A stretch of 64,000 nucleotides of DNA, from contig SVJS01000001.1 in NCBI GenBank assembly GCA_015068855.1, positions 62,001 through 126,000 of the forward strand, in the 5' to 3' direction. Numbering within the stretch: the first letter of the stretch is position 1; each line of letters begins with the position of its first letter. The notes below the pieces were generated by a model that worked only from the letters and a program-made list of their open reading frames with translations, was not told where the DNA came from and did no database searches. The stretch is from Oscillospiraceae bacterium (GTDB lineage Bacteria > Bacillota > Clostridia > UBA1381 > UBA9506). Shown piece by piece: positions 1 through 64,000 of the stretch. The position numbers and the translations under genes are program-made.

Positions 1-2
1 CC

Positions 3-1208
3 GTTCTCTGCCGCGTGGATATGAACCAACCCGTGGACCATGAAAACGGAACCTTAAAAAGCACAGCCCGCATTGAGGCTTGTGCTCCCACCTTAGCTGA
101 GATTTCAAATGCCGGAGCCAAGCTGGTTGTTTTGGCCCACCAAGGCAGCGATATTGAATATAAAAACTTTTACACCACCCGTCCCCATGCTGACGTTTTA
201 TCCGGTCTTTTGGGGAAACCGGTTACCTTTGTCGAGGATGTTTGCGGCCCTACGGCCCGCGAGGCCATCCGTAACATGAAAGAGGGCGACATCATCCTCT
301 TAGACAACGTTCGTTTTTGCTCAGAGGAGCAGACCTTGTTTGAAATGAAGCTGCGTCTCTCCCATGAGGAGCAGGCCAAAACCCAGGTGGTTACAAAGCT
401 TGCGCCCTTAGCGGACCTCTATGTTTGCGACGCTTTTGCCGCGGCGCATCGTGACCAACCCACCTTGTGCGGTTTCGAGCAGGTTTTACCCTCTGCCATG
501 GGACGCCTGTTTGAAAAGGAATATTGCGTCATCTCCGAGCTGATGGAGGCACCCCAGCGCCCCTGCACCTTTGTGCTGGGCGGTGCCAAAATTTCCGATG
601 CCTTTTTGATGCTGGAAACCGTGTTGGCCGGCGGCGCGGCTGACCGTGTGCTGACAGGCGGCCTTGTCGGCAACATCCTGCTTTTGGCCAAGGGCGAAAC
701 CATCGGTCAGGCAAGTGTTGACTTTATCTATAAGAGTAACTATGAGGAATATATCGACAAAGCCCGGGTGCTCTATGAAAAATATGCCGACAAAATTGTG
801 CTGCCGCATGACCTTGCCTATGTGGAAAACGGTCAGCGCAAGGAGTGTAAAATCGGCGCTGTTCCCTTAGCCATTGGTGCTGTTGATATCGGTTCTGAAA
901 CGGCAAAGGAATATGTAGACTATATCTTTGCCTCCAAAACTGTTTTTGTGAACGGCCCCATGGGCATCTTTGAAGAAGCACCCACAGAGCTCGGCACCAA
1001 GCTTGTGTTTGAGGCATTGGGCGACACGGATGCCTACACCGTTGTGGGTGGTGGCGACAGCGTAACGGCGGCTAAAAAGTACGAGGTCAATAAAAAAATC
1101 TCCTACATTTGTACCGGTGGCGGCGCACTCATCCGTTTTTTAACCGGCGAGGAACTGCCCGTTGTCAAAGCATTGCGTCATGCAGCCAAAACCTTTGGTG
1201 CGCGCTGA
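3..1208 (+). CDS. pgk: Phosphoglycerate kinase, archaeal-type, 5' partial
   Basis: Cytosolic kinase interconverting 1,3-bisphosphoglycerate + ADP and 3-phosphoglycerate + ATP. The frame is open from the first bases, reading VLCRVDMNQPVD, the conserved PGK N-terminal motif (usually VLxRVDxNxP), so the gene begins upstream of the window and the GTG at 15 is the Val of that motif, not a start. Other PGK signatures are LAHQGSD, the LDNVRF substrate motif, FVLGGAKISDAF, the glycine-rich GGGDS loop and a C-terminal TGGGALIRFL. The LAHQG, GPTAREAI, DAFAAAHR and GGALIxFLxGxxLP segments resemble archaeal PGKs more than the usual bacterial form (LSHLGRP). A Shine-Dalgarno and larA follow at once, so the two are probably co-transcribed. 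Family membership is certain; the archaeal affinity is from memory of the family, and its being the main glycolytic PGK is not shown. Confidence 0.93.
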   Translation, partial: VLCRVDMNQPVDHENGTLKSTARIEACAPTLAEISNAGAKLVVLAHQGSDIEYKNFYTTRPHADVLSGLLGKPVTFVEDVCGPTAREAIRNMKEGDIILLDNVRFCSEEQTLFEMKLRLSHEEQAKTQVVTKLAPLADLYVCDAFAAAHRDQPTLCGFEQVLPSAMGRLFEKEYCVISELMEAPQRPCTFVLGGAKISDAFLMLETVLAGGAADRVLTGGLVGNILLLAKGETIGQASVDFIYKSNYEEYIDKARVLYEKYADKIVLPHDLAYVENGQRKECKIGAVPLAIGAVDIGSETAKEYVDYIFASKTVFVNGPMGIFEEAPTELGTKLVFEALGDTDAYTVVGGGDSVTAAKKYEVNKKISYICTGGGALIRFLTGEELPVVKALRHAAKTFGAR

Positions 1209-1224
1209 CGGAAAGGAGCTTTTA

Positions 1225-2472
1225 ATGGATATTTCAATTGGTTTTGCCAAGGAAAACATTTCGTTTTCCATTGACGATAAGAATTTAATTACCGTTCTTG
1301 AGCCCAATCCCCTGGATGGGCCCGTGGGTGGACGCAAAGAGGTTACACGCAGTCTGGAAAATCCCATTGGGGCGCCCCGCCTGTCACAGCTTGTTAAACC
1401 CGGCGAAAAGGTGGTTATGATTACAAGCGACATCACCCGTCCCGTGCCCAGCTACGATGTGATTCCCCCGATTTTAGATGAGCTTTCCTTGGCCGGTGTT
1501 CAGGATGAAGATATTACCCTGGTCTTTGCCTTGGGCTCTCATCGTGCTCACACCGAAGAAGAGCAAATCCGCCTGATTGGGCAAGAGGTTTTTGACCGCA
1601 TTCACTGCCTCGATTTTGACCCTAATGATACCGTTTTGCTCGGTCATTCCTCCGCCGGAACCCCCTATGAGGTCTTTCGTCCGGTGGCAGAGGCAGACCG
1701 TCTCATTTGCATCGGCAACATTGAATTTCACTATTTTGCCGGCTATTCCGGCGGTGCCAAGGCGGTTATGCCGGGCGTTTGCAACCGCAGCTCCATTCAG
1801 TCCAACCACTCCATGATGATTCAGGAGGGCGCTGAAACCGGTCGGATTGAGGGAAACCCCGTCAGAAAAGATATTGATGAAGTGGCCGCTTTCCGTCCCA
1901 TTGATTATATTGTCAATGTCGTTCTGGATGCGCACAAAAAAATCTTAAAGAGTTATGCAGGACACTATATTGAAGCGCATCGTGCGGGCTGTGCCTTTTT
2001 AGATACGCTCTACAAGGTGCCCATACAGGAAAAGGCCGACATTGTCATCGTTTCCGTTGGTGGCTATCCGAAGGACCTGAATCTCTATCAGGCGCAAAAG
2101 GGGCTGGATAATGCCAAGTTTGCCGTGAAAGACGGCGGCACCATCATCCTCTGCGCTTCCTGTAAGGAAGGTCTGGGCGAGGGTTGCTTTGAGCGGTGGA
2201 TGACAGGCTTTGCGCCGGAGGAACGCATTACCCAGATTCGTAAGAATTTCCAGCTGGGCGGTCATAAGGCAGCGGCCATTGCCATGGTTGCCAAACAGGC
2301 TGACATCAGTCTTGTGAGCGAGCTCCCTGAGGACTTTGTGAAAAGTCTCTACCTGACGCCCTTTACGAGCCTTGATGATGCGCTTGCTTCTGCCTTCGCC
2401 AAATACGGCGAAGACGCACGTGTTATCGTAATGCCCTATGCAGGCTCAACTCTGCCAACCTACACTAAATGA
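1225..2472 (+). CDS. larA: Nickel-dependent lactate racemase family protein (LarA)
   Basis: 415 residues, usual for LarA, which interconverts D- and L-lactate (or a related 2-hydroxyacid) with a covalently bound nickel-pincer nucleotide. The cofactor and catalytic residues known from Lactiplantibacillus LarA have counterparts: His106 (ALGSHRAH), His169 (EFHYFAGYSGGAK), Lys179, the expected covalent cofactor site, and His195 (QSNH). Start chosen at ATG 1225, seven bases after AAAGGAG; an in-frame upstream ATG at 1162 would overlap pgk and has no ribosome site. It lies 16 bases after pgk and ends at a strong terminator. The maturation genes larB, larC and larE are not in the window. Several LarA paralogues act on substrates other than lactate, so the substrate is uncertain. 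Confidence 0.88.
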   Translation: MDISIGFAKENISFSIDDKNLITVLEPNPLDGPVGGRKEVTRSLENPIGAPRLSQLVKPGEKVVMITSDITRPVPSYDVIPPILDELSLAGVQDEDITLVFALGSHRAHTEEEQIRLIGQEVFDRIHCLDFDPNDTVLLGHSSAGTPYEVFRPVAEADRLICIGNIEFHYFAGYSGGAKAVMPGVCNRSSIQSNHSMMIQEGAETGRIEGNPVRKDIDEVAAFRPIDYIVNVVLDAHKKILKSYAGHYIEAHRAGCAFLDTLYKVPIQEKADIVIVSVGGYPKDLNLYQAQKGLDNAKFAVKDGGTIILCASCKEGLGEGCFERWMTGFAPEERITQIRKNFQLGGHKAAAIAMVAKQADISLVSELPEDFVKSLYLTPFTSLDDALASAFAKYGEDARVIVMPYAGSTLPTYTK

Positions 2473-2480
2473 AGTAAAAT

Positions 2481-2523
2481 AAAAAAACGTGCCGGGGGTT
2501 GTTACCCTCAGCACGTTTTTTAT
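2481..2523. terminator. Bidirectional rho-independent terminator
   Basis: AAAAAACGTGC and GCACGTTTTTT arms close over a G/C-rich inner stem. It sits between the convergent larA and ppa genes and has A/T runs on both sides, so it can serve both. Confidence 0.9.
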
Positions 2524-2529
2524 GTTCCC

Positions 2530-3081
2530 TTATCGTCCACCCATCATGGGACGCAGGATAATTTTTTCATAGTTATCAATGGCATCCTGAATAATCCGCA
2601 TCGCCGTTTCACGGGGTTTAACCTCATCCACCGCCGTTTCCTTGCCCTCTAAGTTTTTATAAACCGCGAAGAAGTGGCACATTTCGTCAAAAATGTGATT
2701 CGGCAATTGCCCAATATCCTTAAATTCGTTATAGGTCGGGTCTTCATAGGGGATGGCAATAATCTTTTCGTCATTGGCGCCATTATCCATCATGGTAATC
2801 ACACCAATCGGATAGGCCCGCGCCATAGACATAGGCTCCAAGGCTTCGGAGCAGACCAAAAGCACATCCAGCGGGTCGCCGTCATCTCCCAGCGTTCTGG
2901 GAATAAAACCGTAATTGGCGGGATAGTGGGTGGACGTATATAAAATACGGTCAAGAATAATCAGCCCTGTTTCTTTATCAAGCTCATATTTTTTCTTACT
3001 GCCCTTGGTAATTTCAACAACACAGACAAAATCCTCCGGTTTAATGCGGGATGCTGAAATGTCATGCCAAATGTTTGCCAC
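2530..3081 (-). CDS. ppa: Inorganic pyrophosphatase, family I
   Basis: Cytosolic Mg-dependent enzyme hydrolysing PPi to two phosphates, pulling biosynthetic reactions forward. Family I signature DDGDPLD at residues 66-72 gives the metal-binding aspartates; upstream are the conserved YPANYGFIP and KYELDKETG segments, the latter holding substrate-contacting Lys/Glu. 183 residues, usual for the family. The start is taken at GTG 3081, eight bases after AAGGAG; a GTG nine bases earlier overlaps that ribosome site and is less likely. Monocistronic, with its own near-consensus promoter. Confidence 0.93.
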   Translation of the reverse strand: MANIWHDISASRIKPEDFVCVVEITKGSKKKYELDKETGLIILDRILYTSTHYPANYGFIPRTLGDDGDPLDVLLVCSEALEPMSMARAYPIGVITMMDNGANDEKIIAIPYEDPTYNEFKDIGQLPNHIFDEMCHFFAVYKNLEGKETAVDEVKPRETAMRIIQDAIDNYEKIILRPMMGGR

Positions 3082-3133
3082 GAAAACCACTCCTTAGTTT
3101 GTAAACTCTGCTTTGCAAATTATCGATAATTTT

Positions 3134-3162
3134 ATTATACTCCTTTTACCCTTTCTTGTCAA
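3134..3162 (-). promoter_or_regulatory. Sigma-A promoter of ppa
   Basis: On the minus strand TTGACA (3162-3157), a 17-base spacer and TATAAT (3139-3134): a perfect vegetative consensus, about 50 bases upstream of the ppa start. Confidence 0.85.
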
Positions 3163-3259
3163 GTAAACAAGTACGGGCACCTCGTCCAGCCTGAATGCTT
3201 TTTATACTTTTTCCCATAGGCTATACAGAAAATTTTGTTCTTTTTAGTCACAATAGTAC

Positions 3260-3288
3260 TTGATTATCCCTTTTGTTTATGCTAACAT
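3260..3288 (+). promoter_or_regulatory. Possible promoter of the AEC permease pair
   Basis: TTGATT (3260-3265), 17-base spacer, TAACAT (3283-3288), about 40 bases before the first permease start. The -10 box is weak. Confidence 0.4.
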
Positions 3289-3326
3289 TAAAAATAGTGT
3301 TTATTATTTATACAGGGGTGACTAAA

Positions 3327-4295
3327 ATGGAAGTTTTCTCCTTGACATTAACGCAAATGCTGATGATGTTTGTTTTTATTCTGATCGGCATTGTGCTCAA
3401 TAAAAGCAGAATTTTGCCGGATAACACAGATATGGTGTTATCCCGTTTACACGTTTACGCCTTTGCACCGGCTCAAATCTGTTATGCCATGATGAAATAC
3501 TGTACCGTCGAAGCCTTTAAGGAAAATGCTTTTCAGATTGGCTACGGTACTTTTTTCATCACGCTTGCCATTGTGATTTCCTATCCGCTATCGAGACTTT
3601 TTGTCAGAAAACCGAAGGAAAATCACGAAACCCTGGCCATAAGCGGTATTTATAAATACGGTTTAGCTTTTGCCAACAACGGTATCATCGGTAACTTTTT
3701 AGTGTTGGGGCTTTGGGGCACAGATATGCTGTTCCGCTATTCCATGTACCGCCTGCCCCTTGACATTTTAAGTTATCTCTGGGGTTTTTACGTGCTCCTG
3801 CCCAAGGACAGAAGCGTTCACCTGACAAAAAGCCTCATGCACAGCTTGTTGACCCCGCCCATCATCTGTTGTTTTTTAGGTATGATTTTAGGTCTGACCG
3901 GCATTGCAAAATTCATTCCCGAATTTATCGGCACTGCCTTTAACAACGCCTCCAACACGGTTGGACCCGTTGCCATGATAACGGCAGGCTTTGTCATTGG
4001 CCGGTATAATTTTAAGGACCTTTTGTCCCTCAAAAAAACATATTTGATGACGGCACTTCGCTTATTGATTTTGCCCGGTCTTTTCCTGACCGGCCTCACG
4101 CTGCTTAACGCACCCAAGGAAACCATCATGTTTACTCTGATTGCCTTTGCGTCTCCCATCGGCATGAACACCATTGTTGTGCCGGCCTCCTATGGCGGAG
4201 ATACGCATATTGGCGCTTCCATGGTCATGATTTCCAACGTTTTATCGTGTCTGACCATCCCCCTGATGTTTATGATTTTTGTCGGTCAATTTTAG
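3327..4295 (+). CDS. AEC-family permease, first of a tandem pair
   Basis: Integral membrane transporter of the auxin efflux carrier (AEC) superfamily, 322 residues with about ten hydrophobic segments. Bacterial members usually move malonate, malate or other small organic anions; the substrate cannot be read from sequence. The C-terminal half carries a typical AEC pattern, ASPIGMNTIVVPASYGGDT followed by a hydrophobic helix, and a GPVAMITAGFVIGRY motif. ATG 3327 was chosen because GGGGTGA lies just upstream; the frame is open to 3273 but without a ribosome site. The next gene starts 18 bases after its stop and is clearly paralogous. Confidence 0.85.
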   Translation: MEVFSLTLTQMLMMFVFILIGIVLNKSRILPDNTDMVLSRLHVYAFAPAQICYAMMKYCTVEAFKENAFQIGYGTFFITLAIVISYPLSRLFVRKPKENHETLAISGIYKYGLAFANNGIIGNFLVLGLWGTDMLFRYSMYRLPLDILSYLWGFYVLLPKDRSVHLTKSLMHSLLTPPIICCFLGMILGLTGIAKFIPEFIGTAFNNASNTVGPVAMITAGFVIGRYNFKDLLSLKKTYLMTALRLLILPGLFLTGLTLLNAPKETIMFTLIAFASPIGMNTIVVPASYGGDTHIGASMVMISNVLSCLTIPLMFMIFVGQF

Positions 4296-4312
4296 GATGT
4301 GAGGTCTTTTAC

Positions 4313-5281
4313 ATGTTAATTTTTAATTTAACATTAACGCAGATGCTGATGATGTTCCTCTTTATCGCCACCGGTATTCTGCTGCAAAAAACAAGAATTC
4401 TGCCGGATAACGCTGATATGACCATGTCCCGCTTACAGCTTTATGTGTTCACACCGGCACAGAACTTTTTTGCCATGTCCACCCATTGCTCGGTTAAAAA
4501 CTTTGCAGATAATGCATATCTGATTGGCTTTGGCTTTGTCATCATCGTCGCATTCATCGTTCTTTCCTACCCTCTGTCTGCGTTGTTTGTTAAAGACCAT
4601 GCCAAAAGCAAAGAACTTTCCTACCAGCGGAACATTTATAAATACGCCCTGGCTTACGGAAACTACTCTTATCTTGCCAACTTCATGATTTTAGGCATCT
4701 GGAATATGGACGTGCTCTTTAAGTATTCCATGTTTAAGCTGCCGCTTGACATCCTCTGCAACACCTGGGCCCTGTCCGTCTTAATTCCAAAGGGCGGCGT
4801 CGCAAAGGAACCGCCTATAAAAAAGCTGCTGCGCTCTTTCTCCACGCCACCGATTATCGCTCTTGTAGCCGGTATGATTGTGGGGCTGACCGGGCTTACA
4901 AAATATATTCCCGAATTCGTTAATTCCGCCATGGATAACGGCTCAAAATGCATGGGCCCCGTTGCCATGCTGATTGCCGGTTTTGTCATTGGCCGGTATC
5001 GCCTGCCCGATTTATTTTCCAGCGGGAAGATTTACATTCTCTCGGCTCTGCGCCTGATTATCCTGCCGGGAGCACTTCTTCTGTTGCTTCGTCTGATGCA
5101 CGCAAGCTCTGATGTCATTACCTTCAGCTTGCTTTCCTGTGCCGTTCCCATCGGCATGAACACCATTGTGTATCCCGCAACCTTTGGCGGGGATACCCAC
5201 ACAGGCGCCTGCATGACCATGACGTCAAGCGTTCTGGCCGTTATCACTCTGCCCTTGATGTTTCTGCTGTTTATCGGGTGA
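4313..5281 (+). CDS. AEC-family permease, second of a tandem pair
   Basis: 322 residues, exactly the length of its neighbour and collinear with it from the first helix (LTLTQMLMMFxFI) to the last (SCAVPIGMNTIVYPATFGGDT). The pair is therefore a tandem duplication. ATG 4313 follows GATGTGAGG; the frame stays open into the upstream gene to 4247, which is rejected as start for lack of a ribosome site. Identity looks moderate, so the two copies have diverged and may differ in substrate or form a heteromer (inference). Confidence 0.84.
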   Translation: MLIFNLTLTQMLMMFLFIATGILLQKTRILPDNADMTMSRLQLYVFTPAQNFFAMSTHCSVKNFADNAYLIGFGFVIIVAFIVLSYPLSALFVKDHAKSKELSYQRNIYKYALAYGNYSYLANFMILGIWNMDVLFKYSMFKLPLDILCNTWALSVLIPKGGVAKEPPIKKLLRSFSTPPIIALVAGMIVGLTGLTKYIPEFVNSAMDNGSKCMGPVAMLIAGFVIGRYRLPDLFSSGKIYILSALRLIILPGALLLLLRLMHASSDVITFSLLSCAVPIGMNTIVYPATFGGDTHTGACMTMTSSVLAVITLPLMFLLFIG

Positions 5282-5341
5282 TGCAAAAAGCCTGAACGCA
5301 GCAACCAACGGAATAATTTTTGGACCTGTACAAAAAAACTA

Positions 5342-5370
5342 TTGATTAATGTAGCGATTTATGGTAAAAT
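5342..5370 (+). promoter_or_regulatory. Sigma-A promoter of the first amino acid ABC operon
   Basis: TTGATT (5342-5347), 17-base spacer, TAAAAT (5365-5370). It implies an untranslated leader of about 125 bases before the binding-protein gene; I recognised no riboswitch or T-box in that leader. Confidence 0.65.
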
Positions 5371-5502
5371 GTTTTATATGCTTGAAATTTTTTCTGTTTC
5401 AGGCAATTTCCCCCTTTTGGTACATACCATGTCGGCTTTGTCTGCTGCCGTCATGAGCAAAAGGGATTCATCTTACAGGCAGACAGAAAGGACTAAATTA
5501 TT

Positions 5503-6258
5503 ATGTTCAAGAAAGTATTATGCTTTTCACTGGCCGTTATGATGTGCTTTGCACTGGTTGCTTGCGGCGGTGAAAAAACCAACACTGACGGAAAAACTTA
5601 CACAATTGCAACTGATACAACGTTCCCGCCTTTTGAATATCAGGATGAAAACGGCGACTATGTTGGTATCGACATCGAGCTTTTAGCTGCCATCGCAGCA
5701 GACCAGGGCTTCCAGTATGAACTGCAACCCTTAGGCTTCGACGCTGCTTGCGCTGCTTTGGAATCCGGTCAGGCTGACGGTGTTATCGCCGGCATGAGCA
5801 TTAAGCCTGAAAGAAAAGAGAAATATGATTTCTCCGATCCTTATTTTGATTCTGCTGTTATCGTTGCTGTTAAGGCTGATGCAGAATATGCTTCTTTGGA
5901 AGACTTAAAGGGTCAGACCATTGCTGTTAAGAATGGTACCGAAGGCGCTTCCTATGCTGAATCCATTGCTGCTGAATATGGCTTCACAGTTAAGACCTTT
6001 GAAGATTCTCCCACCATGTACATGGAAGTTACCACCGGTAACGCTGCTGCTTGCGTAGAGGACTACGAAATCATGCGTTTTGGCGTTGAGAACGGTAACG
6101 GCCTGAAAATGGTTGGCGAAAAGAACGTTGCTTCTTCTTATGGTTTTGCCGTACAGAAGGGTCAGAACCCCGAACTTCTGGAAATGTTCAACAAGGGTTT
6201 TGCTAACTTAAAAGCAAACGGCAAATATGATGAGATCTTAGCTAAATATTTACAGTAA
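5503..6258 (+). CDS. Polar amino acid ABC transporter, substrate-binding lipoprotein
   Basis: 251 residues. An N-terminal signal ends in the lipobox LVAC (Cys about 21), so the protein is anchored outside the membrane. The mature part is a normal type 3 solute-binding protein: YTIATDTTFPPFEY, VGIDIELLAAIA, a GVIAGMSIKPERK segment with the amino-acid-carboxylate Arg region, YFDSAVIVAV, and the usual C-terminal ANGKYDEILAKY. This is closest to glutamine/histidine binding proteins; the ligand is not certain. AGAAAGG precedes ATG 5503. Permease and ATPase genes follow after a stem-loop, in the usual order. Confidence 0.9.
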   Translation: MFKKVLCFSLAVMMCFALVACGGEKTNTDGKTYTIATDTTFPPFEYQDENGDYVGIDIELLAAIAADQGFQYELQPLGFDAACAALESGQADGVIAGMSIKPERKEKYDFSDPYFDSAVIVAVKADAEYASLEDLKGQTIAVKNGTEGASYAESIAAEYGFTVKTFEDSPTMYMEVTTGNAAACVEDYEIMRFGVENGNGLKMVGEKNVASSYGFAVQKGQNPELLEMFNKGFANLKANGKYDEILAKYLQ

Positions 6259-6272
6259 GATTTTGAGTCTTT

Positions 6273-6305
6273 GCAGGCGCATTGAGACTCCCTCAGTGCG
6301 CCTGC
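6273..6305 (+). terminator. Intercistronic stem-loop after the binding-protein gene
   Basis: GCAGGCGCATTGAG pairs with CTCAGTGCGCCTGC (14 pairs, one G-T). It lacks a strong T run, so it is more likely a partial terminator or a 3'-end stabiliser that raises binding-protein mRNA over permease mRNA. Confidence 0.6.
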
Positions 6306-6420
6306 TTTGAACAGACCTTGCCTGCACCCGACAGGTTGCGGGCTGGCTTTCGTCGTTGGTCAATTGCCTTCGACTCTTTTTTTGCTTTATAGCAACATTG
6401 TTCGTTAGGAGTTATGATGC

Positions 6421-7098
6421 ATGGATTTTTTTAAAGTATTTGTTGAGGTTTTTCCCTCCTTGCTTAAAGGTCTGGGGGTAACCGTTCAGGTCACCGTCAT
6501 TTCCTTGACTATCGCTTGTCTTCTGGGTATGACTGCATGCTTGATGGGAATGTCAAAGAGCTGGGTTCTTTCGGGAATATCCAAGATTTATGTCTGGATT
6601 ATTCGCGGAACGCCTTTTATTGTGCAGCTTTTCATCGTATATTTTGGTATTCCGCAGTTTATCCAGCAGCTTGGCATCAATTTCAGATTAACCTCGTTCC
6701 AGGCGTCAGCCATCACGCTGAGCTTAAACGCCGGCGCTTATTTGTCTGAAATTTTCCGTGGCGGTATTCAGGCTGTGCCGGTGGGTCAGATGGAGGCAGC
6801 CCGCAGTTTAGGTTTGTCTCACGGTCGTGCAATGATTAAGGTCATTCTGCCACAGGCCCTGCGCATTTGCATTCCGTCCTTGGGTAATCAGTTCATCATT
6901 ACCTTAAAGGATTCCTCGCTGGCTGCAACGATCGCCCTGACAGAAATTGTTTACATGGGTAAATTGTACGTGGGTCGCACTATGCAATCCTTTGCCACAT
7001 ACATGATTATTGGCTTGATGTATTTGGTTATCATTACAATTTTAACCAAAATTTTGAATGTGATAGAAAGGAGATTTGCCCATGGAACCGAAGGTTAA
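6421..7098 (+). CDS. Polar amino acid ABC transporter, permease
   Basis: 225 residues, HisM/GlnP type inner-membrane subunit. Several hydrophobic helices surround the conserved EAA loop ([24 protein letters not shown]) that docks on the ATPase. [15 protein letters not shown] is typical of this family. ATG 6421 follows TTAGGAG. It overlaps the ATPase gene by 17 bases, so the two are translationally coupled. Substrate inferred to be that of the upstream binding protein. Confidence 0.92.
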
Positions 7099-7813
7099 AA
7101 TCAGCAATCTCCATAAATACTTTAGAAAAAATGAGGTTCTTCGTGGTATTGATTTAGAGGTGTATGAAGGAGAAGTTGTGTGCATCATTGGGCCCTCCGG
7201 CTCCGGTAAGTCTACGTTGCTTCGCTGCATCAACCTGCTGGAAAAACCCACAGATGGTGAGATTGTCGTTGATGGCTTCACCATCACGGACCCCAAAGCT
7301 GATGTTAATAAAATCAGACGGAATATCGGTATGGTGTTCCAGCAGTTTAATCTGTTCCCCCATTTAACCATTGAGGAAAACATCACCATGGCACCTGTGG
7401 ATAACAAAATGCAGGATAAGAAAACCGCCAAGGAAAACGCCGCCAAGCTGATTGAGCGCGTCGGTCTTTCTGATAAGCTTTCTGCTTATCCGTCCACCTT
7501 ATCCGGCGGCCAGCAACAGCGTGTTGCCATTGCCCGTGCCCTTGCCATGATGCCAGATGTTATGCTCTTTGATGAGCCTACCTCCGCCTTAGACCCTGAA
7601 ATGGTCGGCGAGGTTTTAGCCGTTATGAAAGAGCTTGCAAACGATGGTATGACCATGATTGTTGTCACTCACGAAATGGGCTTTGCCCGCGAGGTTGCCG
7701 ACAGAGTTATCTTCATTGATGACGGTGTTATCATGGAACAGGGAACACCTGAGGAAATTTTTGCAAACCCGAAAAATCCCCGCACTATCGACTTTTTGAA
7801 CAAGGTTCTCTAA
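7082..7813 (+). CDS. Polar amino acid ABC transporter, ATP-binding protein
   Basis: 243 residues, GlnQ/HisP type. All ATPase motifs are present: Walker [11 protein letters not shown]-loop [10 protein letters not shown], signature LSGGQQQR, Walker [15 protein letters not shown] and the switch His in THEMGFA. ATG 7082 is preceded by AAAGGAG inside the end of the permease gene. It completes a binding protein-permease-ATPase operon that ends at a strong terminator. Confidence 0.94.
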
Positions 7814-7820
7814 GAGACAT

Positions 7821-7856
7821 AAAAGGCGAATGCTGTATAGCATTCGCCTTTTTTTA
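7821..7856 (+). terminator. Rho-independent terminator of the ABC operon
   Basis: AAAAGGCGAATGCT pairs with AGCATTCGCCTTTT around a short loop, followed by a T run. Confidence 0.9.
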
Positions 7857-7935
7857 TTTCTTAAAAATAGCCGCATGATGGCAAGCATCACGGCAAAATG
7901 TACCTTATATTCTACCCTACAAAATCCCCTTTGCG

Positions 7936-8012
7936 AAAAAGGAGGAGCAAGGAAGCAGGCGGATGTTTTTCTTGCAAAAGAAAAACGGAGCAAAGCGAAC
8001 TTTGCTCCGACG
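7936..8012. repeat. Dispersed hairpin repeat, copy A (next to tmRNA)
   Basis: From 7948 to 8015 this copy matches 52192-52259 at 67 of 68 positions. It contains two perfect hairpins, TTTTTCTT-gcaa-AAGAAAAA and CGGAGCAAAG-cgaa-CTTTGCTCCG. Both copies start with AAAAAGGAGG; copy B has 43 extra bases holding a third hairpin that copy A lacks. On the minus strand the last hairpin followed by TTTTTCTTTT serves as the tmRNA terminator. Its last bases merge with the encoded CCA end of tmRNA. Confidence 0.85.
7976..8009 (-). terminator. tmRNA terminator supplied by the repeat
   Basis: On the minus strand, a 10-base-pair stem with a TTCG loop (7986-8009) followed by TTTTTCTTTT, three bases beyond the tmRNA 3' CCA. 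Confidence 0.85.
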
Positions 8013-8359
8013 TGGTGGAGACGAGGAGAATCGAACTCCTGTCCGAAAATATCGCAGCCTCAGGCTCTCCGAGTGCAGCTTGTGATCAGGATTCCCCCCA
8101 CTGTCAGCTCACAAGCAAGCTGACAGCTTCGGTAGCTTCATTAATACCTGGTCGGCGCAAAGCTTAACCGACTCATGTTCACTGCAAAATGATGCCCTAT
8201 CCCCGACCGCAGTCCTTCAGGGTAGGACAGCTGCCATTAATTAGGCAGCAGCTAATTCAGTGTTAGCGTTTAAATTTAAAAATTGCGGCTTTTATAGCGG
8301 CACCGCACCGCTACTCGCTCCCGGGACCTTAATATCCCCGTCGAAACCGTTGCGTCCCC
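8013..8359 (-). ncRNA. ssrA: tmRNA (transfer-messenger RNA)
   Basis: 347 nt, rescues stalled ribosomes by trans-translation with SmpB. The 5' end GGGGACGCAACGGTTTCGAC and the 3' end with the T-arm (GTTCGATTC) and CTCCTCGTCTCCACCA are diagnostic; GGGGAC pairs with GTCTCC, and CCA is encoded. The likely tag frame reads GCT AAC ACT GAA TTA GCT GCT GCC TAA, giving ANTELAAA, ending in a hydrophobic Ala-rich degron as expected. The resume codon is inferred from position and the GCT start; the eight-residue tag is short. The gene has a perfect promoter upstream and a repeat-derived terminator downstream. Confidence 0.96.
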
Positions 8360-8367
8360 ATGTCTTT

Positions 8368-8396
8368 ATTATACCCAAATCCGCTCCTCGTGTCAA
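8368..8396 (-). promoter_or_regulatory. Sigma-A promoter of ssrA
   Basis: On the minus strand TTGACA (8396-8391), 17-base spacer, TATAAT (8373-8368), ending nine bases before the mature tmRNA 5' end. Perfect consensus, fitting a highly expressed RNA. Confidence 0.93.
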
Positions 8397-8479
8397 TAGA
8401 AATCCCCGGTATCTCTACCTTATATTCCCTCTGCCCCTTTTATTTTATTCAATTATTTAGCAAAAAGATGCAAATTGCA

Positions 8480-8508
8480 TTGCATTTATTGGCAAAATAC
8501 AATATAAT
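8480..8508 (+). promoter_or_regulatory. Sigma-A promoter of hslO
   Basis: TTGCAT (8480-8485), 17-base spacer, TATAAT (8503-8508), 37 bases before the hslO start. The trk genes may also be read from here. Confidence 0.75.
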
Positions 8509-8545
8509 AGGAGTATCAATACAGAAACAGTAAGGAAGAGAACAC

Positions 8546-9421
8546 ATGGCGAAAATTACAAGAGCAATGGACGCAGAAGGATTTGTCAGAATCAGTTTTA
8601 TAGATAGTCGGGATATTGTTGAAACCGCCCGCGAGATTCACCACACTTCCCCCGTTGTTACGGCGGCTTTGGGGCGCACCTTGACCGTGACGGCCCTTTT
8701 GGGCTCTCTTTTTAAGGAGCCGGCCCACAATCTGACCGTTTACATTAAGGGTGACGGTCCCTTGGGCGGCATGGTGGCCACAGCAGACGGAGGTGGCATG
8801 GTTAAGGGATATCCCTATCAGCCATTGGTTGACCTGCCGCTTAAAAACGGAAAGCTGGATGTTGGCGGCGCCATCGGCAAAGGCTCTTTGGCCATTTCCC
8901 GTGATTTGGGCTTAAAAGACCCCTATGTAGGTCAGGTTCCCTTAGTAACAGGCGAAATCGCCGAAGATTTTACCTATTATTTTGCTAAATCTGAGCAAAT
9001 TCCCACGGCGATTGCCTTGGGCGTTTTGGTGGAGAAAGACCTATCTGTTCGTCAAGCCGGTGGCTTTATTGTGCAGCTCATGCCGGGCGCGCCGGATTCC
9101 GTGGCCGCTGTGATTGAAGAAAATCTGGCCTCTCTTCCCCCCGTGACAACGCTTTTAGAGCAAAACATGAGCCCCGAGGACATTATCGTGATGGTTCTGG
9201 CGGGCCTGTTCGTGAAAATCTTAGACCCTTTGGAGTATGAATACCGCTGTGATTGCAGCATAGAAAAAATTACGAAAGCTTTAATCAGCTTAGGGGCGGA
9301 AGAACTGTCCGACATGATTGAAAAGGACAAGGGTGCGGAGCTCACATGCCAGTTCTGTCCTAAGGTGTATCGTTTTAACAGCGAGGAATTGCAGGCTCTT
9401 TATGACTCAGCCAAGCAATAA
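8546..9421 (+). CDS. hslO: Hsp33 redox-regulated chaperone
   Basis: 291 residues, normal for Hsp33, a cytosolic holdase activated by oxidation. The N-terminal domain shows ALGRTLTVTALLG and the GDGPLGGMVATAD fold motif. The C-terminal zinc site is intact: CxC (YRCDCS) and CxxC (CQFC), whose disulfide formation releases zinc and switches the chaperone on. ATG 8546 follows AAGGAAGAG. trkA starts 39 bases later on the same strand. Confidence 0.95.
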   Translation: MAKITRAMDAEGFVRISFIDSRDIVETAREIHHTSPVVTAALGRTLTVTALLGSLFKEPAHNLTVYIKGDGPLGGMVATADGGGMVKGYPYQPLVDLPLKNGKLDVGGAIGKGSLAISRDLGLKDPYVGQVPLVTGEIAEDFTYYFAKSEQIPTAIALGVLVEKDLSVRQAGGFIVQLMPGAPDSVAAVIEENLASLPPVTTLLEQNMSPEDIIVMVLAGLFVKILDPLEYEYRCDCSIEKITKALISLGAEELSDMIEKDKGAELTCQFCPKVYRFNSEELQALYDSAKQ

Positions 9422-9460
9422 GCACGCATAGAGTATCGAAAAACACAGGAGGCAATTACC

Positions 9461-10822
9461 ATGCAAATTATTATTGTCGGCGACGGCAAGGTTGGTATGA
9501 CATTAACAGAATACCTTTCCTTAGAGGGTTATGATATTACGGTTATTGACAATAACCCCAAAGTCATTAACACCGTGGTGGCTACCTATGATGTTATCGG
9601 CATCAGCGGAAACGGTGCCAATTATGACGTTTTAACGGAAGCCGGTGCGGCAAAAGCAGACCTTTTGATTGCTGCCACAAGCTCGGATGAACTCAATATT
9701 TTAAGTTGCCTGATGGCAAAAAAGATAGGCACAAAGCACACGATTGCAAGAGTCCGCAATCCTGAATATGCCCAGCAGCTTGTGTTCTTACGTGAAGAAC
9801 TGGGCCTTAGCATGGTTGTTAACCCTGAGTTTGAGGCCGCGCGTGAAATCTCCCGTATTCTCCGCTTCCCCTCTGCCATTAAAATAGACTATTTTTCCAA
9901 AGGCCGTGTGGATTTAGCTGAAATTAAGTTGCCTGAAAACGGGTACTTAGCCGGAAAGAGACTCTCCGATTTATATAAAATCTGTAGGGATAAAATTTTG
10001 ATTTGCGCCGTTCAGCGCGGCGAAGAAGTTATCATTCCTGACGGTCAATTTTTGTTGGCCGCAGGCGATAAAATTCACATCACAGGTTCCCACAGCGCCT
10101 TAGCATCCTTTTTTAAGGCCATCGGTATGTTTAAGGAGAAATCAAAACATGTTTTAATCATTGGTGGCGGCATGATCGCCTTCTATTTGGCACGTCAATT
10201 GACCGACATTGGTGTTGATGTTAAAATTATTGAGCAAAAAGAAGAACGCTGCATGGCGCTTTCCGAAGCGCTTCCCAAGGCAACCATTATCTGTGGTGAC
10301 GGAACCGACCAGGCCACCTTGCTCGAAGAGGGCATTGAAAATTCAGATGCCTGCGTTGCGCTCACAGGTATTGACGAGGAAAACATTATTATTTCTCTCT
10401 ATGGTCAGGGGCTTGGCATCGGCAAGGTGATCGCCAAAATTGACCGCATTTCCTTTATGGATATGGTGGAAAGCGTGGGCATTGAAAGCATCATTTCGCC
10501 GAAATATATTACCGCTAACCGCATTGTCCGCTATGTTCGTGCCATGCAAAATTCCGGCGAATCCAGCATGAAAACCCTCTATAAAATCGTTAACAATCAG
10601 GTTGAAGCCCTGGAGTTTTCCATTCCGCAGGACTCCTTTTATACAAATATACCCTTGAAAGATTTGAACACGAAAAAGGGCATTCTGATTGCAGCCATCA
10701 TCCGCCATGGCCGGCTGATTATTCCCAGCGGTCAGGATCACATAGAAGCTAAGGACAGTATTATTGTTGTGGCCGCAGCGAGAGACCGCATCACAAATTT
10801 AGAAGACATTTTTAATAGATAA
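9461..10822 (+). CDS. trkA: Trk potassium uptake regulatory subunit TrkA
   Basis: 453 residues, a peripheral NAD/ATP-binding regulator of the TrkH channel. It has two repeated RCK units: the first starts QIIIVGDGKVGMTLTEYL, a Rossmann nucleotide motif, and is followed by a TrkA-C domain around residues 140-220; the second starts HVLIIGGGMIAFYLARQL near 230 and is followed by another TrkA-C domain to the end. The double layout is that of the full-length TrkA rather than the single-RCK KtrA. GGAGG precedes the ATG. trkH follows 49 bases downstream. Confidence 0.93.
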   Translation: MQIIIVGDGKVGMTLTEYLSLEGYDITVIDNNPKVINTVVATYDVIGISGNGANYDVLTEAGAAKADLLIAATSSDELNILSCLMAKKIGTKHTIARVRNPEYAQQLVFLREELGLSMVVNPEFEAAREISRILRFPSAIKIDYFSKGRVDLAEIKLPENGYLAGKRLSDLYKICRDKILICAVQRGEEVIIPDGQFLLAAGDKIHITGSHSALASFFKAIGMFKEKSKHVLIIGGGMIAFYLARQLTDIGVDVKIIEQKEERCMALSEALPKATIICGDGTDQATLLEEGIENSDACVALTGIDEENIIISLYGQGLGIGKVIAKIDRISFMDMVESVGIESIISPKYITANRIVRYVRAMQNSGESSMKTLYKIVNNQVEALEFSIPQDSFYTNIPLKDLNTKKGILIAAIIRHGRLIIPSGQDHIEAKDSIIVVAAARDRITNLEDIFNR

Positions 10823-10871
10823 AAGGCGGGTTTGCCTTTTTCTTACCTTTTCCTCAGGAGGCGTTTCCTAT

Positions 10872-12317
10872 ATGAATTACAAAATGGTTGCCCACCTAAT
10901 CGGGCGCATCATGCTTGTCATGGCCATTTTTATGTGTTTACCCTTGCTGATTGCCGTAATTAAGCAGGAAGACACCATAAGCGGCTTTTTAATCTCGATC
11001 GGTGTGCATGCCGGCATCGGCCTGTTGTTCGGATTAAAGCGGCCGAACCATACCGAATTATATGCTAAAGAAGGTGCCGTTGTGGTTGGCCTCGGTTGGC
11101 TGATCACCTCCCTGTTAGGCGCTCTTCCCTTTTACATCAGCGGCGAAATCCCCAGCTATATCAACGCTTTTTTTGAAACCGTTTCCGGCTTCACCACAAC
11201 CGGTGCCAGCATTTTACGAAATATTGAAGGCTTATCGCAAAGTGCCTTGTTCTGGCGCAGCTTTACCCATTGGATTGGTGGCATGGGTGTGCTTGTTTTC
11301 GTTCTGGCCATTATGCCGAAATCGCACGCCAGCCAGTCCATTCACATCATGCGCGCCGAGTCCCCCGGCCCGCAGGTTGGAAAGCTGGTGTCCCGCATGC
11401 GAAACACCGCCCGTATTCTCTACGGGATTTATATCGCCTTAACGCTTCTGGAAATTCTGAGCTTGAAGCTCGTTGGCATGCCTTGGTTTGACAGCGTTCT
11501 GCATTCCTTTGCAACAGCCGGTACAGGCGGTTTTTCTATTAAGAACGCCAGCATTGCCGCCTATGACAGCGCCTCTGTGGACCTTATTATCTCCGTTTTT
11601 ATGACCCTTTTCGGCATTAACTTTTCCTTGTTTTACCTGATTTTAACCGGCAATATTTTGCAGGCATTAAAAAGCGAGGAATTGCATTGGTATCTTGGCA
11701 TTATTGCCACGGCCACCTTGCTCATCTCCCTGAACATTTTGCCCCAATATCAGACCTTTTTGGAAGCGCTTCGCTATGCTTTCTTCCAGGTTGCGTCCAT
11801 CACCACCACCACAGGCTTTATCACGGCGGATTATGAGGCCTGGCCTATCTTTTCCCAATCCATTCTGATACTGCTGATGTTCTTCGGTGCCTGTGCCGGC
11901 TCTACCGGCGGCGGCATCAAAGTGTCCCGCATACTCATTTTGGGAAAAGTGGCCTTTCGTGAACTGCGGCAGCAGCTTCGTCCCCGTTCTGTGACCGCCT
12001 TAAAGCTCGAAGGCAAGCAGCTTGATTCCGGGGTTGTTGCCGGCGTTATGGCCTACATGTCCATTTATACCTTTATTATTGTAATTTCGATTATTTTGTT
12101 AGGCCTTGACGATTTTTCTTATACCAGCAATTTCTCCGCCGTTATAACCTGCGTCAACAACGTAGGCCCAGGCCTTGGTGCGGTTGGTCCTTCGCGCAAC
12201 TTTGCTCTGTATTCCGATTTTTCAAAGATAATTTTATCCATTGACATGTTAGCCGGCCGTTTGGAGCTTATCCCCATCGTTATGCTCCTGTCGCCCGCCA
12301 CCTGGAAACGGCGCTAA
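10872..12317 (+). CDS. trkH: Trk potassium channel subunit TrkH
   Basis: 481-residue integral membrane K+ translocating subunit. Four pore-loop repeats with filter-type sequences are visible, e.g. SGFTTTGAS, ATAGTGGFSI, TTTTGFITADY and NNVGPGLGAVGP. The third and fourth filters follow the usual pattern of a Gly residue flanked by Thr/Val. AGGAGG lies upstream of ATG 10872. With trkA it makes a complete two-gene potassium uptake system. The second messenger c-di-AMP commonly controls Trk/Ktr systems in Bacillota, and a c-di-AMP receptor gene (darA) lies in this window; a direct link is not shown. Confidence 0.93.
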   Translation: MNYKMVAHLIGRIMLVMAIFMCLPLLIAVIKQEDTISGFLISIGVHAGIGLLFGLKRPNHTELYAKEGAVVVGLGWLITSLLGALPFYISGEIPSYINAFFETVSGFTTTGASILRNIEGLSQSALFWRSFTHWIGGMGVLVFVLAIMPKSHASQSIHIMRAESPGPQVGKLVSRMRNTARILYGIYIALTLLEILSLKLVGMPWFDSVLHSFATAGTGGFSIKNASIAAYDSASVDLIISVFMTLFGINFSLFYLILTGNILQALKSEELHWYLGIIATATLLISLNILPQYQTFLEALRYAFFQVASITTTTGFITADYEAWPIFSQSILILLMFFGACAGSTGGGIKVSRILILGKVAFRELRQQLRPRSVTALKLEGKQLDSGVVAGVMAYMSIYTFIIVISIILLGLDDFSYTSNFSAVITCVNNVGPGLGAVGPSRNFALYSDFSKIILSIDMLAGRLELIPIVMLLSPATWKRR

Positions 12318-12345
12318 AACAACTCGATAAAGGAGCGTCCCTACT

Positions 12346-12573
12346 ATGCCACATATAACGCTTAAAATGTACAAAGGTCGAACAGAAGCGCAAAAACAAG
12401 CCGTTTGTGACGCTTTGAATCAGACCTTGCAGGACACGCTGGGATGCAGCGAGGAGGCCATCAGCGTTTCCATTTTTGAATATGACCCCGCTGATTGGGC
12501 CAACCAGGTGTTTTATCCTGAAATCATGGCGGAGGAAGATAAGCTATACAAAAAACCGGGCTACAAGCCCTGA
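12346..12573 (+). CDS. Tautomerase superfamily protein (PptA/4-OT type)
   Basis: 75 residues starting MPHITLKMYKGR; Pro2, which becomes the N-terminal catalytic base after Met removal, is present, as in 4-oxalocrotonate tautomerase and the PptA family. The FEYDPADWA segment matches PptA-like members. It follows trkH by 28 bases, with AAAGGAG before the start, so it may be co-transcribed. Substrate unknown. Confidence 0.8.
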   Translation: MPHITLKMYKGRTEAQKQAVCDALNQTLQDTLGCSEEAISVSIFEYDPADWANQVFYPEIMAEEDKLYKKPGYKP

Positions 12574-12575
12574 TG

Positions 12576-12637
12576 AAAAAAGCGATGCAAAAAGTCGGTT
12601 TCCCATAGGACGAAATCGGTTTTGCATCGCTTTTTTT
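12576..12637. terminator. Bidirectional terminator with long arms
   Basis: AAAAAAGCGATGCAAAA pairs with TTTTGCATCGCTTTTTT across a 27-base loop, between the convergent tautomerase and ferredoxin genes; the right arm touches the ferredoxin stop codon. Confidence 0.85.
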
Positions 12638-12818
12638 ATTCTGTTATGATAACGGCAACAGGGCATCCCTCGGCCGCTTCCGAAACGCAGGCTTCCTGCG
12701 ACGGCTCCGGCTGTGCTATAACCTTGGCCGTGCCGTCGTCACCCATGTCAAAAACCTCCGGACAGGTGCTTGTGCACAGACCGCAGCTGATGCAGCCTTC
12801 GATGATTGTGACCTTCAT
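12636..12818 (-). CDS. Small single-cluster ferredoxin
   Basis: 60 residues. CISCGLCTSTCP supplies three Cys of one [4Fe-4S] cluster and a later Cys-Pro (GCPVAVI) the fourth, as in single-cluster ferredoxins of Clostridia and Thermotoga; a further Cys lies in QEACVSEAAEGCP. It carries electrons in the cytosol; partners are not shown by context. ATG 12818 has GGGAGG eight bases upstream; an in-frame ATG at 12890 would add a basic 24-residue leader overlapping the upstream terminator and is rejected. Confidence 0.88.
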   Translation of the reverse strand: MKVTIIEGCISCGLCTSTCPEVFDMGDDGTAKVIAQPEPSQEACVSEAAEGCPVAVIITE

Positions 12819-12878
12819 CGTATTCCTCCCGTTTTTTCTTTTGCCCTTAGGATGCTTCCTTTTCCTTTTTTTATACGA

Positions 12879-12919
12879 AAAAAATAACACCCCCGTTTTG
12901 TTGCAACGGGGGTGTTGTT
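12879..12919 (-). terminator. Terminator after the 12930 gene
   Basis: On the minus strand AACACCCCCGTT pairs with AACGGGGGTGTT and is followed by a run of T residues. It ends the long dnaX-ricT series of minus-strand genes. Confidence 0.9.
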
Positions 12920-12929
12920 TACAAGTCGC

Positions 12930-13253
12930 TTACTGGGCTGCCATTTTGCTCAGGAATTCCTTTTCCATTTCCAGAATGTCTTCCAGCCAATAGATGCCCA
13001 AATCCAGCGCTGAATACAGACTTTCTCGCTCTGCTTTCTTGGTCAGACGCGCCGTTTTAATGCTCTCGCCGTTTTTTTCAAGCAGCTCAACGGTTACCTT
13101 GGAGGCAACATTTAGATCCTTAATGGGTTTTGTGTCCATAATCGTAAAACGGGCAATAAAATTTTCATTAAAATCGCCGTAATACAGAACATTACCGTCA
13201 CGTAACAAGGGTTTACCTTCGTATAATAAACATTCCTTTGCTTTCTTAGCCAT
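12930..13253 (-). CDS. Conserved small protein of unknown function, ricT-linked
   Basis: 107 residues, not recognised. It starts MAKKAKECLLYEGKPLLRDG and has an N-terminal half that looks like an all-beta fold and a C-terminal half that is predicted helical and charged (YWLEDILEMEKEFLSKM). No signal peptide, membrane segment or cofactor motif is seen. It follows ricT by 38 bases and is last in the run before a strong terminator, so it probably belongs to that operon. A single in-frame start with a plausible ribosome site (GGGAGAAG) and coding-like composition support a real gene. Confidence 0.7.
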   Translation of the reverse strand: MAKKAKECLLYEGKPLLRDGNVLYYGDFNENFIARFTIMDTKPIKDLNVASKVTVELLEKNGESIKTARLTKKAERESLYSALDLGIYWLEDILEMEKEFLSKMAAQ

Positions 13254-13291
13254 TTGCTTCTCCCATCTGCTGCCTGAGGCAGCCTGTATTT

Positions 13292-14164
13292 TTATTCTTC
13301 CAGTTCTTTTAAGGTTGAAAGATCAATGTCCTGCTCCCGATTGCGTTTGGGCGCGTCCTTAATCACAACCAAATCAGAAACTTTACATTCGTGCACAATT
13401 TCATCGTTTCCGTTTTTCATTTTAACATTGGCAACACCCTTTAAGAGCGTTGTTGAAACCACAACACCGCGACCCTGCGGTGTCTCCACCACAGCACCGA
13501 CGTTAGGGGTTTCACGAATCAAGGCTTCATACGCCTCCTGCTCATATTTTAAGCAGCACATCAGCCTGCCGCAGGTGCCTGAAATCTTGGTGGGGTTGAG
13601 TGACAACGACTGTTCCTTGGCCATTTTAATGGAAACAGGTTCAAAATCACCTAAAAATTGAGAGCAGCACAAGGGTCTGCCGCAAATACCCAATCCGCCG
13701 CGCATCTTCGCCTCATCACGAACGCCAATCTGCCGCAGCTCAATGCGGGTGCGGAAGACCGAGGCCAAATCCTTGACCAGCTGACGAAAATCAACGCGCC
13801 CCTCGGCCGTGAAATAAAAAAGAATTTTGCTTCTGTCAAACGTATATTCAACATCAATCAAATTCATATCGAGCTTGTTTGCCAAAATCTTGGAAGCACA
13901 AATCTGATAGGCTTCCTTTTCCTTCTTTTTGTTTTCCTCCAAAACCTGCAAATCAGCCGCTGTGGCTGGGCGAACAATCTTTTTAATGGGCATGGAAAAC
14001 TTTTCTTCATCAATCTCCCGTTCTGCTATAGCCACGGTTCCACACTCAGTTCCCCGAGCTGTTTCTACAATAACGCCATCTCCTAACGAAAATTTTTTCC
14101 CGTCAGGATCAAAATAATAGATCTTACCTACTGATTTGAATCGAACTCCGATTACCTTGATCAT
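13292..14164 (-). CDS. ricT: PSP1 domain protein RicT (YaaT)
   Basis: 290 residues. In Bacillus RicT forms the RicAFT (Y-) complex, which binds two [4Fe-4S] clusters and modulates RNase Y cleavage and entry into sporulation and biofilm states. The PSP1 domain is at about 60-145 and two Cys clusters follow, CGRPLCCSQF and CGRLMCCLKYE, which fit the cluster-binding role. Partners ricA and ricF are not in the window. The gene overlaps the end of holB by 41 bases, the same pairing as in Bacillus (holB-yaaT). Confidence 0.92.
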   Translation of the reverse strand: MIKVIGVRFKSVGKIYYFDPDGKKFSLGDGVIVETARGTECGTVAIAEREIDEEKFSMPIKKIVRPATAADLQVLEENKKKEKEAYQICASKILANKLDMNLIDVEYTFDRSKILFYFTAEGRVDFRQLVKDLASVFRTRIELRQIGVRDEAKMRGGLGICGRPLCCSQFLGDFEPVSIKMAKEQSLSLNPTKISGTCGRLMCCLKYEQEAYEALIRETPNVGAVVETPQGRGVVVSTTLLKGVANVKMKNGNDEIVHECKVSDLVVIKDAPKRNREQDIDLSTLKELEE

Positions 14165-15173
14165 GAATTTCCTCCTGTATTCTCGTTACAAGCTCAAGCG
14201 ATGCAGCACCCAGGCCTGCATTACTCTGCATCCGTTCCCGAAAACGAATCAGCGCCTCCATGGAACGAACCAGACCTTTCGCTGAAAGAGCCTCAGAGAA
14301 AGCCTTGACGGCATTTTTTTTATCACTGCAAATCAAATGTGCCCCCGTTTCCACAGCCACACGCAGGCAATCACGGAAAAAGAGCAACATAAAATCAATC
14401 ACGTCTGAAAGTTCTTCTGCGTGACCTGTCAGAAGCTGATGCATGTCAACCACCGCAGCCTTATGCTGCACCATGTCCTGCAACGTGTCAATGGTTTCAC
14501 AATACAGCGCGTAAAATTTGTCATCACAGAGCATGGTTAGCCCACGACCGATATTCCCCTGAGAAAAGCTTGCTGCTAAATCCTTACGGTTTGCCTCCCC
14601 TTTTGACAGGGACATAAAATAGTCCGTAACCCGGGTGTTGGGCAAGGGCAGAAGCTGCAATTTCAGGCAACGGGACCGCACCGTTTCCAGCAGTTGATTT
14701 TGCGCCTTGGTCAAAATCAAAAAAACGACATAGGCAGGCGGCTCCTCTAAAATTTTAAGCAACGCATTTTGGGCATCATCCGTCATGGTTTCGCCGTCTT
14801 CAATGATGAACACCTTGCGCCGAGAAGAAAACGGACGCACATACGCCTCTTTAACAATTTGTTCCCGCACCTGGTCAATGCCGATGGTTTTTTTATCCTC
14901 CGGCACCATGATGCGAATCACATCCGGGTGCGCATCAGCACCCAAAAGCCGACAGGACGGGCAGGAAAGACAAGGCTTTCCATCCACGGGATTTTGACAT
15001 AAAAGGGCTGCCACAAAAGGCAGGACCACCGTCTTTTTACCAATCCCCTCCGGCCCGCAAAACATATAGGCACTCACGACTTTATCACGCAAAACGGCTG
15101 CTTGCAGCTTTTCGCAAATGCGCTCGTGACCTATCACAGACTGATAATCAAACCTTTTCAAAGCGCTCCACAT
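14124..15173 (-). CDS. holB: DNA polymerase III delta' subunit
   Basis: 349-residue clamp-loader subunit. It has the AAA+ fold seen in DnaX: a Walker A-like GPEGIGKKT, a zinc-finger-like Cys set (CLSCPSCRLLGADAHPD), QVREQIVKEA and NALLKILEEPP with the Ser-Arg-Cys (SRC) motif at VRSRCLKL. It would assemble with delta and DnaX to load the sliding clamp. It overlaps darA upstream by 26 bases and ricT downstream by 41 bases, so translation of the three is coupled. Confidence 0.92.
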   Translation of the reverse strand: MWSALKRFDYQSVIGHERICEKLQAAVLRDKVVSAYMFCGPEGIGKKTVVLPFVAALLCQNPVDGKPCLSCPSCRLLGADAHPDVIRIMVPEDKKTIGIDQVREQIVKEAYVRPFSSRRKVFIIEDGETMTDDAQNALLKILEEPPAYVVFLILTKAQNQLLETVRSRCLKLQLLPLPNTRVTDYFMSLSKGEANRKDLAASFSQGNIGRGLTMLCDDKFYALYCETIDTLQDMVQHKAAVVDMHQLLTGHAEELSDVIDFMLLFFRDCLRVAVETGAHLICSDKKNAVKAFSEALSAKGLVRSMEALIRFRERMQSNAGLGAASLELVTRIQEEIHDQGNRSSIQISR

Positions 15174-15480
15174 CCACTACAAAAATAGTTGCGCCGCCGG
15201 TTTCAATTTCCTCGGGATAGGAAGCATAGTCGCTGCCAATGGTGCCCATAAACGGTTCCGGCGTAAAAATAATCTGTTTTCTCTTCATGCTGTGCTTTGC
15301 GATGATATCCATAACCTGTTGCACACTTTCTTCCTCAACACCGGCTAACAGTGTTGTGTTTCCGGCACGCAGAAAACCGCCGGTGGACGCCATTTTTGTT
15401 ACGGAATAACCGGCTTTATTGAGTTCCCGCATAACTAAATTACCATCTTCATTGCTGACAATTGCAAATACAAGTTTCAT
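15148..15480 (-). CDS. darA: Cyclic di-AMP receptor DarA (PstA-like)
   Basis: 110-residue PII-like trimeric protein that binds c-di-AMP. MKLVFAIVSNEDG, the STGGFLRAGNTTLLAGV loop and the C-terminal GGATIFVVDVE strand match the DarA/PstA family (formerly YaaQ). The downstream holB and ricT order is the same as in Bacillus subtilis. Its targets are unknown in most species. Confidence 0.95.
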   Translation of the reverse strand: MKLVFAIVSNEDGNLVMRELNKAGYSVTKMASTGGFLRAGNTTLLAGVEEESVQQVMDIIAKHSMKRKQIIFTPEPFMGTIGSDYASYPEEIETGGATIFVVDVERFEKV

Positions 15481-15515
15481 AACTGGCCTCCATTCTGCCG
15501 CATTGCGGCTCTATG

Positions 15516-16631
15516 TTATTGTTTTTCACACAACGAAATCATAAATTCAGCCAAATCCCTTGCCGCATCAGGCTTGGAAAGGATATCCATGTTCCGTTTA
15601 AGCATCTGCATTTTGAAGGGATGTTGTAGCATCTGGTAGACTGCCTCTGTCACAGGAAACGTATCGCTGACAGCCATTGCCAGACCGTTATTTAACATAT
15701 ATTCCTTGTTCCGGTCTTCCTGGCCGGGTATCGGGTCCATCATGATAATCGGCAGATTTTTCGCCAGTGCCTCCGACGTTGACAGGCCGCCCGGCTTCGT
15801 GATGATGCAGTCCGCCGCATCCATCAGGGTTGACACCTCATGGGTGTAGCCATAGGTGATAATGGTTTTGGTTTTCGCCATGGCATCGATGCGCGCTTTG
15901 AGTTTTTTATTATTGCCACAAACAACAATCACCTGAAACTCTTCCGGCATGCTGTCAAGGCTGCGAATCGCATCAAAAACGTCGTTGCCGTAACCCATGG
16001 AACCCATCATCATCAAAACCGTAAAGCCGGCGGGGATGCCTAAAATGGCTCTTGCCTCCTGTTGCGGCATTTTGGTTACAAACTTCGGCTGAATGGGAAT
16101 CCCAAAGGGTTTCAACTTAGAAAGCGGCAAGCCTTTTTTCGTGGCCTGATACTCCAAAAGCTCCGAAGCGGTTACATAATAATCAACGTCCGCATCCTCC
16201 CAGAAAGGGTGCAGCGCAAAATCTGTCACAATCGCGATAATCTTAGCACGGATGGGATATTTTTTTCTGAGATAGGTCAGCGCAATCGCTGAAACAACAT
16301 GGGTCGCAACAATCACATCCGGATCGTAATGTTTCAGGTATTTCAGCAGCTTTCTGTTGAGGATTGATTTCACAACTCTCCCCATACCCGAATTTTTCGA
16401 ATGGTCGCGCCTGTCTGCCAAATCGTAAAAAGTCCCGTAGGCCTTAGGCATCATTTTCGTTGAAAGCAAATACCCTTTTTGCAGAGATTCCGCCAGCATC
16501 GGGCTCACATAATCGACAATATCCAAAAATCTGCACTCAACGTCCTTATGATCGGAAAACGCTTCTGTAACAGCTTTTGCCGCCTGATGATGCCCCTGTC
16601 CTGTGGGGACAGATAAAAATAACACTCTCAT
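15516..16631 (-). CDS. Glycolipid glycosyltransferase, UgtP/MGDG synthase type
   Basis: 371 residues, GT28 family. MRVLFLSVPTGQGHHQAA at the N-terminus is the MGDG synthase domain seen in processive diacylglycerol glucosyltransferases; the C-terminal half has MMMGSMGYG, a GYTHEVSTLMDAADCIITKPGG nucleotide-sugar site, and a PIPGQE motif. It probably adds hexose to diacylglycerol at the cytoplasmic face of the membrane, making glycolipid and possibly lipoteichoic acid anchor. Another GT28 group acts on peptidoglycan (MurG), but MurG has different N-terminal motifs. Confidence 0.85.
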   Translation of the reverse strand: MRVLFLSVPTGQGHHQAAKAVTEAFSDHKDVECRFLDIVDYVSPMLAESLQKGYLLSTKMMPKAYGTFYDLADRRDHSKNSGMGRVVKSILNRKLLKYLKHYDPDVIVATHVVSAIALTYLRKKYPIRAKIIAIVTDFALHPFWEDADVDYYVTASELLEYQATKKGLPLSKLKPFGIPIQPKFVTKMPQQEARAILGIPAGFTVLMMMGSMGYGNDVFDAIRSLDSMPEEFQVIVVCGNNKKLKARIDAMAKTKTIITYGYTHEVSTLMDAADCIITKPGGLSTSEALAKNLPIIMMDPIPGQEDRNKEYMLNNGLAMAVSDTFPVTEAVYQMLQHPFKMQMLKRNMDILSKPDAARDLAEFMISLCEKQ

Positions 16632-16661
16632 CGCAACACACCCTCATTCCACGTCGGTTTT

Positions 16662-17009
16662 CTAAAATAAACCGGGAATGTTCAGACCACCCGTTATGCC
16701 TGCCATGCCGGATTCCATCATCTCGGATGCCTTGGCACCGGCTTCGTTAACGGCCGCTACAATTAAATCCTCTAACATTTCAATATCATCCGGGTCCACA
16801 ATTTCCGGCTTTAAGCTAACAGAAACCAAATCGCGGTTGCCCTTCATGGTAACCGTCACGGCACCACCACCGGCGGTTGCTGTTACGGTTTTTTCACTTA
16901 ATTCATTTTGCAGATTAAGCATTTCCTCCTGCATCTGTTGTACACGCTGCATCATAGCGGCTTTATTCTGATTACCGCCGCCACCAGTAAATTTATTCGG
17001 TTTACCCAT
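16662..17009 (-). CDS. ybaB: YbaB/EbfC nucleoid-associated protein
   Basis: 115-residue dimeric DNA-binding protein. Typical QEEMLNLQNELSEKTVTATAGGGAVTVTMKGN and the C-terminal Gly-rich tail ITGGLNIPGLF are present. The start at ATG 17009 is preceded by TGGAG; a second ATG four codons upstream gives no better ribosome site. It follows dnaX by 51 bases, as in most bacteria, but recR, usually third in this operon, is absent here and a glycosyltransferase takes its place. Confidence 0.92.
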   Translation of the reverse strand: MGKPNKFTGGGGNQNKAAMMQRVQQMQEEMLNLQNELSEKTVTATAGGGAVTVTMKGNRDLVSVSLKPEIVDPDDIEMLEDLIVAAVNEAGAKASEMMESGMAGITGGLNIPGLF

Positions 17010-17060
17010 TTTGCACTCCATTTCTGTTGCCGCTTGGCAACGACTGTCTTGCTCTTTAAC

Positions 17061-18707
17061 TCAAATAATTTCAATTTCATCATGCTCCCGACCCATGGCC
17101 AGAAGCTTTTCAAACGCATCCTCGCTCTTTGGTTCGCCCACTTCTTTATCGGACAGGCAACGAAGAAGCATACCCTCTCCAAAAACTGATTGAACCGCCT
17201 GCAAAAGCAATTCCATGTGGGCTGCCTTGGAGACAACCATTTTGCTCATGGACGCATCTTTTGCATAAACAAGGGAAAATTGTCCGCCCACCATCATGGG
17301 CGTTGCACGGTTCACATGCGGCAAAATCGGGGCGCCGCCATGAGACCGCAAATAGCCTTTGATTTCTTCAAAGGCAGCTGTTATATCATCCCGGGATGCT
17401 GCCACCTCGGCCGGTGCCGGTGTTTCCTCTGCCGATGGCTCTGCCACGGCCGGCACCTCGTGCGCAGCCTCAGGTTCTACCGCCCAGGGTAAATCCTCTT
17501 CCGGTTCTTTTGTTTCGACTTTCTTATCCTGTTTTTGTGGCGCGGCCACCATAGTCCCTTCTGCCACCTTTTGCTCCATATCGGCCATGCGGGCACACAG
17601 CGCCTCCAAGGAGTTTTCGTAGGCCGGCTGGGAAAGCTTGACAAGCGCCAGTTCGTACACGATGCGTCCGTATCCTGTAAACTTAGCATCGCGCACAGCT
17701 TCATTCATCAGTTTTAAGCCGTAAATCAATTTTTCCTTGGTAAATTTCTTCGCCAGAGCCTGCATTCTTTGCAGCTGTGCCTGCGAGGTGTTCAAAATCG
17801 CCTCCGGCTTCTGGCTGAGCTTTACCACCAAAATATCGCGCAAAAAACGGGTCAGGCGGTTCATGAAAACCTCCGGCTCCTTGCCGTTTTCAATCACACT
17901 GTCCAAAACGGAAAGGGCCTCGCCGCCATCACTATCACAAAAGGCTTCACACATTCTGAACAAGGCATCATAATCGGTTATGCCGATAACGGAAAGCATA
18001 TCCTCATAGCTGACAGCCTCTTCTGTGTAGCCCAGTACCTGCTCTAAAATACTCAGCGCATCGCGCATTGAACCGTCGCCCAGCTCTGCAATCATGGCCA
18101 GGGCCTCCGGTGCCACCTCTCGGCCGGCCGCCTTGGTAATCCGCTCCAGGCGCGATACGATAGACTCCCGGGTGATACGCTTAAAATCAAACCGCTGACA
18201 ACGGGACAGAACCGTTTGCGGCACTTTGTTTAGCTCCGTTGTCGCTAAAATAAATAACACATGTGCCGGTGGCTCTTCCAGCGTTTTTAAGAGCGCATTA
18301 AACGCCTGGGTCGTTACCATGTGTACCTCATCAATGATATACACTTTCTTACGGCAACGGCTGGGCAGAAACGCCACATCGTCAATCAGTTCACGAATAT
18401 TTTCAACCTTATTGCGGGAAGCACCGTCCATCTCCACAACATCTAAGATGCTGTCATCCAAAATGCCCTTGCAAATTTCACATTCGTTGCAGGGGTTTCC
18501 GTCAACGGGGTGCAGACAGTTCACCGCACGGGCTAAAATCTTGGCCGTTGAGGTTTTACCCGTTCCACGGGTGCCGCAGAACAGATAGGCATGAGCCAGA
18601 TTGCCTGTTTTTATTTCATTACGCAGGGTTTGTGTAATATGCTCCTGTCCGGCCACATCATCAAAGGTCATGGGACGCCAGGTTCTGTACAACGCTTGAT
18701 AGGCCAT
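17061..18707 (-). CDS. dnaX: DNA polymerase III subunit gamma/tau
   Basis: 548-residue clamp-loader ATPase. It begins MAYQALYRTWRPMTF and shows Walker A GTRGTGKTS, the zinc module CNECEIC, the DEAD-like IIDEVHMV and the sensor SRCQRFDF. Domain III follows to about 370; the C-terminal part is a Pro/Glu/Ala-rich linker and a small terminal domain, as in tau. No slippery A-run followed by a short-frame stop was seen, so a gamma form by frameshift is unlikely. ATG 18707 has GGAAGG upstream; the frame is open to 18752 but that extension overlaps an SRP RNA terminator. Confidence 0.95.
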   Translation of the reverse strand: MAYQALYRTWRPMTFDDVAGQEHITQTLRNEIKTGNLAHAYLFCGTRGTGKTSTAKILARAVNCLHPVDGNPCNECEICKGILDDSILDVVEMDGASRNKVENIRELIDDVAFLPSRCRKKVYIIDEVHMVTTQAFNALLKTLEEPPAHVLFILATTELNKVPQTVLSRCQRFDFKRITRESIVSRLERITKAAGREVAPEALAMIAELGDGSMRDALSILEQVLGYTEEAVSYEDMLSVIGITDYDALFRMCEAFCDSDGGEALSVLDSVIENGKEPEVFMNRLTRFLRDILVVKLSQKPEAILNTSQAQLQRMQALAKKFTKEKLIYGLKLMNEAVRDAKFTGYGRIVYELALVKLSQPAYENSLEALCARMADMEQKVAEGTMVAAPQKQDKKVETKEPEEDLPWAVEPEAAHEVPAVAEPSAEETPAPAEVAASRDDITAAFEEIKGYLRSHGGAPILPHVNRATPMMVGGQFSLVYAKDASMSKMVVSKAAHMELLLQAVQSVFGEGMLLRCLSDKEVGEPKSEDAFEKLLAMGREHDEIEII

Positions 18708-18740
18708 GACAAACACCTTCCCTCTATCTGCTGATACGAA

Positions 18741-18765
18741 AAATCCGCTCATACGGGCGGACTCA
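18741..18765 (-). terminator. Terminator of the SRP RNA transcript
   Basis: On the minus strand TCCGCCC pairs with GAGCGGA (one G-T) and is followed by TTTTT, about 20 bases after the RNA 3' end and 34 bases before the dnaX start. dnaX is therefore read by readthrough or from an unrecognised promoter. Confidence 0.75.
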
Positions 18766-18781
18766 AATACTCTCTTTTTTC

Positions 18782-18885
18782 ACACCGGGTAGTCCTGCAT
18801 CACATTTAAGACTCCGTTTATCGCTGCTTGGTTCCCCACCTGACGAGGTTCGCGGGCTCAAATTGCGCAGGACCCGGCCGACAAC
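18782..18885 (-). ncRNA. ffs: Signal recognition particle RNA, small bacterial type
   Basis: About 100 nt, pairs with Ffh to target membrane proteins. The S-domain signature GAACCTCGTCAGG then a GGAA-capped stem then AAGCAGCG is present, and CCGGGTCCTGC near the 5' end pairs with GCAGGAC-TA-CCCGG near the 3' end. The apical stem reads GG-GGAA-CC where the common form is CC-GGAA-GG, a compensated swap. No Alu-domain sequence of the long Bacillus type was seen, although the promoter lies some 70 bases further upstream, so a processed 5' leader is implied. Location next to dnaX is the usual one. Confidence 0.93.
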
Positions 18886-18963
18886 GCTTGCGCGCTGAAC
18901 GCAAAATTAAAAGCAAACAAACTGCTAAAAACAGTTCTGTTACGCAGGCTTTAACCTGTTTAT

Positions 18964-18992
18964 ATTGTACCACATATTGAAGAAACTTTCAA
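18964..18992 (-). promoter_or_regulatory. Sigma-A promoter of the SRP RNA
   Basis: On the minus strand TTGAAA (18992-18987), 17-base spacer, TACAAT (18969-18964). Predicted start near 18957. Confidence 0.8.
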
Positions 18993-19016
18993 CATTTTTT
19001 TGTGTGCTGCCCTTTT

Positions 19017-19772
19017 TTAATATTCGGTCACATTCTTCAAAAAAGCGGCAATACGTTCATTTTCTGTGTTGCTGAAAATCTCCTCAGGTGTTCCCTCCTG
19101 CAAAACAACGCCGTCATCCATAAACAGAATTTTGTCGGAAACCTCTTTGGCAAAGTTCATTTCATGGGTAACAATCACCATGGTGGTGTCCTGTTTTGCA
19201 AGCTGCTTGATAACCTTCAAAACCTCGCCCGTAAGCTCAGGGTCAAGAGCGGAGGTGGGTTCGTCAAAGCAGAGAATATCGGGGTTAAGCGCTAAGGCTC
19301 TGGCGATGGCAACACGCTGCTGCTGACCGCCGGAAAGCTGGCAGGGATAGCTTTCCACCTTATCGGAAAGCCCTACCTTTTCAATGAGTTCAAGCGCCTT
19401 TTTCTCGATGTTTTCCTGTGTATCAAACTTTAACAAAGAGGGCGCTAATGTAATATTTTTCAAAACATTATACTGTGGAAACAAATTAAAGGACTGAAAC
19501 ACCAATCCGAAATGCAAACGCATGTCACGGATATGCTGGTCGCTCATTTTATTCTTTTCCGCACCGTCATAAATCACTTTATCGTGTACAGAAATGGTGC
19601 CACCTTCTGCAAATTCCAAAAAATTCAGGCAACGAAGCAGGGTTGTTTTACCGCTGCCGGAAGACCCGATAATGGAAAGCACATCGCCTTTTTCAATTGA
19701 AAAATTGATTCCCTTCAAAACTTCGACCTTGCCGAAGCTTTTAACCAGGTTCTTAACTTCTAATATAGGCAT
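19017..19772 (-). CDS. Amino acid ABC transporter, ATP-binding protein
   Basis: 251 residues, GlnQ-like. Walker [11 protein letters not shown]-loop [10 protein letters not shown], signature LSGGQQQR, Walker [15 protein letters not shown] and the switch His in THEMNFA are intact. It is the third gene of a minus-strand binding protein-permease-ATPase operon and starts four bases after the permease stop. The insert around residues 70-80 ([17 protein letters not shown]) is common in this subgroup. Confidence 0.93.
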
Positions 19773-19776
19773 AGTT

Positions 19777-20484
19777 TTAACTCCTGAAATAACTCATTTT
19801 CTTTTCGATATAGCCAAACAAAAGTGTTAAGACGCCGCAGAACAACAGGTAATATACGGCTGTGTAGAACAACGGCCACAAAAGTCCGTCCGACTTAACG
19901 AACTTCTGGGCATTCCAGATGATTTCGTAAACCATAACCACACGGGCTAAGGACGTATCCTTAACCAATGTAATAATTTCGTTGCTCATAGGCGGCACAA
20001 TCCGCTTGATAACCTGAAGCAGGACAATTTTGAAGAAAATCTGCGTTTTCGTCATGCCCAGAACCTGCCCCGCCTCATACTGACCACGGCTGATGGACTC
20101 AATTCCGCCACGGTAAATTTCCGAAAAGTAGCAGGAATAGTTGATGACAAAAGCAACCATAACGGCAAAAAAGCGGTCAAAAACCTGCCAGGTTGCAAGC
20201 CACTCTATCAGAAAGCCGGATGCAGCGCCCGTTGCAAGCAGTTTACTTGCCCAGGTACCAATAAGCCCCGGTCCGTAATAAATCACAATCAATTGAAGCA
20301 TCAAGGGCGTTCCGCGAATGATCCACACAAAAACCTTCACAATCCATTTCACGGGACGAATACGGCTCATAGAGCCAAAGCAGATAAGTAGCCCAAGGGG
20401 TAAGGAAAACAACAAAGTGAGCGCAAACAATCTGCAAGTTACAAGCATGCCCTCAAACAGTTTAAGAGAGACTTCCACAAACAT
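19777..20484 (-). CDS. Amino acid ABC transporter, permease
   Basis: 235 residues, HisM/GlnP type. Conserved [18 protein letters not shown], the EAA loop [17 protein letters not shown] and the KDTSLARVV segment are present. Between the second and third conserved helices it carries about 25 additional residues rich in Gly/Ala/Trp compared with the permease at 6421, also common among the GlnP homologues of Clostridia. It would take its substrate from the protein encoded at 20567. Confidence 0.9.
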
Positions 20485-20504
20485 ACAAATTACCTCATAA
20501 TTTA

Positions 20505-20544
20505 TGTAAAGGCAACAGACACAAAAACGCCTGCTGCCTTTACA
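20505..20544 (-). terminator. Intercistronic stem-loop between binding protein and permease
   Basis: TGTAAAGGCAGCAG pairs with CTGTTGCCTTTACA (one G-T) round a 12-base loop, without a following T run. It occupies the same place in this operon as the 6273-6305 stem-loop does in the other. Confidence 0.6.
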
Positions 20545-20566
20545 CTAAAATCAAATCGACCTAAAC

Positions 20567-21376
20567 TTATTTAACCATTGCATTGGCCATTGTCAGGTCA
20601 ATGATGCATGCATCGCAGGAACCGCTGGTAACCTCTAAGAGAGCATCGGTCTGTGTGCCAACTTCTGTTACATTAGCAAATGCGTTTTCTTCTGCAGCAG
20701 CAGCGCCGGCGGAACCGGATTCAACAGCAAAGGAAAGCTCTGCCATGGAAGCAGCATCAGCATAGTCTGCTGCTTTATCGGCTGCCATAACAACAACCTG
20801 TGCGTTCTTAACATAAGCAGCGGAACAGCTTGTGTTTTTAAGAACATCTTCAGAAATGGTCATACCGTTCCAGATACAGTCAATGGCCTTGGATTCCAAA
20901 GCAACGAACTTGTTGTCCCAGTCAATTTCAACGAACTCAGCAGTAACACCCAGCTTCTCGCAAACAGCCAGAGCAAATTCTGTGTCAAAGCCGGTCCAGT
21001 TGTCTTCTGCATCCTTAAAGTTCATGGGCTCGTAATCGGTGATACCGATAACCAGCTTGCCGTTAGCCTTAACATAGTCAACGTCAGCTAAGGTTGCCTC
21101 TTCCTCTTCTGCAGGAGCAAGGTCAGATAAGGTCAGTTCATACTTAGCGGCCAGTTCGTCTAAAACGCCGGCTTCTTTCAGTTCAGCCATGTAACCGTTG
21201 ACAACAGCTGTCAGGTCAGAACCTTTTCTGAAACCGATGCCGTACTCTTCGCTGGTCAGTTCGCAAGCGATGGCCAGATCAGCATCTGTGCCTGCCGGTG
21301 TTGTTTTAGCGGCACAACCTGCCAAAGCCAGAACCAGCATGATTGAGATCAATGCCATTGATAAAATCTTTTTCAT
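20567..21376 (-). CDS. Amino acid-binding lipoprotein with circularly permuted order
   Basis: 269 residues. Signal peptide and lipobox LAGC (Cys21) are normal. The mature chain is not in the usual order for a type 3 solute-binding protein: residues 29-86 (SEEYGIGFRKGSDL... VLDELAAKYEL) correspond to what is normally the C-terminal end, then an acidic linker (about 89-96), then YVKANGKLVIGITDYEP (101-117), which normally follows the lipobox, on to CIIDLTMANAMVK at the stop, which is normally the hinge return before the GxxYADLxxxxxLxSEEYGIGFRKG segment. The order was judged against the general family pattern from memory. All pieces seem present once, so a working fold is plausible. Ligand likely a polar amino acid. 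Confidence 0.85.
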   Translation of the reverse strand: MKKILSMALISIMLVLALAGCAAKTTPAGTDADLAIACELTSEEYGIGFRKGSDLTAVVNGYMAELKEAGVLDELAAKYELTLSDLAPAEEEEATLADVDYVKANGKLVIGITDYEPMNFKDAEDNWTGFDTEFALAVCEKLGVTAEFVEIDWDNKFVALESKAIDCIWNGMTISEDVLKNTSCSAAYVKNAQVVVMAADKAADYADAASMAELSFAVESGSAGAAAAEENAFANVTEVGTQTDALLEVTSGSCDACIIDLTMANAMVK

Positions 21377-21526
21377 CTTGAAAACCTCTTTTCTCTTTTT
21401 TTGTCTACATATTTTATGTAACTCATTTATTTTACTATAAATCCCCTGTTAAGTAAAGTGCTTTCGCGGTTTTTTCAAAAATTTACATCCAAACGATTGT
21501 TATTTTCCTTTCACAGCGCAAACGAC

Positions 21527-21562
21527 AAAAAACGGACCTCCCACAAAGGAAAGTCCGTTTTT
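21527..21562. terminator. Bidirectional terminator after vanW-like gene
   Basis: AAAAAACGGAC pairs with GTCCGTTTTTT, between the end of the 21574 gene and the ABC operon on the same strand. Confidence 0.85.
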
Positions 21563-21573
21563 TCATTTATCCT

Positions 21574-22167
21574 TTATCCCAGCTCTTTAATAGACGCCCG
21601 CACAAAGCCGTTCCCCACGGAAACATCGAGACGCAACACGCGGTCTGTGCTGTTCCGAAACTGCATGTCCAGGCTGCCGTAATTCACCGCTGCATCCTCT
21701 CCCAAAGGCGCATACTGGACCTCTTTCTGGTGATCGTGGCGCTCCACAATTAAAAGACCGGCCGCCTTGGCCGCCTGATAGATAGTCGTGCTGACCTGAC
21801 ACACGCCACCGCCACAGCCTTCCTCTTTTTGCTGATTCACAATAATCGGTGCCGGCTTGTAGCCCTTTTCTTCTGTTCTGGCTCCTAAGGCCCCGTTAAA
21901 GGAAAACAGCTCGTTGGGTGCAAGCTGCGTTCCGTTCAGGGTTTGCACCGCCAGCTTAATGTTATCAATCCGTTCACTGTCCCAGTCCAGAATTTCAGTT
22001 TCTGCATAGGAAAGCTCGGCAGGCTCTGACTCTTCCTCTGTTGGCATAGCCTCCTGTGTGGTGCCCGTTTCCGGCATTCGCTCCTGCTTTTCCGGCTGCT
22101 CGGCGCAACCTGCCAACAGCATAAAAAGCAGCAAAACAGAAAAAAGGATGCTTGTTCCCTTGTTCAT
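21574..22167 (-). CDS. VanW-family lipoprotein
   Basis: 197 residues. Signal peptide with lipobox LLAGC (Cys20), then a low-complexity Glu/Thr/Pro linker to about residue 55, then a VanW domain: NELFSFNGALGARTEEKGYKPAPIIVN, the GGGVCQVSTTIYQAA motif and VERHDHQ. VanW domains occur in glycopeptide-resistance operons and very often alone in Clostridia; the biochemical role is not established. The Cys in GGGVCQVS and the nearby His are strongly conserved in the family and could be catalytic. It stands alone, convergent with none, and is not part of a van cluster here. Confidence 0.88.
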   Translation of the reverse strand: MNKGTSILFSVLLLFMLLAGCAEQPEKQERMPETGTTQEAMPTEEESEPAELSYAETEILDWDSERIDNIKLAVQTLNGTQLAPNELFSFNGALGARTEEKGYKPAPIIVNQQKEEGCGGGVCQVSTTIYQAAKAAGLLIVERHDHQKEVQYAPLGEDAAVNYGSLDMQFRNSTDRVLRLDVSVGNGFVRASIKELG

Positions 22168-22356
22168 AATGCGCCCTCGCTTTTCATTGGTTTTCTATAT
22201 TGTTACTATGTCACAATGTGCCCTCTTTATACCCGACAATTTCATCCATTTTGTATCCTGCTGCCTGCTTTATGAAAGTTTTTGAAAAAACTGTTTTATT
22301 TTCCCACGCTCTGTGATACAATAAAAATACAAAACGCTTACAAAGGGGGTTTTCCT

Positions 22357-22752
22357 GTGGAAAAATCAAAATCTGTTCAAGACTCTGTGACCGAAATGGC
22401 TGAGCTTGTGCTTCCTAATGACGTTAATCTTTTATATAACTTAAAAGGCGGCAGGCTGATGCATTGGATTGACATTGCCGCTGCATTGACAGCGTCCCGT
22501 CACTCCAACTTGAATGTTGCCACCGTTTCCGTCGAAAACCTGAATTTCAAATATCCCATCAAGCTGGGAGAAATGGTGCGCCTTGTGGCAAAATTAGAAT
22601 CTGTGGGCAACAGCTCCATGAAAATTCAGGTTACGGTGTACTCGGAAAACCTGCAAACGGGCAAAGTGACCATGACAAACGAGGCACACCTCGTGTTTGT
22701 GGCGCTGGATGAAAACGGGCGTCCCAGCCGCGTGCCCCGTCTGCACGAGTAA
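22357..22752 (+). CDS. Acyl-CoA thioesterase, hotdog fold (YciA-like)
   Basis: 131 residues. NLKGGRLMHWIDIAAALTASRHSN is the hotdog helix with the active-site Asp, followed by the VENLNFKYPIKLGEMVRLVAKLESVGNSSMKIQVTV strands. Members hydrolyse acyl-CoA to free acid and CoA. GTG 22357 follows AAAGGGGG; the frame is open from 22282 but without a ribosome site. A TACAAT -10 box lies 35 bases upstream. Acts in the cytosol; the substrate chain length is unknown. Confidence 0.87.
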   Translation: MEKSKSVQDSVTEMAELVLPNDVNLLYNLKGGRLMHWIDIAAALTASRHSNLNVATVSVENLNFKYPIKLGEMVRLVAKLESVGNSSMKIQVTVYSENLQTGKVTMTNEAHLVFVALDENGRPSRVPRLHE

Positions 22753-22760
22753 AAATCAGA

Positions 22761-22797
22761 AAAAGGGTTACAACAAATTGTTGTAACCCTTTTTTTA
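22761..22797. terminator. Bidirectional terminator between thioesterase and spoIIE
   Basis: AAAAGGGTTACAACAA pairs with TTGTTGTAACCCTTTT, followed by T's; shared by the convergent genes. Confidence 0.9.
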
Positions 22798-25134
22798 TGC
22801 CGCAACCAGCCTGGCCGCTATGACTGTCATATCATCTTTTGCCACACCGCCGGAGGATGAAAGCGCGGCCTCCAAAATGTCATCAGCAAGCTTCTGTGCA
22901 TTCTCGCCGTTAAACTGCCGTATCAGTTCGCTGAGGCTGTTTTTTCCGTCGCGGGACAAGGCATCGCTGATGCCGTCCGTAACCAACACAACAAAATCGC
23001 CCTCTTTGGCGTATTTTAAGTCGCAATCTGCCTCAACAGAGCAAACAATGCCCGCAGGCAGGGATGAACAATGCACGGTTTCCACCGCATCTCCGCTTTT
23101 AACATAGGATTGGCTGGCGCCAATTTTAATAAATTCCAGCGCCCCGCTATATAAATTAACAAGACACAAATCAGCGGTTGAAAAGCTTTCTCGGTCCGTA
23201 TTCACCATTAAAATGCTGTTCATCAGTTTGAGCGCCGTTTCCTTATCAAAGCCTGCGGTTAAAAGCCGCCGTAATAAATCCACTGTCATATTGCTCTGTG
23301 CTTCGGCCTCGCTGCCCTGACCCATGCCGTCAGAAAGGGCGAGGACATATTTCCCGTCAGCGGAAACAGAAAGCAGATGATGGTCGCCGCAAACATCCTT
23401 GCCGCTGCTTGCCATCTGCGCCAGCCCTGCCTCCATGGTGTAGCGTGTTTGCTCAATAAACCGGAGCCGTAAACCCTCTTCGGTCTGACGGGCAGACATG
23501 CGCAGCATCGGCACTTTCAGCGCCGCACTCAGCACAATGCCCACCTGCCCGATCAGGTCTTTTTGTCCTTCTTCAGCATTCACGGTAAGACTCACCTCAA
23601 CAGCATCGCTGCCCGTGACCCGCAGAGACTGTGTGCTAATACCATTTCGGTCAAGGGCTGCCATCAGCTTCCGTTCCAGATAAATCCCCTCTGATGGTTC
23701 TAAAAGAAGCTCCTGTTTTAAGTGCGACAAAACCGAGGAGATGTTCCGGAACTGCTCCGCCACAAGATGCCGGCTTTCTAAAACCCGCCCTGCCCAAAGC
23801 GCATTGACCCGATGAATTTCGTATTGCCGGTTCAGCACCTCTAAAAAAAGGTCTAACCGGATGCAATCTTCCTTAAAGGGCAGGGGCACATCCGATAGCT
23901 CCGCCCGAGAGCGCCACTCCATTTTTTCATATAGCGAAAGCAGATTGCGTCTGGTTTCATTATAGTCCTTTTGCCAACAATAATGCTGCAAGGAGCAATC
24001 ACGACAAACCTGTTCCGCCGTTTTATCAAACAGCGGCCCCGGGTCGCGCATCTGCGCGTTGATGCGTCCGTCCACGGCCTCGTTAAAAACATCGGACAGG
24101 GCCGAAAAAGAGCTGGCTGCCGTCATCAGTCTGTCTGCCATAATGTCCCGCAGACGGCTTGCCGAATCCTCTGCATAGGTGGGCGATTGCACCAGTTCAC
24201 CGAAAACCGCGAGCCAGCCATCCGGCAGGGCAAAAAGCAGGATGCCCGCCGCAATGACATGATATGATGCAATGACGGTATCCACAGCGCCGTTATAGTA
24301 AAGCATAACGGCCGCATTGGTAACCAAAAACCCGAGAATCACGCCGATGCGCCCCCGTTTTTGCAGCAGTCCCGCGCACAGAGCACTCACGGCATAGGTC
24401 GCCACCACCTGCGCCGGCAACACCACAGTCAGGCTGTTGGCAAGGCCAAACAACACACCGGCTGCACAGCTCAGCGGAAAGCCGCAGGTCAGCGCCGTTA
24501 TCAAAATAAGGGCCACGCTGATAGTATGGGCCACGCCCTCGAGCGCGCTGACAGAAGAAAGGCTGATAACGGTGCCGCCGCAAAGCACCAAAAGACTCAG
24601 CGTTTCAGCGGGCTCAAAGGTCTTTCGGTTTGGCAGACTCCGCACCACATCAAACGCTTTGCGAAAGGCAAAAAAAGATAAAAAAGACAAGACAGATTCC
24701 AAAATTTGAAACAAAAAATCATAGAGCAAAAACCCTTCCACAAGGTTCATGACAAGACCGGTTACAAACAGAGAAAGAGCCGCCACAAGACCGTAAAGAA
24801 ACGGTCTTGTCCGAAATTCCTGCTCCATTAAAAAGGAGGTGGCGGCACTGATGACGAGGGCTGCTATATACTTTATGATGTAAAGCCGCATGCCCGCCGA
24901 CAAAAAACCGAGACAAACCGCCGCAAAAGAAAGAGCCCGCTTGTTTTTGGGAAAAATCGCCGCATAGTAGGATATCCCAAAAGGAGATATCATCCCAAAC
25001 AAAAAAACCTTACTCAGTAAAAAACAAAAAATGGCTTCCACAAAATCAGAAAATTGCAGCTGATATCTTTTTTTCTTCGGTTGTTTGACAGGAATCCCCA
25101 TGCGCTTATAGGATTGTATTTCTTGATTTGTCAT
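22795..25134 (-). CDS. spoIIE: Stage II sporulation protein E, serine phosphatase
   Basis: 779 residues. SpoIIE localises to the polar septum and dephosphorylates SpoIIAA, which frees sigma-F in the forespore. The N-terminal 300 residues hold about ten hydrophobic helices, the middle is the FtsZ-binding/regulatory region, and the last 220 residues form a PP2C phosphatase domain with ALSDGMGQGSEAEAQS and LVTDGISDAL aspartates. Slightly shorter than the Bacillus protein (827). The start at ATG 25134 is preceded by GGAGG; an ATG 15 codons upstream has no ribosome site. A possible Spo0A box lies about 100 bases upstream. Confidence 0.95.
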   Translation of the reverse strand: MTNQEIQSYKRMGIPVKQPKKKRYQLQFSDFVEAIFCFLLSKVFLFGMISPFGISYYAAIFPKNKRALSFAAVCLGFLSAGMRLYIIKYIAALVISAATSFLMEQEFRTRPFLYGLVAALSLFVTGLVMNLVEGFLLYDFLFQILESVLSFLSFFAFRKAFDVVRSLPNRKTFEPAETLSLLVLCGGTVISLSSVSALEGVAHTISVALILITALTCGFPLSCAAGVLFGLANSLTVVLPAQVVATYAVSALCAGLLQKRGRIGVILGFLVTNAAVMLYYNGAVDTVIASYHVIAAGILLFALPDGWLAVFGELVQSPTYAEDSASRLRDIMADRLMTAASSFSALSDVFNEAVDGRINAQMRDPGPLFDKTAEQVCRDCSLQHYCWQKDYNETRRNLLSLYEKMEWRSRAELSDVPLPFKEDCIRLDLFLEVLNRQYEIHRVNALWAGRVLESRHLVAEQFRNISSVLSHLKQELLLEPSEGIYLERKLMAALDRNGISTQSLRVTGSDAVEVSLTVNAEEGQKDLIGQVGIVLSAALKVPMLRMSARQTEEGLRLRFIEQTRYTMEAGLAQMASSGKDVCGDHHLLSVSADGKYVLALSDGMGQGSEAEAQSNMTVDLLRRLLTAGFDKETALKLMNSILMVNTDRESFSTADLCLVNLYSGALEFIKIGASQSYVKSGDAVETVHCSSLPAGIVCSVEADCDLKYAKEGDFVVLVTDGISDALSRDGKNSLSELIRQFNGENAQKLADDILEAALSSSGGVAKDDMTVIAARLVAA

Positions 25135-25236
25135 ATGTATGCCTCCATGGAAATTTTTGGTATTTCCATTATATACCATTTTTCTTGCATTTTTTGTCGG
25201 TTTTTGCGGGAGGCCCGAAAAAACTTTTTGCTTTTT

Positions 25237-25243
25237 TTCGACT
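25237..25243 (-). promoter_or_regulatory. Possible Spo0A box upstream of spoIIE
   Basis: On the minus strand AGTCGAA, one mismatch to the 0A box TGTCGAA. The surrounding A/T run makes chance matches likely. A TATAAT sits at about 25170. Confidence 0.3.
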
Positions 25244-25374
25244 TTTTTTTCACTAAAATATTCCGTTAAAAAATTATATTTTTGTTTTCTTTTATGAAAA
25301 AATATGATATACTGTATATAGGTCTATGCATAGCTTATGCTGAGTACGGAAAGAACATCATAGGAGGCTCTGCT

Positions 25375-26085
25375 TTGAAAGAGAAAATTTTTACCATACC
25401 CCTGACTGATTCCTTTGCCGAGGGCGGCGAATGCCCCTTTTGCACGCTGGAAAAAAAACTGGAAGCAGAACAGGTCAGTTATGCCCTGGGGGCGTCCATG
25501 ATGGAGCCGGACAGCCGGATTCTATCCAACGAAAAAGGCTACTGCCGGAGACACTATGAGATGATGAGTGGCGAGGGGAACGCTTTGTCTCTTGCCCTCG
25601 TTTTAGAAACTCATCTTTCTGCGTTAATTGAAAAACTGGAAACCGCCGTCGCATCGCCCGAGCCCAAAAGCGGATTGTTCAAAAAAACCGAGGTGCCGGA
25701 TGCTCTTCCCGCTTTGTTAGAGGCGCAGGAAGCAAGCTGCCTGATTTGTGAAAAACTGCATAACACCTTAGAAAAATTTGCCGAAGTCTTTTGGTATCTG
25801 TATAAAAGAGAGGCCGCTTTCCGGGAAACGGTTGCCGCCTGTCAGGGCTTTTGCCTGCCTCACTTTAAGCTCCTTTTGGAGTGTGCATCTCATGAGCTTT
25901 CCGGCAAGGCGCTCAGCGAGGGGAAAAAGGCCATAACCGAGCTGGAGCTGACCCACTTAAAGCGCTTGCAGGGCGAGGTCAACTGGTTCACCAAAAAATT
26001 TGACTATCGCTATCAGGATGAGCCCTGGAACAATGCCAAAGATGCACCGAAGCGTGCCATGGAAAAGCTGGCAAAATTCTTATAA
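25375..26085 (+). CDS. Conserved Cys-rich protein, DUF6062-like
   Basis: 236 residues, function unknown. It starts MKEKIFTIPLTDSFAEGGECPFCTLEKKLE, followed by GYCRRHYEMM, then a second CxxC (SCLICEKL) and CLPHFKLLLECA. Four Cys/His sets suggest metal binding. The pattern fits my recollection of DUF6062, a family restricted to Bacillota, but this is not verified. TTG 25375 is chosen because AGGAGG lies eight bases upstream; the ATG at 25282 is in the promoter-like AT-rich region. coaE follows 20 bases later. Confidence 0.75.
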   Translation: MKEKIFTIPLTDSFAEGGECPFCTLEKKLEAEQVSYALGASMMEPDSRILSNEKGYCRRHYEMMSGEGNALSLALVLETHLSALIEKLETAVASPEPKSGLFKKTEVPDALPALLEAQEASCLICEKLHNTLEKFAEVFWYLYKREAAFRETVAACQGFCLPHFKLLLECASHELSGKALSEGKKAITELELTHLKRLQGEVNWFTKKFDYRYQDEPWNNAKDAPKRAMEKLAKFL

Positions 26086-26105
26086 CAACATACGGATGTG
26101 AGTAT

Positions 26106-26690
26106 ATGGCTATCGTCATTGGTTTAACCGGCGGTACAGGCACGGGCAAAAGCACCGTCTCCGCCTATTTACAAACAAAAGCTGCACAGATTATTGATGC
26201 TGACCGCATTGCCCGCAAGTTGACAGAGCCGGGCTCTTCCGCAAGTGCGGCTATTATAAACGCATTCCCCTCTGTTGCCCTCCCGGATGGCTCTTTTGAC
26301 CGCAAGGCTCTGGGGGCTCTTGTGTTTTCTGACTTTGGTGCCCGAGACCGCTTAAACAGCCTGGTCCATCCCGCTGTTTTACAGGAAATTAAGCGGCAGC
26401 TTTCTGCTAGTCAAGCGTCCCTCGTTGTGGTGGATGCGCCCCTTTTATTTGAGTGTGGCTTAGACAGCCTCTGCCATGTTACTATCGGCATAATTGCCGA
26501 CAGAGCACGCCGCTTAGAGCGCATAACGGCACGAGACGCTCTTTCCCCCGCGGCTGCCTCGGCACGCATCAAAGCGCAGCCTGAGGATGACTTTTACCGC
26601 TCCCGTTGTGATTATATTCTGGAAAACAACACAGACACTAACGACCTGTATCAAAAAATTGATGTGATATTAAAGGAGCTTGCCCCGTGA
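26106..26690 (+). CDS. coaE: Dephospho-CoA kinase
   Basis: 194 residues. Final step of coenzyme A synthesis: ATP phosphorylates the 3'-OH of dephospho-CoA. Walker A GLTGGTGTGKST, IIDADRIAR, HPAVLQEIKRQL and VVVDAPLLFECGL, then CoaE lid TARDALSPAAASARIKAQ are family motifs. TGTGAGTA precedes the ATG. The stop overlaps the GTG of the next gene. Confidence 0.95.
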   Translation: MAIVIGLTGGTGTGKSTVSAYLQTKAAQIIDADRIARKLTEPGSSASAAIINAFPSVALPDGSFDRKALGALVFSDFGARDRLNSLVHPAVLQEIKRQLSASQASLVVVDAPLLFECGLDSLCHVTIGIIADRARRLERITARDALSPAAASARIKAQPEDDFYRSRCDYILENNTDTNDLYQKIDVILKELAP

Positions 26691-27253
26691 AAATCAAGTG
26701 GAAAAAATGGGTTTTACTATTGATTGTCTTTGTGCTTTTGCTGAACACAACCACAATCGCACGCGTTTTTTACCCTGTTAAATATATGAACTACATAAAA
26801 GAATCCTGCGAGATGTATCAGGTGGACCCCTATCTCATTATGAGCATCATCAAGTCTGAAAGCAATTTTAAGAAAGATGCGGTGTCCCGCAAAAACGCAA
26901 CCGGCCTGATGCAAATCATGGAACCCACGGCGTATTGGCTCGCCGAGCGAAATGGTCTTTCCGGCTTTGACTACGAAAACATTACCGACCCCGCCATAAA
27001 CATCCAGTTGGGTTGCAGCTATGTGGCGTATCTTTTGGAGCTCTATGACGGGGACGAAAAGAACGCCTTAGCCGCCTACAACGCAGGCGAGGGGACGGTC
27101 AGCCGCTGGCTGTCTGACCCCAAATGTTCAAACGACGGGAAAACCCTCCACTTTATTCCCTATCCCGAAACCAGACACTATATCCGCCAGGTCAGCGCAA
27201 ACAAAAAGGTATATACGTGGCTGTACGAGGTTCGTTCCGCTGTCATTGTCTGA
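26687..27253 (+). CDS. Membrane-anchored lytic transglycosylase, SLT domain
   Basis: 188 residues. One N-terminal membrane helix (residues 8-28) anchors a goose-type lysozyme domain that cleaves peptidoglycan glycan strands. The catalytic Glu lies in SIIKSESNF, followed by GLMQIMEPTA and AAYNAGEGTVSRW, the standard SLT motifs. It starts at GTG 26687 inside the coaE stop (GTGA), so it is translationally coupled. Homologues linked to coaE and polA are common in Clostridia. Confidence 0.92.
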   Translation: MKIKWKKWVLLLIVFVLLLNTTTIARVFYPVKYMNYIKESCEMYQVDPYLIMSIIKSESNFKKDAVSRKNATGLMQIMEPTAYWLAERNGLSGFDYENITDPAINIQLGCSYVAYLLELYDGDEKNALAAYNAGEGTVSRWLSDPKCSNDGKTLHFIPYPETRHYIRQVSANKKVYTWLYEVRSAVIV

Positions 27254-27271
27254 TTGTTAGGAGGAACTGTA

Positions 27272-28285
27272 ATGAAATATGTTCGTCTCGCCCTCCTGGT
27301 TATGCTGCTTTTCTGTTTGGCAGCCGGTCTTATGCAACCCGGAGCATATCACAAGACTGTGTATCTGATGGACACGCTCTGCACCGTCACGGTCTACGGT
27401 AGCAATGCCGAAGCGGCCACAAATGCCGTCTTTGCCCGCCTGCATGAAATTGACAAAAAATGTAACGCGCATCAGCCCGAAAGTGACTTGTCACGCCTAA
27501 ATGATGCCCCCTCAGGCATCCCGGTTCCGCTGGATGATGAGCTTTACTTTTTACTGCAACAATCGTTGGACTTCGGCAGGCTGTCCGGCGGGCATTTTGA
27601 CGTTACCCTGCTCCCCGTTTCAAAGCTCTGGGGCTTTGGTGCGGAGATCCCCAAGCTTCCCGCCCGGGAGGCCATTGAAAATGCATTATCAAAAACAGGA
27701 ACGGACAAGCTGATCGTAGATGATACGCAAAAAACCGTCACCAAGCTTACAGACGGCGTCTGTTTTGACCTGGGCGCCGTTGTGAAAGGCTATGCTGCTG
27801 ACGAGGCCGTGCGCATCTTACAACAGCACGGTGTAGAGCACGCCTTTTTGGATTTGGGCGGCAACATTGCCGTTATGGGCGGAAAACCCCAAAGCTTCCT
27901 GCAAAGGCTTTTGGGCGGCAAAAAAACAACTGACTTTGCCATTGGCGTGCAAAAGCCGGATGCCGTTCGCGGCACTGTGGCCGAAACCGTCTTTTTGTCT
28001 GACGGTTTTGTGGTAACCTCCGGCTCCTATGAGCGTTTTTTTGAAGAAAACGGCAAACGGTTTCACCATATTTTAGACCCGAAAACCGGCTATCCTGCTG
28101 AGAGCGGATTCCAAAGCGTGACCATTGTTTCCAAAAGCGGCCTGACTGCCGACATGGCATCAACGGCGCTCTTTGTGGCAGGCAAGGAAGAACTTCCCGC
28201 CGTGTATGCCCTTTGTGATGAAATCATCTCCATTGATGATGCCGGGGCCCTGCAATACGTAAAGAGAGGGGACGACCATGAATAA
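27272..28285 (+). CDS. apbE: FAD:protein FMN transferase, ApbE family
   Basis: 337 residues. Transfers FMN from FAD to Thr/Ser of extracytoplasmic flavoproteins such as RnfG/NqrC subunits. LMDTLCTVTVYG, SRLNDAPSG, DLGAVVKGYAADEAV (substrate site), DLGGNIAVMG and the C-terminal HHILDPKTGYPAESG metal/FAD motif are present. The N-terminal hydrophobic segment (residues 5-22) lacks a lipobox Cys, unlike many ApbE, and is likely a signal anchor. ATG 27272 follows AGGAGG. It overlaps polA by eight bases. No RNF genes are in the window. Confidence 0.93.
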   Translation: MKYVRLALLVMLLFCLAAGLMQPGAYHKTVYLMDTLCTVTVYGSNAEAATNAVFARLHEIDKKCNAHQPESDLSRLNDAPSGIPVPLDDELYFLLQQSLDFGRLSGGHFDVTLLPVSKLWGFGAEIPKLPAREAIENALSKTGTDKLIVDDTQKTVTKLTDGVCFDLGAVVKGYAADEAVRILQQHGVEHAFLDLGGNIAVMGGKPQSFLQRLLGGKKTTDFAIGVQKPDAVRGTVAETVFLSDGFVVTSGSYERFFEENGKRFHHILDPKTGYPAESGFQSVTIVSKSGLTADMASTALFVAGKEELPAVYALCDEIISIDDAGALQYVKRGDDHE

Positions 28286-30893
28286 ACCGAAATTTTTGAT
28301 TATTGACGCCAACAGCATTATTAATCGTGCTTTTTACGGCATTCGCCTCCTCACGACTAAGGACGGCACCTTTACCAATGCTGTCTATGGCTTTTTGAAT
28401 ATTTTTTACAAGTTCAAGGAAGAAATCAAGCCCGACTATATTGCCGCGGCCTTTGACCTAAAAGCACCCACCTTCCGTCATAAAATGTTTGATGGCTATA
28501 AGGCCACCCGCAAGCCCATGCCGGAGGAGTTGCGTCCGCAGCTTCCTTTGCTCAAAGAGGTCCTTTCGGCGCTTTCCATTCCTGTTTTGGAACTTGAGGG
28601 CTTTGAAGCGGATGATATCATTGGCACGGTGGCCCAGCAATGCACGGAAAAAGACATTGCCTGCATGATTTTAACCGGCGATAAGGATGACTTGCAGCTG
28701 GCAACGGAGGATAATAAAATCTATCTGGTGACGACCCGCATGGGCAACACCGAAACAGAGGTTTTTGACAGCCACCATGTGTTTGAAAAATATGGCGTGA
28801 CCCCCAAAGAATTTATTGATGTAAAAGCCATCATGGGCGACACATCTGATAACATTCCCGGTGTTCGCGGCATTGGCGAAAAAGGGGCCCTTGACCTTAT
28901 CAGCCGTTTTAAGAGCTTAGATAACATCTATGCAAACATTGATTCGGACCAAATGACAAAGGCGACGCGCAACAAACTCATGGAGCATCGTGAAACGGCC
29001 TTTTTGTCCCGCACCCTTGCCACCATTGATTGCAACGTCCCGCTTTCTGTTGATTTTGATGCTGCCAGGGAGCAGACGGGGGATATCGCCGCTCTGCGGA
29101 GCTTATACACCCGTCTGGAATTTAAGAGCTTTTTGAAAAAATTGCCGCAGGATGAAACCGTGCAGACAGAACAGGCAGATGCACCTGAATGCATGCTCAA
29201 AGAACTGACAGCAAAAGAACTCTCCGCCGCTTTATCCTTTGAAACGGCGTATTATCTTTTAGATGCATCCGGTGGACAGGTTTATGTCACAGAGGACGGC
29301 GAGACCATTCTGACAGCTCCTCTGTCCGGCGACTGTCTGCCTGTTTGGAAAAGCTTTTTTGAAAATAGCAGGATTAAAAAAATAACCCATGGCAGTAAGG
29401 AGCATTTTCTGTTCTTCCACCATTTGGGCATTGCTTTTTGCGGCGCCGATTTCGACATTGCTGTCGCGGCCTACCTTGCTGAGCCATCCCGTCGGGATTA
29501 CGATATCCCCTCCCTCTGCTTTGACCTTTTGGGCGTGACTCTGGCAGAAGAGAGCACGGGCGAGCAGCTTTCCTTTGAGGCCGCGCCAAGCTCCGATACC
29601 AAACAGTTTGCCGACCAATGCGCGCTGCTTGTCGCGCTGCAATCCTGCCTGCAAAACCGTTTGGAACAAGAGGGTTCTCTGTCTCTGTTTCATGACATTG
29701 AAATGCCTCTGGTGGAGGTTTTGGCCTCCCTGCAAGAGGTAGGCATTTTAGTAGATAAAGACAAGTTATCAGAATTTGGCGCCCTGCTGAAAGCACAGAT
29801 TGCCGTTTTGACCGAGGAGATTTATGCGCTCTCCGGCGAAGCCTTTAACATCAACTCTCCCAAGCAACTGGGCGTGATTCTCTTTGAAAAATTAGGCTTA
29901 AAAAGCTCCAAGAAAACAAAAACGGGCTATTCCACAAACGCCGCCGCTTTGGAAAAACTGGTGGGCGTGCATCCCATTATTGAAAAGATTTTAGAATACC
30001 GCCAACTGACCAAGTTAAATTCCACCTATGTTGACGGCTTGCAGGATGTGATTGCCCCGGACGGCCGCATTCATTCCAATTTCCACCAAACCGTAACGGT
30101 TACGGGGCGCATCAGCTCCTCAGAGCCCAACCTGCAAAACATCCCCATTCGCACAGAACTGGGACGGGAAATGCGTAAAATGTTCGTAGCACCCGCCGGA
30201 CACGTTTTTTTGGATGCCGACTACTCACAAATTGAGCTTCGTGTTCTGGCACACATTGCAGGGGACGAAGTTATGACTGCGGCTTTCACCGCAGGAGAGG
30301 ATATTCACACAAGCACCGCTGCCAAGCTGTTCGGTACATCTCCTGATGCTGTGACCCCGCAGATGCGCACCGCTGCCAAGGCTGTTAATTTCGGTCTGAT
30401 TTACGGTAAGGGCGAATTTTCTCTGGCACAGGATTTAGGCATCTCCATGCGGGAGGCCAAAGCCTACATCGCAGATTATTTGGGCAGCTTCCCCAAAGTG
30501 CAAAGCTACATGAAAACCGTTGTGGAGGACGCTAAGAAAAACGGTTATGTAACCACGCTGTTTGGTCGCCGCAGAGCCCTGCCCGAGCTTTCTTCGTCAA
30601 ACTTCCAGCTTCGCTCTTTTGGCGAGCGTGCCGCCTTAAATACACCCATTCAGGGAACCGCGGCAGACATTATCAAGCTGGCCATGATTCGGGTTTATAA
30701 ACGGCTGCAGCAGGAAGGGCTTGCAGCCCGCCTGTTGCTTCAGGTGCACGACGAATTAATCGTCGAAGCGCCCATAGAGGAGCTTACCATTGCCTCTGCC
30801 ATCCTGCGGGAGGAAATGGAGGGGGCTGTTTCCTTATCGGTTCCCCTGGCCGTGGATATGCACAGCGGCAACAGTTGGTTTGATGCCAAATAA
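28278..30893 (+). CDS. polA: DNA polymerase I
   Basis: 871 residues. Three domains: 5'-3' nuclease (1-300) with FDxKxPTFRH, EADDIIGTVA, TGDKDDLQLA and GVRGIGEKGA; a 3'-5' exonuclease-like domain (about 300-460) and the family A polymerase (470-871) with DADYSQIELRVLAHI, RTAAKAVNFGLIYG and LLQVHDELIVEAP. The proofreading domain begins ETAYYLLDAS, where the catalytic DxE motif should be, and no DEDD residues are apparent, so proofreading is probably lost, as in the Bacillus and Thermus enzymes. Translation is likely coupled to apbE. Confidence 0.96.
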   Translation: MNKPKFLIIDANSIINRAFYGIRLLTTKDGTFTNAVYGFLNIFYKFKEEIKPDYIAAAFDLKAPTFRHKMFDGYKATRKPMPEELRPQLPLLKEVLSALSIPVLELEGFEADDIIGTVAQQCTEKDIACMILTGDKDDLQLATEDNKIYLVTTRMGNTETEVFDSHHVFEKYGVTPKEFIDVKAIMGDTSDNIPGVRGIGEKGALDLISRFKSLDNIYANIDSDQMTKATRNKLMEHRETAFLSRTLATIDCNVPLSVDFDAAREQTGDIAALRSLYTRLEFKSFLKKLPQDETVQTEQADAPECMLKELTAKELSAALSFETAYYLLDASGGQVYVTEDGETILTAPLSGDCLPVWKSFFENSRIKKITHGSKEHFLFFHHLGIAFCGADFDIAVAAYLAEPSRRDYDIPSLCFDLLGVTLAEESTGEQLSFEAAPSSDTKQFADQCALLVALQSCLQNRLEQEGSLSLFHDIEMPLVEVLASLQEVGILVDKDKLSEFGALLKAQIAVLTEEIYALSGEAFNINSPKQLGVILFEKLGLKSSKKTKTGYSTNAAALEKLVGVHPIIEKILEYRQLTKLNSTYVDGLQDVIAPDGRIHSNFHQTVTVTGRISSSEPNLQNIPIRTELGREMRKMFVAPAGHVFLDADYSQIELRVLAHIAGDEVMTAAFTAGEDIHTSTAAKLFGTSPDAVTPQMRTAAKAVNFGLIYGKGEFSLAQDLGISMREAKAYIADYLGSFPKVQSYMKTVVEDAKKNGYVTTLFGRRRALPELSSSNFQLRSFGERAALNTPIQGTAADIIKLAMIRVYKRLQQEGLAARLLLQVHDELIVEAPIEELTIASAILREEMEGAVSLSVPLAVDMHSGNSWFDAK

Positions 30894-30927
30894 AATTTGT
30901 CTGTAATACAGCAGAAAGGAGCGCCCC

Positions 30928-31845
30928 ATGTCATTTTCAAGTGAAATTAAAACGGAACTTTGCAATCTTCCCCTCTCTTCGGCCTGCTGCAATCGGGCAG
31001 AGCTTGCCGGACTGGCTGCGCTCTGTGGCACTCTGCTTTCTGAATCAGCCGGTGGCGGTCTGCGTTTTCGAACGGAGAACGAGGCTGTTGCACAGAAAAT
31101 TGAAACCTTGCTTTCCTCCCTCATGGGCATCACAGCGAAGCAACGTCGCATTCGCAAGAAAAATGAGGGATATATTTACACGCTTCATATCGAAGGTGGC
31201 GAAGGCTTTGTGCGCCTGATGAAAACCCTGGGCTTTTGGCAGGACGGGCGCGTCAAGTTTTGTGCCAACCCCTTTATAACCGCTGAATCCTGCTGCCGAC
31301 GTTCCTTTTTGCGTGGTGCTTTTTTAGGCAGCGGCTCTGCCAGCGCACCGCAAAAAAGCTACCATCTGGAAATCGAAACGCATCATCGGGATTTGGCGGC
31401 CGACATTGTGCAGCTTTTTATGGATGAACAGCTTGCGGCTCGTTCTGTCATTCGCAAGTCAAATTATGTGATTTATATTAAGGACAGCGAAGAAATTGCC
31501 GATGCACTCACTGCCTTAGGCGCAACGGACTCAGCGCTGAATTTGTATTACATTAAAATTGAAAAAAACATGAAAAATAAAATCAACCGTCGGGTGAACT
31601 GTGAAACCGCTAACCTGACCAAAACCGCCAATGCCGCAGCGCAGCAGATTGTGGCGATTCAAAAGGTTTTGCGCTCGCCTCTTTCAGCCTCCCTGTCGCA
31701 GGGGCACTTAGAGCTGGCGCAGCTTCGTCTGGAAAATCCGGAGGCAAGCCTTGCAGAGCTGGCCGCCATGATGGAAAAACCCATCAGCAAATCCGGTGTC
31801 AGCCGCCGCCTGCAAAAAATGATTGATTTGGCGGAGGGTCTGTAA
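30928..31845 (+). CDS. whiA: DNA-binding regulator WhiA
   Basis: 305 residues. LAGLIDADG-like fold in the N-terminal two thirds and a C-terminal helix-turn-helix (SLAELAAMMEKPISKSGVSRRLQKM). Typical segments are FSSEIKTELCNLP, RRSFLRGAFLGSGSA and KTANAAAQQIVAIQKV. WhiA governs sporulation in Streptomyces and influences cell division and chromosome segregation in Bacillus. AAAGGAG is upstream of ATG 30928. In most Bacillota whiA follows rapZ and yvcK; here it follows polA instead. Confidence 0.95.
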   Translation: MSFSSEIKTELCNLPLSSACCNRAELAGLAALCGTLLSESAGGGLRFRTENEAVAQKIETLLSSLMGITAKQRRIRKKNEGYIYTLHIEGGEGFVRLMKTLGFWQDGRVKFCANPFITAESCCRRSFLRGAFLGSGSASAPQKSYHLEIETHHRDLAADIVQLFMDEQLAARSVIRKSNYVIYIKDSEEIADALTALGATDSALNLYYIKIEKNMKNKINRRVNCETANLTKTANAAAQQIVAIQKVLRSPLSASLSQGHLELAQLRLENPEASLAELAAMMEKPISKSGVSRRLQKMIDLAEGL

Positions 31846-31862
31846 AAAAAGAGAGGTTTTTT

Positions 31863-32279
31863 ATGACGCAGCAAGGAATTGTAACCGAAACAAAAGGTGA
31901 TATGGCCACCGTATCTGTCCTGCGAATGTCCGCCTGCGGTGGGCGTTGCAGCGAGTGCGGCGGTGCTTGTCACGCCAAAAAACACAGCGCCTCGGCTCAC
32001 AATCCGCTGGGGGCCAAAGCAGGTGAGCGCGTCATCATTTCCGCCTCCGATGCAGCTGTTTTGGGCAGCGCTTTTTTACTGTATGGTCTGCCCCTTTTAC
32101 TGTTCTTTGGAGGCTTCATGGTGTTTTACACCCTCTCAAACCGTGAAGGACTCAGCATTCTTCTTGCCCTTTTAACGGCTGCTATCTCCTGCATCGGTTT
32201 ACATTTTTTAGATAAGCACGTTGCGCCTAAGTTAGAGATTACCGCTATTGTAGACACCGATACTATCATTTCATCATAA
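31863..32279 (+). CDS. RseC/MucC-family membrane protein
   Basis: 138 residues. Cys-rich N-terminus (SACGGRCSECGGACHAKK), a short beta domain and two membrane helices (about 65-85 and 94-112), then a C-terminal tail, matching the SoxR-reducing RseC family. Family members interact with RNF complexes or anti-sigma factor systems; in Clostridia the role is not known. Located 17 bases after whiA and 12 bases before rqcH. Confidence 0.85.
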   Translation: MTQQGIVTETKGDMATVSVLRMSACGGRCSECGGACHAKKHSASAHNPLGAKAGERVIISASDAAVLGSAFLLYGLPLLLFFGGFMVFYTLSNREGLSILLALLTAAISCIGLHFLDKHVAPKLEITAIVDTDTIISS

Positions 32280-32291
32280 AGGAGAATCCCC

Positions 32292-34037
32292 ATGGCCTTT
32301 GACGGATTGGTTATCCGCGCCCTGACGCTGGAATTAAATGAAAAATTAGAAAACGCACGTCTGGATAAGATTTATCAGCCGGAAGCGGACGAGCTTTTGC
32401 TCTCTCTGCACGGCCCCGGCGGTGCTTATAAGCTGACCCTGTCGGCTAACGCCTCCATCCCCCGTGTGGCGCTGACAGAAGAAACCAAGGAAAACCCCAT
32501 GGTTGCTCCCATGTTTTGCATGCTTTTACGCAAGCATCTGGGGTCTGCCCACCTGCTCCAAGTCCGTCAACCTGCTTTGGAACGGCTCATGGCCTTTGAT
32601 TTTGAAACCCGCAACGAATTAGGCGACCGGGTTCAAAAATCCTTAGTGGTTGAAATTATGGGTCGCCATTCCAACATTATTTTAGTGGACGAAAACGGTC
32701 GCATTGCTGACAGCATCAAGCGCATTGACTTTTCCGTCAGCTCCAAGCGCCAGATTTTGCCCGGTCTGCCCTACGAGATGCCGCCTGCCCAAAACAAAAT
32801 TGACCCCCTAACCTGCGGCTTAGACGGCTATGTCGCCGCCCTGAGGGACTTTCCCGAAAACCTGCGGATTGATAAAGCGCTCCTTGCCTGTTTTCAGGGC
32901 ATCAGCCCCCTGGTGGCGCGGGAAATTGCCTTTTTGGCCCTGGGCGAAACCGATTCCTTGCTGAAAAATCTCTCCTACGGTCAGCTTTTGGATGTGGGAA
33001 CGGCTATGCAGAAGCTCCTTTCGTCCTTAAAAAACGGGCAGGCACAGCCCTGCTGTATCACGGATACCAAGACGGACAAACTGATGGAATTTGCCGCCGT
33101 CCCCATTACGCAATACGGCGACGGTGCTCGTGTGGAAACAGCAGATTCCATGGGCTTTTTAATCAGCCGCTTTTACCGTGAGCGGGACAAAAAGGAGCAG
33201 ATGCTCCGCAAAAGCGCAGACCTTCTGAGGCTGGTGGGCAACCATATTGAACGTGCCGCAAAGAAGCTGCAGCGCCAAACTGCTGAAATGGCGGAAACAG
33301 AGAAAAAAGAGGAATGGCGTCAATGCGGCGAGCTGATTACAGCGCATGTATATCAAATGGAAAAGGGCATGAAAAGCCTTCGTGTGCAAAATTATTTTGA
33401 CGAAGCCCTGCCCATGATTGTGATTCCCTTAGACGAAACCCTGTCGCCTGCTGCCAACGCACAGCGGTACTTCAAAAAATATAACAAAGCCAAAACCGCC
33501 GCCGAGGAACTGACCCGGCAAATGGCTCTGGCAAGCGCTGAGCTTTCCTACTTAGAAAGCGTTGAGGAGTCGCTTTTGCGGGCAGAATCTTCTGCTCAGC
33601 TTTCGCAAATTGCAGATGAACTCTCTGAGCAAGGCTACTTAAAACGCCCCCGCGGCGACAAACGAAAAAAAGAAACCAAAGCCAGCCCCACGGAGTTAAA
33701 AACCAAAGACGGCTTTGTCCTTTTGCTTGGTAAAAACAATCGCCAGAACGACTACCTCACCTGCCGTCTTGCCCAAAACAAAGACCTTTGGTTTCACACA
33801 AAAAACATTCCCGGCTCTCATGTGGTGTTGAAATTTGAGCAGGACCGTCCCTTTACCGATGAGGCTATTTTGGAGGCTGCCGGACTTGCCGCCTTTTACT
33901 CCAAGGCAAAAGATTCGGCGCAGGTGCCCGTTGACTACACAGAGATTAAAAACGTTAAAAAACCCGCAGGCGCAAAGCCCGGCTATGTGATTTACACCAC
34001 AAACCGCACGGTTTATGTCACCCCTGCAACGCTATAA
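32292..34037 (+). CDS. rqcH: NFACT-family protein RqcH (Rqc2)
   Basis: 581 residues. In Bacillus RqcH binds stalled 50S subunits and adds C-terminal Ala tails for degradation. The NFACT-N domain (MAFDGLVIRALTLELNEKL), two helix-hairpin-helix motifs (around 180-215), a long coiled coil (about 290-440) and the C-terminal NFACT-R domain (RQNDYLTCRLAQNKDLWFHTKNIPGSHVVL) are in order. This is the second trans-translation-like rescue system in the window, together with tmRNA. A shared terminator follows. Confidence 0.95.
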   Translation: MAFDGLVIRALTLELNEKLENARLDKIYQPEADELLLSLHGPGGAYKLTLSANASIPRVALTEETKENPMVAPMFCMLLRKHLGSAHLLQVRQPALERLMAFDFETRNELGDRVQKSLVVEIMGRHSNIILVDENGRIADSIKRIDFSVSSKRQILPGLPYEMPPAQNKIDPLTCGLDGYVAALRDFPENLRIDKALLACFQGISPLVAREIAFLALGETDSLLKNLSYGQLLDVGTAMQKLLSSLKNGQAQPCCITDTKTDKLMEFAAVPITQYGDGARVETADSMGFLISRFYRERDKKEQMLRKSADLLRLVGNHIERAAKKLQRQTAEMAETEKKEEWRQCGELITAHVYQMEKGMKSLRVQNYFDEALPMIVIPLDETLSPAANAQRYFKKYNKAKTAAEELTRQMALASAELSYLESVEESLLRAESSAQLSQIADELSEQGYLKRPRGDKRKKETKASPTELKTKDGFVLLLGKNNRQNDYLTCRLAQNKDLWFHTKNIPGSHVVLKFEQDRPFTDEAILEAAGLAAFYSKAKDSAQVPVDYTEIKNVKKPAGAKPGYVIYTTNRTVYVTPATL

Positions 34038-34043
34038 AACAAT

Positions 34044-34087
34044 AAAAGAGGCTGTAACAAAACGCATTTTGTTACAGCCTCTTTTTT
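34044..34087. terminator. Bidirectional terminator between rqcH and spoIIIA operon
   Basis: AAAAGAGGCTGTAACAAAA pairs with TTTTGTTACAGCCTCTTTT, used by both convergent transcripts. Confidence 0.93.
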
Positions 34088-34727
34088 ATTCTATCTCGAC
34101 AATTTTTATATTTTCTGCGCTATATCCCGTTGTGCTGATGGCGGCATCCCGTAAAACCGCAGCATCCACCTCGTTAAGACCCTGACTTTGGACGGCAATA
34201 CTAATCAGGTTTTCTCCCATGAAAACAACCGTATCTCCGTATTTTTTAGCCCGAATCAGGTTTTCAATCATAACTTCCTTTTCGGCATAATCCACCAATC
34301 TGTGAATTTCATCTTCGGCTTCTTTTCGCGCAGCCTTATCTGTGTTTTGCGCATCCAAAATTTTTGTCAGCATATCCATCGCTTCGCTGCGCTTAACATC
34401 CCGCTCAAGCTTTGCCTGTGAAAAATAGTCGCTTCCTGCGGCTGTGGTCCTGCTTTCCGGCTCCGTCTCTTCTACATCCGTTTGAGGCGGCTCTGATGTG
34501 CTGACCATTTGCGCCTCGCCGATTTTTTTGGAAACCTCGCTGTAAACGGCGGTCACATCTGGGTCCACACTGCCTTGCTGAAAATTCCAGTTTAAGTACC
34601 CCGCAATACCAATGAGCAACATCAGCGCCAGGGCCGTCATTTGCTTTCTGTGGAGAATGACCATACGTTTTTTTGGCTCTCCCTGCTTTTTGCGCTTTAC
34701 GTTTGTTACAAGTTCACGTAGTTTCAT
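34086..34727 (-). CDS. spoIIIAH: Stage III sporulation protein AH
   Basis: 213 residues. Mother-cell membrane protein whose YscJ-like domain pairs with forespore SpoIIQ to form the feeding-tube channel. A membrane helix at about 29-48 (QMTALALMLLIGIAGYLN) is followed by an acidic linker and a C-terminal RBM/YscJ domain (VMIENLIRAKKYGDTVVF ... LNEVDAAVLRDAAI). Last gene of the operon, 24 bases after spoIIIAG. Confidence 0.93.
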   Translation of the reverse strand: MKLRELVTNVKRKKQGEPKKRMVILHRKQMTALALMLLIGIAGYLNWNFQQGSVDPDVTAVYSEVSKKIGEAQMVSTSEPPQTDVEETEPESRTTAAGSDYFSQAKLERDVKRSEAMDMLTKILDAQNTDKAARKEAEDEIHRLVDYAEKEVMIENLIRAKKYGDTVVFMGENLISIAVQSQGLNEVDAAVLRDAAISTTGYSAENIKIVEIE

Positions 34728-34751
34728 TGTTGTCCTCCTGTTTTTTACGTC

Positions 34752-35294
34752 TTACGATTTTTCTAAAACCTCAATTCGATGTAACGATACCCCTAAAACC
34801 GCCCGCACTGCGCTGATTATGCGGTTTCTGTTATCGTTCCTTTGTGTGCCCTCGGCTACAATTAAAACGCCCGCAACCCTTGGCGTTCCGGTTTTGGAGA
34901 TGACCGGCGTCTGCGTGCCGCTCGCCTCACTTTGCAGGGCCAGCGTTCCCTCTGATTGACTGGCTGTTTCATAAAGAGAGCCGTCCTCTGTTTTTTTGTC
35001 ATCCGTCCGTTCGTTGCGAACATAGTAGCTTTCCCCGCCATCTTCCAAGGTAATCATCACGCTGACATGTTTAAGCCCCCCGGCAGTGGATAAAATTTTA
35101 GAAAGACGCTCTTCCAGCTCCTGTGCATATCGCTCGCTCTGTGTTGCGACGCCGGCTTCTCTAGAGGCAGGCGACTGCTTTTTAGCCGCACCGAAAGAGG
35201 GGAGGCATAAAAGCCCTATCCCTACCATCAATATGATGACAAGCCCTTTTGTATGCGTCATTTTTGAAAAAATTTGTTTATAATCTATCTTCAT
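34752..35294 (-). CDS. spoIIIAG: Stage III sporulation protein AG
   Basis: 180 residues. Large ring component of the mother-cell side channel. One membrane helix (residues 14-33) followed by the ring-building domain: RLSKILSTAGGLKHVSVMITLEDG ... GVLIVAEGTQ ... VRAVLGVSLHRIEVLE. Overlaps spoIIIAF by four bases. Confidence 0.93.
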   Translation of the reverse strand: MKIDYKQIFSKMTHTKGLVIILMVGIGLLCLPSFGAAKKQSPASREAGVATQSERYAQELEERLSKILSTAGGLKHVSVMITLEDGGESYYVRNERTDDKKTEDGSLYETASQSEGTLALQSEASGTQTPVISKTGTPRVAGVLIVAEGTQRNDNRNRIISAVRAVLGVSLHRIEVLEKS

Positions 35295-35746
35295 GGATTA
35301 ACAATGTCCTCCTCAAAGCCAAATTTTTCTGATACAAAAGCGGCTATTTCAGCACTGTGCGGTTCAAGCAAAACCCTGTGGATGCCCGTAATCTGCCCTG
35401 CCTCATTCACTATGCAGTGAACACGGCAGCTGACACTTTTCCCAAAATGACTGTAAACCTCCTGAGAGATAGAAAGAGCCAATCTCCTTTCAAATGTTTC
35501 GGCAATATACGGTCGGGGCGACAGACCCTCGAAGCTGTGTTCATCAATGTACAGATGCGGAATGGCCAGCTGACTGCTGTAATGAGGCAGATTTTGCAGC
35601 GGATGCAGAATTACCAGCATGACAAGAAGACCAATGACAATACGGATATATTTTTTACTGCTTGTGCCTGGAATTAAATTTTCTAAAACCAGTGCAATGA
35701 TGGAAATAATGATGATAGATGTGATATACGATGTAAAAATTTTCAT
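35291..35746 (-). CDS. spoIIIAF: Stage III sporulation protein AF
   Basis: 151 residues. Two N-terminal membrane helices (5-28 and 33-50) and an extracytoplasmic domain. The pattern SYITSIIIISIIALVLENLIP and RIVIGLLVMLVILHPL match SpoIIIAF. Its stop overlaps the spoIIIAG start. Confidence 0.9.
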   Translation of the reverse strand: MKIFTSYITSIIIISIIALVLENLIPGTSSKKYIRIVIGLLVMLVILHPLQNLPHYSSQLAIPHLYIDEHSFEGLSPRPYIAETFERRLALSISQEVYSHFGKSVSCRVHCIVNEAGQITGIHRVLLEPHSAEIAAFVSEKFGFEEDIVNP

Positions 35747-35768
35747 GGTATCCCTCTTTTGTGTCGGC

Positions 35769-36872
35769 TTAGATGGTCAGGCGTCCCAAAAGCGCCAGGC
35801 TGATAATAAACATAACCGTTACCATGAGTAAAATGGAAAAAATCAGGGTAACATTAGCGGATAGCTCTGACAGAAGCTGAACAATGCGTTTATCCGTTGC
35901 GGGTTCTGCTGCGCCGGAGGCAAAGCGAAACAGCAAAGAACAGGTCAAAATTTTAACCAGGGGCAAACAGCAAAGGAACACAAGGCCCAGACACCCAACC
36001 AGACCTACGGCGCCGCGAATGGCCCGAACGCTTGCCAAAACGGTTTCCGCGGATTCAGCCAAAACAGACCCCACAAGGGGAACAAAGTTACAAAGGGCAT
36101 ATTTCATCGTGCGGCCGGCAATGCCTACGGCTGCCGTGTTTGCCGTGCTGTGAATGCCCAAAATGCCCACAAAAACGGTCAGCGAAAGCCCCAATATCCA
36201 TTTAACAACGAGGCTCATGACCTCGATGAGTCTTGTTATGTGAAAGCGTCCGCCCAGGGCCCCCACAACGGAAAGGGCGGTGGTGATCATAATCATGGGT
36301 AATAAGAAGTTTTTACAAATGGCAACAAAGCCCTGCATGGCTACAAACAGTCCCGGATAAAAGTCAGCCGAAACCATGCCCGTGACCGATAACGAAGCCA
36401 TGGCAGGCATTAAAGCGGCAACAAACAAAACCATTTTGTCAATCGCGCCCACCGCCGTGTCGCAAAGCTCCGTGACCAGACTGACCGCTATGCCGGCAAC
36501 CGAAGCAAAGCAGGCCAAAAAACTGATGCCGCTGACGCCCTCTGCACCCTCGCCCTGTTGCAGCGTGCATAAAACACCTGCCAAAACAGACAGGACGATA
36601 AGCTTAACCAAAAGGCCGATGTGCCCTTGCAGTTCCTGAAAAATCAGCTCTGCCAGGCTTTTCAAAACAGATTCAAAAGAGAAGCTGAGCTTGCCGCTCA
36701 GCACCTTTTCCGTAGTGTCCCGAAAGTCAAAACCGGGGACGGACAAGTCCCGTGCCTCTGACAATACATCCTGCAAAATGGCTTGTGTGGGATCCCCCTC
36801 CGCGCTGACAGTCCACCAAGAACCAAGCAACAAAAAGAGCAGGAAAAGCGGCACCAAACGCAACATTTTCAT
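35769..36872 (-). CDS. spoIIIAE: Stage III sporulation protein AE
   Basis: 367 residues. Signal-like N-terminus and about eight membrane helices. Conserved LSFSFESVLKSLAELIFQELQ and RFHITRLIEVMSLVVKWILGLSLTVFVGILGIH segments are typical. It is the polytopic channel component of the SpoIIIA machine in the mother-cell membrane. Confidence 0.93.
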   Translation of the reverse strand: MKMLRLVPLFLLFLLLGSWWTVSAEGDPTQAILQDVLSEARDLSVPGFDFRDTTEKVLSGKLSFSFESVLKSLAELIFQELQGHIGLLVKLIVLSVLAGVLCTLQQGEGAEGVSGISFLACFASVAGIAVSLVTELCDTAVGAIDKMVLFVAALMPAMASLSVTGMVSADFYPGLFVAMQGFVAICKNFLLPMIMITTALSVVGALGGRFHITRLIEVMSLVVKWILGLSLTVFVGILGIHSTANTAAVGIAGRTMKYALCNFVPLVGSVLAESAETVLASVRAIRGAVGLVGCLGLVFLCCLPLVKILTCSLLFRFASGAAEPATDKRIVQLLSELSANVTLIFSILLMVTVMFIISLALLGRLTI

Positions 36873-36889
36873 TTGTTTTCCTCCTGATT

Positions 36890-37288
36890 CTATGACGTGG
36901 GAAGAATGCCAATCAGTAGATTTAAGATGGCTGTTATGATGGGAATGCTGCTTACAACAATCAGCAGCTTGCCCGCCAGCTCAATGTTCTGAGCAATCAT
37001 TTTCTGCCCTGCATCCTCACAAAGAGCGCTGCCAAAATGCGTTATGTAGGCAATCCCGATAATCCGCAAAATTGTGCCAATGTAGTCTGTGTTAAGCTCT
37101 AAACGTGCAGAAAGCATGCCAATTAAATCGAAAACATAGGTAATGTCCCGCACAATCATGTAAAAAATAACGGTGGCGGTCACAATGCTTACACAAAGCG
37201 AAAAGGCAGGTTTTGTTTCTTTGAGAATGAGCGCGGCGACAGAACCGGACAGGGCGATGCCTACAATTTTGATCATATCTGTAAACAT
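36890..37288 (-). CDS. spoIIIAD: Stage III sporulation protein AD
   Basis: 132 residues, four membrane helices; MIKIVGIALSGSVAALILKETKPAFSL and GIAYITHFGSALCEDAGQKMIAQNIELAGK are family segments. Structurally akin to type III secretion export subunits. 17 bases before spoIIIAE. Confidence 0.92.
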   Translation of the reverse strand: MFTDMIKIVGIALSGSVAALILKETKPAFSLCVSIVTATVIFYMIVRDITYVFDLIGMLSARLELNTDYIGTILRIIGIAYITHFGSALCEDAGQKMIAQNIELAGKLLIVVSSIPIITAILNLLIGILPTS

Positions 37289-37290
37289 CT

Positions 37291-37485
37291 CTATAAGTTA
37301 AAAATAGCTTTAATGGTCTGAAACAGATAGTTGATTTCGTTGAGCATCATAAGAAGCACAACAATCAATCCGGCCAGCGTCGTCATCATGGCCTGCTCTT
37401 CCCGACCTGAACGAATTAAGAGCTGATTGAGCACGCTGACAACAATGCCAATGGCCGCAATTTTGAAAATTAACTCAACACCCAT
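37291..37485 (-). CDS. spoIIIAC: Stage III sporulation protein AC
   Basis: 64 residues with two membrane helices (GVELIFKIAAIGIVVSVLN and TTLAGLIVVLLMMLNEI). The length and motifs are those of SpoIIIAC, resembling part of SpoIIIAD. Two bases separate it from spoIIIAD. Confidence 0.92.
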   Translation of the reverse strand: MGVELIFKIAAIGIVVSVLNQLLIRSGREEQAMMTTLAGLIVVLLMMLNEINYLFQTIKAIFNL

Positions 37486-37516
37486 AGAGCTTCTTCCTTT
37501 CTGTGATTTTAGAAAT

Positions 37517-38044
37517 TTACAACAGCATAATCACAATGAGAACGCCCAAAAGAGCGCCTAAGGTTTTCGTGTTTTTTTCTTTTTGTGCGCTGTCCTTTTT
37601 CATGGCTTCAAGCAGCTGTCTGATTTCTTCTGCGCCGCGCGCTAAGCGGTCCGCCTCTATGTCAGAATCAGCCTGTCCCAAGCGGCTGCCCAGCGTGTTA
37701 AATAGGCTTTTAACGGCAGCGGGCAAGTGGTACGTTGTGACGTAAGCCTCCGCGGCCTCTTGCCAAAGGACGCGAAACGGTTGTGACTTTTTTTCATCCA
37801 ATAACTCTTTTAGTTTTTCTGCAAAGGGCCGCGCCGGTGCGTTTTCGTCTTCTGCCAGATGCGCCAGAAGTGACGGTAACGGTTCTAAAGAAAACCGAAT
37901 CAGGCGGGCAAGCTCCATCAAAAATAAGCATAGTTCCTCTATGGAACGATAGCGCTCCTGCTCCCGACGGACAAGAGAAAAACCCATGGCCGTACAGGCA
38001 AGAACAACAAGCACACTGCCCACAAGCTTAACAATCATCGGCAT
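37517..38044 (-). CDS. spoIIIAB: Stage III sporulation protein AB
   Basis: 175 residues. N-terminal membrane helix, a cytoplasmic alpha-helical domain, and a C-terminal membrane helix (TLGALLGVLIVIMLL), with structural likeness to GspF. Motifs RYRSIEELCLFLMELARLIRFS and GRLGQADSDIEADRLARGAEEIR are characteristic. Overlaps spoIIIAA by 17 bases. Confidence 0.92.
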   Translation of the reverse strand: MPMIVKLVGSVLVVLACTAMGFSLVRREQERYRSIEELCLFLMELARLIRFSLEPLPSLLAHLAEDENAPARPFAEKLKELLDEKKSQPFRVLWQEAAEAYVTTYHLPAAVKSLFNTLGSRLGQADSDIEADRLARGAEEIRQLLEAMKKDSAQKEKNTKTLGALLGVLIVIMLL

Positions 38045-38936
38045 GAAGCTCCTTTACGGCGAGTATTGCAGGGCGGTTTTGCTCGCGCCCCAATAAAATT
38101 GCAATGTCAAACAAGTTGCACAGCGCCGGATGGGTTTGACGGATGGACTCTATGTTGTCGCCATGAATGCTGGCGATGAGCCGCGCACCGCAGGAAGAAA
38201 CATGATGCAGGGCCATAATGTCCGCTTCGCCTCCCAGCTCGTCGGTTATGACAATCTCGGGGGACAAACTTCGTATCGAAAGCATCATGCCTACTGATTT
38301 AGGAAATCTGTCCAGCACGTCGGTTTGCAGGCCCACATCAAATTGTGGCACGCCTTCGTAGCTGCCGGCAATTTCTGAGCGCTCGTCCACAATACAAAGC
38401 TTAAAATCGGCGGAAAAAATGCGGGCTAGGTCCCGCAGAAGCGTTGTTTTTCCGCAGGCGGGCGGACCGATAAGCAGGGTGTTTTGCACCCGTCCGTTGT
38501 GCAAAAGCCGTGGTGCCACAGCCTCGGCACAGCCCCTATATGCATGGGCAATCCGCAGGTTGATGCCGGCAATATTGGTAAGGCCCGCAGCTTGTCCGTC
38601 CCGCAGAACCGCCCGCCCTGCAAGACCTGCCCGATGACCGCCGCGCAGGGTGACAAAGCCGTCTTTTATGTCATCTAAATGGGCATAAACCGAGTGCTGG
38701 CAAAGAGTGGACGCCAGCGCGCCAATGTCTGCCCGACCAATGGTTTTTGCCTGACTTATGTCCTCCGTTTCGCCGCCCAAGGCGCTGAGATAGCGCACCT
38801 TTCCCCCGCCGTAAAGCATGATGGGGCGCTCTGTGCGAAAGCGAATTTCTTCCAAAGCAGAAAAGGAAACCGATGCAAAAAGACGGCGATACGGCGTTGT
38901 TAACTGTTCTAAAATCATTTTTTTGCATGTGTTCAT
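38028..38936 (-). CDS. spoIIIAA: Stage III sporulation protein AA, ATPase
   Basis: 302 residues. GspE/secretion-type ATPase thought to power assembly of the mother cell-forespore channel. Walker A GPPACGKTTLLRD, VDERSEIAG, QTDVLDRFPKSVGMMLSIRSLSPEIVITDELGG (Walker B) and SIHG are clear. ATG 38936 has AGAGGTGA upstream; the open frame from 38987 is not used. The operon is read by sigma-E in Bacillus; I could not point to a convincing sigma-E promoter here. Confidence 0.94.
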   Translation of the reverse strand: MNTCKKMILEQLTTPYRRLFASVSFSALEEIRFRTERPIMLYGGGKVRYLSALGGETEDISQAKTIGRADIGALASTLCQHSVYAHLDDIKDGFVTLRGGHRAGLAGRAVLRDGQAAGLTNIAGINLRIAHAYRGCAEAVAPRLLHNGRVQNTLLIGPPACGKTTLLRDLARIFSADFKLCIVDERSEIAGSYEGVPQFDVGLQTDVLDRFPKSVGMMLSIRSLSPEIVITDELGGEADIMALHHVSSCGARLIASIHGDNIESIRQTHPALCNLFDIAILLGREQNRPAILAVKELHADDC

Positions 38937-38997
38937 GTGTTCACCTCTTGCGTGCATGTATCTTATGCTTATGAGCCCCGCCCGCATTTTAGAACCT

Positions 38998-39033
38998 AAA
39001 ATGAAAAGCAGGGCTGCAAAATTGCAGCCCTGC
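38998..39033 (-). terminator. Terminator of the small Cys-rich gene
   Basis: On the minus strand GCAGGGCTGCAA pairs with TTGCAGCCCTGC, then TTTTCATTTT. It separates the short gene at 39048 from spoIIIAA, so the two are not one transcription unit unless readthrough occurs. Confidence 0.8.
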
Positions 39034-39047
39034 CCGCCTTATTCTGC

Positions 39048-39146
39048 TTAGTCGTTGCAGCAGCAGGAAATAAGGATGATGATTAAGATGATCCACAGAC
39101 AGCTGTTGTTGCCGAAACCACCAAACAAATTGTTATTGCATCCCAT
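39048..39146 (-). CDS. Tiny Asn/Gly/Cys-rich membrane peptide, sporulation-type
   Basis: 32 residues: MGCNNNLFGGFGNNSCLW, a stretch of Ile/Leu forming one membrane helix, then SCCCND. AGGAGG lies eight bases before ATG 39146 (five before a second ATG at 39149). The layout, an Asn/Gly-rich head, one aliphatic helix and a Cys-rich tail, resembles small YjcZ-like sporulation peptides of Bacillota, but no family assignment is certain. It has its own terminator and lies directly upstream of the spoIIIA operon. Possible -10-like element CATAGTATG upstream is weak. Confidence 0.65.
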   Translation of the reverse strand: MGCNNNLFGGFGNNSCLWIILIIILISCCCND

Positions 39147-39315
39147 CATTGCGACCTCCTTTTTTGTGTTATACTACATACTATGCCAAAACAAAAAAGT
39201 GGTGCATGATTGGTTTTTTGTTATGTTGCTTAACGAAAAGATATTGATTTACGGGGAAAATGGTGTATAATATAATTAGAAAAATAAGGACTACAATTTA
39301 CAAAGGAGTTACAGT

Positions 39316-40677
39316 ATGAGAATCCGTTTGATTCTTGGAATATGGGCCTGCAAGGCAGGCATTATGATCAGCCGTTTGCTGGGAAAAGGCGGCACCTCCA
39401 TGCCGGGAAAACTGGCCTTTGCCATTTGTCCCGCCATTTTGAGCCTGCTCTCGGCTCAGGTTAAAAAGGACATTATTGTGGTTTGCGGTACCAACGGAAA
39501 AACCACAACCAACAATTTGCTGGCGGCTTTTATCCGCTCTTGCGGTCACAAGGTGGTTTGTAACGACAAGGGCGCCAATATGATTTGGGGTGTTTGCTGC
39601 GCCTTTGCTGAGCAGGCAAGCCTTTGGGGCAAACTCTCGGCGGATTTTGCCTGCCTTGAGGTGGATGAAGCGTCAGCCGTTAAGGTTCTGCAACATGTAA
39701 AGCCCAAAACCATGGTGATGACCAATCTGTTCCGCGACCAGCTTGACCGCTATGGAGACATTGAAACAACGGTTGATTTCCTGCGTCGGGCGCTTTCTCT
39801 TTCTCCTGACACAAGGCTGCTGCTGAACGGCGACGACCCGCTGGTGGCGGCTTTTGGCGAAAATACCGACAGAGAATGCCTCTATATGAGCGTGGATGAG
39901 GATACGGGCCTGGGTGTTGACGATGCCAAAGACGGGCGTTTTTGTTCTTTCTGCGGTGCACCCCTCCGTTATGACTATTATCATTACAGCCAGCTTGGAA
40001 ATTTTAGTTGCACAGGTTGCAGCTTTAAGCGGCACGAGCCTGATTTTAAGGTGAGCGAGGTTTCCCTGCATGACGGGCTGACGTTCTGCTTAGAATATAA
40101 TGAAAAAAAAGAACCGTTTGCGGTGAGCTACCGCGGTTTTTATAATGTCTATAACATTGCGCTTTCCTATGCTGCCGCGCTGATTTCCATGGGCGAGGCG
40201 CCGGATTATCAGGCGGTTTTAGCGGCCTATAAGCCGCAGGTGGGCCGCATGGAGAGCTTTACCATCGGTTCAAAAGACGTGATTTTGAACATGGCTAAAA
40301 ATCCTGCCGGCTTTAATCAGGCTATTGCAACCCTTTTGCAGGACAGCCGTGAAAAGGACATTCTTATTGCCGTGAACGATAACGAGTCTGACGGTCAGGA
40401 CATCACCTGGCTTTGGGATGTCAGCTTTGAAAGTCTGCAAAATGCAGGCGTAAAGCGCCTCGTTGTCAGCGGTCTGCGGGCCGACGAGCTGATGCTGCGC
40501 CTTAAATACGCCGGTTTTGCAGAAAACACGCAAATCAAATGCCATGAGCTGCAACAGGCGGTGGATGCGGCAGCAGGTGGAGACGCACCGGTTTGTTACA
40601 TGCTGGCCAATTACACAGCCGTGTTCCCCATTCAGAAAATTTTGAAGGAAACGGAGGGGCAAAGCCATGGAGCGTAA
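39316..40677 (+). CDS. murT: Lipid II isoglutaminyl synthase, MurT subunit
   Basis: 453 residues, Mur-ligase-like subunit that activates the D-Glu carboxylate of lipid II with ATP. Walker-type GTNGKTTTNN at about 56-65, a zinc ribbon CSFCGAPLRYDYYHYSQLGNFSCTGC near 212-237 characteristic of MurT, and the C-terminal DUF1727 domain (MAKNPAGFNQAI) are present. AAGGAG precedes the start. The stop overlaps gatD by 11 bases. Amidation is required for efficient cross-linking and affects lysozyme sensitivity. Confidence 0.95.
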   Translation: MRIRLILGIWACKAGIMISRLLGKGGTSMPGKLAFAICPAILSLLSAQVKKDIIVVCGTNGKTTTNNLLAAFIRSCGHKVVCNDKGANMIWGVCCAFAEQASLWGKLSADFACLEVDEASAVKVLQHVKPKTMVMTNLFRDQLDRYGDIETTVDFLRRALSLSPDTRLLLNGDDPLVAAFGENTDRECLYMSVDEDTGLGVDDAKDGRFCSFCGAPLRYDYYHYSQLGNFSCTGCSFKRHEPDFKVSEVSLHDGLTFCLEYNEKKEPFAVSYRGFYNVYNIALSYAAALISMGEAPDYQAVLAAYKPQVGRMESFTIGSKDVILNMAKNPAGFNQAIATLLQDSREKDILIAVNDNESDGQDITWLWDVSFESLQNAGVKRLVVSGLRADELMLRLKYAGFAENTQIKCHELQQAVDAAAGGDAPVCYMLANYTAVFPIQKILKETEGQSHGA

Positions 40678-41401
40678 AGGATTGATCATTGGACACTTGT
40701 TTCCTGATTTATTGAATTTATATGGTGACAAGGGCAACATTCTCTCCCTGCAAAACCGACTTTTGTGGCGGGGCTATGAGGCGGAGATTGTTTGCATTGA
40801 AGAAAATGATACCATTGATTTTGCACGTTTTGATATCGTGTATTTAGGTGGCGGCTCAGACCGTGCCGAGCTTTTGGTTTTAGAAAAATTGCGCCCCTAC
40901 CGGGATGCGCTGCATCGCTATACCGAAGCAGGAGGCGTCTTGCTCGCAACCTGCGGTGGCTATGAAATGCTTGGAACGTCCCTGATGCTCTGCGGACAAA
41001 GCACAGAGGGGCTTTCACTTTTAGATGTGCGCACCGAGGCAGGGCCAAACCGGCTAATCGGTAACGTTGTTGCCGAAACGGTGTTAGATGGCAGCGCCTT
41101 GGATATTGTTGGTTTTGAAAACCATAGCGGACGCACCTTTTTGGGTGACTGCAAGGGGTTTGCCAAGATTGTGAGCGGCTTTGGAAACAACGGAGAGGAC
41201 GGAACCTGCGGCGCCGTTTACCGGAATGTTTTAGGCACGCATCTGCATGGTCCGCTTCTTCCGAAAAACCCTGCGCTGACAGATTATCTTTTACAAAGAG
41301 CTTTGCTTAGAAAATACGGTGAGGCCGAGCTTTTGCCTCTTGATGACAAGGCAGAGCAGGAAGCACATGATTATGCCTGCAAGCGCTTTGGCAAAGAATA
41401 A
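40667..41401 (+). CDS. gatD: Lipid II isoglutaminyl synthase, GatD glutaminase subunit
   Basis: 244 residues, class I glutamine amidotransferase. LIIGHLFPDLLNLYGDKGN is the family N-terminus; catalytic Cys is in LLATCGGYEMLG and the His in LGTHLHGPLLPKNP. It supplies ammonia to MurT for conversion of D-isoGlu to D-isoGln in the stem peptide. Translationally coupled with murT. Confidence 0.95.
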   Translation: MERKGLIIGHLFPDLLNLYGDKGNILSLQNRLLWRGYEAEIVCIEENDTIDFARFDIVYLGGGSDRAELLVLEKLRPYRDALHRYTEAGGVLLATCGGYEMLGTSLMLCGQSTEGLSLLDVRTEAGPNRLIGNVVAETVLDGSALDIVGFENHSGRTFLGDCKGFAKIVSGFGNNGEDGTCGAVYRNVLGTHLHGPLLPKNPALTDYLLQRALLRKYGEAELLPLDDKAEQEAHDYACKRFGKE

Positions 41402-41413
41402 GGAGGGATTTCC

Positions 41414-42556
41414 GTGGAAAAGAAACGTAAGGAATGGACAAAATATATCAGCATTTTCCTTTTGGGCGCGGCGCTGATTATTTTTTATAAAACCTTTGAT
41501 AATTTGCGCTCTGTTCTTTCTGCAATCGGCGACTTTATTGCCTTGCTGACACCCTTTATCATCGGCTTTATCCTGGCTTTTTTCCTCTATCCGGCAACGG
41601 CAAACTTAGAAAAAAAGCTTGCAAAAGCTAAGCCTGCTTTTTTGGTTAAACACAAAAAAACAATTTCGATTCTGGCCGTTTATTTCGGATTTCTGGCGGT
41701 TTTGGGCGTTGCGATCGGTTTTGTGTTCCCCCGTCTGTCTGCCGGCGTTGCCGACCTGATTAAAAAACTCCCCGTCATTGTCAACGACCTTATTGCCTTT
41801 GCCGATGGCCTGATGCGTGACGGCGGTCTTTTGGAAAAATTACCCCTAGAATCCTGGCTTGCCGCTGTTGATTTTCAAGGCATTTTAAGCAACATCTTTA
41901 TGCAGGATGCCTGGAGCTATGTGGAGGGCGTTAAGGGCGTAACCAGCGCCGCAAGCTCTTTCCTGATCGGCCTGGTTGTTTGCCTCTATACTCTTTTGGA
42001 GCGCGACAACCTGTTCCGCTTGACAAGGCGCTTTTTCGGATTGTTTATGAAAGAAGAAAGCATGGCGGTTGCCAAAGCCTATATCGGCCACATCAGCAGC
42101 ATTTTTTATCGTTTCTTCTACGGTATGATGATTGATTCTTTGATTGTCGGCATCATCGCCGCAATCGGGTTTGCCCTGTTCCGCATTCCTTATGCCCCGA
42201 TTTTGGGTGCCGTGATGATGATTTTCAATATGATTCCTTATTTCGGTCCTATCATCGGCGCCATTCCCGCTGTTTTGATTGCCGCCATCAGTCAGGGTCT
42301 GTATCCTGCCCTTTGGGTTGCTCTTTTCATCCTGATTCTGCAACAGGTGGAGGGAAACATCATTGCGCCCCGTATTTTAGGAGGCTCTGTTGGGGTCAGC
42401 CCCTTCTGGGTTGTTTTTGCCATTGTTGTCTTTGGCGGTCTGTTTGGTGTTTGGGGCATGATTCTCGGTGTTCCCCTGCTGGCGGCCATCCGCATGCTCG
42501 CGCGGGACTATTTGCATGATAAAAAACTGGACGCAGGTTTGGGCGAAACAGAATAA
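41414..42556 (+). CDS. AI-2E family transporter
   Basis: 380 residues with about seven to eight membrane helices. Typical segments are FIALLTPFIIGFILAFFLYP, VVCLYTLLERDN, DSLIVGIIAAIGF, RIPYAPILGAVMMIFNMIPYFGPIIGAIPA and GPxxGAxxG-like GSVGVSPFWVVFAIVVFGGLFGVWGMILGVPLLA. Family members export AI-2 or other compounds, or act in sodium/proton antiport; substrate not predictable. GTG 41414 follows AGGAGG. It is 12 bases after gatD, so likely the same operon. Confidence 0.9.
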   Translation: MEKKRKEWTKYISIFLLGAALIIFYKTFDNLRSVLSAIGDFIALLTPFIIGFILAFFLYPATANLEKKLAKAKPAFLVKHKKTISILAVYFGFLAVLGVAIGFVFPRLSAGVADLIKKLPVIVNDLIAFADGLMRDGGLLEKLPLESWLAAVDFQGILSNIFMQDAWSYVEGVKGVTSAASSFLIGLVVCLYTLLERDNLFRLTRRFFGLFMKEESMAVAKAYIGHISSIFYRFFYGMMIDSLIVGIIAAIGFALFRIPYAPILGAVMMIFNMIPYFGPIIGAIPAVLIAAISQGLYPALWVALFILILQQVEGNIIAPRILGGSVGVSPFWVVFAIVVFGGLFGVWGMILGVPLLAAIRMLARDYLHDKKLDAGLGETE

Positions 42557-42569
42557 TATACGCAAAGAA

Positions 42570-42614
42570 AAAAGAGCTGTAACAACACAAAATGCGTGTT
42601 GTTACAGCTCTTTT
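42570..42614. terminator. Terminator of the murT operon
   Basis: AAAAAGAGCTGTAACAACA pairs with TGTTGTTACAGCTCTTTTT. The 100 bases that follow hold an imperfect duplicated phrase but no gene. Confidence 0.92.
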
Positions 42615-42715
42615 TAGCTTGTGTGGTATGCGATTTTGCTGCATCCCCTCTTTGGGGCTGGACGAAAAATAGCGCGATTTGCCTTGTGTGATATGCGCAT
42701 TTTTCAACAGTCCTT

Positions 42716-43303
42716 TTATTTCTCCGCACCCTCTAAAAAGTAGGTGGCTTCCATATCTGCCATGTGCAGAGCAAAGCTCAACGGATACAGCTCAAAGCTC
42801 TTGCCAACATTGCGCTTATCCCCGTCCTCAGAAAAGCCCATGTGATAGCGAATGGCAAAAGCCTCCTCTCGCGTCAGGCGCATAAAGCCTGTGATGATAT
42901 AAACGGATTTTTCTCCGTGACCATAGGGCAGGCTGTCCTCAAATTCATAATAGGGAACCTGTGTCCAGCGTCCCTCTTTATCCTTAACATTGCGCAGGCT
43001 CTCATGATAACAGTTGATTTTGCAAACATCATGCAGAAGCGCCACAATCGCTGCGCTCTCAGGCGACACTTCCAAACCGTAAAGCTCTGCCACACGGGGA
43101 CGCGCCAGATAATCCTGCAAGCAATCATACACATTAACAGAATGTTCAACCAGCCCGCCTGCATACGCACCATGGTAGCGGCTGCTGGCCGGCGCTGTGA
43201 AAAAGTCGCTGGCAGGGGAGCACAGATAGTCTAACAGCTTATCGGCACCCTCCCGTTTTATGTTCTCACGAAACAGCTCTATAAATTCTTCTTTTCCTGT
43301 CAT
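42716..43303 (-). CDS. HD-domain hydrolase
   Basis: 195 residues. Metal-dependent phosphohydrolase fold: the first His in VEHSVNVYDC, the HD pair in ALLHDVCKINCYHESL and a later His in YGHGEKS. Residues are those of small HD proteins found in Clostridia and their phages; the substrate, possibly a nucleotide, is not known. It overlaps the SDR gene by four bases. Confidence 0.85.
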   Translation of the reverse strand: MTGKEEFIELFRENIKREGADKLLDYLCSPASDFFTAPASSRYHGAYAGGLVEHSVNVYDCLQDYLARPRVAELYGLEVSPESAAIVALLHDVCKINCYHESLRNVKDKEGRWTQVPYYEFEDSLPYGHGEKSVYIITGFMRLTREEAFAIRYHMGFSEDGDKRNVGKSFELYPLSFALHMADMEATYFLEGAEK

Positions 43304-44073
43304 TTTGCTTCCCCCTCTTCCATGGCACGCCGTCTGGGCGCCTGGATGATATAAGCCGCAGATAAAAGTGCACCGTCGGGCAAGAATCGGGTCACAAACC
43401 GTCCCAGCTTGAAGATGATGCCGGGAACAATCACCCGCTTGCCGCGAAACAGCTTGTAGATGGCATAGCGTGCCACCGTTTCACTTTGCATGCCGACAGA
43501 TGCAAAATCAACACCCGCCACAGCCTCAAACTCCGTCTTCACAGGCCCGGGGCACAGCGCTGAAACAACCACTTTGCTCTTTCTCTTTTTCAGTCCCTTG
43601 GCAACAGAACGACTCAAATTCAAAATGTAGGCCTTGGTGGCGTAGTACCCGTCAAGCAACGGACCGCCGGGCATAAAGCCCGCGGCTGAGGCAACATTTA
43701 GGATATAGCCGTGGTCCCGTTTCACAAAATCCTGTACATATAATTTCATCAGAATGTGCATGGCTCTTGCATTCACGTGAAGCATTTTGATTTCCTGCTC
43801 CAAATCTGTTTCCAGAAAGTCCCCAAAAACGCCGAAGCCTGCATTGTTGATTAAAACATCAATCTCCCCTGCTGCGCGATAAAGCTCATAGCAGGCAGCT
43901 TCATCTGATAAATCAAAGCAAAAAATCTCGGCCTTGCCCGGCAGTTCTTTTGCCAGAGCTTCCAATCGCTCGCCTCGTCTTGCGGTCAGCACAAGGTCAT
44001 ATCCCATCTCTGAGAGCAGACGTGCCATATCCCGCCCTATGCCGGAGCTGGCGCCTGTTATCAGTGCACGCAT
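43300..44073 (-). CDS. Short-chain dehydrogenase/reductase
   Basis: 257 residues. Rossmann motif TGASSGIGRDMA, NNAG (INNAGFGVFGDF) and a Ser-Tyr-Lys catalytic set (NVASAAG, YYATKAY) are present. DltE/YqjQ-type SDRs of Bacillota are close in appearance. ATG 44073 has GAGGAGA upstream; a farther ATG at 44094 overlaps pncB and lacks one. Substrate unknown. Confidence 0.88.
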   Translation of the reverse strand: MRALITGASSGIGRDMARLLSEMGYDLVLTARRGERLEALAKELPGKAEIFCFDLSDEAACYELYRAAGEIDVLINNAGFGVFGDFLETDLEQEIKMLHVNARAMHILMKLYVQDFVKRDHGYILNVASAAGFMPGGPLLDGYYATKAYILNLSRSVAKGLKKRKSKVVVSALCPGPVKTEFEAVAGVDFASVGMQSETVARYAIYKLFRGKRVIVPGIIFKLGRFVTRFLPDGALLSAAYIIQAPRRRAMEEGEAK

Positions 44074-44086
44074 ACGGTTCTCTCCT

Positions 44087-45535
44087 CTATTCATGATCTG
44101 TATATTGCTCTAAAAGCTTTTCCTTGATGTCCCATAACGAGGGGGACAGGTCCACATAGTAGCGATGCGGATTTTCAAAACGCTTAACCTCTTCCCACAA
44201 ATGGTCAATCCGGTCTTTGCAATAGGCCTTGATGGCATGAACATCCGGACTTTCATACACACAGGTTCCATGGTCAAAAATTTTGACTAAAAGTTTTTTC
44301 GCCGTGAAATTCCCCACCTTTTTACGCTTCCAGGTGTGTTCCGGGTCAAAAATTTCATAGGGTTCATTTTCGTTAATTTCTTCATCAAACAGCGTCATAA
44401 CATCCGCAATCGCCTCGTTTGTATCCTTAGAATACAGACGCCAAACCTGCTTAAAGCCGGGGTTTGTGATTTTAGTGGTGTTTTCGCTGATTTTAATCTT
44501 GGGAACAACCACACCGTCCTTTTCCACGGCCGCAAGCTTATACACGCCACCGAAAACAGGCTCAGAGCGGGAGGTAATCAGGCGCTCGCCCACGCCATAC
44601 ATATCAATCTTCGCGCCCTGCATCAAGGTGTCGCGGATGATGTATTCATCCAGCGAGTTGGACGCCGTGATTGTACAGTCACTAAATCCCGCCTCATCCA
44701 GCATTTTTCTCGCCTTTTTGGACAAATAGGTAATGTCGCCGCTGTCAATGCGGATGCCCTTGGGGCGGAAGCCCTTGGGCAGAATGACCTCATTGAACAC
44801 GCGAATTGCGTTGGGAATACCTGATTTTAACACATTGTAGGTATCCACAAGTAAAATGCAATTATCGGGATAAATCTCTGCATAGGCACGAAACGCCTCA
44901 TATTCAGAATCGAAAAGCTGCACCCAGCTATGGGCCATGGTGCCCAGCGCGGGAATGCCATAATGACGATCGGAAATGGCACAGGCGGTACCGCTGCAAC
45001 CCGCTATGTAAGCGGCACGGGCACCAAAAATGGCACCGTGATAGCCCTGCGCACGACGGGAACCGAATTCCATGACTGCCCGCCCATCGGCCGCGCGGAC
45101 AATGCGGTTAGCCTTGGTCGCAATCAAAGACTGATGGTTGATGGTGAGCAGCAGCATGGTTTCAATAAACTGCGCCTGAATGATAGGGCCACGAACCGTC
45201 ACAATCGGCTCCATGGGGAAAATGGGCGTGCCCTCAGGCATGCTCCAGATATCGCAGGAAAACTCAAAATGTTTGAGGTAGTCCAAAAAGCGCTCATCAA
45301 AAATGCCCTTGCTTCGTAAATAGGCAATGTCCTCTTCATCAAACTTTAAGTTTTTAACATATTCAATAAACTGTTCAAGCCCCGCCATAATAGCAAAACC
45401 GCCATTGTCGGGTACCTTGCGGAAAAACATATCAAAATAAGCAATTTTATCCTCAAAGCCCTCCACAAAATAGCCGTTGGCCATGGTGAATTCATAAAAA
45501 TCCACCAGCATGGTCAGGTTCAGCTTTTCCATCAT
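44087..45535 (-). CDS. pncB: Nicotinate phosphoribosyltransferase
   Basis: 482 residues. Salvages nicotinate to nicotinate mononucleotide for NAD synthesis, in the cytosol. LTMLVDFYEFTMANGYF, EFGSRRAQGYHGA and GIRIDSGDITYLSKKAR match the long-chain bacterial NAPRTase. ATG 45535 (a second ATG follows immediately) is preceded by AAGGGGG; a farther upstream ATG at 45580 would add a basic 15-residue tail. A small hairpin adjoins the ribosome site. Confidence 0.94.
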   Translation of the reverse strand: MMEKLNLTMLVDFYEFTMANGYFVEGFEDKIAYFDMFFRKVPDNGGFAIMAGLEQFIEYVKNLKFDEEDIAYLRSKGIFDERFLDYLKHFEFSCDIWSMPEGTPIFPMEPIVTVRGPIIQAQFIETMLLLTINHQSLIATKANRIVRAADGRAVMEFGSRRAQGYHGAIFGARAAYIAGCSGTACAISDRHYGIPALGTMAHSWVQLFDSEYEAFRAYAEIYPDNCILLVDTYNVLKSGIPNAIRVFNEVILPKGFRPKGIRIDSGDITYLSKKARKMLDEAGFSDCTITASNSLDEYIIRDTLMQGAKIDMYGVGERLITSRSEPVFGGVYKLAAVEKDGVVVPKIKISENTTKITNPGFKQVWRLYSKDTNEAIADVMTLFDEEINENEPYEIFDPEHTWKRKKVGNFTAKKLLVKIFDHGTCVYESPDVHAIKAYCKDRIDHLWEEVKRFENPHRYYVDLSPSLWDIKEKLLEQYTDHE

Positions 45536-45550
45536 TGTATTTGCCCCCTT

Positions 45551-45565
45551 AGGTAGCTTGGCTAC
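45551..45565 (-). promoter_or_regulatory. Leader hairpin adjacent to the pncB ribosome site
   Basis: On the minus strand GGTAG-ccaag-CTACC ends a few bases before AAGGGGG. It might influence translation; no regulator is known from the sequence. Confidence 0.4.
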
Positions 45566-45605
45566 CGTCCTTTTCAGCATTCTTTGTGCCGTAAATCATG
45601 TCTTT

Positions 45606-45634
45606 ATTGTACCACAAACAAAGGCGTAATGCAA
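45606..45634 (-). promoter_or_regulatory. Sigma-A promoter of pncB
   Basis: On the minus strand TTGCAT (45634-45629), 17-base spacer, TACAAT (45611-45606). Confidence 0.8.
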
Positions 45635-45703
45635 CAAGCTTGCAGAAAAAAGGCGGGGAAGCCCGACCAAAACCGTTTGCACGCATAACCTTCCTTTACA
45701 TGA

Positions 45704-45737
45704 GAAAACAGCTACGGCTCTGCCGTAGCTGTTTTTT
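45704..45737. terminator. Terminator after mazF
   Basis: AAAACAGCTACGGC pairs with GCCGTAGCTGTTTT; T-rich on both strands. It closes the large minus-strand cluster that ends with mazF. Confidence 0.85.
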
Positions 45738-45781
45738 AGAAACCGTCTATATAAGACCATTTCGGCCAACCAAACATACCA

Positions 45782-46132
45782 TTACAGTTCAACCAGGCCA
45801 AGGCTTACTGCGATCGCCTCGTTCACTTTCGCCATCATTTCATCGTCCAGTCTGCCCAAACGTTCCCGCAACCGTCGTTTATCAATGGTACGAATTTGTT
45901 CCAGCAAAATAACCGAATCTTTTGATAGGCCGTAATCATCTGCCATGATTTCAATATGCGTCGGAAGCTTTGCCTTATTAATCTGTGAGGTGACTGCCGC
46001 AACAATCACGGTGGGGCTGAATTTGTTTCCAATGTCGTTCTGCACCACCAGAATCGGACGAATGCCACCTTGCTCCGAACCAACCACGGGGCTTAAATCC
46101 GCATAAAATATATCGCCTCTTTTAACTACCAC
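45782..46132 (-). CDS. mazF: Type II toxin MazF (NdoA/EndoA), mRNA interferase
   Basis: 116 residues, the length of Bacillus NdoA. Starts [32 protein letters not shown]; the catalytic Arg in GGIRP and Thr in AAVTSQ are conserved, as is [14 protein letters not shown] 46132 is preceded by GGAG; an upstream ATG at 46192 gives an atypical extension that overlaps the antitoxin. It cleaves specific RNA sites and is held inactive by MazE. The stop-start overlap with mazE is 11 bases. Confidence 0.95.
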
Positions 46133-46409
46133 ACGATTCACACTCCGCCAATTTTTCCTCATACTCGGAAAATTGTTCATTTTCCAGTTCAAAATACATA
46201 TCGGTGATGTCTAAGTTGATGCTTGCCATGTCCTGATACCCTCGCTTCATTTGTTCTCTCCGCGCCAGCTTTCTCTTTTCTGCCAAATAACAACGCATGG
46301 CCTCGCGAACAAATTCACTACGGTTTGACCGTTCATCGCTACAAATCTGGTCCACTTCATGGAGCAATGGTTCAGGGACGGTGATCAGCACCTTTTTAAG
46401 CTGCGACAA
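46122..46409 (-). CDS. mazE: MazE-type antitoxin (EndoAI, ribbon-helix-helix)
   Basis: 95 residues. RHH domain at the N-terminus ([19 protein letters not shown] and [13 protein letters not shown]) and a C-terminal toxin-binding tail ([14 protein letters not shown]) like Bacillus NdoAI. TTG 46409 is preferred as GGGGG lies nine bases upstream; ATG 46424 has no ribosome site but cannot be excluded. It has its own promoter and a nearby palindrome, a probable autoregulatory operator. Confidence 0.9.
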
Positions 46410-46439
46410 AATGATTGCCCCCATTCGTCATAAAATACC

Positions 46440-46458
46440 GTGTAATTAAGAATTACAC
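46440..46458. promoter_or_regulatory. Palindromic operator candidate upstream of mazEF
   Basis: GTGTAATTaagAATTACAC, eight-base arms. It covers the predicted transcription start, six bases downstream of the -10 box, a position fit for repression by MazE or the MazE-MazF complex. Confidence 0.6.
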
Positions 46459-46463
46459 ATATA

Positions 46464-46492
46464 ATTATATAAATTTTGATATCCTGCGTCAA
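46464..46492 (-). promoter_or_regulatory. Sigma-A promoter of mazEF
   Basis: On the minus strand TTGACG (46492-46487), 17-base spacer, TATAAT (46469-46464). Confidence 0.85.
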
Positions 46493-46538
46493 GCCACAAT
46501 GTTTTCCTCTTCTGCCAAAACCTTACGGAAAACGGCTG

Positions 46539-47702
46539 TTATTGACGGATGGTAAGTACGTCTGCAATGCCGCCATCTTTGAAATACAAACGCGGGATAC
46601 GTCTGCCGATAGCACACAGTATTTCATACGATATGGTATCTGATAATGCCGCCAGCTCGTCTGCTGTTATGGCTGCCTCGCCTCCTCCGATAATCGTGAT
46701 TTCGTCGCCGACAGTAATAGTATGAACCGAACTGACGTCAATCATACATTGATCCATACAAATTTTGCCGATGATGGGAACACGCTTACCGTTTGCAATC
46801 ATGCAGGCTCTGTTGGACAAGCGACGGCTGTATCCGTCTGCATAGCCGATGGGCACTGTTGCCGCCAACGTGGGCTGATGAGCAACATAGCTCCAACCAT
46901 AGCTGACACCGGCCCCCGCGGGAACCGTATGCAAATGCGTTACTCTCCCTTTGATGGTCATGACAGGCTTTAAGGCGGCCCGTTCTCTGTGAATGAGTGT
47001 TGAGGAATAATAACCGTATAAAACAATGCCAAGGCGGACCATTTCCAGCTGATACTGGGGGAACTCAAACACGCCGGCACTGTTTAAGATGTGGCGGATA
47101 GGAATGGAGATGCCTGCTGCTTCTAAGGCCTCTACTACGGCCATAAACCGCTCATACTGTCTGTGCACACCGGAAGAGGCCGCCTCGTCAGCACAGGCTA
47201 AATGGGTAAACAGACCCTCTATCACAAGGCCCGGCAGGCGGCAAACAGAAAGAATGGTTTCTGTTTCATCCGTGCCAAAGCCGATGCGTTCCATGCCCGT
47301 ATTCACTTTAATGTGAATGGGAATTTGTTTCCCCATGCGAACCGCGGTTTCAGACAAAGCTTCCGCAAACGCCTTGGTGTAAACCGTTGGCGTAATATTA
47401 TGCAAAATCAGGTTCTCTGCCTCTCGCTCTGCGGTATGCCCCAAAATCAGAATCGGGGCACCTATATCAGCATTGCGAAGCTCCATAGCTTCGTCGATGG
47501 TGGCAACACCTAAGTAATCTGCCCCGGCCTCTAATAGCGTTTGCGCACACTTAACTGCACCATGACCGTAGGCATTGGCCTTAACAACCGCTAAAACGCG
47601 GGTTTGGGGCTTTAACAATCCTTTTATTTGCGTAAAGTTATAGCAAAGGGCGTCTAAATCAATCTCCGCCCAGATGCGTTCGCGAAAATCTTCTGTATGC
47701 AT
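46539..47702 (-). CDS. alr: Alanine racemase
   Basis: 387 residues. PLP enzyme making D-Ala for peptidoglycan. Lys of VVKANAYGHGAVKCA binds PLP; the catalytic Tyr lies in GAGVSYGWSY and family motifs such as HIKVNTGMERIGF and GKICMDQCMIDV are present. The ATG abuts the stop codon of nnr with no gap. The order acpS-nnr-alr-mazE-mazF is close to the acpS-ydcC-alr-ndoAI-ndoA order of Bacillus. Confidence 0.96.
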   Translation of the reverse strand: MHTEDFRERIWAEIDLDALCYNFTQIKGLLKPQTRVLAVVKANAYGHGAVKCAQTLLEAGADYLGVATIDEAMELRNADIGAPILILGHTAEREAENLILHNITPTVYTKAFAEALSETAVRMGKQIPIHIKVNTGMERIGFGTDETETILSVCRLPGLVIEGLFTHLACADEAASSGVHRQYERFMAVVEALEAAGISIPIRHILNSAGVFEFPQYQLEMVRLGIVLYGYYSSTLIHRERAALKPVMTIKGRVTHLHTVPAGAGVSYGWSYVAHQPTLAATVPIGYADGYSRRLSNRACMIANGKRVPIIGKICMDQCMIDVSSVHTITVGDEITIIGGGEAAITADELAALSDTISYEILCAIGRRIPRLYFKDGGIADVLTIRQ

Positions 47703-49250
47703 CTAACTGTCAAGTCCTTTCTGGCAAACGCCTGTTTTTGATAAACTCTCCACCGCCGCAGGTAAGAAGCGCAAGACATCTGCTGCCGTCATGCCGTAAG
47801 CACCAACGCGGTCTCTTGCCAAAAGTCCTGCCCGGCTGTGAAGATAAACACCTAAATTCACCGCATCGCCCGCCGACGCACCCTGCGCCAGCATGGATGC
47901 AATCACGCCGGAGAGCACATCGCCGCTGCCCGCCGTGGCCAGCCCTGAATTGCTTTGCGTGCAAACAAACAGCTTGCCGTCAGGATGCGCCACAACCGTG
48001 TCTGCCCCTTTGAGCACCAAAAAGACCCCATAGGCGGCAGCAAACTCTTTGGCGGCCGTGAGCTTATTTGCCTGCAAATAGTCCATACTGTGACCGCTGA
48101 TTCTGGAAAACTCTGCCGGATGCGGTGTCAAAACCACAGGCGATGTTTTATTTTTTATTATATTTATATTCCCTTTCAAGAGATTTATGCCGTCTGCATC
48201 GATAACTATGGGCTTGTCGCAAGCGGAAACCACCGACAGAAAGGCTTTCTTAGTCCCCTCGGCCGTTCCCAGCCCGCACCCTGCCACCAAAACGTCCTGC
48301 CCTTTGAGCTTAGTAAGCACAAGCTCTGCCGCTGTTTTGGAAAGCTGCTCTCCATCGACCGGAAGCGAAACTGTCATCATTTCACGGCAAAAGCCCGCCA
48401 CCGTCTCTCTGACGCCTTTGGGAACTGCCGCCGTCACCATGCCTGCGCCGCATTTCAAAACGGCTTCTGCGGCCATGGCCGGCGCCCCTGCCATATCAGG
48501 ACTGCCGCCCAAAACCAACACCTTGCCGAAACGCCCCTTATGGCTGTTTTCCGGTCGCCCGGGCAGGCAGGCCGAAAGCCCTGCATCCAAACCAAAAAGG
48601 TTGGCAGGGAATTGGGTGACAATTTCCCTTGGCAAGGAAATCTCCGCAACCAAAAGATGTCCTACGCACCCCTTGGCGGGATATAGAAACTGGCCGATTT
48701 TAGCCAGACCAAACGTCACTGTGAGATCTGCACGAACCACGCTCTCTGCCACGCTGCCGTCGTCGGCAGAGGCGCCGCTTGGCATGTCCACGGAAGCCGT
48801 GAAGTCGGACTTTTCATTCATGTAGGCAATCATATCGCAAGCCTCGCCCTGCACCGCACCATGAAAACCGGTGCCAAACAGAGCATCTACGCAAATGGAA
48901 AAACGCTGCCCAGTCAAATCTGCACAGGACAACACGGGAAGCCCCATTCTGACCGCGATATCACGGTTTTTCCCGGCGTCTTTACCTAAGCGCTCAGGGG
49001 AAAGTGCCACAATGGTAACCTTAGCGCCCCGATTATGAAGATGCCGCGCAATCGCAAAACCATCCCCGCCGTTGTTGCCGGGTCCACAGAAAACGGCTAC
49101 GGTTTTGCCCGAAACGCTTTCTGTTTGCTTTTCCAACGCATCACAAAAGCTGCGAGCCGCATTTTCCATCAAAAGAAGGCTATCGATAGCAAAGGTTTCC
49201 ATAGCAAGCGCTTCTAACTCTTTCATTTGTGCGGACGTTACCAGTTTCAT
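47703..49250 (-). CDS. nnr: Bifunctional NAD(P)H-hydrate epimerase/dehydratase
   Basis: 515 residues. Repairs hydrated NAD(P)H. N-terminal YjeF_N epimerase (1-210) with MENAARSF and VFCGPGNNGGDGFAIARHL; C-terminal ADP-dependent dehydratase (225-510) with KVLVLGGSPDMAGAP, VLTPHPAEFSRI, VLKGADTVVA and NSGLATAGSGDVLSGVIASML. The fusion is standard. It abuts alr directly. Confidence 0.95.
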   Translation of the reverse strand: MKLVTSAQMKELEALAMETFAIDSLLLMENAARSFCDALEKQTESVSGKTVAVFCGPGNNGGDGFAIARHLHNRGAKVTIVALSPERLGKDAGKNRDIAVRMGLPVLSCADLTGQRFSICVDALFGTGFHGAVQGEACDMIAYMNEKSDFTASVDMPSGASADDGSVAESVVRADLTVTFGLAKIGQFLYPAKGCVGHLLVAEISLPREIVTQFPANLFGLDAGLSACLPGRPENSHKGRFGKVLVLGGSPDMAGAPAMAAEAVLKCGAGMVTAAVPKGVRETVAGFCREMMTVSLPVDGEQLSKTAAELVLTKLKGQDVLVAGCGLGTAEGTKKAFLSVVSACDKPIVIDADGINLLKGNINIIKNKTSPVVLTPHPAEFSRISGHSMDYLQANKLTAAKEFAAAYGVFLVLKGADTVVAHPDGKLFVCTQSNSGLATAGSGDVLSGVIASMLAQGASAGDAVNLGVYLHSRAGLLARDRVGAYGMTAADVLRFLPAAVESLSKTGVCQKGLDS

Positions 49251-49269
49251 CCCGCTTCACTCCCCACTG

Positions 49270-49644
49270 TTATTCTGCGCCCTCTGCAACCACAAAGGCA
49301 AGGGCTAAGGCCTCCGTGTGAGTAAGAGACACATGCAGTTTATGTATGCCGCAGGCTTCTGCTTTCTCCCGCGCTTCTCCATGCAGGGAAAAATACGGTT
49401 TTCCCAGCTCGTCATGCAGCACCTCAACCTGACAGAGAGAAAAGCCCCGAATGCCTGTTCCCAGCGCTTTGGCAAAGGCTTCTTTGGCAGCAAAATGCGC
49501 CGCCACCGTTTCCGGTGCAAACCCTTTTATGGCAAAATAAGCCTGCTCTTTTTCCGTAAAATTCCGGCTGATAAAGCGCTCCCGTGCCATGGCCTTTTCA
49601 ATGCGGCTTATCGCTATGCAATCGACACCGTTTCCCACAATCAT
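49270..49644 (-). CDS. acpS: Holo-[acyl-carrier-protein] synthase
   Basis: 124 residues. Transfers 4'-phosphopantetheine from CoA to ACP. MIVGNGVDCIAISRIEKAM holds the metal-binding Asp; RFISRNFTEKEQAY and FAAKEAFAKALGTGIRGF are typical. Start placed at ATG 49644 by homology; a GTG three codons upstream is possible. CoA comes from the coaE pathway gene in this window (inference). Confidence 0.94.
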   Translation of the reverse strand: MIVGNGVDCIAISRIEKAMARERFISRNFTEKEQAYFAIKGFAPETVAAHFAAKEAFAKALGTGIRGFSLCQVEVLHDELGKPYFSLHGEAREKAEACGIHKLHVSLTHTEALALAFVVAEGAE

Positions 49645-49661
49645 CTCGCTCACCGACTTTT

Positions 49662-50033
49662 TTAGTTTACATGCAGAATTTCCAGACGGGTTACCGTCCG
49701 CTTATCCTGCTCTTGATCCAAATCATAATAGGCAATCACATAGTCGTCCTTTTGGATGGGCATGTCAAGCTCTGCAAAGCGCGCCTTTTCCTTTTGCGCC
49801 TGCTCGCTCAGGTCCATTTTCCACTTAACATTCTCCACCATAATCGTGATGCTCTCATCCGAAATCTTCACAACGCGACCGGATACGGCCGGCGGGTCTG
49901 TTGAAAAAATCTCGCCCTCAGGTTTCGTAATCCCGGGCGGGGTTTCATTCTGAGATGTAATCTCCATGCGGCATGCCGTCAGAGATAAAAGACACAAAAC
50001 ACAAATAATAAGCGCCAACACTTTCTTACTCAT
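49662..50033 (-). CDS. Small lipoprotein of unknown function
   Basis: 123 residues. Signal peptide with lipobox LTAC (Cys21); the mature part has a linker then a small beta-rich domain (SGRVVKISDESITIMVENVKWKMDLS ... DDYVIAYYDLD). No recognised family. It overlaps the upstream membrane-protein gene by eight bases and precedes acpS by 17 bases, in the place occupied by the lipoprotein ydcC in Bacillus, though it does not look homologous to it. Confidence 0.75.
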   Translation of the reverse strand: MSKKVLALIICVLCLLSLTACRMEITSQNETPPGITKPEGEIFSTDPPAVSGRVVKISDESITIMVENVKWKMDLSEQAQKEKARFAELDMPIQKDDYVIAYYDLDQEQDKRTVTRLEILHVN

Positions 50034-50547
50034 GACGAATTCTCCTTAAAAATTGATGATAATAGCTGACCATGTAGCTCAGCGCTATGTCATAAATCAC
50101 AAAAACAGCCTCAAGCCCCACTAAAATGGGTCCTAAATACTGCAAAACCAGAAGAACAACCGCATTGGTGGCAGAGGGGGCAAAAACCGTTTTGAACACA
50201 ATATAAAACACAACCAAAAGGCTGTTAAAAAACAACATCTTGACAAGCCATTCGGCTAAAAGTCTGTCCATTTTTTCAATATAGAGCTTAACAATGGGGT
50301 AATAACCCGCAAACAGCACATAGGCATAGACAAAGGTGCGACGATGAATGAACAAAAGCGCCATTAGCGACGTGCCGATATACACCGTTATGCCGTAACG
50401 AACCCCATACTGACTACTGACAACAGCACAAAACAGGGACGCTAAGGCTAAGGTTACCAAACGCCCCGTAGGCAGAATGGAGGCACCATATAAGCAGATA
50501 ATCGAAAGCGCCATTGCCATGGCTGAAAAGCTGATTTTCTTGCCCAT
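50026..50547 (-). CDS. Conserved polytopic membrane protein
   Basis: 173 residues with about five to six hydrophobic segments and no cofactor motif. Basic residues gather at the C-terminus (HQFLRRIRHE). The general appearance is of a DUF or ECF-like membrane protein common in Clostridia; the family was not recognised. Starts after GGAGC 13 bases downstream of the J-domain gene and overlaps the lipoprotein gene. Confidence 0.7.
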   Translation of the reverse strand: MGKKISFSAMAMALSIICLYGASILPTGRLVTLALASLFCAVVSSQYGVRYGITVYIGTSLMALLFIHRRTFVYAYVLFAGYYPIVKLYIEKMDRLLAEWLVKMLFFNSLLVVFYIVFKTVFAPSATNAVVLLVLQYLGPILVGLEAVFVIYDIALSYMVSYYHQFLRRIRHE

Positions 50548-50560
50548 TTTTCATGCTCCT

Positions 50561-51145
50561 TTAACAGCAATTAATCAAATCGCCGCCCATGCATTCACAA
50601 CAGCAATCGGCACAAATCATGCCCTGACAGCAATCGCAGGCGCTCATGTCGCCGCCCATGCCGGTTCCCACGTTGCGATACTGCTGGGTTTGTGCCATGT
50701 ATTGATTCAACGCCATACGGTATTCCATGTTTTGCGGGTCCAGCTGAACTGCCTGACGAATAAAATTCAAGCCCTGTGCATGCCAACCGCGGCGCATAAA
50801 AATCTGCCCTTTTAGGAAAAACCATTCTGCGTTGTGGTTGGAAAGCGCATCTAAAAGCCGTTCGGCTTCATCTAAGCGGTTCATCTGAATGTAATTTCTG
50901 ATTTGCGCAAAATTGCCGGCACCGCCCGTTTGACCGCCATGGCTACCGCCGCCCTGCGCTGCTGCACCGGACAGCTGTTCATAGGCCTCATTAATTTCCT
51001 TAAACTTTTCCGCAGCTAAATCGGAAAGGGGGTTGTTGGCATAATTATCCGGATGATATTTTTTCGCCAGCTGGCGATATGCCTTTTTTATCTCCTCCTG
51101 TGAGGCATTTTTCGGCACACCCAGTATTTCATAAGGGTCTTTCAT
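50561..51145 (-). CDS. J-domain protein with Cys-rich C-terminal tail
   Basis: 194 residues. N-terminal J domain (1-70) [34 protein letters not shown], with the HPD tripeptide that stimulates DnaK ATPase. A Gly-rich linker and a TPR-like helical region ([23 protein letters not shown]) follow, and the last 25 residues carry ten Cys ([19 protein letters not shown]) that probably bind metal. ATG 51145 is preceded by AAGGAGA. It overlaps the DUF5685 gene by 17 bases, suggesting the two proteins work together. Confidence 0.88.
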
Positions 51146-52004
51146 GTCGGTTCTCCTTTTCTTGCCTGCACGGGGTCTTGCTCCTATCTGCAAATGCCTT
51201 ATCCAGAGCATTGCGCAGGCCTAAATAAATCACATTATCTAAAATATCCTTGTTACGGACGGGGGTAATCAAATCCATGGTATGAGAAAGCTCGCTGAGG
51301 GTATATTCAAGGGACAGCTTTTCCGCTGCCTCATCAACTGTTTCTGCCGCTAAATAAGGGTTATAAGCACCTTTCTTTTTGTCGTCCGCCCGGTCTTCCC
51401 AAGCATCCAGAAGATAAATAAAGCGCCCCAAAAGCGAACCGCAATGGCGCAGCACGCGCCTTGTTTCTCCCTCCTTTAGCAGAGGAACATCAAAAATAAC
51501 CTCCATCAGTCTGCCAAAAGCTGCCGCCGGTGCATCCGGCTCACGAACTCCCTTTTTTTCCAGAACAGACAGGGCGGCAAGATGCTCCGCCATGCCGTCA
51601 TACAGCGCCGGATAGCGTTTTTTCGCCCGCTTCATTTTCCTGCGCATCAGGGGCATGAGAAAGAGCGAGCGCAAGGAATGTGTGTCCTGCCAATCATCTA
51701 ACAGCTTGAACCAAACCAAAAGCACGTTGGCGGCAGCCGCATAAGAAAGACATGCATCCTGCTCCATTGAGGGCCGTTTGCGCAAAGGATTTGCCAAACA
51801 GCGGATGGTACAGCAGCAGGGCGCATCAGACGAAACGGCCGACAAAAGCACCGCCAAAAAGCTTGCCTCGTAGCTTAAAAAATAACGGGCGGGGAAGCCA
51901 TACTCTGTTTTAAGCGCCTGACAAACGCCGCAATAATAGGCCTTGAACAGGTTATAGTCTTTTACTTTCAGTTCGTCCTTATCGATGTTTACGTATCCGA
52001 ACAA
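51129..52004 (-). CDS. DUF5685-family protein
   Basis: 291 residues, start at TTG 52004 preceded by GGGGAGG. N-terminal [36 protein letters not shown] is characteristic of this family. Mostly helical, with Cys-pairs ([13 protein letters not shown]) and two Asp-rich sites, LDDWQD (about 110) and [11 protein letters not shown] (about 210), reminiscent of the metal sites in class I isoprenoid synthases. Function not established. First gene of the minus-strand run, coupled to the J-domain gene. Confidence 0.8.
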
Positions 52005-52136
52005 GCCAAAACCTCCCCAGTATCTACCCTACTACTATCATTTTACCATAAAATAAGAAAAATGTATAGAACATATATAAATTATTTGTGAATTTTTTCC
52101 TGAGCCGACACCTCAACGCTACACTTTTTTGCCCCT

Positions 52137-52259
52137 AAAAAGGAGGAACTGTGAAGCAAGTGACTGATTTTTTTGCACAAAAAAATCGGAACAAGGAAGC
52201 GGGCGGATGTTTTTCTTGCAAAAGAAAAACGGAGCAAAGCGAACTTTGCTCCGACGTGG
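52137..52259. repeat. Dispersed hairpin repeat, copy B (next to tRNA-Val)
   Basis: From 52192 to 52259 it matches 7948-8015 with one mismatch. It contains the three hairpins GATTTTTTTG-ca-CAAAAAAATC (absent from copy A), TTTTTCTT-gcaa-AAGAAAAA and CGGAGCAAAG-cgaa-CTTTGCTCCG. It starts AAAAAGGAGG like copy A. No protein is encoded. Bases 52005-52136 before it are an AT-rich leader with a possible promoter of the 52004 gene. Confidence 0.85.
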
Positions 52260-52294
52260 CTTTCGAGTACATAATAGATGCAAGTATATTTCTA

Positions 52295-52469
52295 ATGAAA
52301 TCGCTCTCTTCGTTCACGATGAAATCCAAAACAAGTTTTGGATGAAATCAAAGTTTACAACTTTGAGGAAATTAAATCCGTCTTAATATCCCGACAGAGT
52401 CGGATTTCATCACAAAGTGATTTCATCTGTGTCAGCAGATTTATTCCGTCGCAAGACGGATTTAGTTGA
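52295..52469. repeat. Array of short hairpins joined by ATGAAATC/GATTTCAT boxes
   Basis: The left half has the box ATGAAATC at 52295, 52319 and 52342 and a degenerate AGGAAATTAAATC at 52366. The right half has the inverse box GATTTCAT at 52403 and 52419 and degenerate GATTTTATTC at 52438 and GATTTAG at 52460. Between boxes lie small hairpins: CCAAAAC-aa-GTTTTGG, CAAAGTT-tac-AACTTTG, CCGAC-aga-GTCGG, TCAC-aaa-GTGA and CCGTC-gcaa-GACGG. Boxes of the halves could pair as a long stem with hairpins on both sides. It ends at the terminator of tRNA-Val. Confidence 0.8.
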
Positions 52470-52502
52470 AAAAAGCACTTGCAAAATGCAAGTGCTTTTT
52501 TC
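52470..52502. terminator. Terminator of tRNA-Val
   Basis: AAAAAAGCACTTGCA pairs with TGCAAGTGCTTTTTT, directly beside the tRNA 3' end; bidirectional. Confidence 0.9.
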
Positions 52503-52579
<77 letters not shown>

Positions 52580-52609
52580 ATAGTGCCAAGACGCACTCAG
52601 CACTTCATC

Positions 52610-52638
52610 ATTATACCAGAGCTTTTTATAAAAAGCAA
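52610..52638 (-). promoter_or_regulatory. Sigma-A promoter of tRNA-Val
   Basis: On the minus strand TTGCTT (52638-52633), 17-base spacer, TATAAT (52615-52610); implies a 24-base 5' leader for RNase P. Confidence 0.85.
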
Positions 52639-52670
52639 CTGTTTTTATAATTTTTATTATAACTGATAAA

Positions 52671-52699
52671 GAAAGACAAGCGGACGGTTCTGTTGTCTC
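52671..52699. repeat. Direct repeat, left flank of the RM gene
   Basis: Matches 55270-55298 in the same orientation at about 22 of 29 positions (core ACAAGnGGAnGGTTCTnTTGT). Its central part also forms a hairpin with downstream GAATCGTCCGC. A second hairpin (GAGCATTGGGAA/TTCCCAACGCTC, about 52734-52760) follows before the gene's 3' end. Confidence 0.6.
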
Positions 52700-52765
52700 G
52701 AAGAATCGTCCGCTTTTGTTATACTTGTGTTAAGAGCATTGGGAATATTCCCAACGCTCTTATGT

Positions 52766-55252
52766 TTAACAATTATGAAGGTCGTATTTTTTTCTGAAAT
52801 CGTTTATTTCCTTAGCGGATTCCCACTGACTTTTTACAACTTTTTTAGATTTATCACTTATTGTATTAAACGTATCAGCATCTTTATAAACAGGGATTTT
52901 TAACTCCTTCCATCTATCTGCTATATTAGGAAGGGTAGTATCAATAAAAATTTTGTTTTCTGCTTGTTCTTGAACATGTTTATGGGATAAAGCATATAAC
53001 AAATATTCAGGAGTTATATTGTACTTGTTTTGCTCTTTAATAACCCTCAATACTAATATTTCTCTTGTAAGAATAACATCTATGTCATACGGAGAAACCA
53101 TTGCAACACTACCGATTCTATAACTACCTCTTCTAACATATAGGATATCTTTAGGTTTTAAGGCTTTTTCTTTTTTGTATAGTCTTTCAAATTCAGACAT
53201 CGGAATTAAGGCAGTAGGGTCTTTATATACTTGCCAATTCACTATATCTTTAACCCTTATATATGGGTACACCCCTGTTCCTTTGAATTCAGAAGCAGGA
53301 GAACCATTACCGTCAAAGAATTTAATAATCCCCTCATCAATTAATTGTTTTATAGAAATCATTTCTATATTTTCTTTTTTTGCCTTTAACTCAATTTCAT
53401 CCAGTTTAGAACTCCAATAATATCTAGGAACTAATATATCTGCCCTAATGGCTTCTTTGGCATCAACATTAAAAGTATATTTAGGATTAAATTCTTGATT
53501 TAAGTTTATATTTTTTATTTCTTTTATGATTTCGACTGTATCATCCAGTATTTCTTTTGTTTTAACCCCTTTATCATTCGTTTTGTATATTGGCATGCCG
53601 TTATGGTCATGTCCAATATATTCAGCAACGGCCATATTAATTTTAGATTGTTGAGGCCTATTCTTTTGAATAATAATTGCTATACATTTAGCATTGTTAT
53701 GAGGTCTAAATGTATTATGTGGCAAATCTATAATCCATTGAATATTATGTTGATATATATATTTTCTGACTGCTTTTTGCTTAGGAGCATGAAAATAAGT
53801 TTCCGGTAAAATTATTGCTAATTTTCCACCGTCTTTTAGTAACTGCATATTTCTTTCTAAGAACAATGTTGAAACATTTCCTTCATCTACTAGTTTTTCT
53901 TTCCCTTTTGAATCAATCTTTCTAGCTAATTCATATTGTTCTAATTTTTCTTTACCAGTTACTTTTATATCTTTCCCGAAAGGCGGATTTGAAAAAGACA
54001 CAGAAAACCCACCTAATTTAATATTCTGTTGAGTAAAAGAATTCCAATTGCTAGGTTTTTCCAAACTATCCTCACAGAAAATTCCACCTTTTCCGTCTCC
54101 AAGAATCGCCATATAGGATTTTCCTACTTTAGTTAGGAAGCTATCTTTTTCAATACCTCTTATATTTTTTATACCGACCGTTTTCTTTTCTTCAATTAGT
54201 GCTGCGTCATTCCAACCGAAATCAACTGCTTCTTTATCTAATTTATCCCACAAATATTTTAATGACTCAACTAGGAATCCGCAACTACCACAGGATGGGT
54301 CAATTATAATATCTTCTAATTTAGGGTCGACAGCATAAACTAGTGTTTTAACTACATTTTTGGGTGTAAAAAATTGCCCCTGAGAACCTTTTAATGAATA
54401 TCCAATAAAAACCTCAAAAGCATCAGCTATTGTATCTCTATCGGTGTCCATTAAGCAAAATTGCTGAATTTTACTAATTATAAATCTTAATGTATGTCCG
54501 TCAAAGTCAATAGTATCAGAATCAGTTAAAACATCTTTGTACTTTTTCTTAACACTTACGAATAATTTTTCAATTCTTGTTTTAATTTCTTCGTCTGTGT
54601 CTTCAGCACTCGCTCTAAAAGACACCATATCTTCAAGTCTCGTAAATCTTTCATCATATATTTTACAAAGGATTAAGTGAATAATTTCTTTTGCTATAAC
54701 CTCATCCCTATTTACACCAACACTATTTCCAACAATATACCCTCTCATTTCAGAAAAAATCTCTTTAAGATTGTGAGTGCCTTTCAAATCTTTTCTTTTA
54801 TACATTCCTATTTCTGAAAGTTTTTGCCCATACTTAGGTATTGCTGCTATCTCCTCAAAATGTATATTGCCAGAGCTTTCTATTTTCTTTATATATACAC
54901 TTTCAACCCCATTATACCAAATTCCTATGGTAGCTTCACAAAATTTCAAATATAGCTTTAATTGGTCAATTCCATCTTTTCTAGATGGTTTTTTATTTTC
55001 AACAACCATCTTCAAATATTTATTTCCTCCATTATCAACATCATAAACCGCAATGTCTATCGGATATCCTTTTTTATCAGATGGAGAAGCCTTTACACGT
55101 ACTTGTGGATGTGTTTGGACCATATTTTTAGGATAATTGTAGTCTTCTACTAAAATTTTAGAAAACGGCTGAACTGCATTTATTTCTTCAGGTGTTCCTT
55201 GAACTTCTAAACCAGATATGTAGTCTATGATTTTATTTTCTTCTTTAGCCAT
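52766..55252 (-). CDS. Single-chain restriction-modification enzyme (type IIG-like)
   Basis: 828 residues fusing three activities. N-terminal PD-(D/E)xK nuclease-like domain (HSDR_N type): IDIAVYD (Asp66) and VVENKK (Glu85-x-Lys87). Middle N6-adenine methyltransferase of HsdM type: GQFFTPKNV (292-300), DPSCGSCGF (318-326) and SNPPFG (421-426). C-terminal half-specificity domain (about 610-828) like one TRD of HsdS. It would recognise, methylate and cut DNA alone. ATG 55252 follows AAGGAGG. Strongly AT-rich compared with all neighbours, bracketed by diverged direct repeats, so recent transfer is likely. The target sequence is unknown, and cutting activity is not proven. Confidence 0.88.
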   Translation of the reverse strand: MAKEENKIIDYISGLEVQGTPEEINAVQPFSKILVEDYNYPKNMVQTHPQVRVKASPSDKKGYPIDIAVYDVDNGGNKYLKMVVENKKPSRKDGIDQLKLYLKFCEATIGIWYNGVESVYIKKIESSGNIHFEEIAAIPKYGQKLSEIGMYKRKDLKGTHNLKEIFSEMRGYIVGNSVGVNRDEVIAKEIIHLILCKIYDERFTRLEDMVSFRASAEDTDEEIKTRIEKLFVSVKKKYKDVLTDSDTIDFDGHTLRFIISKIQQFCLMDTDRDTIADAFEVFIGYSLKGSQGQFFTPKNVVKTLVYAVDPKLEDIIIDPSCGSCGFLVESLKYLWDKLDKEAVDFGWNDAALIEEKKTVGIKNIRGIEKDSFLTKVGKSYMAILGDGKGGIFCEDSLEKPSNWNSFTQQNIKLGGFSVSFSNPPFGKDIKVTGKEKLEQYELARKIDSKGKEKLVDEGNVSTLFLERNMQLLKDGGKLAIILPETYFHAPKQKAVRKYIYQHNIQWIIDLPHNTFRPHNNAKCIAIIIQKNRPQQSKINMAVAEYIGHDHNGMPIYKTNDKGVKTKEILDDTVEIIKEIKNINLNQEFNPKYTFNVDAKEAIRADILVPRYYWSSKLDEIELKAKKENIEMISIKQLIDEGIIKFFDGNGSPASEFKGTGVYPYIRVKDIVNWQVYKDPTALIPMSEFERLYKKEKALKPKDILYVRRGSYRIGSVAMVSPYDIDVILTREILVLRVIKEQNKYNITPEYLLYALSHKHVQEQAENKIFIDTTLPNIADRWKELKIPVYKDADTFNTISDKSKKVVKSQWESAKEINDFRKKYDLHNC

Positions 55253-55269
55253 AACGATATGACCTCCTT

Positions 55270-55298
55270 GAGACACAAGGGGATGGTTCTCTTGTGTT
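55270..55298. repeat. Direct repeat, right flank of the RM gene
   Basis: Diverged counterpart of 52671-52699. On the minus strand ACACAAG pairs with CTTGTGT, making a hairpin just upstream of the gene's ribosome site. Confidence 0.6.
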
Positions 55299-55379
55299 CT
55301 GATTTGACATTATTATATCATCTATAGCATCGAATTGCAAGAATATCCGGAAACAATAGAAACATCACACAAAAAAAGA

Positions 55380-55420
55380 AGCCGCCTTGCAAATTCTAAG
55401 CTTGCAAAGCGGTTTTTTCA
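55380..55420. terminator. Terminator after prmA
   Basis: CCGCCTTGCAA and TTGCAAAGCGG arms, with a T-rich tail on each strand. The right boundary of the acquired segment lies close to it. Confidence 0.8.
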
Positions 55421-55428
55421 CTATTTTT

Positions 55429-56406
55429 TTATTTCCCTTGATAGTCAAGCGCGACCCAATCGCCGCTTTGCGCCCGGTTCACAAGGCTTAAAGGCTCCGC
55501 CCCATAGCGCGCCAGGACCTCTTCTTCGCGGTCTGTGATAATACCGGAGGTGATATAGGTTCCGCCCTCAGCTAAAAGCGGCGAAACCGTCGGCGCCAGG
55601 GCGATAATAACATCCGCCACAATGTTGGCTAAAATCAAGTCGTACTGCCTGTCGGCAATCTCTGCTTGCAGCTTTTCATCCGTCAACACGTTGCCTGCAA
55701 ACACGCGATATTGCTCCTCTTTGATGCCGTTTCTTTCGGCATTTTCACGGGCAATCTTGGCCGCATTGGGGTCAATATCAACCGCTGTGGCAGATTTCGC
55801 ACCCAACAAAAGCGCAACCGCTGACAAAATACCGCTGCCGCAGCCTAAATCCAGCACTTCCATACCGGGTTTAACATACTGCTCCAAGCGCTCTAAGCAA
55901 AGGCGCGTGGTGTGATGAGAGCCCGTGCCGAAGCTCATGCCGGGATTAATCACAAAAACAGTTCTGTCTGTGGGGGCTGAAAGGGTTTCCCATTCCGGCA
56001 GAATCAGAATTTTCTCGCCCACGGAAAGAGGCTTGAAATACTGCTTCCAGTTGTTCGCCCAATCCTCTTCGTCCATATCCGAAAGCGAGAAACGCAAGCT
56101 GCCAAAGGCGCCGTCAGAATCCATGTCTTTCAGTTCTTTCAGGCTTCGCTCTGCTTCATGCAGGGTCTCTCTGCCCGCGGCATCTGCCGTGACATAAAAC
56201 TTAACATTTGTCTCTTTCGACTTTGCCTGCATCAGGTCTTCATCAACATAATCCCAGGCGGAACGGTTTTCTTCCAAAAACGTCTTAAAATCGTTTTCAT
56301 CTTCAATTTCAAGACCTGTGATGCCCAGTTGATACAGACGGCCGCAAACCGGCTCAATGCCGGCCTCTGTCGTGTAAACCGTTACCTGAATCCAACTTGT
56401 TCCCAT
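55429..56406 (-). CDS. prmA: Ribosomal protein L11 methyltransferase
   Basis: 325 residues. SAM-dependent trimethylation of L11 Lys and N-terminus. The N-terminal substrate domain (1-100) WIQVTVYTTEAGIEPVCGRL and the SAM motif VLDLGCGSGILSAVALLLGA are clear, with NPGMSFGTGSHHTTRLCLERLE and LILANIVADVI. Last gene in the run thrC-prmA; ATG preceded by AGGGGG, 11 bases after thrC. Confidence 0.94.
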   Translation of the reverse strand: MGTSWIQVTVYTTEAGIEPVCGRLYQLGITGLEIEDENDFKTFLEENRSAWDYVDEDLMQAKSKETNVKFYVTADAAGRETLHEAERSLKELKDMDSDGAFGSLRFSLSDMDEEDWANNWKQYFKPLSVGEKILILPEWETLSAPTDRTVFVINPGMSFGTGSHHTTRLCLERLEQYVKPGMEVLDLGCGSGILSAVALLLGAKSATAVDIDPNAAKIARENAERNGIKEEQYRVFAGNVLTDEKLQAEIADRQYDLILANIVADVIIALAPTVSPLLAEGGTYITSGIITDREEEVLARYGAEPLSLVNRAQSGDWVALDYQGK

Positions 56407-56417
56407 GCCGCATCCCC

Positions 56418-57923
56418 CTATGATAAGTTCAGCATGTGGCTGACAACATCATACATTTCCGTTTTGTCACAGGTGGTTGTAAAAATCACCGGTTTTGCGG
56501 CAAGACCTGCGAGCGGTGCGGGCACCAAAAGCTCGGTTTTCTCTGCCAGAGCATCCAAAAGGGCGAACTCGTCGCTGATTGCGCTGACTGCTTCTTCGCC
56601 GGCAATTGCCGTCAGAACGCTGTCGCAGAACTTAAAGGGGCTGGCGGTTGAAACAATCACGGTCTTGGTTTCATCGCCGGTTTCTGCCTTATATTGCTCA
56701 TACACCTGCTTGGCAACAGCCGTATGCGTATCCATCACATAGCCGCTCTTTTGATTTTCTTCGCGGATGGTTGCAAGGGTTTTAGCATCATCACAGAAGC
56801 CACCATAAAATAATTCTTTGATTTTTGCCTTGGTCACATCCGGCACTTCATACCAGCCGTCTTCGGAAAGCGCTTTCATCCAGCCGGCAACACGAACATC
56901 GTCGCCGCCTGTTGCATGATATAAAAAGCGCTCTAAGTTACTGGAAATCAAAATATCCATAGAGGGCGAGGTTGTTGTTTTGAACTCTCTGTTTTTGTCA
57001 TACACGCCCGTGTTGATAAAGTCTGTTAAGATGTTATTCTCATTGGAGGCGCAAATCAGCTTGTGAATGGGAAGACCCATTTCCTTGGCATAAAACGCCG
57101 CCAGAATATTCCCGAAATTACCTGTGGGCACAACAAAGTTAACGCTGTCACCGGGCTTGATTTCGTCATTTTTCAAAAGGTTGCAATACGCTGAAAAATA
57201 ATACACAATCTGCGGCACAAGGCGACCCCAGTTAATGGAGTTTGCACTTGACAGCATAAAGTTGTTGCGTTCTAAAACCTCAGCATACTCTTTATCGCCA
57301 AAAATCTTCTTAACGCCGCTTTGGGCATCATCAAAGTTACCAAAAACAGCCGCAACATCAACGTTGTTGCCTTCCTGAGTAATCATTTGACGCTTCTGAA
57401 TGTCAGAAACACCGTTTTCGGGATAAAACACGATAATGCGGGTGCCGTCAACATCCTTAAAGCCCTCTAATGCTGCTTTACCCGTGTCCCCCGAGGTGGC
57501 AACCAAAATGACAATCTCTTTGGTTTCGCCGGTTTTCATAACTGATTGCTTCAGAAGATAGGGCAAAATCTGCAACGCCATATCCTTAAAAGCGCAGGTG
57601 GGCCCATGCCAAAGCTCCAGGAAATACAGCCCGCTGTTTAATTTATAAAGGGGGGCTATTTCCTCGGTTTCAAACTTTGTTTTGTTATAGGCACTGTGTG
57701 CGCAATCCTGAATTTCTTCCTCCGTAAAATCCGTTAAATAACGCTTTAAGATGCTAACGGCTCTTTCCGGATAGGAAAGCGGAACCAGCGCCTCAATATC
57801 TTCCATAGTAAGCTGAGGGATTTCTTTCGGAATGAACAAGCCACCATCCGGCGCCAGACCTGTTTTAATGGCCTCTGCCGACGTGACAGAAAGAGATTTA
57901 TCCCTGGTACTTGCGTAATTCAT
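56418..57923 (-). CDS. thrC: Threonine synthase
   Basis: 501 residues, long-form (type II) PLP enzyme converting O-phosphohomoserine to threonine. The PLP Lys is in HGPTCAFKDMALQ; other motifs are NYASTRDKSLSV, the VATSGDTGKAAL phosphate loop and VPTGNFGNILAAFYAK. GGAGG precedes the ATG. The leader contains an 18-base perfect palindrome. No other threonine-branch genes adjoin. Confidence 0.95.
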   Translation of the reverse strand: MNYASTRDKSLSVTSAEAIKTGLAPDGGLFIPKEIPQLTMEDIEALVPLSYPERAVSILKRYLTDFTEEEIQDCAHSAYNKTKFETEEIAPLYKLNSGLYFLELWHGPTCAFKDMALQILPYLLKQSVMKTGETKEIVILVATSGDTGKAALEGFKDVDGTRIIVFYPENGVSDIQKRQMITQEGNNVDVAAVFGNFDDAQSGVKKIFGDKEYAEVLERNNFMLSSANSINWGRLVPQIVYYFSAYCNLLKNDEIKPGDSVNFVVPTGNFGNILAAFYAKEMGLPIHKLICASNENNILTDFINTGVYDKNREFKTTTSPSMDILISSNLERFLYHATGGDDVRVAGWMKALSEDGWYEVPDVTKAKIKELFYGGFCDDAKTLATIREENQKSGYVMDTHTAVAKQVYEQYKAETGDETKTVIVSTASPFKFCDSVLTAIAGEEAVSAISDEFALLDALAEKTELLVPAPLAGLAAKPVIFTTTCDKTEMYDVVSHMLNLS

Positions 57924-57941
57924 GATGTCCTCCTTATCGTT

Positions 57942-57959
57942 TGAGATGCATGCATCTCA
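57942..57959. promoter_or_regulatory. Perfect palindrome in the thrC leader
   Basis: TGAGATGCATGCATCTCA, 18 bases with no spacer, about 20 bases upstream of the thrC start and before the ribosome site. Either an operator for a dimeric repressor or an mRNA hairpin. Confidence 0.5.
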
Positions 57960-58018
57960 CGGCGAGCTTTTCACAAAATTTCTGTTATCTTCCGCCGTTT
58001 ATATTTACAATCATATGA

Positions 58019-59365
58019 TTATAATCGTGCCTGCAATGCCTCTTGTTCCTTTTCATAACCGGGTTTCCCCAAAAAGGCAAACATGTTCCGCTTATAGGCC
58101 TCAACGCCCGGCTGGTCAAAGGGATTCACGCCTAAGATATAGCCGCTGATGCTGCACGCTTTTTCAAAGAAATAAACAAGCTGACCAAAGTAATATGCGC
58201 TGATTTCCGGAATATGTATAATCAAATTGGGCACCTCACCATCAAAATGAGCCTGGGTTGCACCGCGAAAGGCCTGTTCGTTAACATAGGCAACGGTTTT
58301 ATCCGCCAGATAATTCAGACCGTCAATATCCTCTTCATCCCGCGGAATAACGAGGTCCCCCGCTGCGGTTTCCACATGCAAAACGGTTTCAAACAGATTT
58401 CTCAGACCGTCCTGCACATATTGACCCATGGAATGCAAATCTGTGGAAAAATTCATGGCCGCAGGGAAAATGCCCTTGCGGTCTTTTCCCTCACTTTCGC
58501 CGTAAAGCTGCTTCCACCACTCTGCAAAATGCTTCATTCTCGGCTCATAGTTTACTAAAATCTCAAGGGTTTTTCCCTTTTGATACAGCAAATTACGGGC
58601 CGCGGCATACTGATAACAAGGGTTGTCTGCCAGCGCCATCGTTTCATATTCACGGCAGGCAACCTGTGCGCCCTGCATCATGTCTTCAATGTCAACGCCC
58701 GAAACAGCAATGGGCAAAAGACCAACGGCTGACAGAACGGAATAGCGGCCACCGATATCATCAGCAATCACAAAGGTTTCATAGCCCTCTTTGTCGGCCA
58801 TGGCTTTGAGTGCACCGCGTTCTTTATCTGTTGTAACAAAAATGCGGTTTTTAGCCTCTGCTTTTCCGTAGGTATCTTCCATGTATTTTTTAAGAATGCG
58901 AAACGCAATGGCCGGCTCCGTGGTTGTGCCGGACTTGGAGATAACATTCACGCAAACGCTTTTGTCGCGAATAAATTCACATAAATCATAAAGGTAGGTT
59001 GAGTTCACAGAATTCCCCGCAAAGAAAATCTGCGGCGCTTTGCGTTTGCTGCTATCCTGCAAATTATAAAAGTGATTCGCCAGCATGTCAATGGCGGCGC
59101 AAGCGCCCAGATAAGAGCCGCCAACACCAATCACAATAAAAACATCTGCCTTATTGCGGATTGTTTCCGCGGTTTTGCAAATACGGCAAAATTCCTCTTT
59201 GTCGTAGTTGTTCGGCAGGTCCAGCCAGCCTAAAAATTCGTGGCCAACGCCGGTTTTATTATGCACTTTTTCATGAGCATCTTTAACTGCTTGCGCCATG
59301 GAAGCCATTTCGTCCACACTGATTGCGTTTTGCGCCTTGCTGTAATCGAAGCGTATGCTTTTCAT
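58019..59365 (-). CDS. pgi: Glucose-6-phosphate isomerase
   Basis: 448 residues. Cytosolic interconversion of glucose-6-P and fructose-6-[38 protein letters not shown] (sugar phosphate), and [18 protein letters not shown] are the family motifs; [14 protein letters not shown] holds the catalytic region near the C-terminus. Length fits the Bacillus-type enzyme. CAGGAG precedes the ATG; located 23 bases after pyrD. Confidence 0.96.
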
Positions 59366-59388
59366 AATAAACTCCTGTTTTCGTTTGA

Positions 59389-60297
59389 CTAAACCAAAAG
59401 GCCGCCAGTCAAATCGTTAATAGTATATGCACCTTGTTCGCTCATATACTTTGCTAAACCGTCGCGAATTTTGATGCATGCATAGGGGTCTGTAAAATTA
59501 GCCGTACCAACTGAAACAGCACTGGCACCTGCCAGCAAAAATTCAACCGCATCCTCTCCGTTTTTAATGCCGCCCATGCCAATGATGGGAATGGAAACGG
59601 TTTTATACACCTGATATACCATACGAAGAGCCACGGGCTTAACACAAGGACCAGATAAACCGCCGACTACATTGGCTAAAATCGGTCGTCTGGTTTTAAC
59701 ATCAATAGCCATGCCTGTCAGCGTGTTAATTAAGGAAAGAGCATCGGCGCCGGCGGCTTCTGCTGCCTTTGCCGTTTCTGTAATATCCGATACATTCGGG
59801 GAGAGTTTAACAATCAAGGGGTGTTTGGCATAAGGCCGCACCGCCTTGGTGATTTCATACACCGTATCGGGATTTGTGCCAAAAGCTGCACCGCCTGCCT
59901 TAACGTTGGGGCAGGAAATGTTCATTTCCAGCATATCCACATCGGCATCCGAGAGCTTTTCCGCCATCTCGCAGTAATCCTCAAAGGTGCTGCCCGCCAT
60001 GTTGGCAATAATCTTGCAGCGATATTGCCGCAAAAACGGAATTTCGTCCCGAATAAAGGCGTCCACGCCCGGATTTTGCAGACCGACACTGTTTAAGATG
60101 CCGCCCGGTGTTTCTGTTATCCGTGTAGGCGGGTTGCCGGCACGGGGCGCTTTTGTCAGCCCCTTAACGGAAATAGCGCCGAGCTCGGATAAATCAAACA
60201 GCTCACTATATTCACGGCCGAAACCAAAGGTTCCTGAGGCCGCAATAATGGGGTTTTCCAGTTCAACCCCCGCGATATTCACTTTCAAATCAATCAC
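59389..60297 (-). CDS. pyrD: Dihydroorotate dehydrogenase B, catalytic subunit
   Basis: 302 residues. FMN enzyme that oxidises dihydroorotate to orotate, class 1B, NAD-linked through Pyr[48 protein letters not shown], the catalytic Cys in MNISCPN, and [20 protein letters not shown] are present. GTG 60297 is preceded by AGGAGGTG; the open frame from 60339 lies inside pyrK. The pyrK stop overlaps the start by four bases. Confidence 0.96.
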
Positions 60298-61061
60298 AGA
60301 ACCACCTCCTGCGACCAGAAAACAGGGCCGTTGCGACAAACTCGTTTATATTTTCCGCTGCCCTCTTCGTGGGTTTCGCAGCTGCATGTCAGGCAGGCGC
60401 CGATGCCACAGCCCATTCTCTCCTCCAAAGAAAGCTGACAGGGAATACCTGACGCTTCGGCAAACGCCTGAACGGCACGAAGCATCGGCTTCGGCCCACA
60501 AGCATAGATAATGTCAATTTGTTTTGTTTTCACATCTTCTTTCAGGCTGTCTAAGGCATAACCATGGATGCCATAGCTGCCGTCGTCGGTACAAACAACC
60601 AGATTCTCTGCAACATCTGCAAATTCTGCTTCTAAGGTAACCAGCTGCCTGTTTCTAAAACCGATATAAACAGACGGTTTTGTCAGCTTGCGGCTCAGGT
60701 AGTAAAGGGGATAAACACCAATACCGCCACCAATCACAGCAGCATGAGGATAAGCCGCCTCGTCAATGATGAAACCGTTTCCCAAGGGACCTAAAATGTC
60801 CAGACTGTTTGTTCTGTGGCAAAGCGCTTCTGTACCACGCCCTTTGATTTCATACATAAAATCAAGGTAGGGGCCCTCAACGTTGCAAATGCTGATAGGG
60901 CGGCGCAAGGGCATGGACGTTGCATCACCGCACTGAATATGTAAAAATTGCCCCGGTTTCGCTGCTTTGGCCAGACTTTCTTGCTCGACGCGACAAGCCA
61001 TAATGCCGGGCGCAATTTCTTTTTGATGGCAAACGGGGCAGGCATAAACTTCGTACTGCAT
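60294..61061 (-). CDS. pyrK: Dihydroorotate dehydrogenase B, electron transfer subunit
   Basis: 255 residues. Iron-sulfur flavoprotein that passes electrons from PyrD to NAD. FAD-binding ferredoxin reductase fold (RRPISICN, GPLGNGFI, IGGGIGVYPLYYLSR) and a C-terminal [2Fe-2S] Cys set (GCGIGACLTCSC ... CRNGPVF). ATG 61061 follows AAGGAGA; the upstream extension to 61157 has no ribosome site. The 5' side holds the twin palindromic element, probably part of the leader. Confidence 0.95.
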   Translation of the reverse strand: MQYEVYACPVCHQKEIAPGIMACRVEQESLAKAAKPGQFLHIQCGDATSMPLRRPISICNVEGPYLDFMYEIKGRGTEALCHRTNSLDILGPLGNGFIIDEAAYPHAAVIGGGIGVYPLYYLSRKLTKPSVYIGFRNRQLVTLEAEFADVAENLVVCTDDGSYGIHGYALDSLKEDVKTKQIDIIYACGPKPMLRAVQAFAEASGIPCQLSLEERMGCGIGACLTCSCETHEEGSGKYKRVCRNGPVFWSQEVVL

Positions 61062-61130
61062 GGGTGTCTCCTTCATTATTTTCAAAATGAAAAGAATTCT
61101 TGTCTTCTTCGTAAAATTCCACACACTTTT

Positions 61131-61336
61131 ATTGATGCGGTGCTCGACAGAGCACAAAGAGCTTTGCTCTTAGGGATTTTATAGCATAAAATCCCATACG
61201 CTCTTCAATTCTACCAGGAGCAAAAATACTTGCTCGCAAGGGTATTTTTGCGACGCCGTCAATGGATGCGGTGCTCGACAGAGCACAAAGAGCTCTGCTC
61301 TTAGGGATTTTATAGCATAAAATCCCACGCATCAAT
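61131..61336. repeat. Twin palindromic element upstream of pyrK
   Basis: Two direct copies of a 63-base unit (61134-61196 and 61265-61327) differ at one position. Each has three adjacent perfect hairpins: GTGCTC-gaca-GAGCAC, AAGAGC-nnn-GCTCTT and GGGATTTTA-tagca-TAAAATCCC. Between the copies is another hairpin, CAAAAATAC/GTATTTTTG. The whole is bracketed by ATTGATGCG (61131) and its inverse CGCATCAAT (61328). No protein is encoded. Bases 61062-61130 and 61337-61388 hold nothing else I could recognise. Confidence 0.85.
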
Positions 61337-61388
61337 TATACCATTTAACTTCCCTAAATGCAAGGGGTTTTCAAAAAGACACATATTA

Positions 61389-61423
61389 CAAAAAAAGAGA
61401 GACGGACTTTTCCGTCTCTCTTT
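61389..61423. terminator. Terminator after the msmX-type ATPase gene
   Basis: AAAGAGAGACGGA pairs with TCCGTCTCTCTTT; A-run on one side gives T's on the minus strand. Confidence 0.9.
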
Positions 61424-61434
61424 ATGTACAATCG

Positions 61435-62553
61435 TTAGTTCAAGATTGCAACTTCTGTTTCCTTATCGAACAGATGAATCTTGTTACCATCCAGTGCTAA
61501 CTTGATGGTGTCGCCAGCCTTAGCTGTTGTTCTGGGGTTAACACGAGCGATGAAGTTTGCGCCCTCAACCTTCAGATACAGATAGGTTTCAGCACCCATA
61601 AGCTCTGTAACGTCAACGTCGGCTGTGATAACGCAGTCCGGAGTCATGTTAATCATAACTTCTTCGTCATGCAGGTCCTCAGGACGAATACCCATTAAAA
61701 CTTCCTTGCCGAAGTAATCTGTGCCCTCTAAAGCCTTAGCCTTAGCTTCCGGCAGCTTAATAGAAGACGTTTCACCAATCTTCAGCTCAGCGCCGCCGTC
61801 AGCAGCCTTAACCAAAGTTGCAGTAACAAAGTTCATCGGTGGGCTACCGATAAAGCCTGCAACAAACACGTTAACCGGCTTATCATACAGAACCTGAGGA
61901 GAATCAATCTGCTGGATGAAACCATCCTTCATAACAACGATTCTGGTACCCATGGTCATAGCTTCTGTCTGGTCATGAGTTACATAAATAAAGGTTGTCT
62001 GCAATCTCTGATGGAGCTTGCTGATCTCAGTTCTCATCTGACCTCTCAGCTTAGCATCCAGGTTGGAAAGCGGTTCGTCCATTAAGAACACCTTCGGTTC
62101 ACGCACGATGGCACGACCCAAAGCAACACGCTGTCTCTGACCGCCGGACAAAGCCTTCGGCTTTCTGTCTAACAGATGCGCGATATCCAGAATTCTGGCT
62201 GCTTCTTCAACACGCTTTTTAATTTCAGCCTTGGGCATTTTTCTCAGCTTTAAGCCGAATGCCATGTTATCATAAACAGTCATGTGGGGATACAGAGCAT
62301 AGTTCTGGAAAACCATTGCAATGTCTCTGTCCTTCGGCTGAACATCGTTCACCATTTTGTCACCGATATACAGTTCGCCTTCGCTGATTTCTTCCAGACC
62401 GGCAATCATTCTCAAAGTTGTTGATTTACCGCAACCGGAAGGACCAACTAAAACGACAAACTCCTTATCCTCAATATCTAAGTTAAAGTCACTAACAGCT
62501 GTGACTCCACCGGCATATCTTTTGTATATACCTTTCAGATTAAGACTTGCCAT
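61435..62553 (-). CDS. Carbohydrate ABC transporter ATPase, MsmX/UgpC type
   Basis: 372 residues. Walker A GPSGCGKST, Q-loop VFQNYALYPHMTVYDN, signature LSGGQRQR, Walker B VFLMDEPLSNLDAKLR and switch His in YVTHDQTEAM; the C-terminal 130 residues form the MalK-like OB domain with MGIRPEDLHDEEV. Stand-alone genes of this type (MsmX) commonly energise several sugar ABC systems; no permease or binding protein adjoins, which fits that. ATG preceded by GAGGAGG. Confidence 0.93.
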   Translation of the reverse strand: MASLNLKGIYKRYAGGVTAVSDFNLDIEDKEFVVLVGPSGCGKSTTLRMIAGLEEISEGELYIGDKMVNDVQPKDRDIAMVFQNYALYPHMTVYDNMAFGLKLRKMPKAEIKKRVEEAARILDIAHLLDRKPKALSGGQRQRVALGRAIVREPKVFLMDEPLSNLDAKLRGQMRTEISKLHQRLQTTFIYVTHDQTEAMTMGTRIVVMKDGFIQQIDSPQVLYDKPVNVFVAGFIGSPPMNFVTATLVKAADGGAELKIGETSSIKLPEAKAKALEGTDYFGKEVLMGIRPEDLHDEEVMINMTPDCVITADVDVTELMGAETYLYLKVEGANFIARVNPRTTAKAGDTIKLALDGNKIHLFDKETEVAILN

Positions 62554-62753
62554 ATAAAGCTACCTCCTCAATAATAGAACACATAAATTTACAATACTTA
62601 TGATAACACAATCCCGTCAAAATTGTTAGACTATTTTTCAACAAAATTTTGAAAATTAATTCGTCAATATTGTACAAATACGTTGCAAATGCCTTGACAT
62701 TGGCGTTTGTTACGCTTTTCTGCGACTAAAATTTTACAGTTTTCACGCCCTTT

Positions 62754-63998
62754 TTATTCAAATTCATCGACACATTCCGACAAATTCCAGCGGGAGTCTG
62801 CCGTGTAGGTGGGCACAATGTGGCTGATCGCCTGCACCAGGGCAAGATCACCCTTTTCTGCCAGAGCCTCCTGCAATTGTGTCAGGTAGCTGCGAACCGT
62901 TTCATTGTTAATATCAAGCGGCTTGCCAATAAAGATTTTTTTGTTCTCGGTGGCTTGCAGGCCTTCTTCCTCCATCATCAGCTCTTCATAGAGCTTTTCA
63001 CCGGGCCGGAGGCCCACAACCTCAATATCCATATTAACGCCCAGCTTATAACCGGACAGCTTGATCAGATTGACCGCTAAGTCATAAATTTTAACAGGCT
63101 CACCCATATCCAGCACAAAAATTTCGCCGCCGGCAGCATTGGCTGCCGCCTGCAACACAAGCTGGGCCGCCTCGGGAATGGTCATGAAGAAACGGGTAAT
63201 ATCCTTATGAGTTACCGTCACAGGGCCACCGGCTGCAATCTGCCGCTGGAACAGGGGAATGACAGAACCGTTACTGCCTAAAACATTACCAAAGCGAACG
63301 GCAACAAATTCTGTTTTGCTCAGCCCGTTCTGGCTCTGCACAATCATCTCGCAAATACGCTTTGTGGCGCCCATAATATTGGTCGGATTAACCGCCTTAT
63401 CCGTGGAAATCAAAACCATTTTCTGCACGTCATACTTTTCGGCACAGCGAGCCACGTTCCATGTACCGAAAACGTTGTTTTTAACCGCCTCCTTGGGGTC
63501 ATCCTCCATCAGCGGAACATGCTTGTGTGCTGCTGCATGGAACACAAGGGCCGGTCTGTACTCTGCAAAAACATCCTCCAGGCGTTTTTTATCACGAACG
63601 CTGGCGATGATAACACGTTGCGAAAGCTCAGGATATTTGTGTTTGAGCTCTTGCTGAATGTCATAGGCGTTGTTTTCATAAATATCCAAAATCAACAGCT
63701 TAGCGGGCGAAAAACGGGCAATCTGGCGACACAGCTCGGAACCGATGGAACCGCCGCCGCCTGTTACCAGAACTGTTTTATTGCGAATGAGCCCGCCGAT
63801 TGATTCGTTATTCAATTTCACAGGGTCACGATTTAACAAGTCGCTGACATCGACATTACGCATGCTTGTGACCATGGATTTGCCGGAAATCATTTCATTA
63901 ACATTGGGAAGCACCTGAATCCGGCAACCAGTTTTGGCTGCAATGTCCAAAATTTCTTTTCTTGTCTTTCCGTCTGCGGAGGGAATGGCAAACAGGAT
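62754..63998 (-). CDS. CapD-like nucleotide-sugar epimerase/dehydratase, partial
   Basis: C-terminal 415 codons of a polytopic polysaccharide biosynthesis protein. Rossmann NAD motif VTGGGGSIGSELCRQIARF, a SDR core with STDKAVNPTNIMGATKRICEM (active-site Ser-x-x-Lys/Met variant of the CapD family), VRFGNVLGSNGSVIPLF and HKDITRFFMTIPEAA. The frame stays open past the window end, reading IPSADGKTRKEILDIAAKTGCRIQVLPN, the upstream CoA-binding-like domain, so the TTG at 63950 is internal. It acts in the cytosol or at the membrane on UDP-sugars for capsule, exopolysaccharide or glycan synthesis. Confidence 0.92.
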   Translation of the reverse strand: MLFAIPSADGKTRKEILDIAAKTGCRIQVLPNVNEMISGKSMVTSMRNVDVSDLLNRDPVKLNNESIGGLIRNKTVLVTGGGGSIGSELCRQIARFSPAKLLILDIYENNAYDIQQELKHKYPELSQRVIIASVRDKKRLEDVFAEYRPALVFHAAAHKHVPLMEDDPKEAVKNNVFGTWNVARCAEKYDVQKMVLISTDKAVNPTNIMGATKRICEMIVQSQNGLSKTEFVAVRFGNVLGSNGSVIPLFQRQIAAGGPVTVTHKDITRFFMTIPEAAQLVLQAAANAAGGEIFVLDMGEPVKIYDLAVNLIKLSGYKLGVNMDIEVVGLRPGEKLYEELMMEEEGLQATENKKIFIGKPLDINNETVRSYLTQLQEALAEKGDLALVQAISHIVPTYTADSRWNLSECVDEFE

Positions 63999-64000
63999 GA

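Follow-up and report, generated by a model that had tools for sequence, protein, structure and literature searches.

A naturally permuted type 3 solute-binding lipoprotein in Clostridia

Natural circular permutations of proteins are usually single, ancient events. In type II binding proteins, both canonical ends lie in lobe 1, close together in the fold class. Here, we divide such proteins into lobe 1 as far as the first hinge crossing (N1), lobe 2 (L2), and the strand returning through the hinge together with the last helices (CT), so that the canonical order reads N1-L2-CT. Naturally permuted binding proteins are already known in other subfamilies. For example, TpMglB-2 (Tp0684), the "Type Ic / cluster Bc" protein, is a type I lipoprotein that is naturally permuted and for which glucose binding and conformational change have been measured (PMC4990184). 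Permutation has also been described among divergent groups of glycine-betaine-binding proteins (PMC2395249). In addition, a permuted protein engineered in connection with biosensors, cpLAO-BP, still binds lysine, with a Kd of about 107 uM versus 3 uM, or ~36-fold more weakly (PMC5087393). No description of a natural permuted type 3 binding protein was found in our literature search, which covered mostly sources other than subscription journals.

Our analysis establishes such a protein, encoded at 20567-21376 of the window, by which we mean the whole 64,000-nucleotide stretch of DNA, from a gut bacterium, that was analyzed. With type 3 / cluster F proteins (PF00497; GlnH, HisJ, TmArgBP, LAO), it has in common the family, the two-lobed fold with a two-strand hinge (as predicted), the signal peptide, and neighboring PAAT permease and ATPase genes. 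Unlike them, it is arranged as CT-N1-L2 rather than N1-L2-CT, with its ends and lipid anchor predicted to lie in lobe 2. Like TpMglB-2, it is a naturally permuted, lipid-anchored ABC binding protein of a kind found mostly in treponemes and Gram-positive bacteria, but TpMglB-2 has a type I sugar-binding fold, a three-region hinge, an added fourth crossover, and a poorly conserved permuted part (PMC4990184). The best profile, PDB, and Foldseek matches of our protein are type II amino acid-binding proteins, which places it outside type Ic / cluster Bc. Glycine-betaine-binding proteins are type II proteins related by circular permutation, as here (PMC2395249), but they belong to another subfamily and are deeply divergent (below 24% identity), whereas the proteins described below have canonical relatives that are 72-78% identical, and the events are recent and recurrent. 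cpLAO-BP belongs to the same family but is artificial and had one of its two hinge linkers deleted (PMC5087393), whereas the natural proteins, with their cuts in lobe 2, are predicted to have both hinge strands intact. Finally, the tandem domains of GlnPQ (6h30) contain the internal order L2-CT-N1 and offer a plausible model of an intermediate, but each of those domains is canonical, whereas here we find single-domain permuted proteins along with fusions of permuted units (L119, L120, L238, and L239, where L numbers denote loci of relatives). What is new relative to these precedents is that the permutations are recurrent and recent and that their cuts keep to one lobe.

The gene lies on the minus strand, with its start codon at 21376 and its stop at 20569-20567, which corrects the orientation given in an earlier sequence-only reading of this DNA. 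Its 269-residue product reads signal peptide, CT, linker, N1, and L2, and the coordinates that follow are all on the minus strand. The lipoprotein signal peptide (residues 1-21, 21314-21376) ends in the lipobox LAGC, and its lipidated Cys21, which is invariant across 25 aligned relatives, bears out the normal lipobox previously claimed and marks the product as a bacterial lipoprotein. The CT segment, the family's usual C-terminal part, comprises residues 29-86 (21119-21292) and includes a long strand, residues 34-50 (21227-21277), that forms the edge of lobe 2. An acidic linker (residues 87-97, 21086-21118) connects the former C and N termini, as judged from the translation and alignment. The N1 segment (residues 98-198, 20783-21085) holds lobe 1 and hinge crossing 1 (strand 189-198), and L2 (residues 199-269, 20570-20782) holds lobe 2 and the new C terminus, ANAMVK; the limits of both were drawn from Pfam, homologues, and an AlphaFold2 model.

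The order of these segments is evident from profile and structure-based sequence searches. The protein matches PF00497 with 88.7 bits against a cut-off of 26.4 (whole-protein E 3.6e-25), and as the sequence-only reading had anticipated for the two parts taken separately, the match is out of order. Specifically, the first part of the mature chain corresponds to positions 97-129 of the 132 in the model (E 0.021 alone), while residues 109-237 correspond to positions 2-117, such that the end of the model is matched before its start. A phmmer search of the PDB likewise returned two inverted pieces of TmArgBP, with residues 99-268 matching 6svf 3-173 and residues 32-79 matching 6svf 177-226. Rotating the sequence restored full-length collinear homology, both to a canonical relative at L038 (72% identity) and to 6svf, where a single match of rotated positions 2-222 to 6svf 3-226 scored 106.8 bits, compared with 72.0 and 16.2 bits for the split pieces. 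The window also provides an internal control, as had been proposed. The binding protein encoded at 5503-6258 on the plus strand, next to a permease (6421-7098) and an ATPase (7076-7813), has the order N1-L2-CT and matches PF00497 2-130 in normal order. It was the only other match in the genome, which held no canonical member of the subfamily to which the permuted protein belongs.

The permuted order is conserved. A search of related Clostridia recovered CT-N1-L2 proteins with the identical cut and intact reading frames in seven other species (64-86% identity), from separate assemblies and projects (L129/L032, L188/L033, L130/L037, L035, L189/L036, L034, and L190). The dN/dS ratio against the nearest relative was 0.107. 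Furthermore, pN/pS ratios indicated that CT, N1, and L2 are each constrained, with the joining linker often least constrained and giving the highest value for most pairs. By these sequence comparisons, the gene is under purifying selection and appears functional. The window belongs to a draft genome of 1.25 Mb in 21 contigs, and the relatives come mostly from metagenome assemblies, yet an order created by misjoined tandem copies during metagenome assembly, or by decay into a pseudogene, is scarcely credible: eight species in independent assemblies share the order and cut, the frames are intact with a lipobox, purifying selection is strong, and permuted genes also lie on single contigs as large as chromosomes (L215, 2.97 Mb; L232, 3.26 Mb).

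The moved segment also resembles its canonical counterparts too closely to have come from elsewhere. Capture of a segment was raised for TpMglB-2, the type I protein with a poorly aligning permuted part (PMC4990184), and for the protein studied here it would mean that the N-terminal segment was acquired from an unrelated gene and converged on the CT fold. However, 55-65% identity between the first segment and the CT of canonical proteins in its own subfamily is common, which excludes a chance match, and after rotation the protein can be aligned over its full length with canonical relatives (64-72% identity). We rejected a foreign origin on these grounds and consider it very improbable.

The permuted gene sits in an importer operon of the type expected for its family. 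It is followed by the gene for its cognate ABC permease (19777-20484, minus strand), which is of the PAAT/HEQRo type (TIGR01726 above cut-off), and by that for the cognate ATPase (19017-19772, minus strand), whose best matches are TcyN/GlnQ family models. Both are conserved neighbors, and together a HEQRo-type permease and a GlnQ-type ATPase identify a PAAT-type importer. A VanW-domain gene (22167-21574) lies upstream and is not counted in the system. The permease is directly 3' of the permuted gene in 76 of 80 cases. Permease and ATPase genes adjoin permuted and canonical homologues alike, and permeases beside canonical relatives are 60-76% identical to the one in the window. Because canonical relatives adjoin the same genes, the permuted protein would substitute for a canonical one in a like operon.

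Family and operon make amino acid binding likely. Nevertheless, the ligand is perhaps not an ordinary amino acid, because the permuted protein lacks the arginine of the G-M-T-x-T-x-E-R motif, which we take to be the classical alpha-carboxylate-binding residue of SBP_bac_3. Valine occupies this position in the protein and its clade as well as in 53 canonical relatives, and its presence in both chain orders hints at an unusual ligand.

Structure prediction suggests that the permuted chain adopts the normal fold. An AlphaFold2 model, built with natural homologues from an alignment that included canonical sequences, had a mean pLDDT of 89.4 and a pTM of 0.78, with low-confidence residues confined to the signal peptide and tether. 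It shows the type II / cluster F two-lobe fold with two continuous crossing strands: by DSSP, strand 189-198 forms crossing 1, and strand 34-50 runs unbroken through crossing 2, presumably starting in lobe 2 according to the family topology. Since the permuted chain starts ahead of strand 34-50 and stops after lobe-2 helix 261-268, the ends are predicted to lie in lobe 2 with both crossings intact. This revises the earlier proposal of termini near the hinge, in that they fall inside lobe 2, ~10 residues before the crossing. Foldseek, which needs sequential order, aligned no more than ~175 columns between the model and its top hits, with a TM of ~0.5 over the N1-L2 part of ArgBP, and among PDB chains, neither sequence nor fold searches turned up the CT-N1-L2 order over a whole length. 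A relative with the order L2-CT-N1 (L131) was also confidently predicted (mean pLDDT 87.8, pTM 0.80). The linker is short (about 11 residues) and domain swapping may mimic permutation, which would allow the CT of one chain to complete the N1-L2 of another in an oligomer. This arrangement seems improbable, however, given the confident monomer model, the proximity of the old ends in the fold class, and the monomeric state of TpMglB-2 (PMC4990184). Taken together, inverted profile order, rotation, conservation in eight species, purifying selection, and the predicted fold make us highly confident in what the sequence-only reading had claimed: that 20567-21376 encodes a naturally circularly permuted substrate-binding lipoprotein, to which we assign a PAAT-type ABC importer and a normal two-lobed fold with the ends in lobe 2.

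Permuted orders also occur in many other Clostridia. Counting distinct proteins only, segment profiles of all fetched relatives identified 153 canonical, 49 CT-N1-L2, and 30 L2-CT-N1 proteins along with one L2b-CT-N1-L2a, although loci were partly chosen with permuted-junction queries, so these ratios do not equal prevalence. In an even sample, ~63 of 341 Clostridia genomes (20 family codes) carry a frame in which a single match runs from CT into N1, and the fetched members of this set were confirmed as permuted. Our search of plasmids gave only one partial relative, with an N1-L2 match alone. The single protein of the third type (L232, a 292-aa ORF on a 3.26-Mb contig) has lobe 2 divided between both termini. 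Four more proteins are fusions of L2-CT-N1 units with a permease, containing two units (L119, 1,152 aa from about 2319; L120, 1,151 aa; L239, 772 aa) or three (L238, 1,000 aa). The chains of L119 and L120 also include the ATPase, placing nearly an entire ABC importer in one polypeptide. Frames at L165 (501 aa), L166 (537 aa), and L116:3889-5400 (504 aa) far exceed one permuted L2-CT-N1 unit; that of L116 clearly runs on into a permease, and those of L165 and L166 probably do. An L2-CT-N1 relative of the 5503-6258 protein (L115:3019-3855, minus strand; 51% identity) is cut after the first lobe-2 helix. At one position next to a related operon, the binding protein is canonical in certain genomes and permuted in others, as judged from a comparison of L038:6860-7753, L052:6746-7633, and L045:6331-7119 with L039, L043, L046, L067, L068, and L072. 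A minus-strand ORF of 286 aa at the edge of L056 encodes a secreted protein with three ~40-residue repeats (YAPDGR...VGWYDYP) and then a canonical-order binding domain truncated by the end of the locus.

Phylogenies indicate that these arrangements arose repeatedly. In a tree built from rotated proteins of the window's subfamily (68 rows), four permuted clades fall within canonical diversity: A1, which contains the window's protein (8 rows, support 100/99), A1' (4), B1 (5), and B1' (2). The AU test rejected a single clade for A1 and A1' (p 4.6e-8) as well as for B1 and B1' (p 8.9e-15). For the sister subfamily, whose operon resembles that at 5503-7813, the tree requires eight changes (seven if L232 is left out); well-supported branches force at least four of them, and the A-type and B-type rows were each rejected as a single clade. 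Across the trees, a cautious minimum is at least eight independent rearrangements. The trees give no direction, and we took the canonical order as ancestral, since the majority of proteins and all solved relatives have it. Once rotated, permuted proteins and their canonical counterparts were 72% (window/L038), 78% (L191/L144), 74% (L131/L024), 76% (L141/L030), 73% (L176/L250), and 76% (L168/L245) identical.

Every observed cut lies in lobe 2 and spares the hinge. The CT-N1-L2 proteins of five groups have one common cut loop after the last lobe-2 helix (AMVG|EGTS and FVAA|NEGLKIL are examples), the cut in L2-CT-N1 proteins falls after crossing 1 and before the first strand of lobe 2, and L232 is cut farther into lobe 2, after GTTGDIAITNYLEG. 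A small sample of 30 loci drawn with an L2-CT query, which is able to pick up lobe-1 cuts, comprised 28 canonical and 2 L2-CT-N1 proteins, with no cut in lobe 1. We rejected the idea that permuted proteins have a shorter membrane tether: medians of 2.5 and 1 versus 19 residues were obtained from segment models that start at different structural points, and lengths from the cysteine to the first ordered element look similar in permuted and canonical proteins.

The sequences also suggest how permutation may come about. Most likely, tandem copies fused in frame to give N1-L2-CT-N1-L2-CT and were then trimmed on either side within lobe 2, down to the orders that we see. If the leading N1-L2 and the final CT were lost, CT-N1-L2 would be left. 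The old ends, both in lobe 1, would thereby be joined by the short acidic linker, and the new ends would open in lobe 2, in the loop that connects its last helix with the strand leading to hinge crossing 2. Because both hinge strands are predicted to be intact, ligand-induced closing would be expected to proceed as usual. The lipid anchor would now tether lobe 2, and we would expect ordinary ligand capture and delivery. Rearrangements of this kind took place repeatedly in Clostridia, always with the ends in lobe 2. The earlier suggestion of tandem duplication followed by loss of the outer halves fits several observations. The linker resembles a former C-terminal tail (AAKYELTL) running into a former mature N terminus (ADVDYVKANGKL), canonical copies lie side by side at L058 and L088, fused copies occur among relatives, and an L2-CT-N1 protein matches the GlnPQ tandem in a single stretch. 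Yet no N1-L2-CT-N1-L2 intermediate turned up among the relatives for the window's lineage or for the CT-N1-L2 order.

Whether recurrence reflects selection is a separate matter. One possibility is that the permutations are adaptive, with anchor and ends on lobe 2 helping the protein dock on, orient toward, or leave the permease, or shielding binding from tether strain. Repeated origins that invariably put the ends in lobe 2, permuted units fused directly to permeases, and the tether advantage suggested for TpMglB-2 (PMC4990184) are consistent with this reading, but canonical and permuted forms coexist in close relatives with the same operon, and on balance we find it rather doubtful. We are similarly hesitant, and only tentatively suggest, that permutation is a recurrent, selected evolutionary mode of type 3 binding lipoproteins in Clostridia (at least eight times, with ends and anchor on lobe 2) because lobe-2 anchoring alters how the protein meets or leaves its permease. 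We lean modestly toward the permutations being neutral: with adjacent ends in lobe 1, duplication and truncation would often yield a working protein, and the cuts would simply show which loops can accommodate ends. Proteins of both orders, permuted and canonical, serve like operons, share conserved residues, and are under purifying selection; tandem copies occur in relatives; and tether lengths from the cysteine to the fold are not clearly different given the segment boundaries. Nevertheless, confinement of all cuts (at least eight events) to lobe 2 would not be expected if cutting were spread over all loops, although the searches were partly seeded with lobe-1 sequence.

Repeated, recent permutations whose canonical relatives are 72-78% identical and serve the same importer type amount to a natural experiment. 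The effects of chain order, end position, and the anchored lobe on binding, closing, and transport become directly testable. Natural cut sites that spare the hinge may be useful to biosensor design, where an engineered version cut at the hinge lost affinity (PMC5087393). More generally, order-sensitive annotation and domain searches misread permuted proteins such as those that recur among the binding lipoproteins of Clostridia.

Follow-up and report, generated by a model that had tools for sequence, protein, structure and literature searches.

Terminator-like hairpin elements of Clostridia behind tRNA and tmRNA genes, and their link to a structured element with a copied tRNA 3' end

The window, a stretch of 64,000 nucleotides from the genome of an Oscillospiraceae bacterium (the host), carries on its minus strand the tmRNA gene ssrA (8013-8359; tag ANTELAAA; found by ARAGORN and scoring 153 bits against Rfam RF00023) and a tRNA-Val (gac) gene (52503-52579; tRNA prediction and Rfam scan). 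On the 3' side of each, as the earlier note had reported, lies a copy of one 68-base stretch, copy A at 7948-8015 and copy B at 52192-52259. Their near identity is borne out: 67 of 68 positions agree, the single mismatch being A at 7957 and G at 52201, the match stops abruptly on either side, and the best ungapped 68-mer between the two 2-kb neighbourhoods reaches 67, against at most 38 in 20 shuffles. The last three bases of copy A are TGG at 8013-8015, which is the CCA end of the tmRNA on the minus strand as well as the end of the 68-mer, so that nothing separates copy A from the end of the mature RNA. Between copy B and tRNA-Val there are 243 bp, and the tRNA has a terminator-like hairpin of its own immediately behind the CCA (52468-52502, minus strand; a 16-nt perfect inverted repeat). 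What directly precedes copy B, and serves as its docking site, is not the tRNA but a 23-nt tail, ATC...CCA (52257-52279, minus strand), of a form that also stands before the repeat elsewhere. Behind the tRNA-Val terminator, at 52318-52467, lies an array of short hairpins with TGAAATC or TGAAATA joints, and similar arrays follow tRNA- or tmRNA-linked terminators at three other loci (L054, L088 and L223; motif counts 5-8). Elsewhere in the window, near the SRP RNA (18780-18879), short stretches within 19117-19375 are 74-98% like unannotated human-gut 'Bacteriophage sp.' scaffolds. When the window was compared with Rfam 15, only tmRNA, tRNA and SRP RNA reached the gathering score, and the repeat matched no family.

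The element to which the 68-mer belongs, as its core, is non-coding and short (about 75-90 bp); it is here called e1. A model of this core, R1, was built from 49 copies (alignment A1, 49 of 56 representatives; left out were L031, L106, L116, L143, which is a chance regex match, L196, L203 and L215). Copy A presents the full core directly after the tmRNA CCA (7938-8012, minus strand; 89.5 bits over R1 positions 1-77 of 77, copy A being itself part of A1). Hairpin 1 reads CGGAGCAAAG-TTCG-CTTTGCTCCG and is followed by T5, and the terminator scan gives it the shape of an intrinsic terminator. Both copies have such a G+C-rich hairpin on the minus strand followed by the T run TTTTTC, copy A at 7986-8009 (10 pairs, 6 of them G-C, loop of 4) and copy B at 52230-52253 (terminator scan). 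The pairing of hairpin 1 is conserved across the 49 copies, with its two strands, 1 and 2, paired in 99.0% of 392 cells and 4 pairs changed on both sides. Hairpin 2, T-rich in copy A (7966-7985, minus strand; from its sequence and fold), varies freely, and a coding role for e1 was rejected on the ground that hairpin lengths vary freely among copies. Close to its right end, the core has a third strand (TTGCTCC; minus strand, 7944-7950 in copy A), which covaries with the 5' arm of hairpin 1 as an alternative partner: strands 1 and 3 are paired in 98.6% of 294 cells, again with 4 pairs changed on both sides. The covariation reflects a second way for the RNA to pair or else a terminal inverted repeat; at one locus, L340, the left end AGGAGGAGCAA and the right end TTGCTCCTCCT form a perfect inverted repeat. 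The last hairpin had been taken to be the terminator of ssrA, and its shape is indeed canonical, from which we infer that e1 probably terminates tRNA and tmRNA transcripts. On the plus strand of 52137-52259, e1 opens with AAAGGAGGAGC, which resembles a strong Shine-Dalgarno sequence; its end on the tRNA strand is CCTCCTTT, similar to the anti-Shine-Dalgarno of 16S rRNA, and these likenesses may be coincidence.

Copy B is composite. Its 5' part belongs to subfamily I (52189-52256, minus strand; R1 65.8 bits) and its 3' part corresponds, by BLAST matches, to the 3' part of subfamily II (52137-52191, minus strand). In the host genome, BLAST matches 52137-52195 (query 8-66) to one set of genomic copies at 90-93% and 52188-52259 to another set at 87-94%, and finds no second locus that matches the whole 133-bp copy-B region at full length. 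To judge from these matches, copy B is a fusion of two e1 subfamilies joined at a common CTTG, which would account for what the earlier note called an extra hairpin module. That module is real, being the 3' part of the second subfamily of the same repeat, and the suggestion that modules are gained or lost holds insofar as modules do recombine, copy B joining subfamilies I and II. BOX elements of Streptococcus are modular hairpin repeats with a variable inner module, as is e1. BOX elements are not known to be linked to tRNA ends, and e1 differs from them in that the additional module of copy B comes from the fusion of two subfamilies.

The dispersed family that had been expected exists. The host genome (1.25 Mb, 93% complete) holds 13 BLAST matches to the 133-bp copy-B region, and R1, scanned over 83 chosen loci, finds 14 distinct copies in host loci; the repeat is thus not confined to two copies at fixed positions, as tmRNA 3' flanks also vary between relatives. 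The copy-B region is matched by BLAST in 28 of 61 genomes, host included, and R1, in a search that scored no more than 12 places in any one genome, has matches in 73 of 391 genomes from the class, or 51 of 222 genera. Cultured isolates with names are among the carriers, for example Oscillibacter valericigenes and Flavonifractor in the matches listed by a pattern scan, and so are single-contig genomes such as G130. Viral contigs gave 0 matches for e1 in three exact-pattern scans, and carriage by phages was rejected; BLAST matched one unannotated 'phage' scaffold and one 335-kb Monoglobus 'plasmid', in both cases at a tRNA 3' end. When 13 fetched loci were compared with Rfam 15 (E <= 1), RNase P RNA and tRNA alone reached the gathering score, with a few sub-threshold matches elsewhere, and neither e1 nor the companion element introduced below matched a family. 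Searches of the open-licence literature in PMC found no description of the e1 family among the papers listed. It is apparently an undescribed large family of short hairpin sequences in many gut Clostridia.

All 14 host copies lie on the strand of a tRNA or tmRNA gene, 0-406 nt downstream of it, so that the idea of a repeat that follows RNA genes holds for every one of them. What had escaped the earlier note is how exactly e1 is placed: read in the direction of the tRNA, the core starts with CGTCGG immediately behind CCA. For an unbiased test of position, a pattern from which CCA was absent was run over GTDB species genomes; it returned at least 122 distinct instances. Among the matches listed, CCA stands directly before 94 of 122; 67 begin no more than 1 nt from the end of a tRNA or tmRNA gene called by ARAGORN, 21 lie 2-600 nt downstream of such a gene and 7 are at a contig edge; 27 are without a nearby tRNA or tmRNA gene, and several of these visibly follow a tRNA-like 3' end. 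The 94 distinct copies collected from the host and related genomes divide into 42 that abut an intact gene, 19 that abut a truncated tRNA end (at least 12 nt), 5 that abut a tail and 28 unclassified, and a same-strand tRNA or tmRNA gene lies within 600 nt upstream of 77 of the 94. Similarly, 15 of 20 copies from 17 genomes across the class, hand-picked from the R1 match list, start 0 or 3 nt after an intact tRNA. In the host, 6 of the 14 copies dock on a truncated copy of a tRNA 3' end that lies 170-237 nt downstream of the tRNA. Where no tRNA end precedes e1, a 23-nt tail of the form ATC...CCA does so (L010, L001, L322 and others), with little sequence identity from one tail to another; 12 of 13 distinct tails measure 23 nt and one 24 nt, under a pattern that allowed 22-24.

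A dispersed intergenic hairpin that starts with CGTC, in a genome with RAYT-like genes, invites the reading that e1 is REP-like and that a RAYT (Y1) transposase moves it in the form of single-stranded hairpin DNA. The earlier note had pointed to this and proposed a check for a REP-associated TnpA, and the host does carry two RAYT-like Y1 genes (L279, 1787-2302; L280, 1792-2280). However, neither e1 nor its companion element was seen in the flanks read around them, and the 300-400 bp flanks of five Y1 genes (two from the host and three from relatives, five of the seven Y1 stretches fetched) contain no e1. In a search of 61 genomes, moreover, Y1 matches are absent from the copy-rich relatives G006 (95% complete) and G017 (86%). 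A Y1 driver was rejected on these two observations, and the REP/RAYT reading as a whole is very improbable. The comparison with described REPs is consistent with this verdict. Di Nocera et al. (2013) describe CGTC-tagged REPs with an unpaired tag, stems starting with A-T and a CCA tail at the other end (PMC3733652). With these e1 shares a short palindrome starting with CGTC, dispersal between genes and the lack of a known transposase, but it is sited at tRNA and tmRNA 3' ends. Its tag is not unpaired: in all 49 copies of A1 the last C of CGTC is paired with a G (columns 4-32), and the whole tag is able to pair with GACG in many members from the class. Its first pairs are C-G, G-C and G-C rather than A-T at the first two stem positions, and instead of an unpaired CCA tail at the other end, its CCA precedes CGTC as the end of the tRNA or tail. 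e1 thus shares the tag of the CGTC-tagged REPs but lacks three of their defining features (PMC3733652). With GTAG REP/RAYT systems e1 shares repeated hairpins and a RAYT-like gene in the genome, but differs in that no GTAG tag stands beside a stem in A1, no repeat flanks the Y1 genes within the stretches read, and two copy-rich relatives do without Y1 (PMC3733652).

The earlier note had likewise not seen that e1 has a companion. This second element, U, left the truncated tRNA ends on which the six host copies sit. It consists of units of about 200 bp with a covarying RNA fold, usually ending in an exact copy of tRNA nt 59-76 and often arranged in tandem arrays. In the loci read, the order is constant. 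An intact tRNA is followed by a terminator, an inverted T-arm copy, constant hairpins and a copy of the 3' end of the tRNA, and then by e1 or another terminator, after which the first terminator is often repeated. Examples are L374, with three units, L367, L378 and L379, and in the host genome L083, L085, L088 and L344; the 64-kb window itself contains no U. BLAST matches U in 20 of 61 genomes, host included, and the model matches it in 85 of the 391 genomes from the class. Of 262 tRNA and tmRNA genes, 36 are followed by an exact repeat of 14 nt or more of their own 3' end, a proportion that is not a genome rate, many loci having been fetched because they carry e1 or U. The copy measures exactly 18 nt (nt 59-76) in 21 of the 36. 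With another gene's end as the control, 0 of 262 reach 14 nt and the longest match is 9 nt. This test left out genes with less than 330 nt downstream or not ending in CA. In a second set of 35 genes, whose loci were chosen by matches to the U model R2, 24 have a copy of their own end, 19 of 30 copies measure exactly 18 nt, and no control exceeds 8. Versions that reach into the anticodon arm also exist, with copies of 33-37 nt (L006, L052, L218 and L220). At L374, three units spaced 198 bp apart each end with the identical 18 nt of tRNA-Arg. The same terminator, AAACAAAAATCCTGTCGAAAGATAGGATTTTTGTTTTG, was observed directly after a truncated tRNA end at L085 and L226. It stands behind tRNA-Lys in the host and behind tRNA-Arg in a genome of another family, and its presence at both suggests that further terminator modules may spread as e1 does.

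The 18-nt length and the inverted T-arm recall LTR elements. In a tRNA-primed retro-element, the copy of nt 59-76 would be a primer-binding site copied up to the modified base 58, for which the 21 copies of exactly 18 nt would speak. Yet the reverse transcriptase domain RVT_1 was not found in the host genome or in G001-G010, and the 33-37 nt versions do not fit, which leaves this reading close to refuted.

At the other end of the unit, inverted copies of at least 11 nt occur at 33 of 262 genes, against 3 in the control. The inverted T-arm copy lies next to the gene and typically corresponds to tRNA positions -14 to -26. The U fold comprises 39 pairs (RNAalifold), with 97.4% of 856 cells paired and 23 of the 39 pairs changed on both sides, against shuffle means of 85.7% and 11.8, and its closing helix pairs the inverted copy with tRNA nt 59-63. 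The inverted copy and the closing helix would suit an RNA that responds to or acts on its tRNA, for instance an antisense to the T-arm that would control how its own tRNA is folded or processed, while e1 would serve as the terminator of U. The L374 array, in which the loop match is retained in the unit nearest the intact tRNA and lost in the inner units, points the same way. Against this, the inverted copy sits behind a terminator-like hairpin and may therefore seldom be transcribed, and U is absent from most tRNAs and from most genomes; such a function for U is quite improbable.

Islands that carry genes are known to use tRNA and tmRNA 3' ends as hot spots of integration. U shares with integrative elements the direct repeat of the gene's 3' end from the T-loop or anticodon loop, and lacks an integrase gene of its own between the repeats: the 3'-end copies end 100-367 nt behind the gene, too close for such a gene to fit. 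The ssrA islands of Dehalococcoides are described as inserting at the T-loop with 20-bp direct repeats, a conserved motif upstream of the repeat and tandem accretion, and as carrying genes that include the serine recombinase DsiB (PMC3146451). Compared with these islands, U is alike in its T-loop junction, its short repeat of the RNA gene's 3' end (mostly 18 nt), the motif before the repeat and tandem accretion, but it is about 200 bp long and non-coding, is found at many tRNA species and has an inverted T-arm copy and a covarying fold. In the host genome, no resolvase-type (serine) recombinase was found; there are two tyrosine recombinases, one of which (296 aa) may be Xer.

Whether e1 and U move or are simply inherited is where the evidence pulls in two directions. 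Both could be ordinary, vertically inherited parts of tRNA units, a terminator and a tRNA-linked structured RNA, that owe their likeness to homologous exchange and selection rather than to transposition. A site right behind the mature end is what a terminator needs, compensatory pairing is strong in U and e1 alike, and among the genomes examined six have e1 at tRNA-Leu(caa), where it looks inherited over several species (83-99% identity for the pairs listed). Recent spread or gene conversion, as proposed earlier, may still have played a part, but some sites, such as this one, look old. Vertical descent does not account as readily for the tmRNA 3' flanks of close relatives, which differ within the genus (e1 in some, U in some, a plain terminator in some), for the presence of e1 behind truncated tRNA ends and tails as well, or for unlike U scaffolds accreted in tandem at one gene, as with two different scaffolds at one tRNA-Ser. 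A further sign of mobility is that the U scaffold at one tRNA-Lys is 96% and 94% identical by BLAST to two tRNA-Ser scaffolds of the same genome and 86% to the tRNA-Lys scaffold of a sister species. Among 22 scaffolds (alignment A3, 22 of 27; the older or aberrant L013, L095, L131, L201 and L246 were left out), mean identity is 0.708 within a genome at other tRNAs (n=18), 0.684 in other genomes at the same tRNA (n=7) and 0.695 where both differ (n=205). Neither the tree of these scaffolds nor their identities separate by genome or by tRNA, and U at the same tRNA across genomes is thus no more alike than at different tRNAs, contrary to what inheritance in place would lead one to expect. Purely vertical descent is, on this evidence, an unlikely account, although one to be taken seriously.

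The best explanation as a whole, and one that we hold to be somewhat more probable than its negation, is that terminator cassettes accrete at tRNA 3' ends. According to this explanation, e1 would bring a complete terminator to its site. It would dock immediately after the CCA of a tRNA or tmRNA gene or else, a short way downstream of such a gene, on a truncated 3' end of a tRNA or on a 23-nt tail ending in CCA. Copies and modules would accrete at tRNA 3' ends by insertion or recombination, with the junction at CCA for e1 and at T-loop position 58/59 for U. The likeliest route would be a site-specific recombinase acting in trans on tRNA ends, as with integrative elements, followed by tandem duplication and homologous exchange between copies, and copy B would then be a recombinant of two e1 subfamilies. 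Accretion is supported by the copies of the gene's own end against none in the control, by the 198-bp tandem units of tRNA-Arg and by the two U scaffolds at tRNA-Ser, and turnover by the variation of tmRNA flanks within the genus. Several observations weigh against it. Neither e1 nor U is linked to an enzyme in the host, whether a tyrosine recombinase, a resolvase or a RAYT-like protein; a recombinase requires an attP that matches each target, whereas U is matched to many different tRNAs while its scaffold is shared; scaffold identity is unstructured by genome or tRNA (0.71, 0.68 and 0.70); e1 at tRNA-Leu(caa) looks inherited; and no clean pre-insertion site with both flanks conserved was found. 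A bolder extension of the accretion explanation, which is possible but on balance doubtful, is that Clostridia carry a class of non-coding mobile elements that write their own address. A common scaffold, U, would insert behind many tRNA and tmRNA genes, each copy beginning with an inverted T-arm and ending in an exact duplicate of host nt 59-76; e1 and other hairpin modules would then dock on the resulting CCA junctions, making tRNA 3' ends sites for terminator cassettes. The enzyme involved would have to copy its target, not merely recognise it.

The repeat first seen as a pair is real and belongs to more than the pair suggested: across Clostridia, a terminator-like family is docked on tRNA ends and linked to a structured element in which the 3' end of the tRNA is copied. 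Where the family sits, how it is built and how widely it is distributed are shown here, whereas termination and the manner of spread are inferred. If accretion is true, which enzyme duplicates a tRNA 3' end of arbitrary sequence becomes a testable question, as do the action of U RNA on its tRNA and the evolutionary replacement of tRNA terminators. For annotation, e1 and U repeats explain truncated tRNA ends and unlabelled hairpin arrays beside the tRNA genes of gut Clostridia. More broadly, with e1 in 73 and U in 85 of 391 genomes of the class, tRNA and tmRNA 3' ends look like hot spots for tiny non-coding cassettes that may also supply the terminator.
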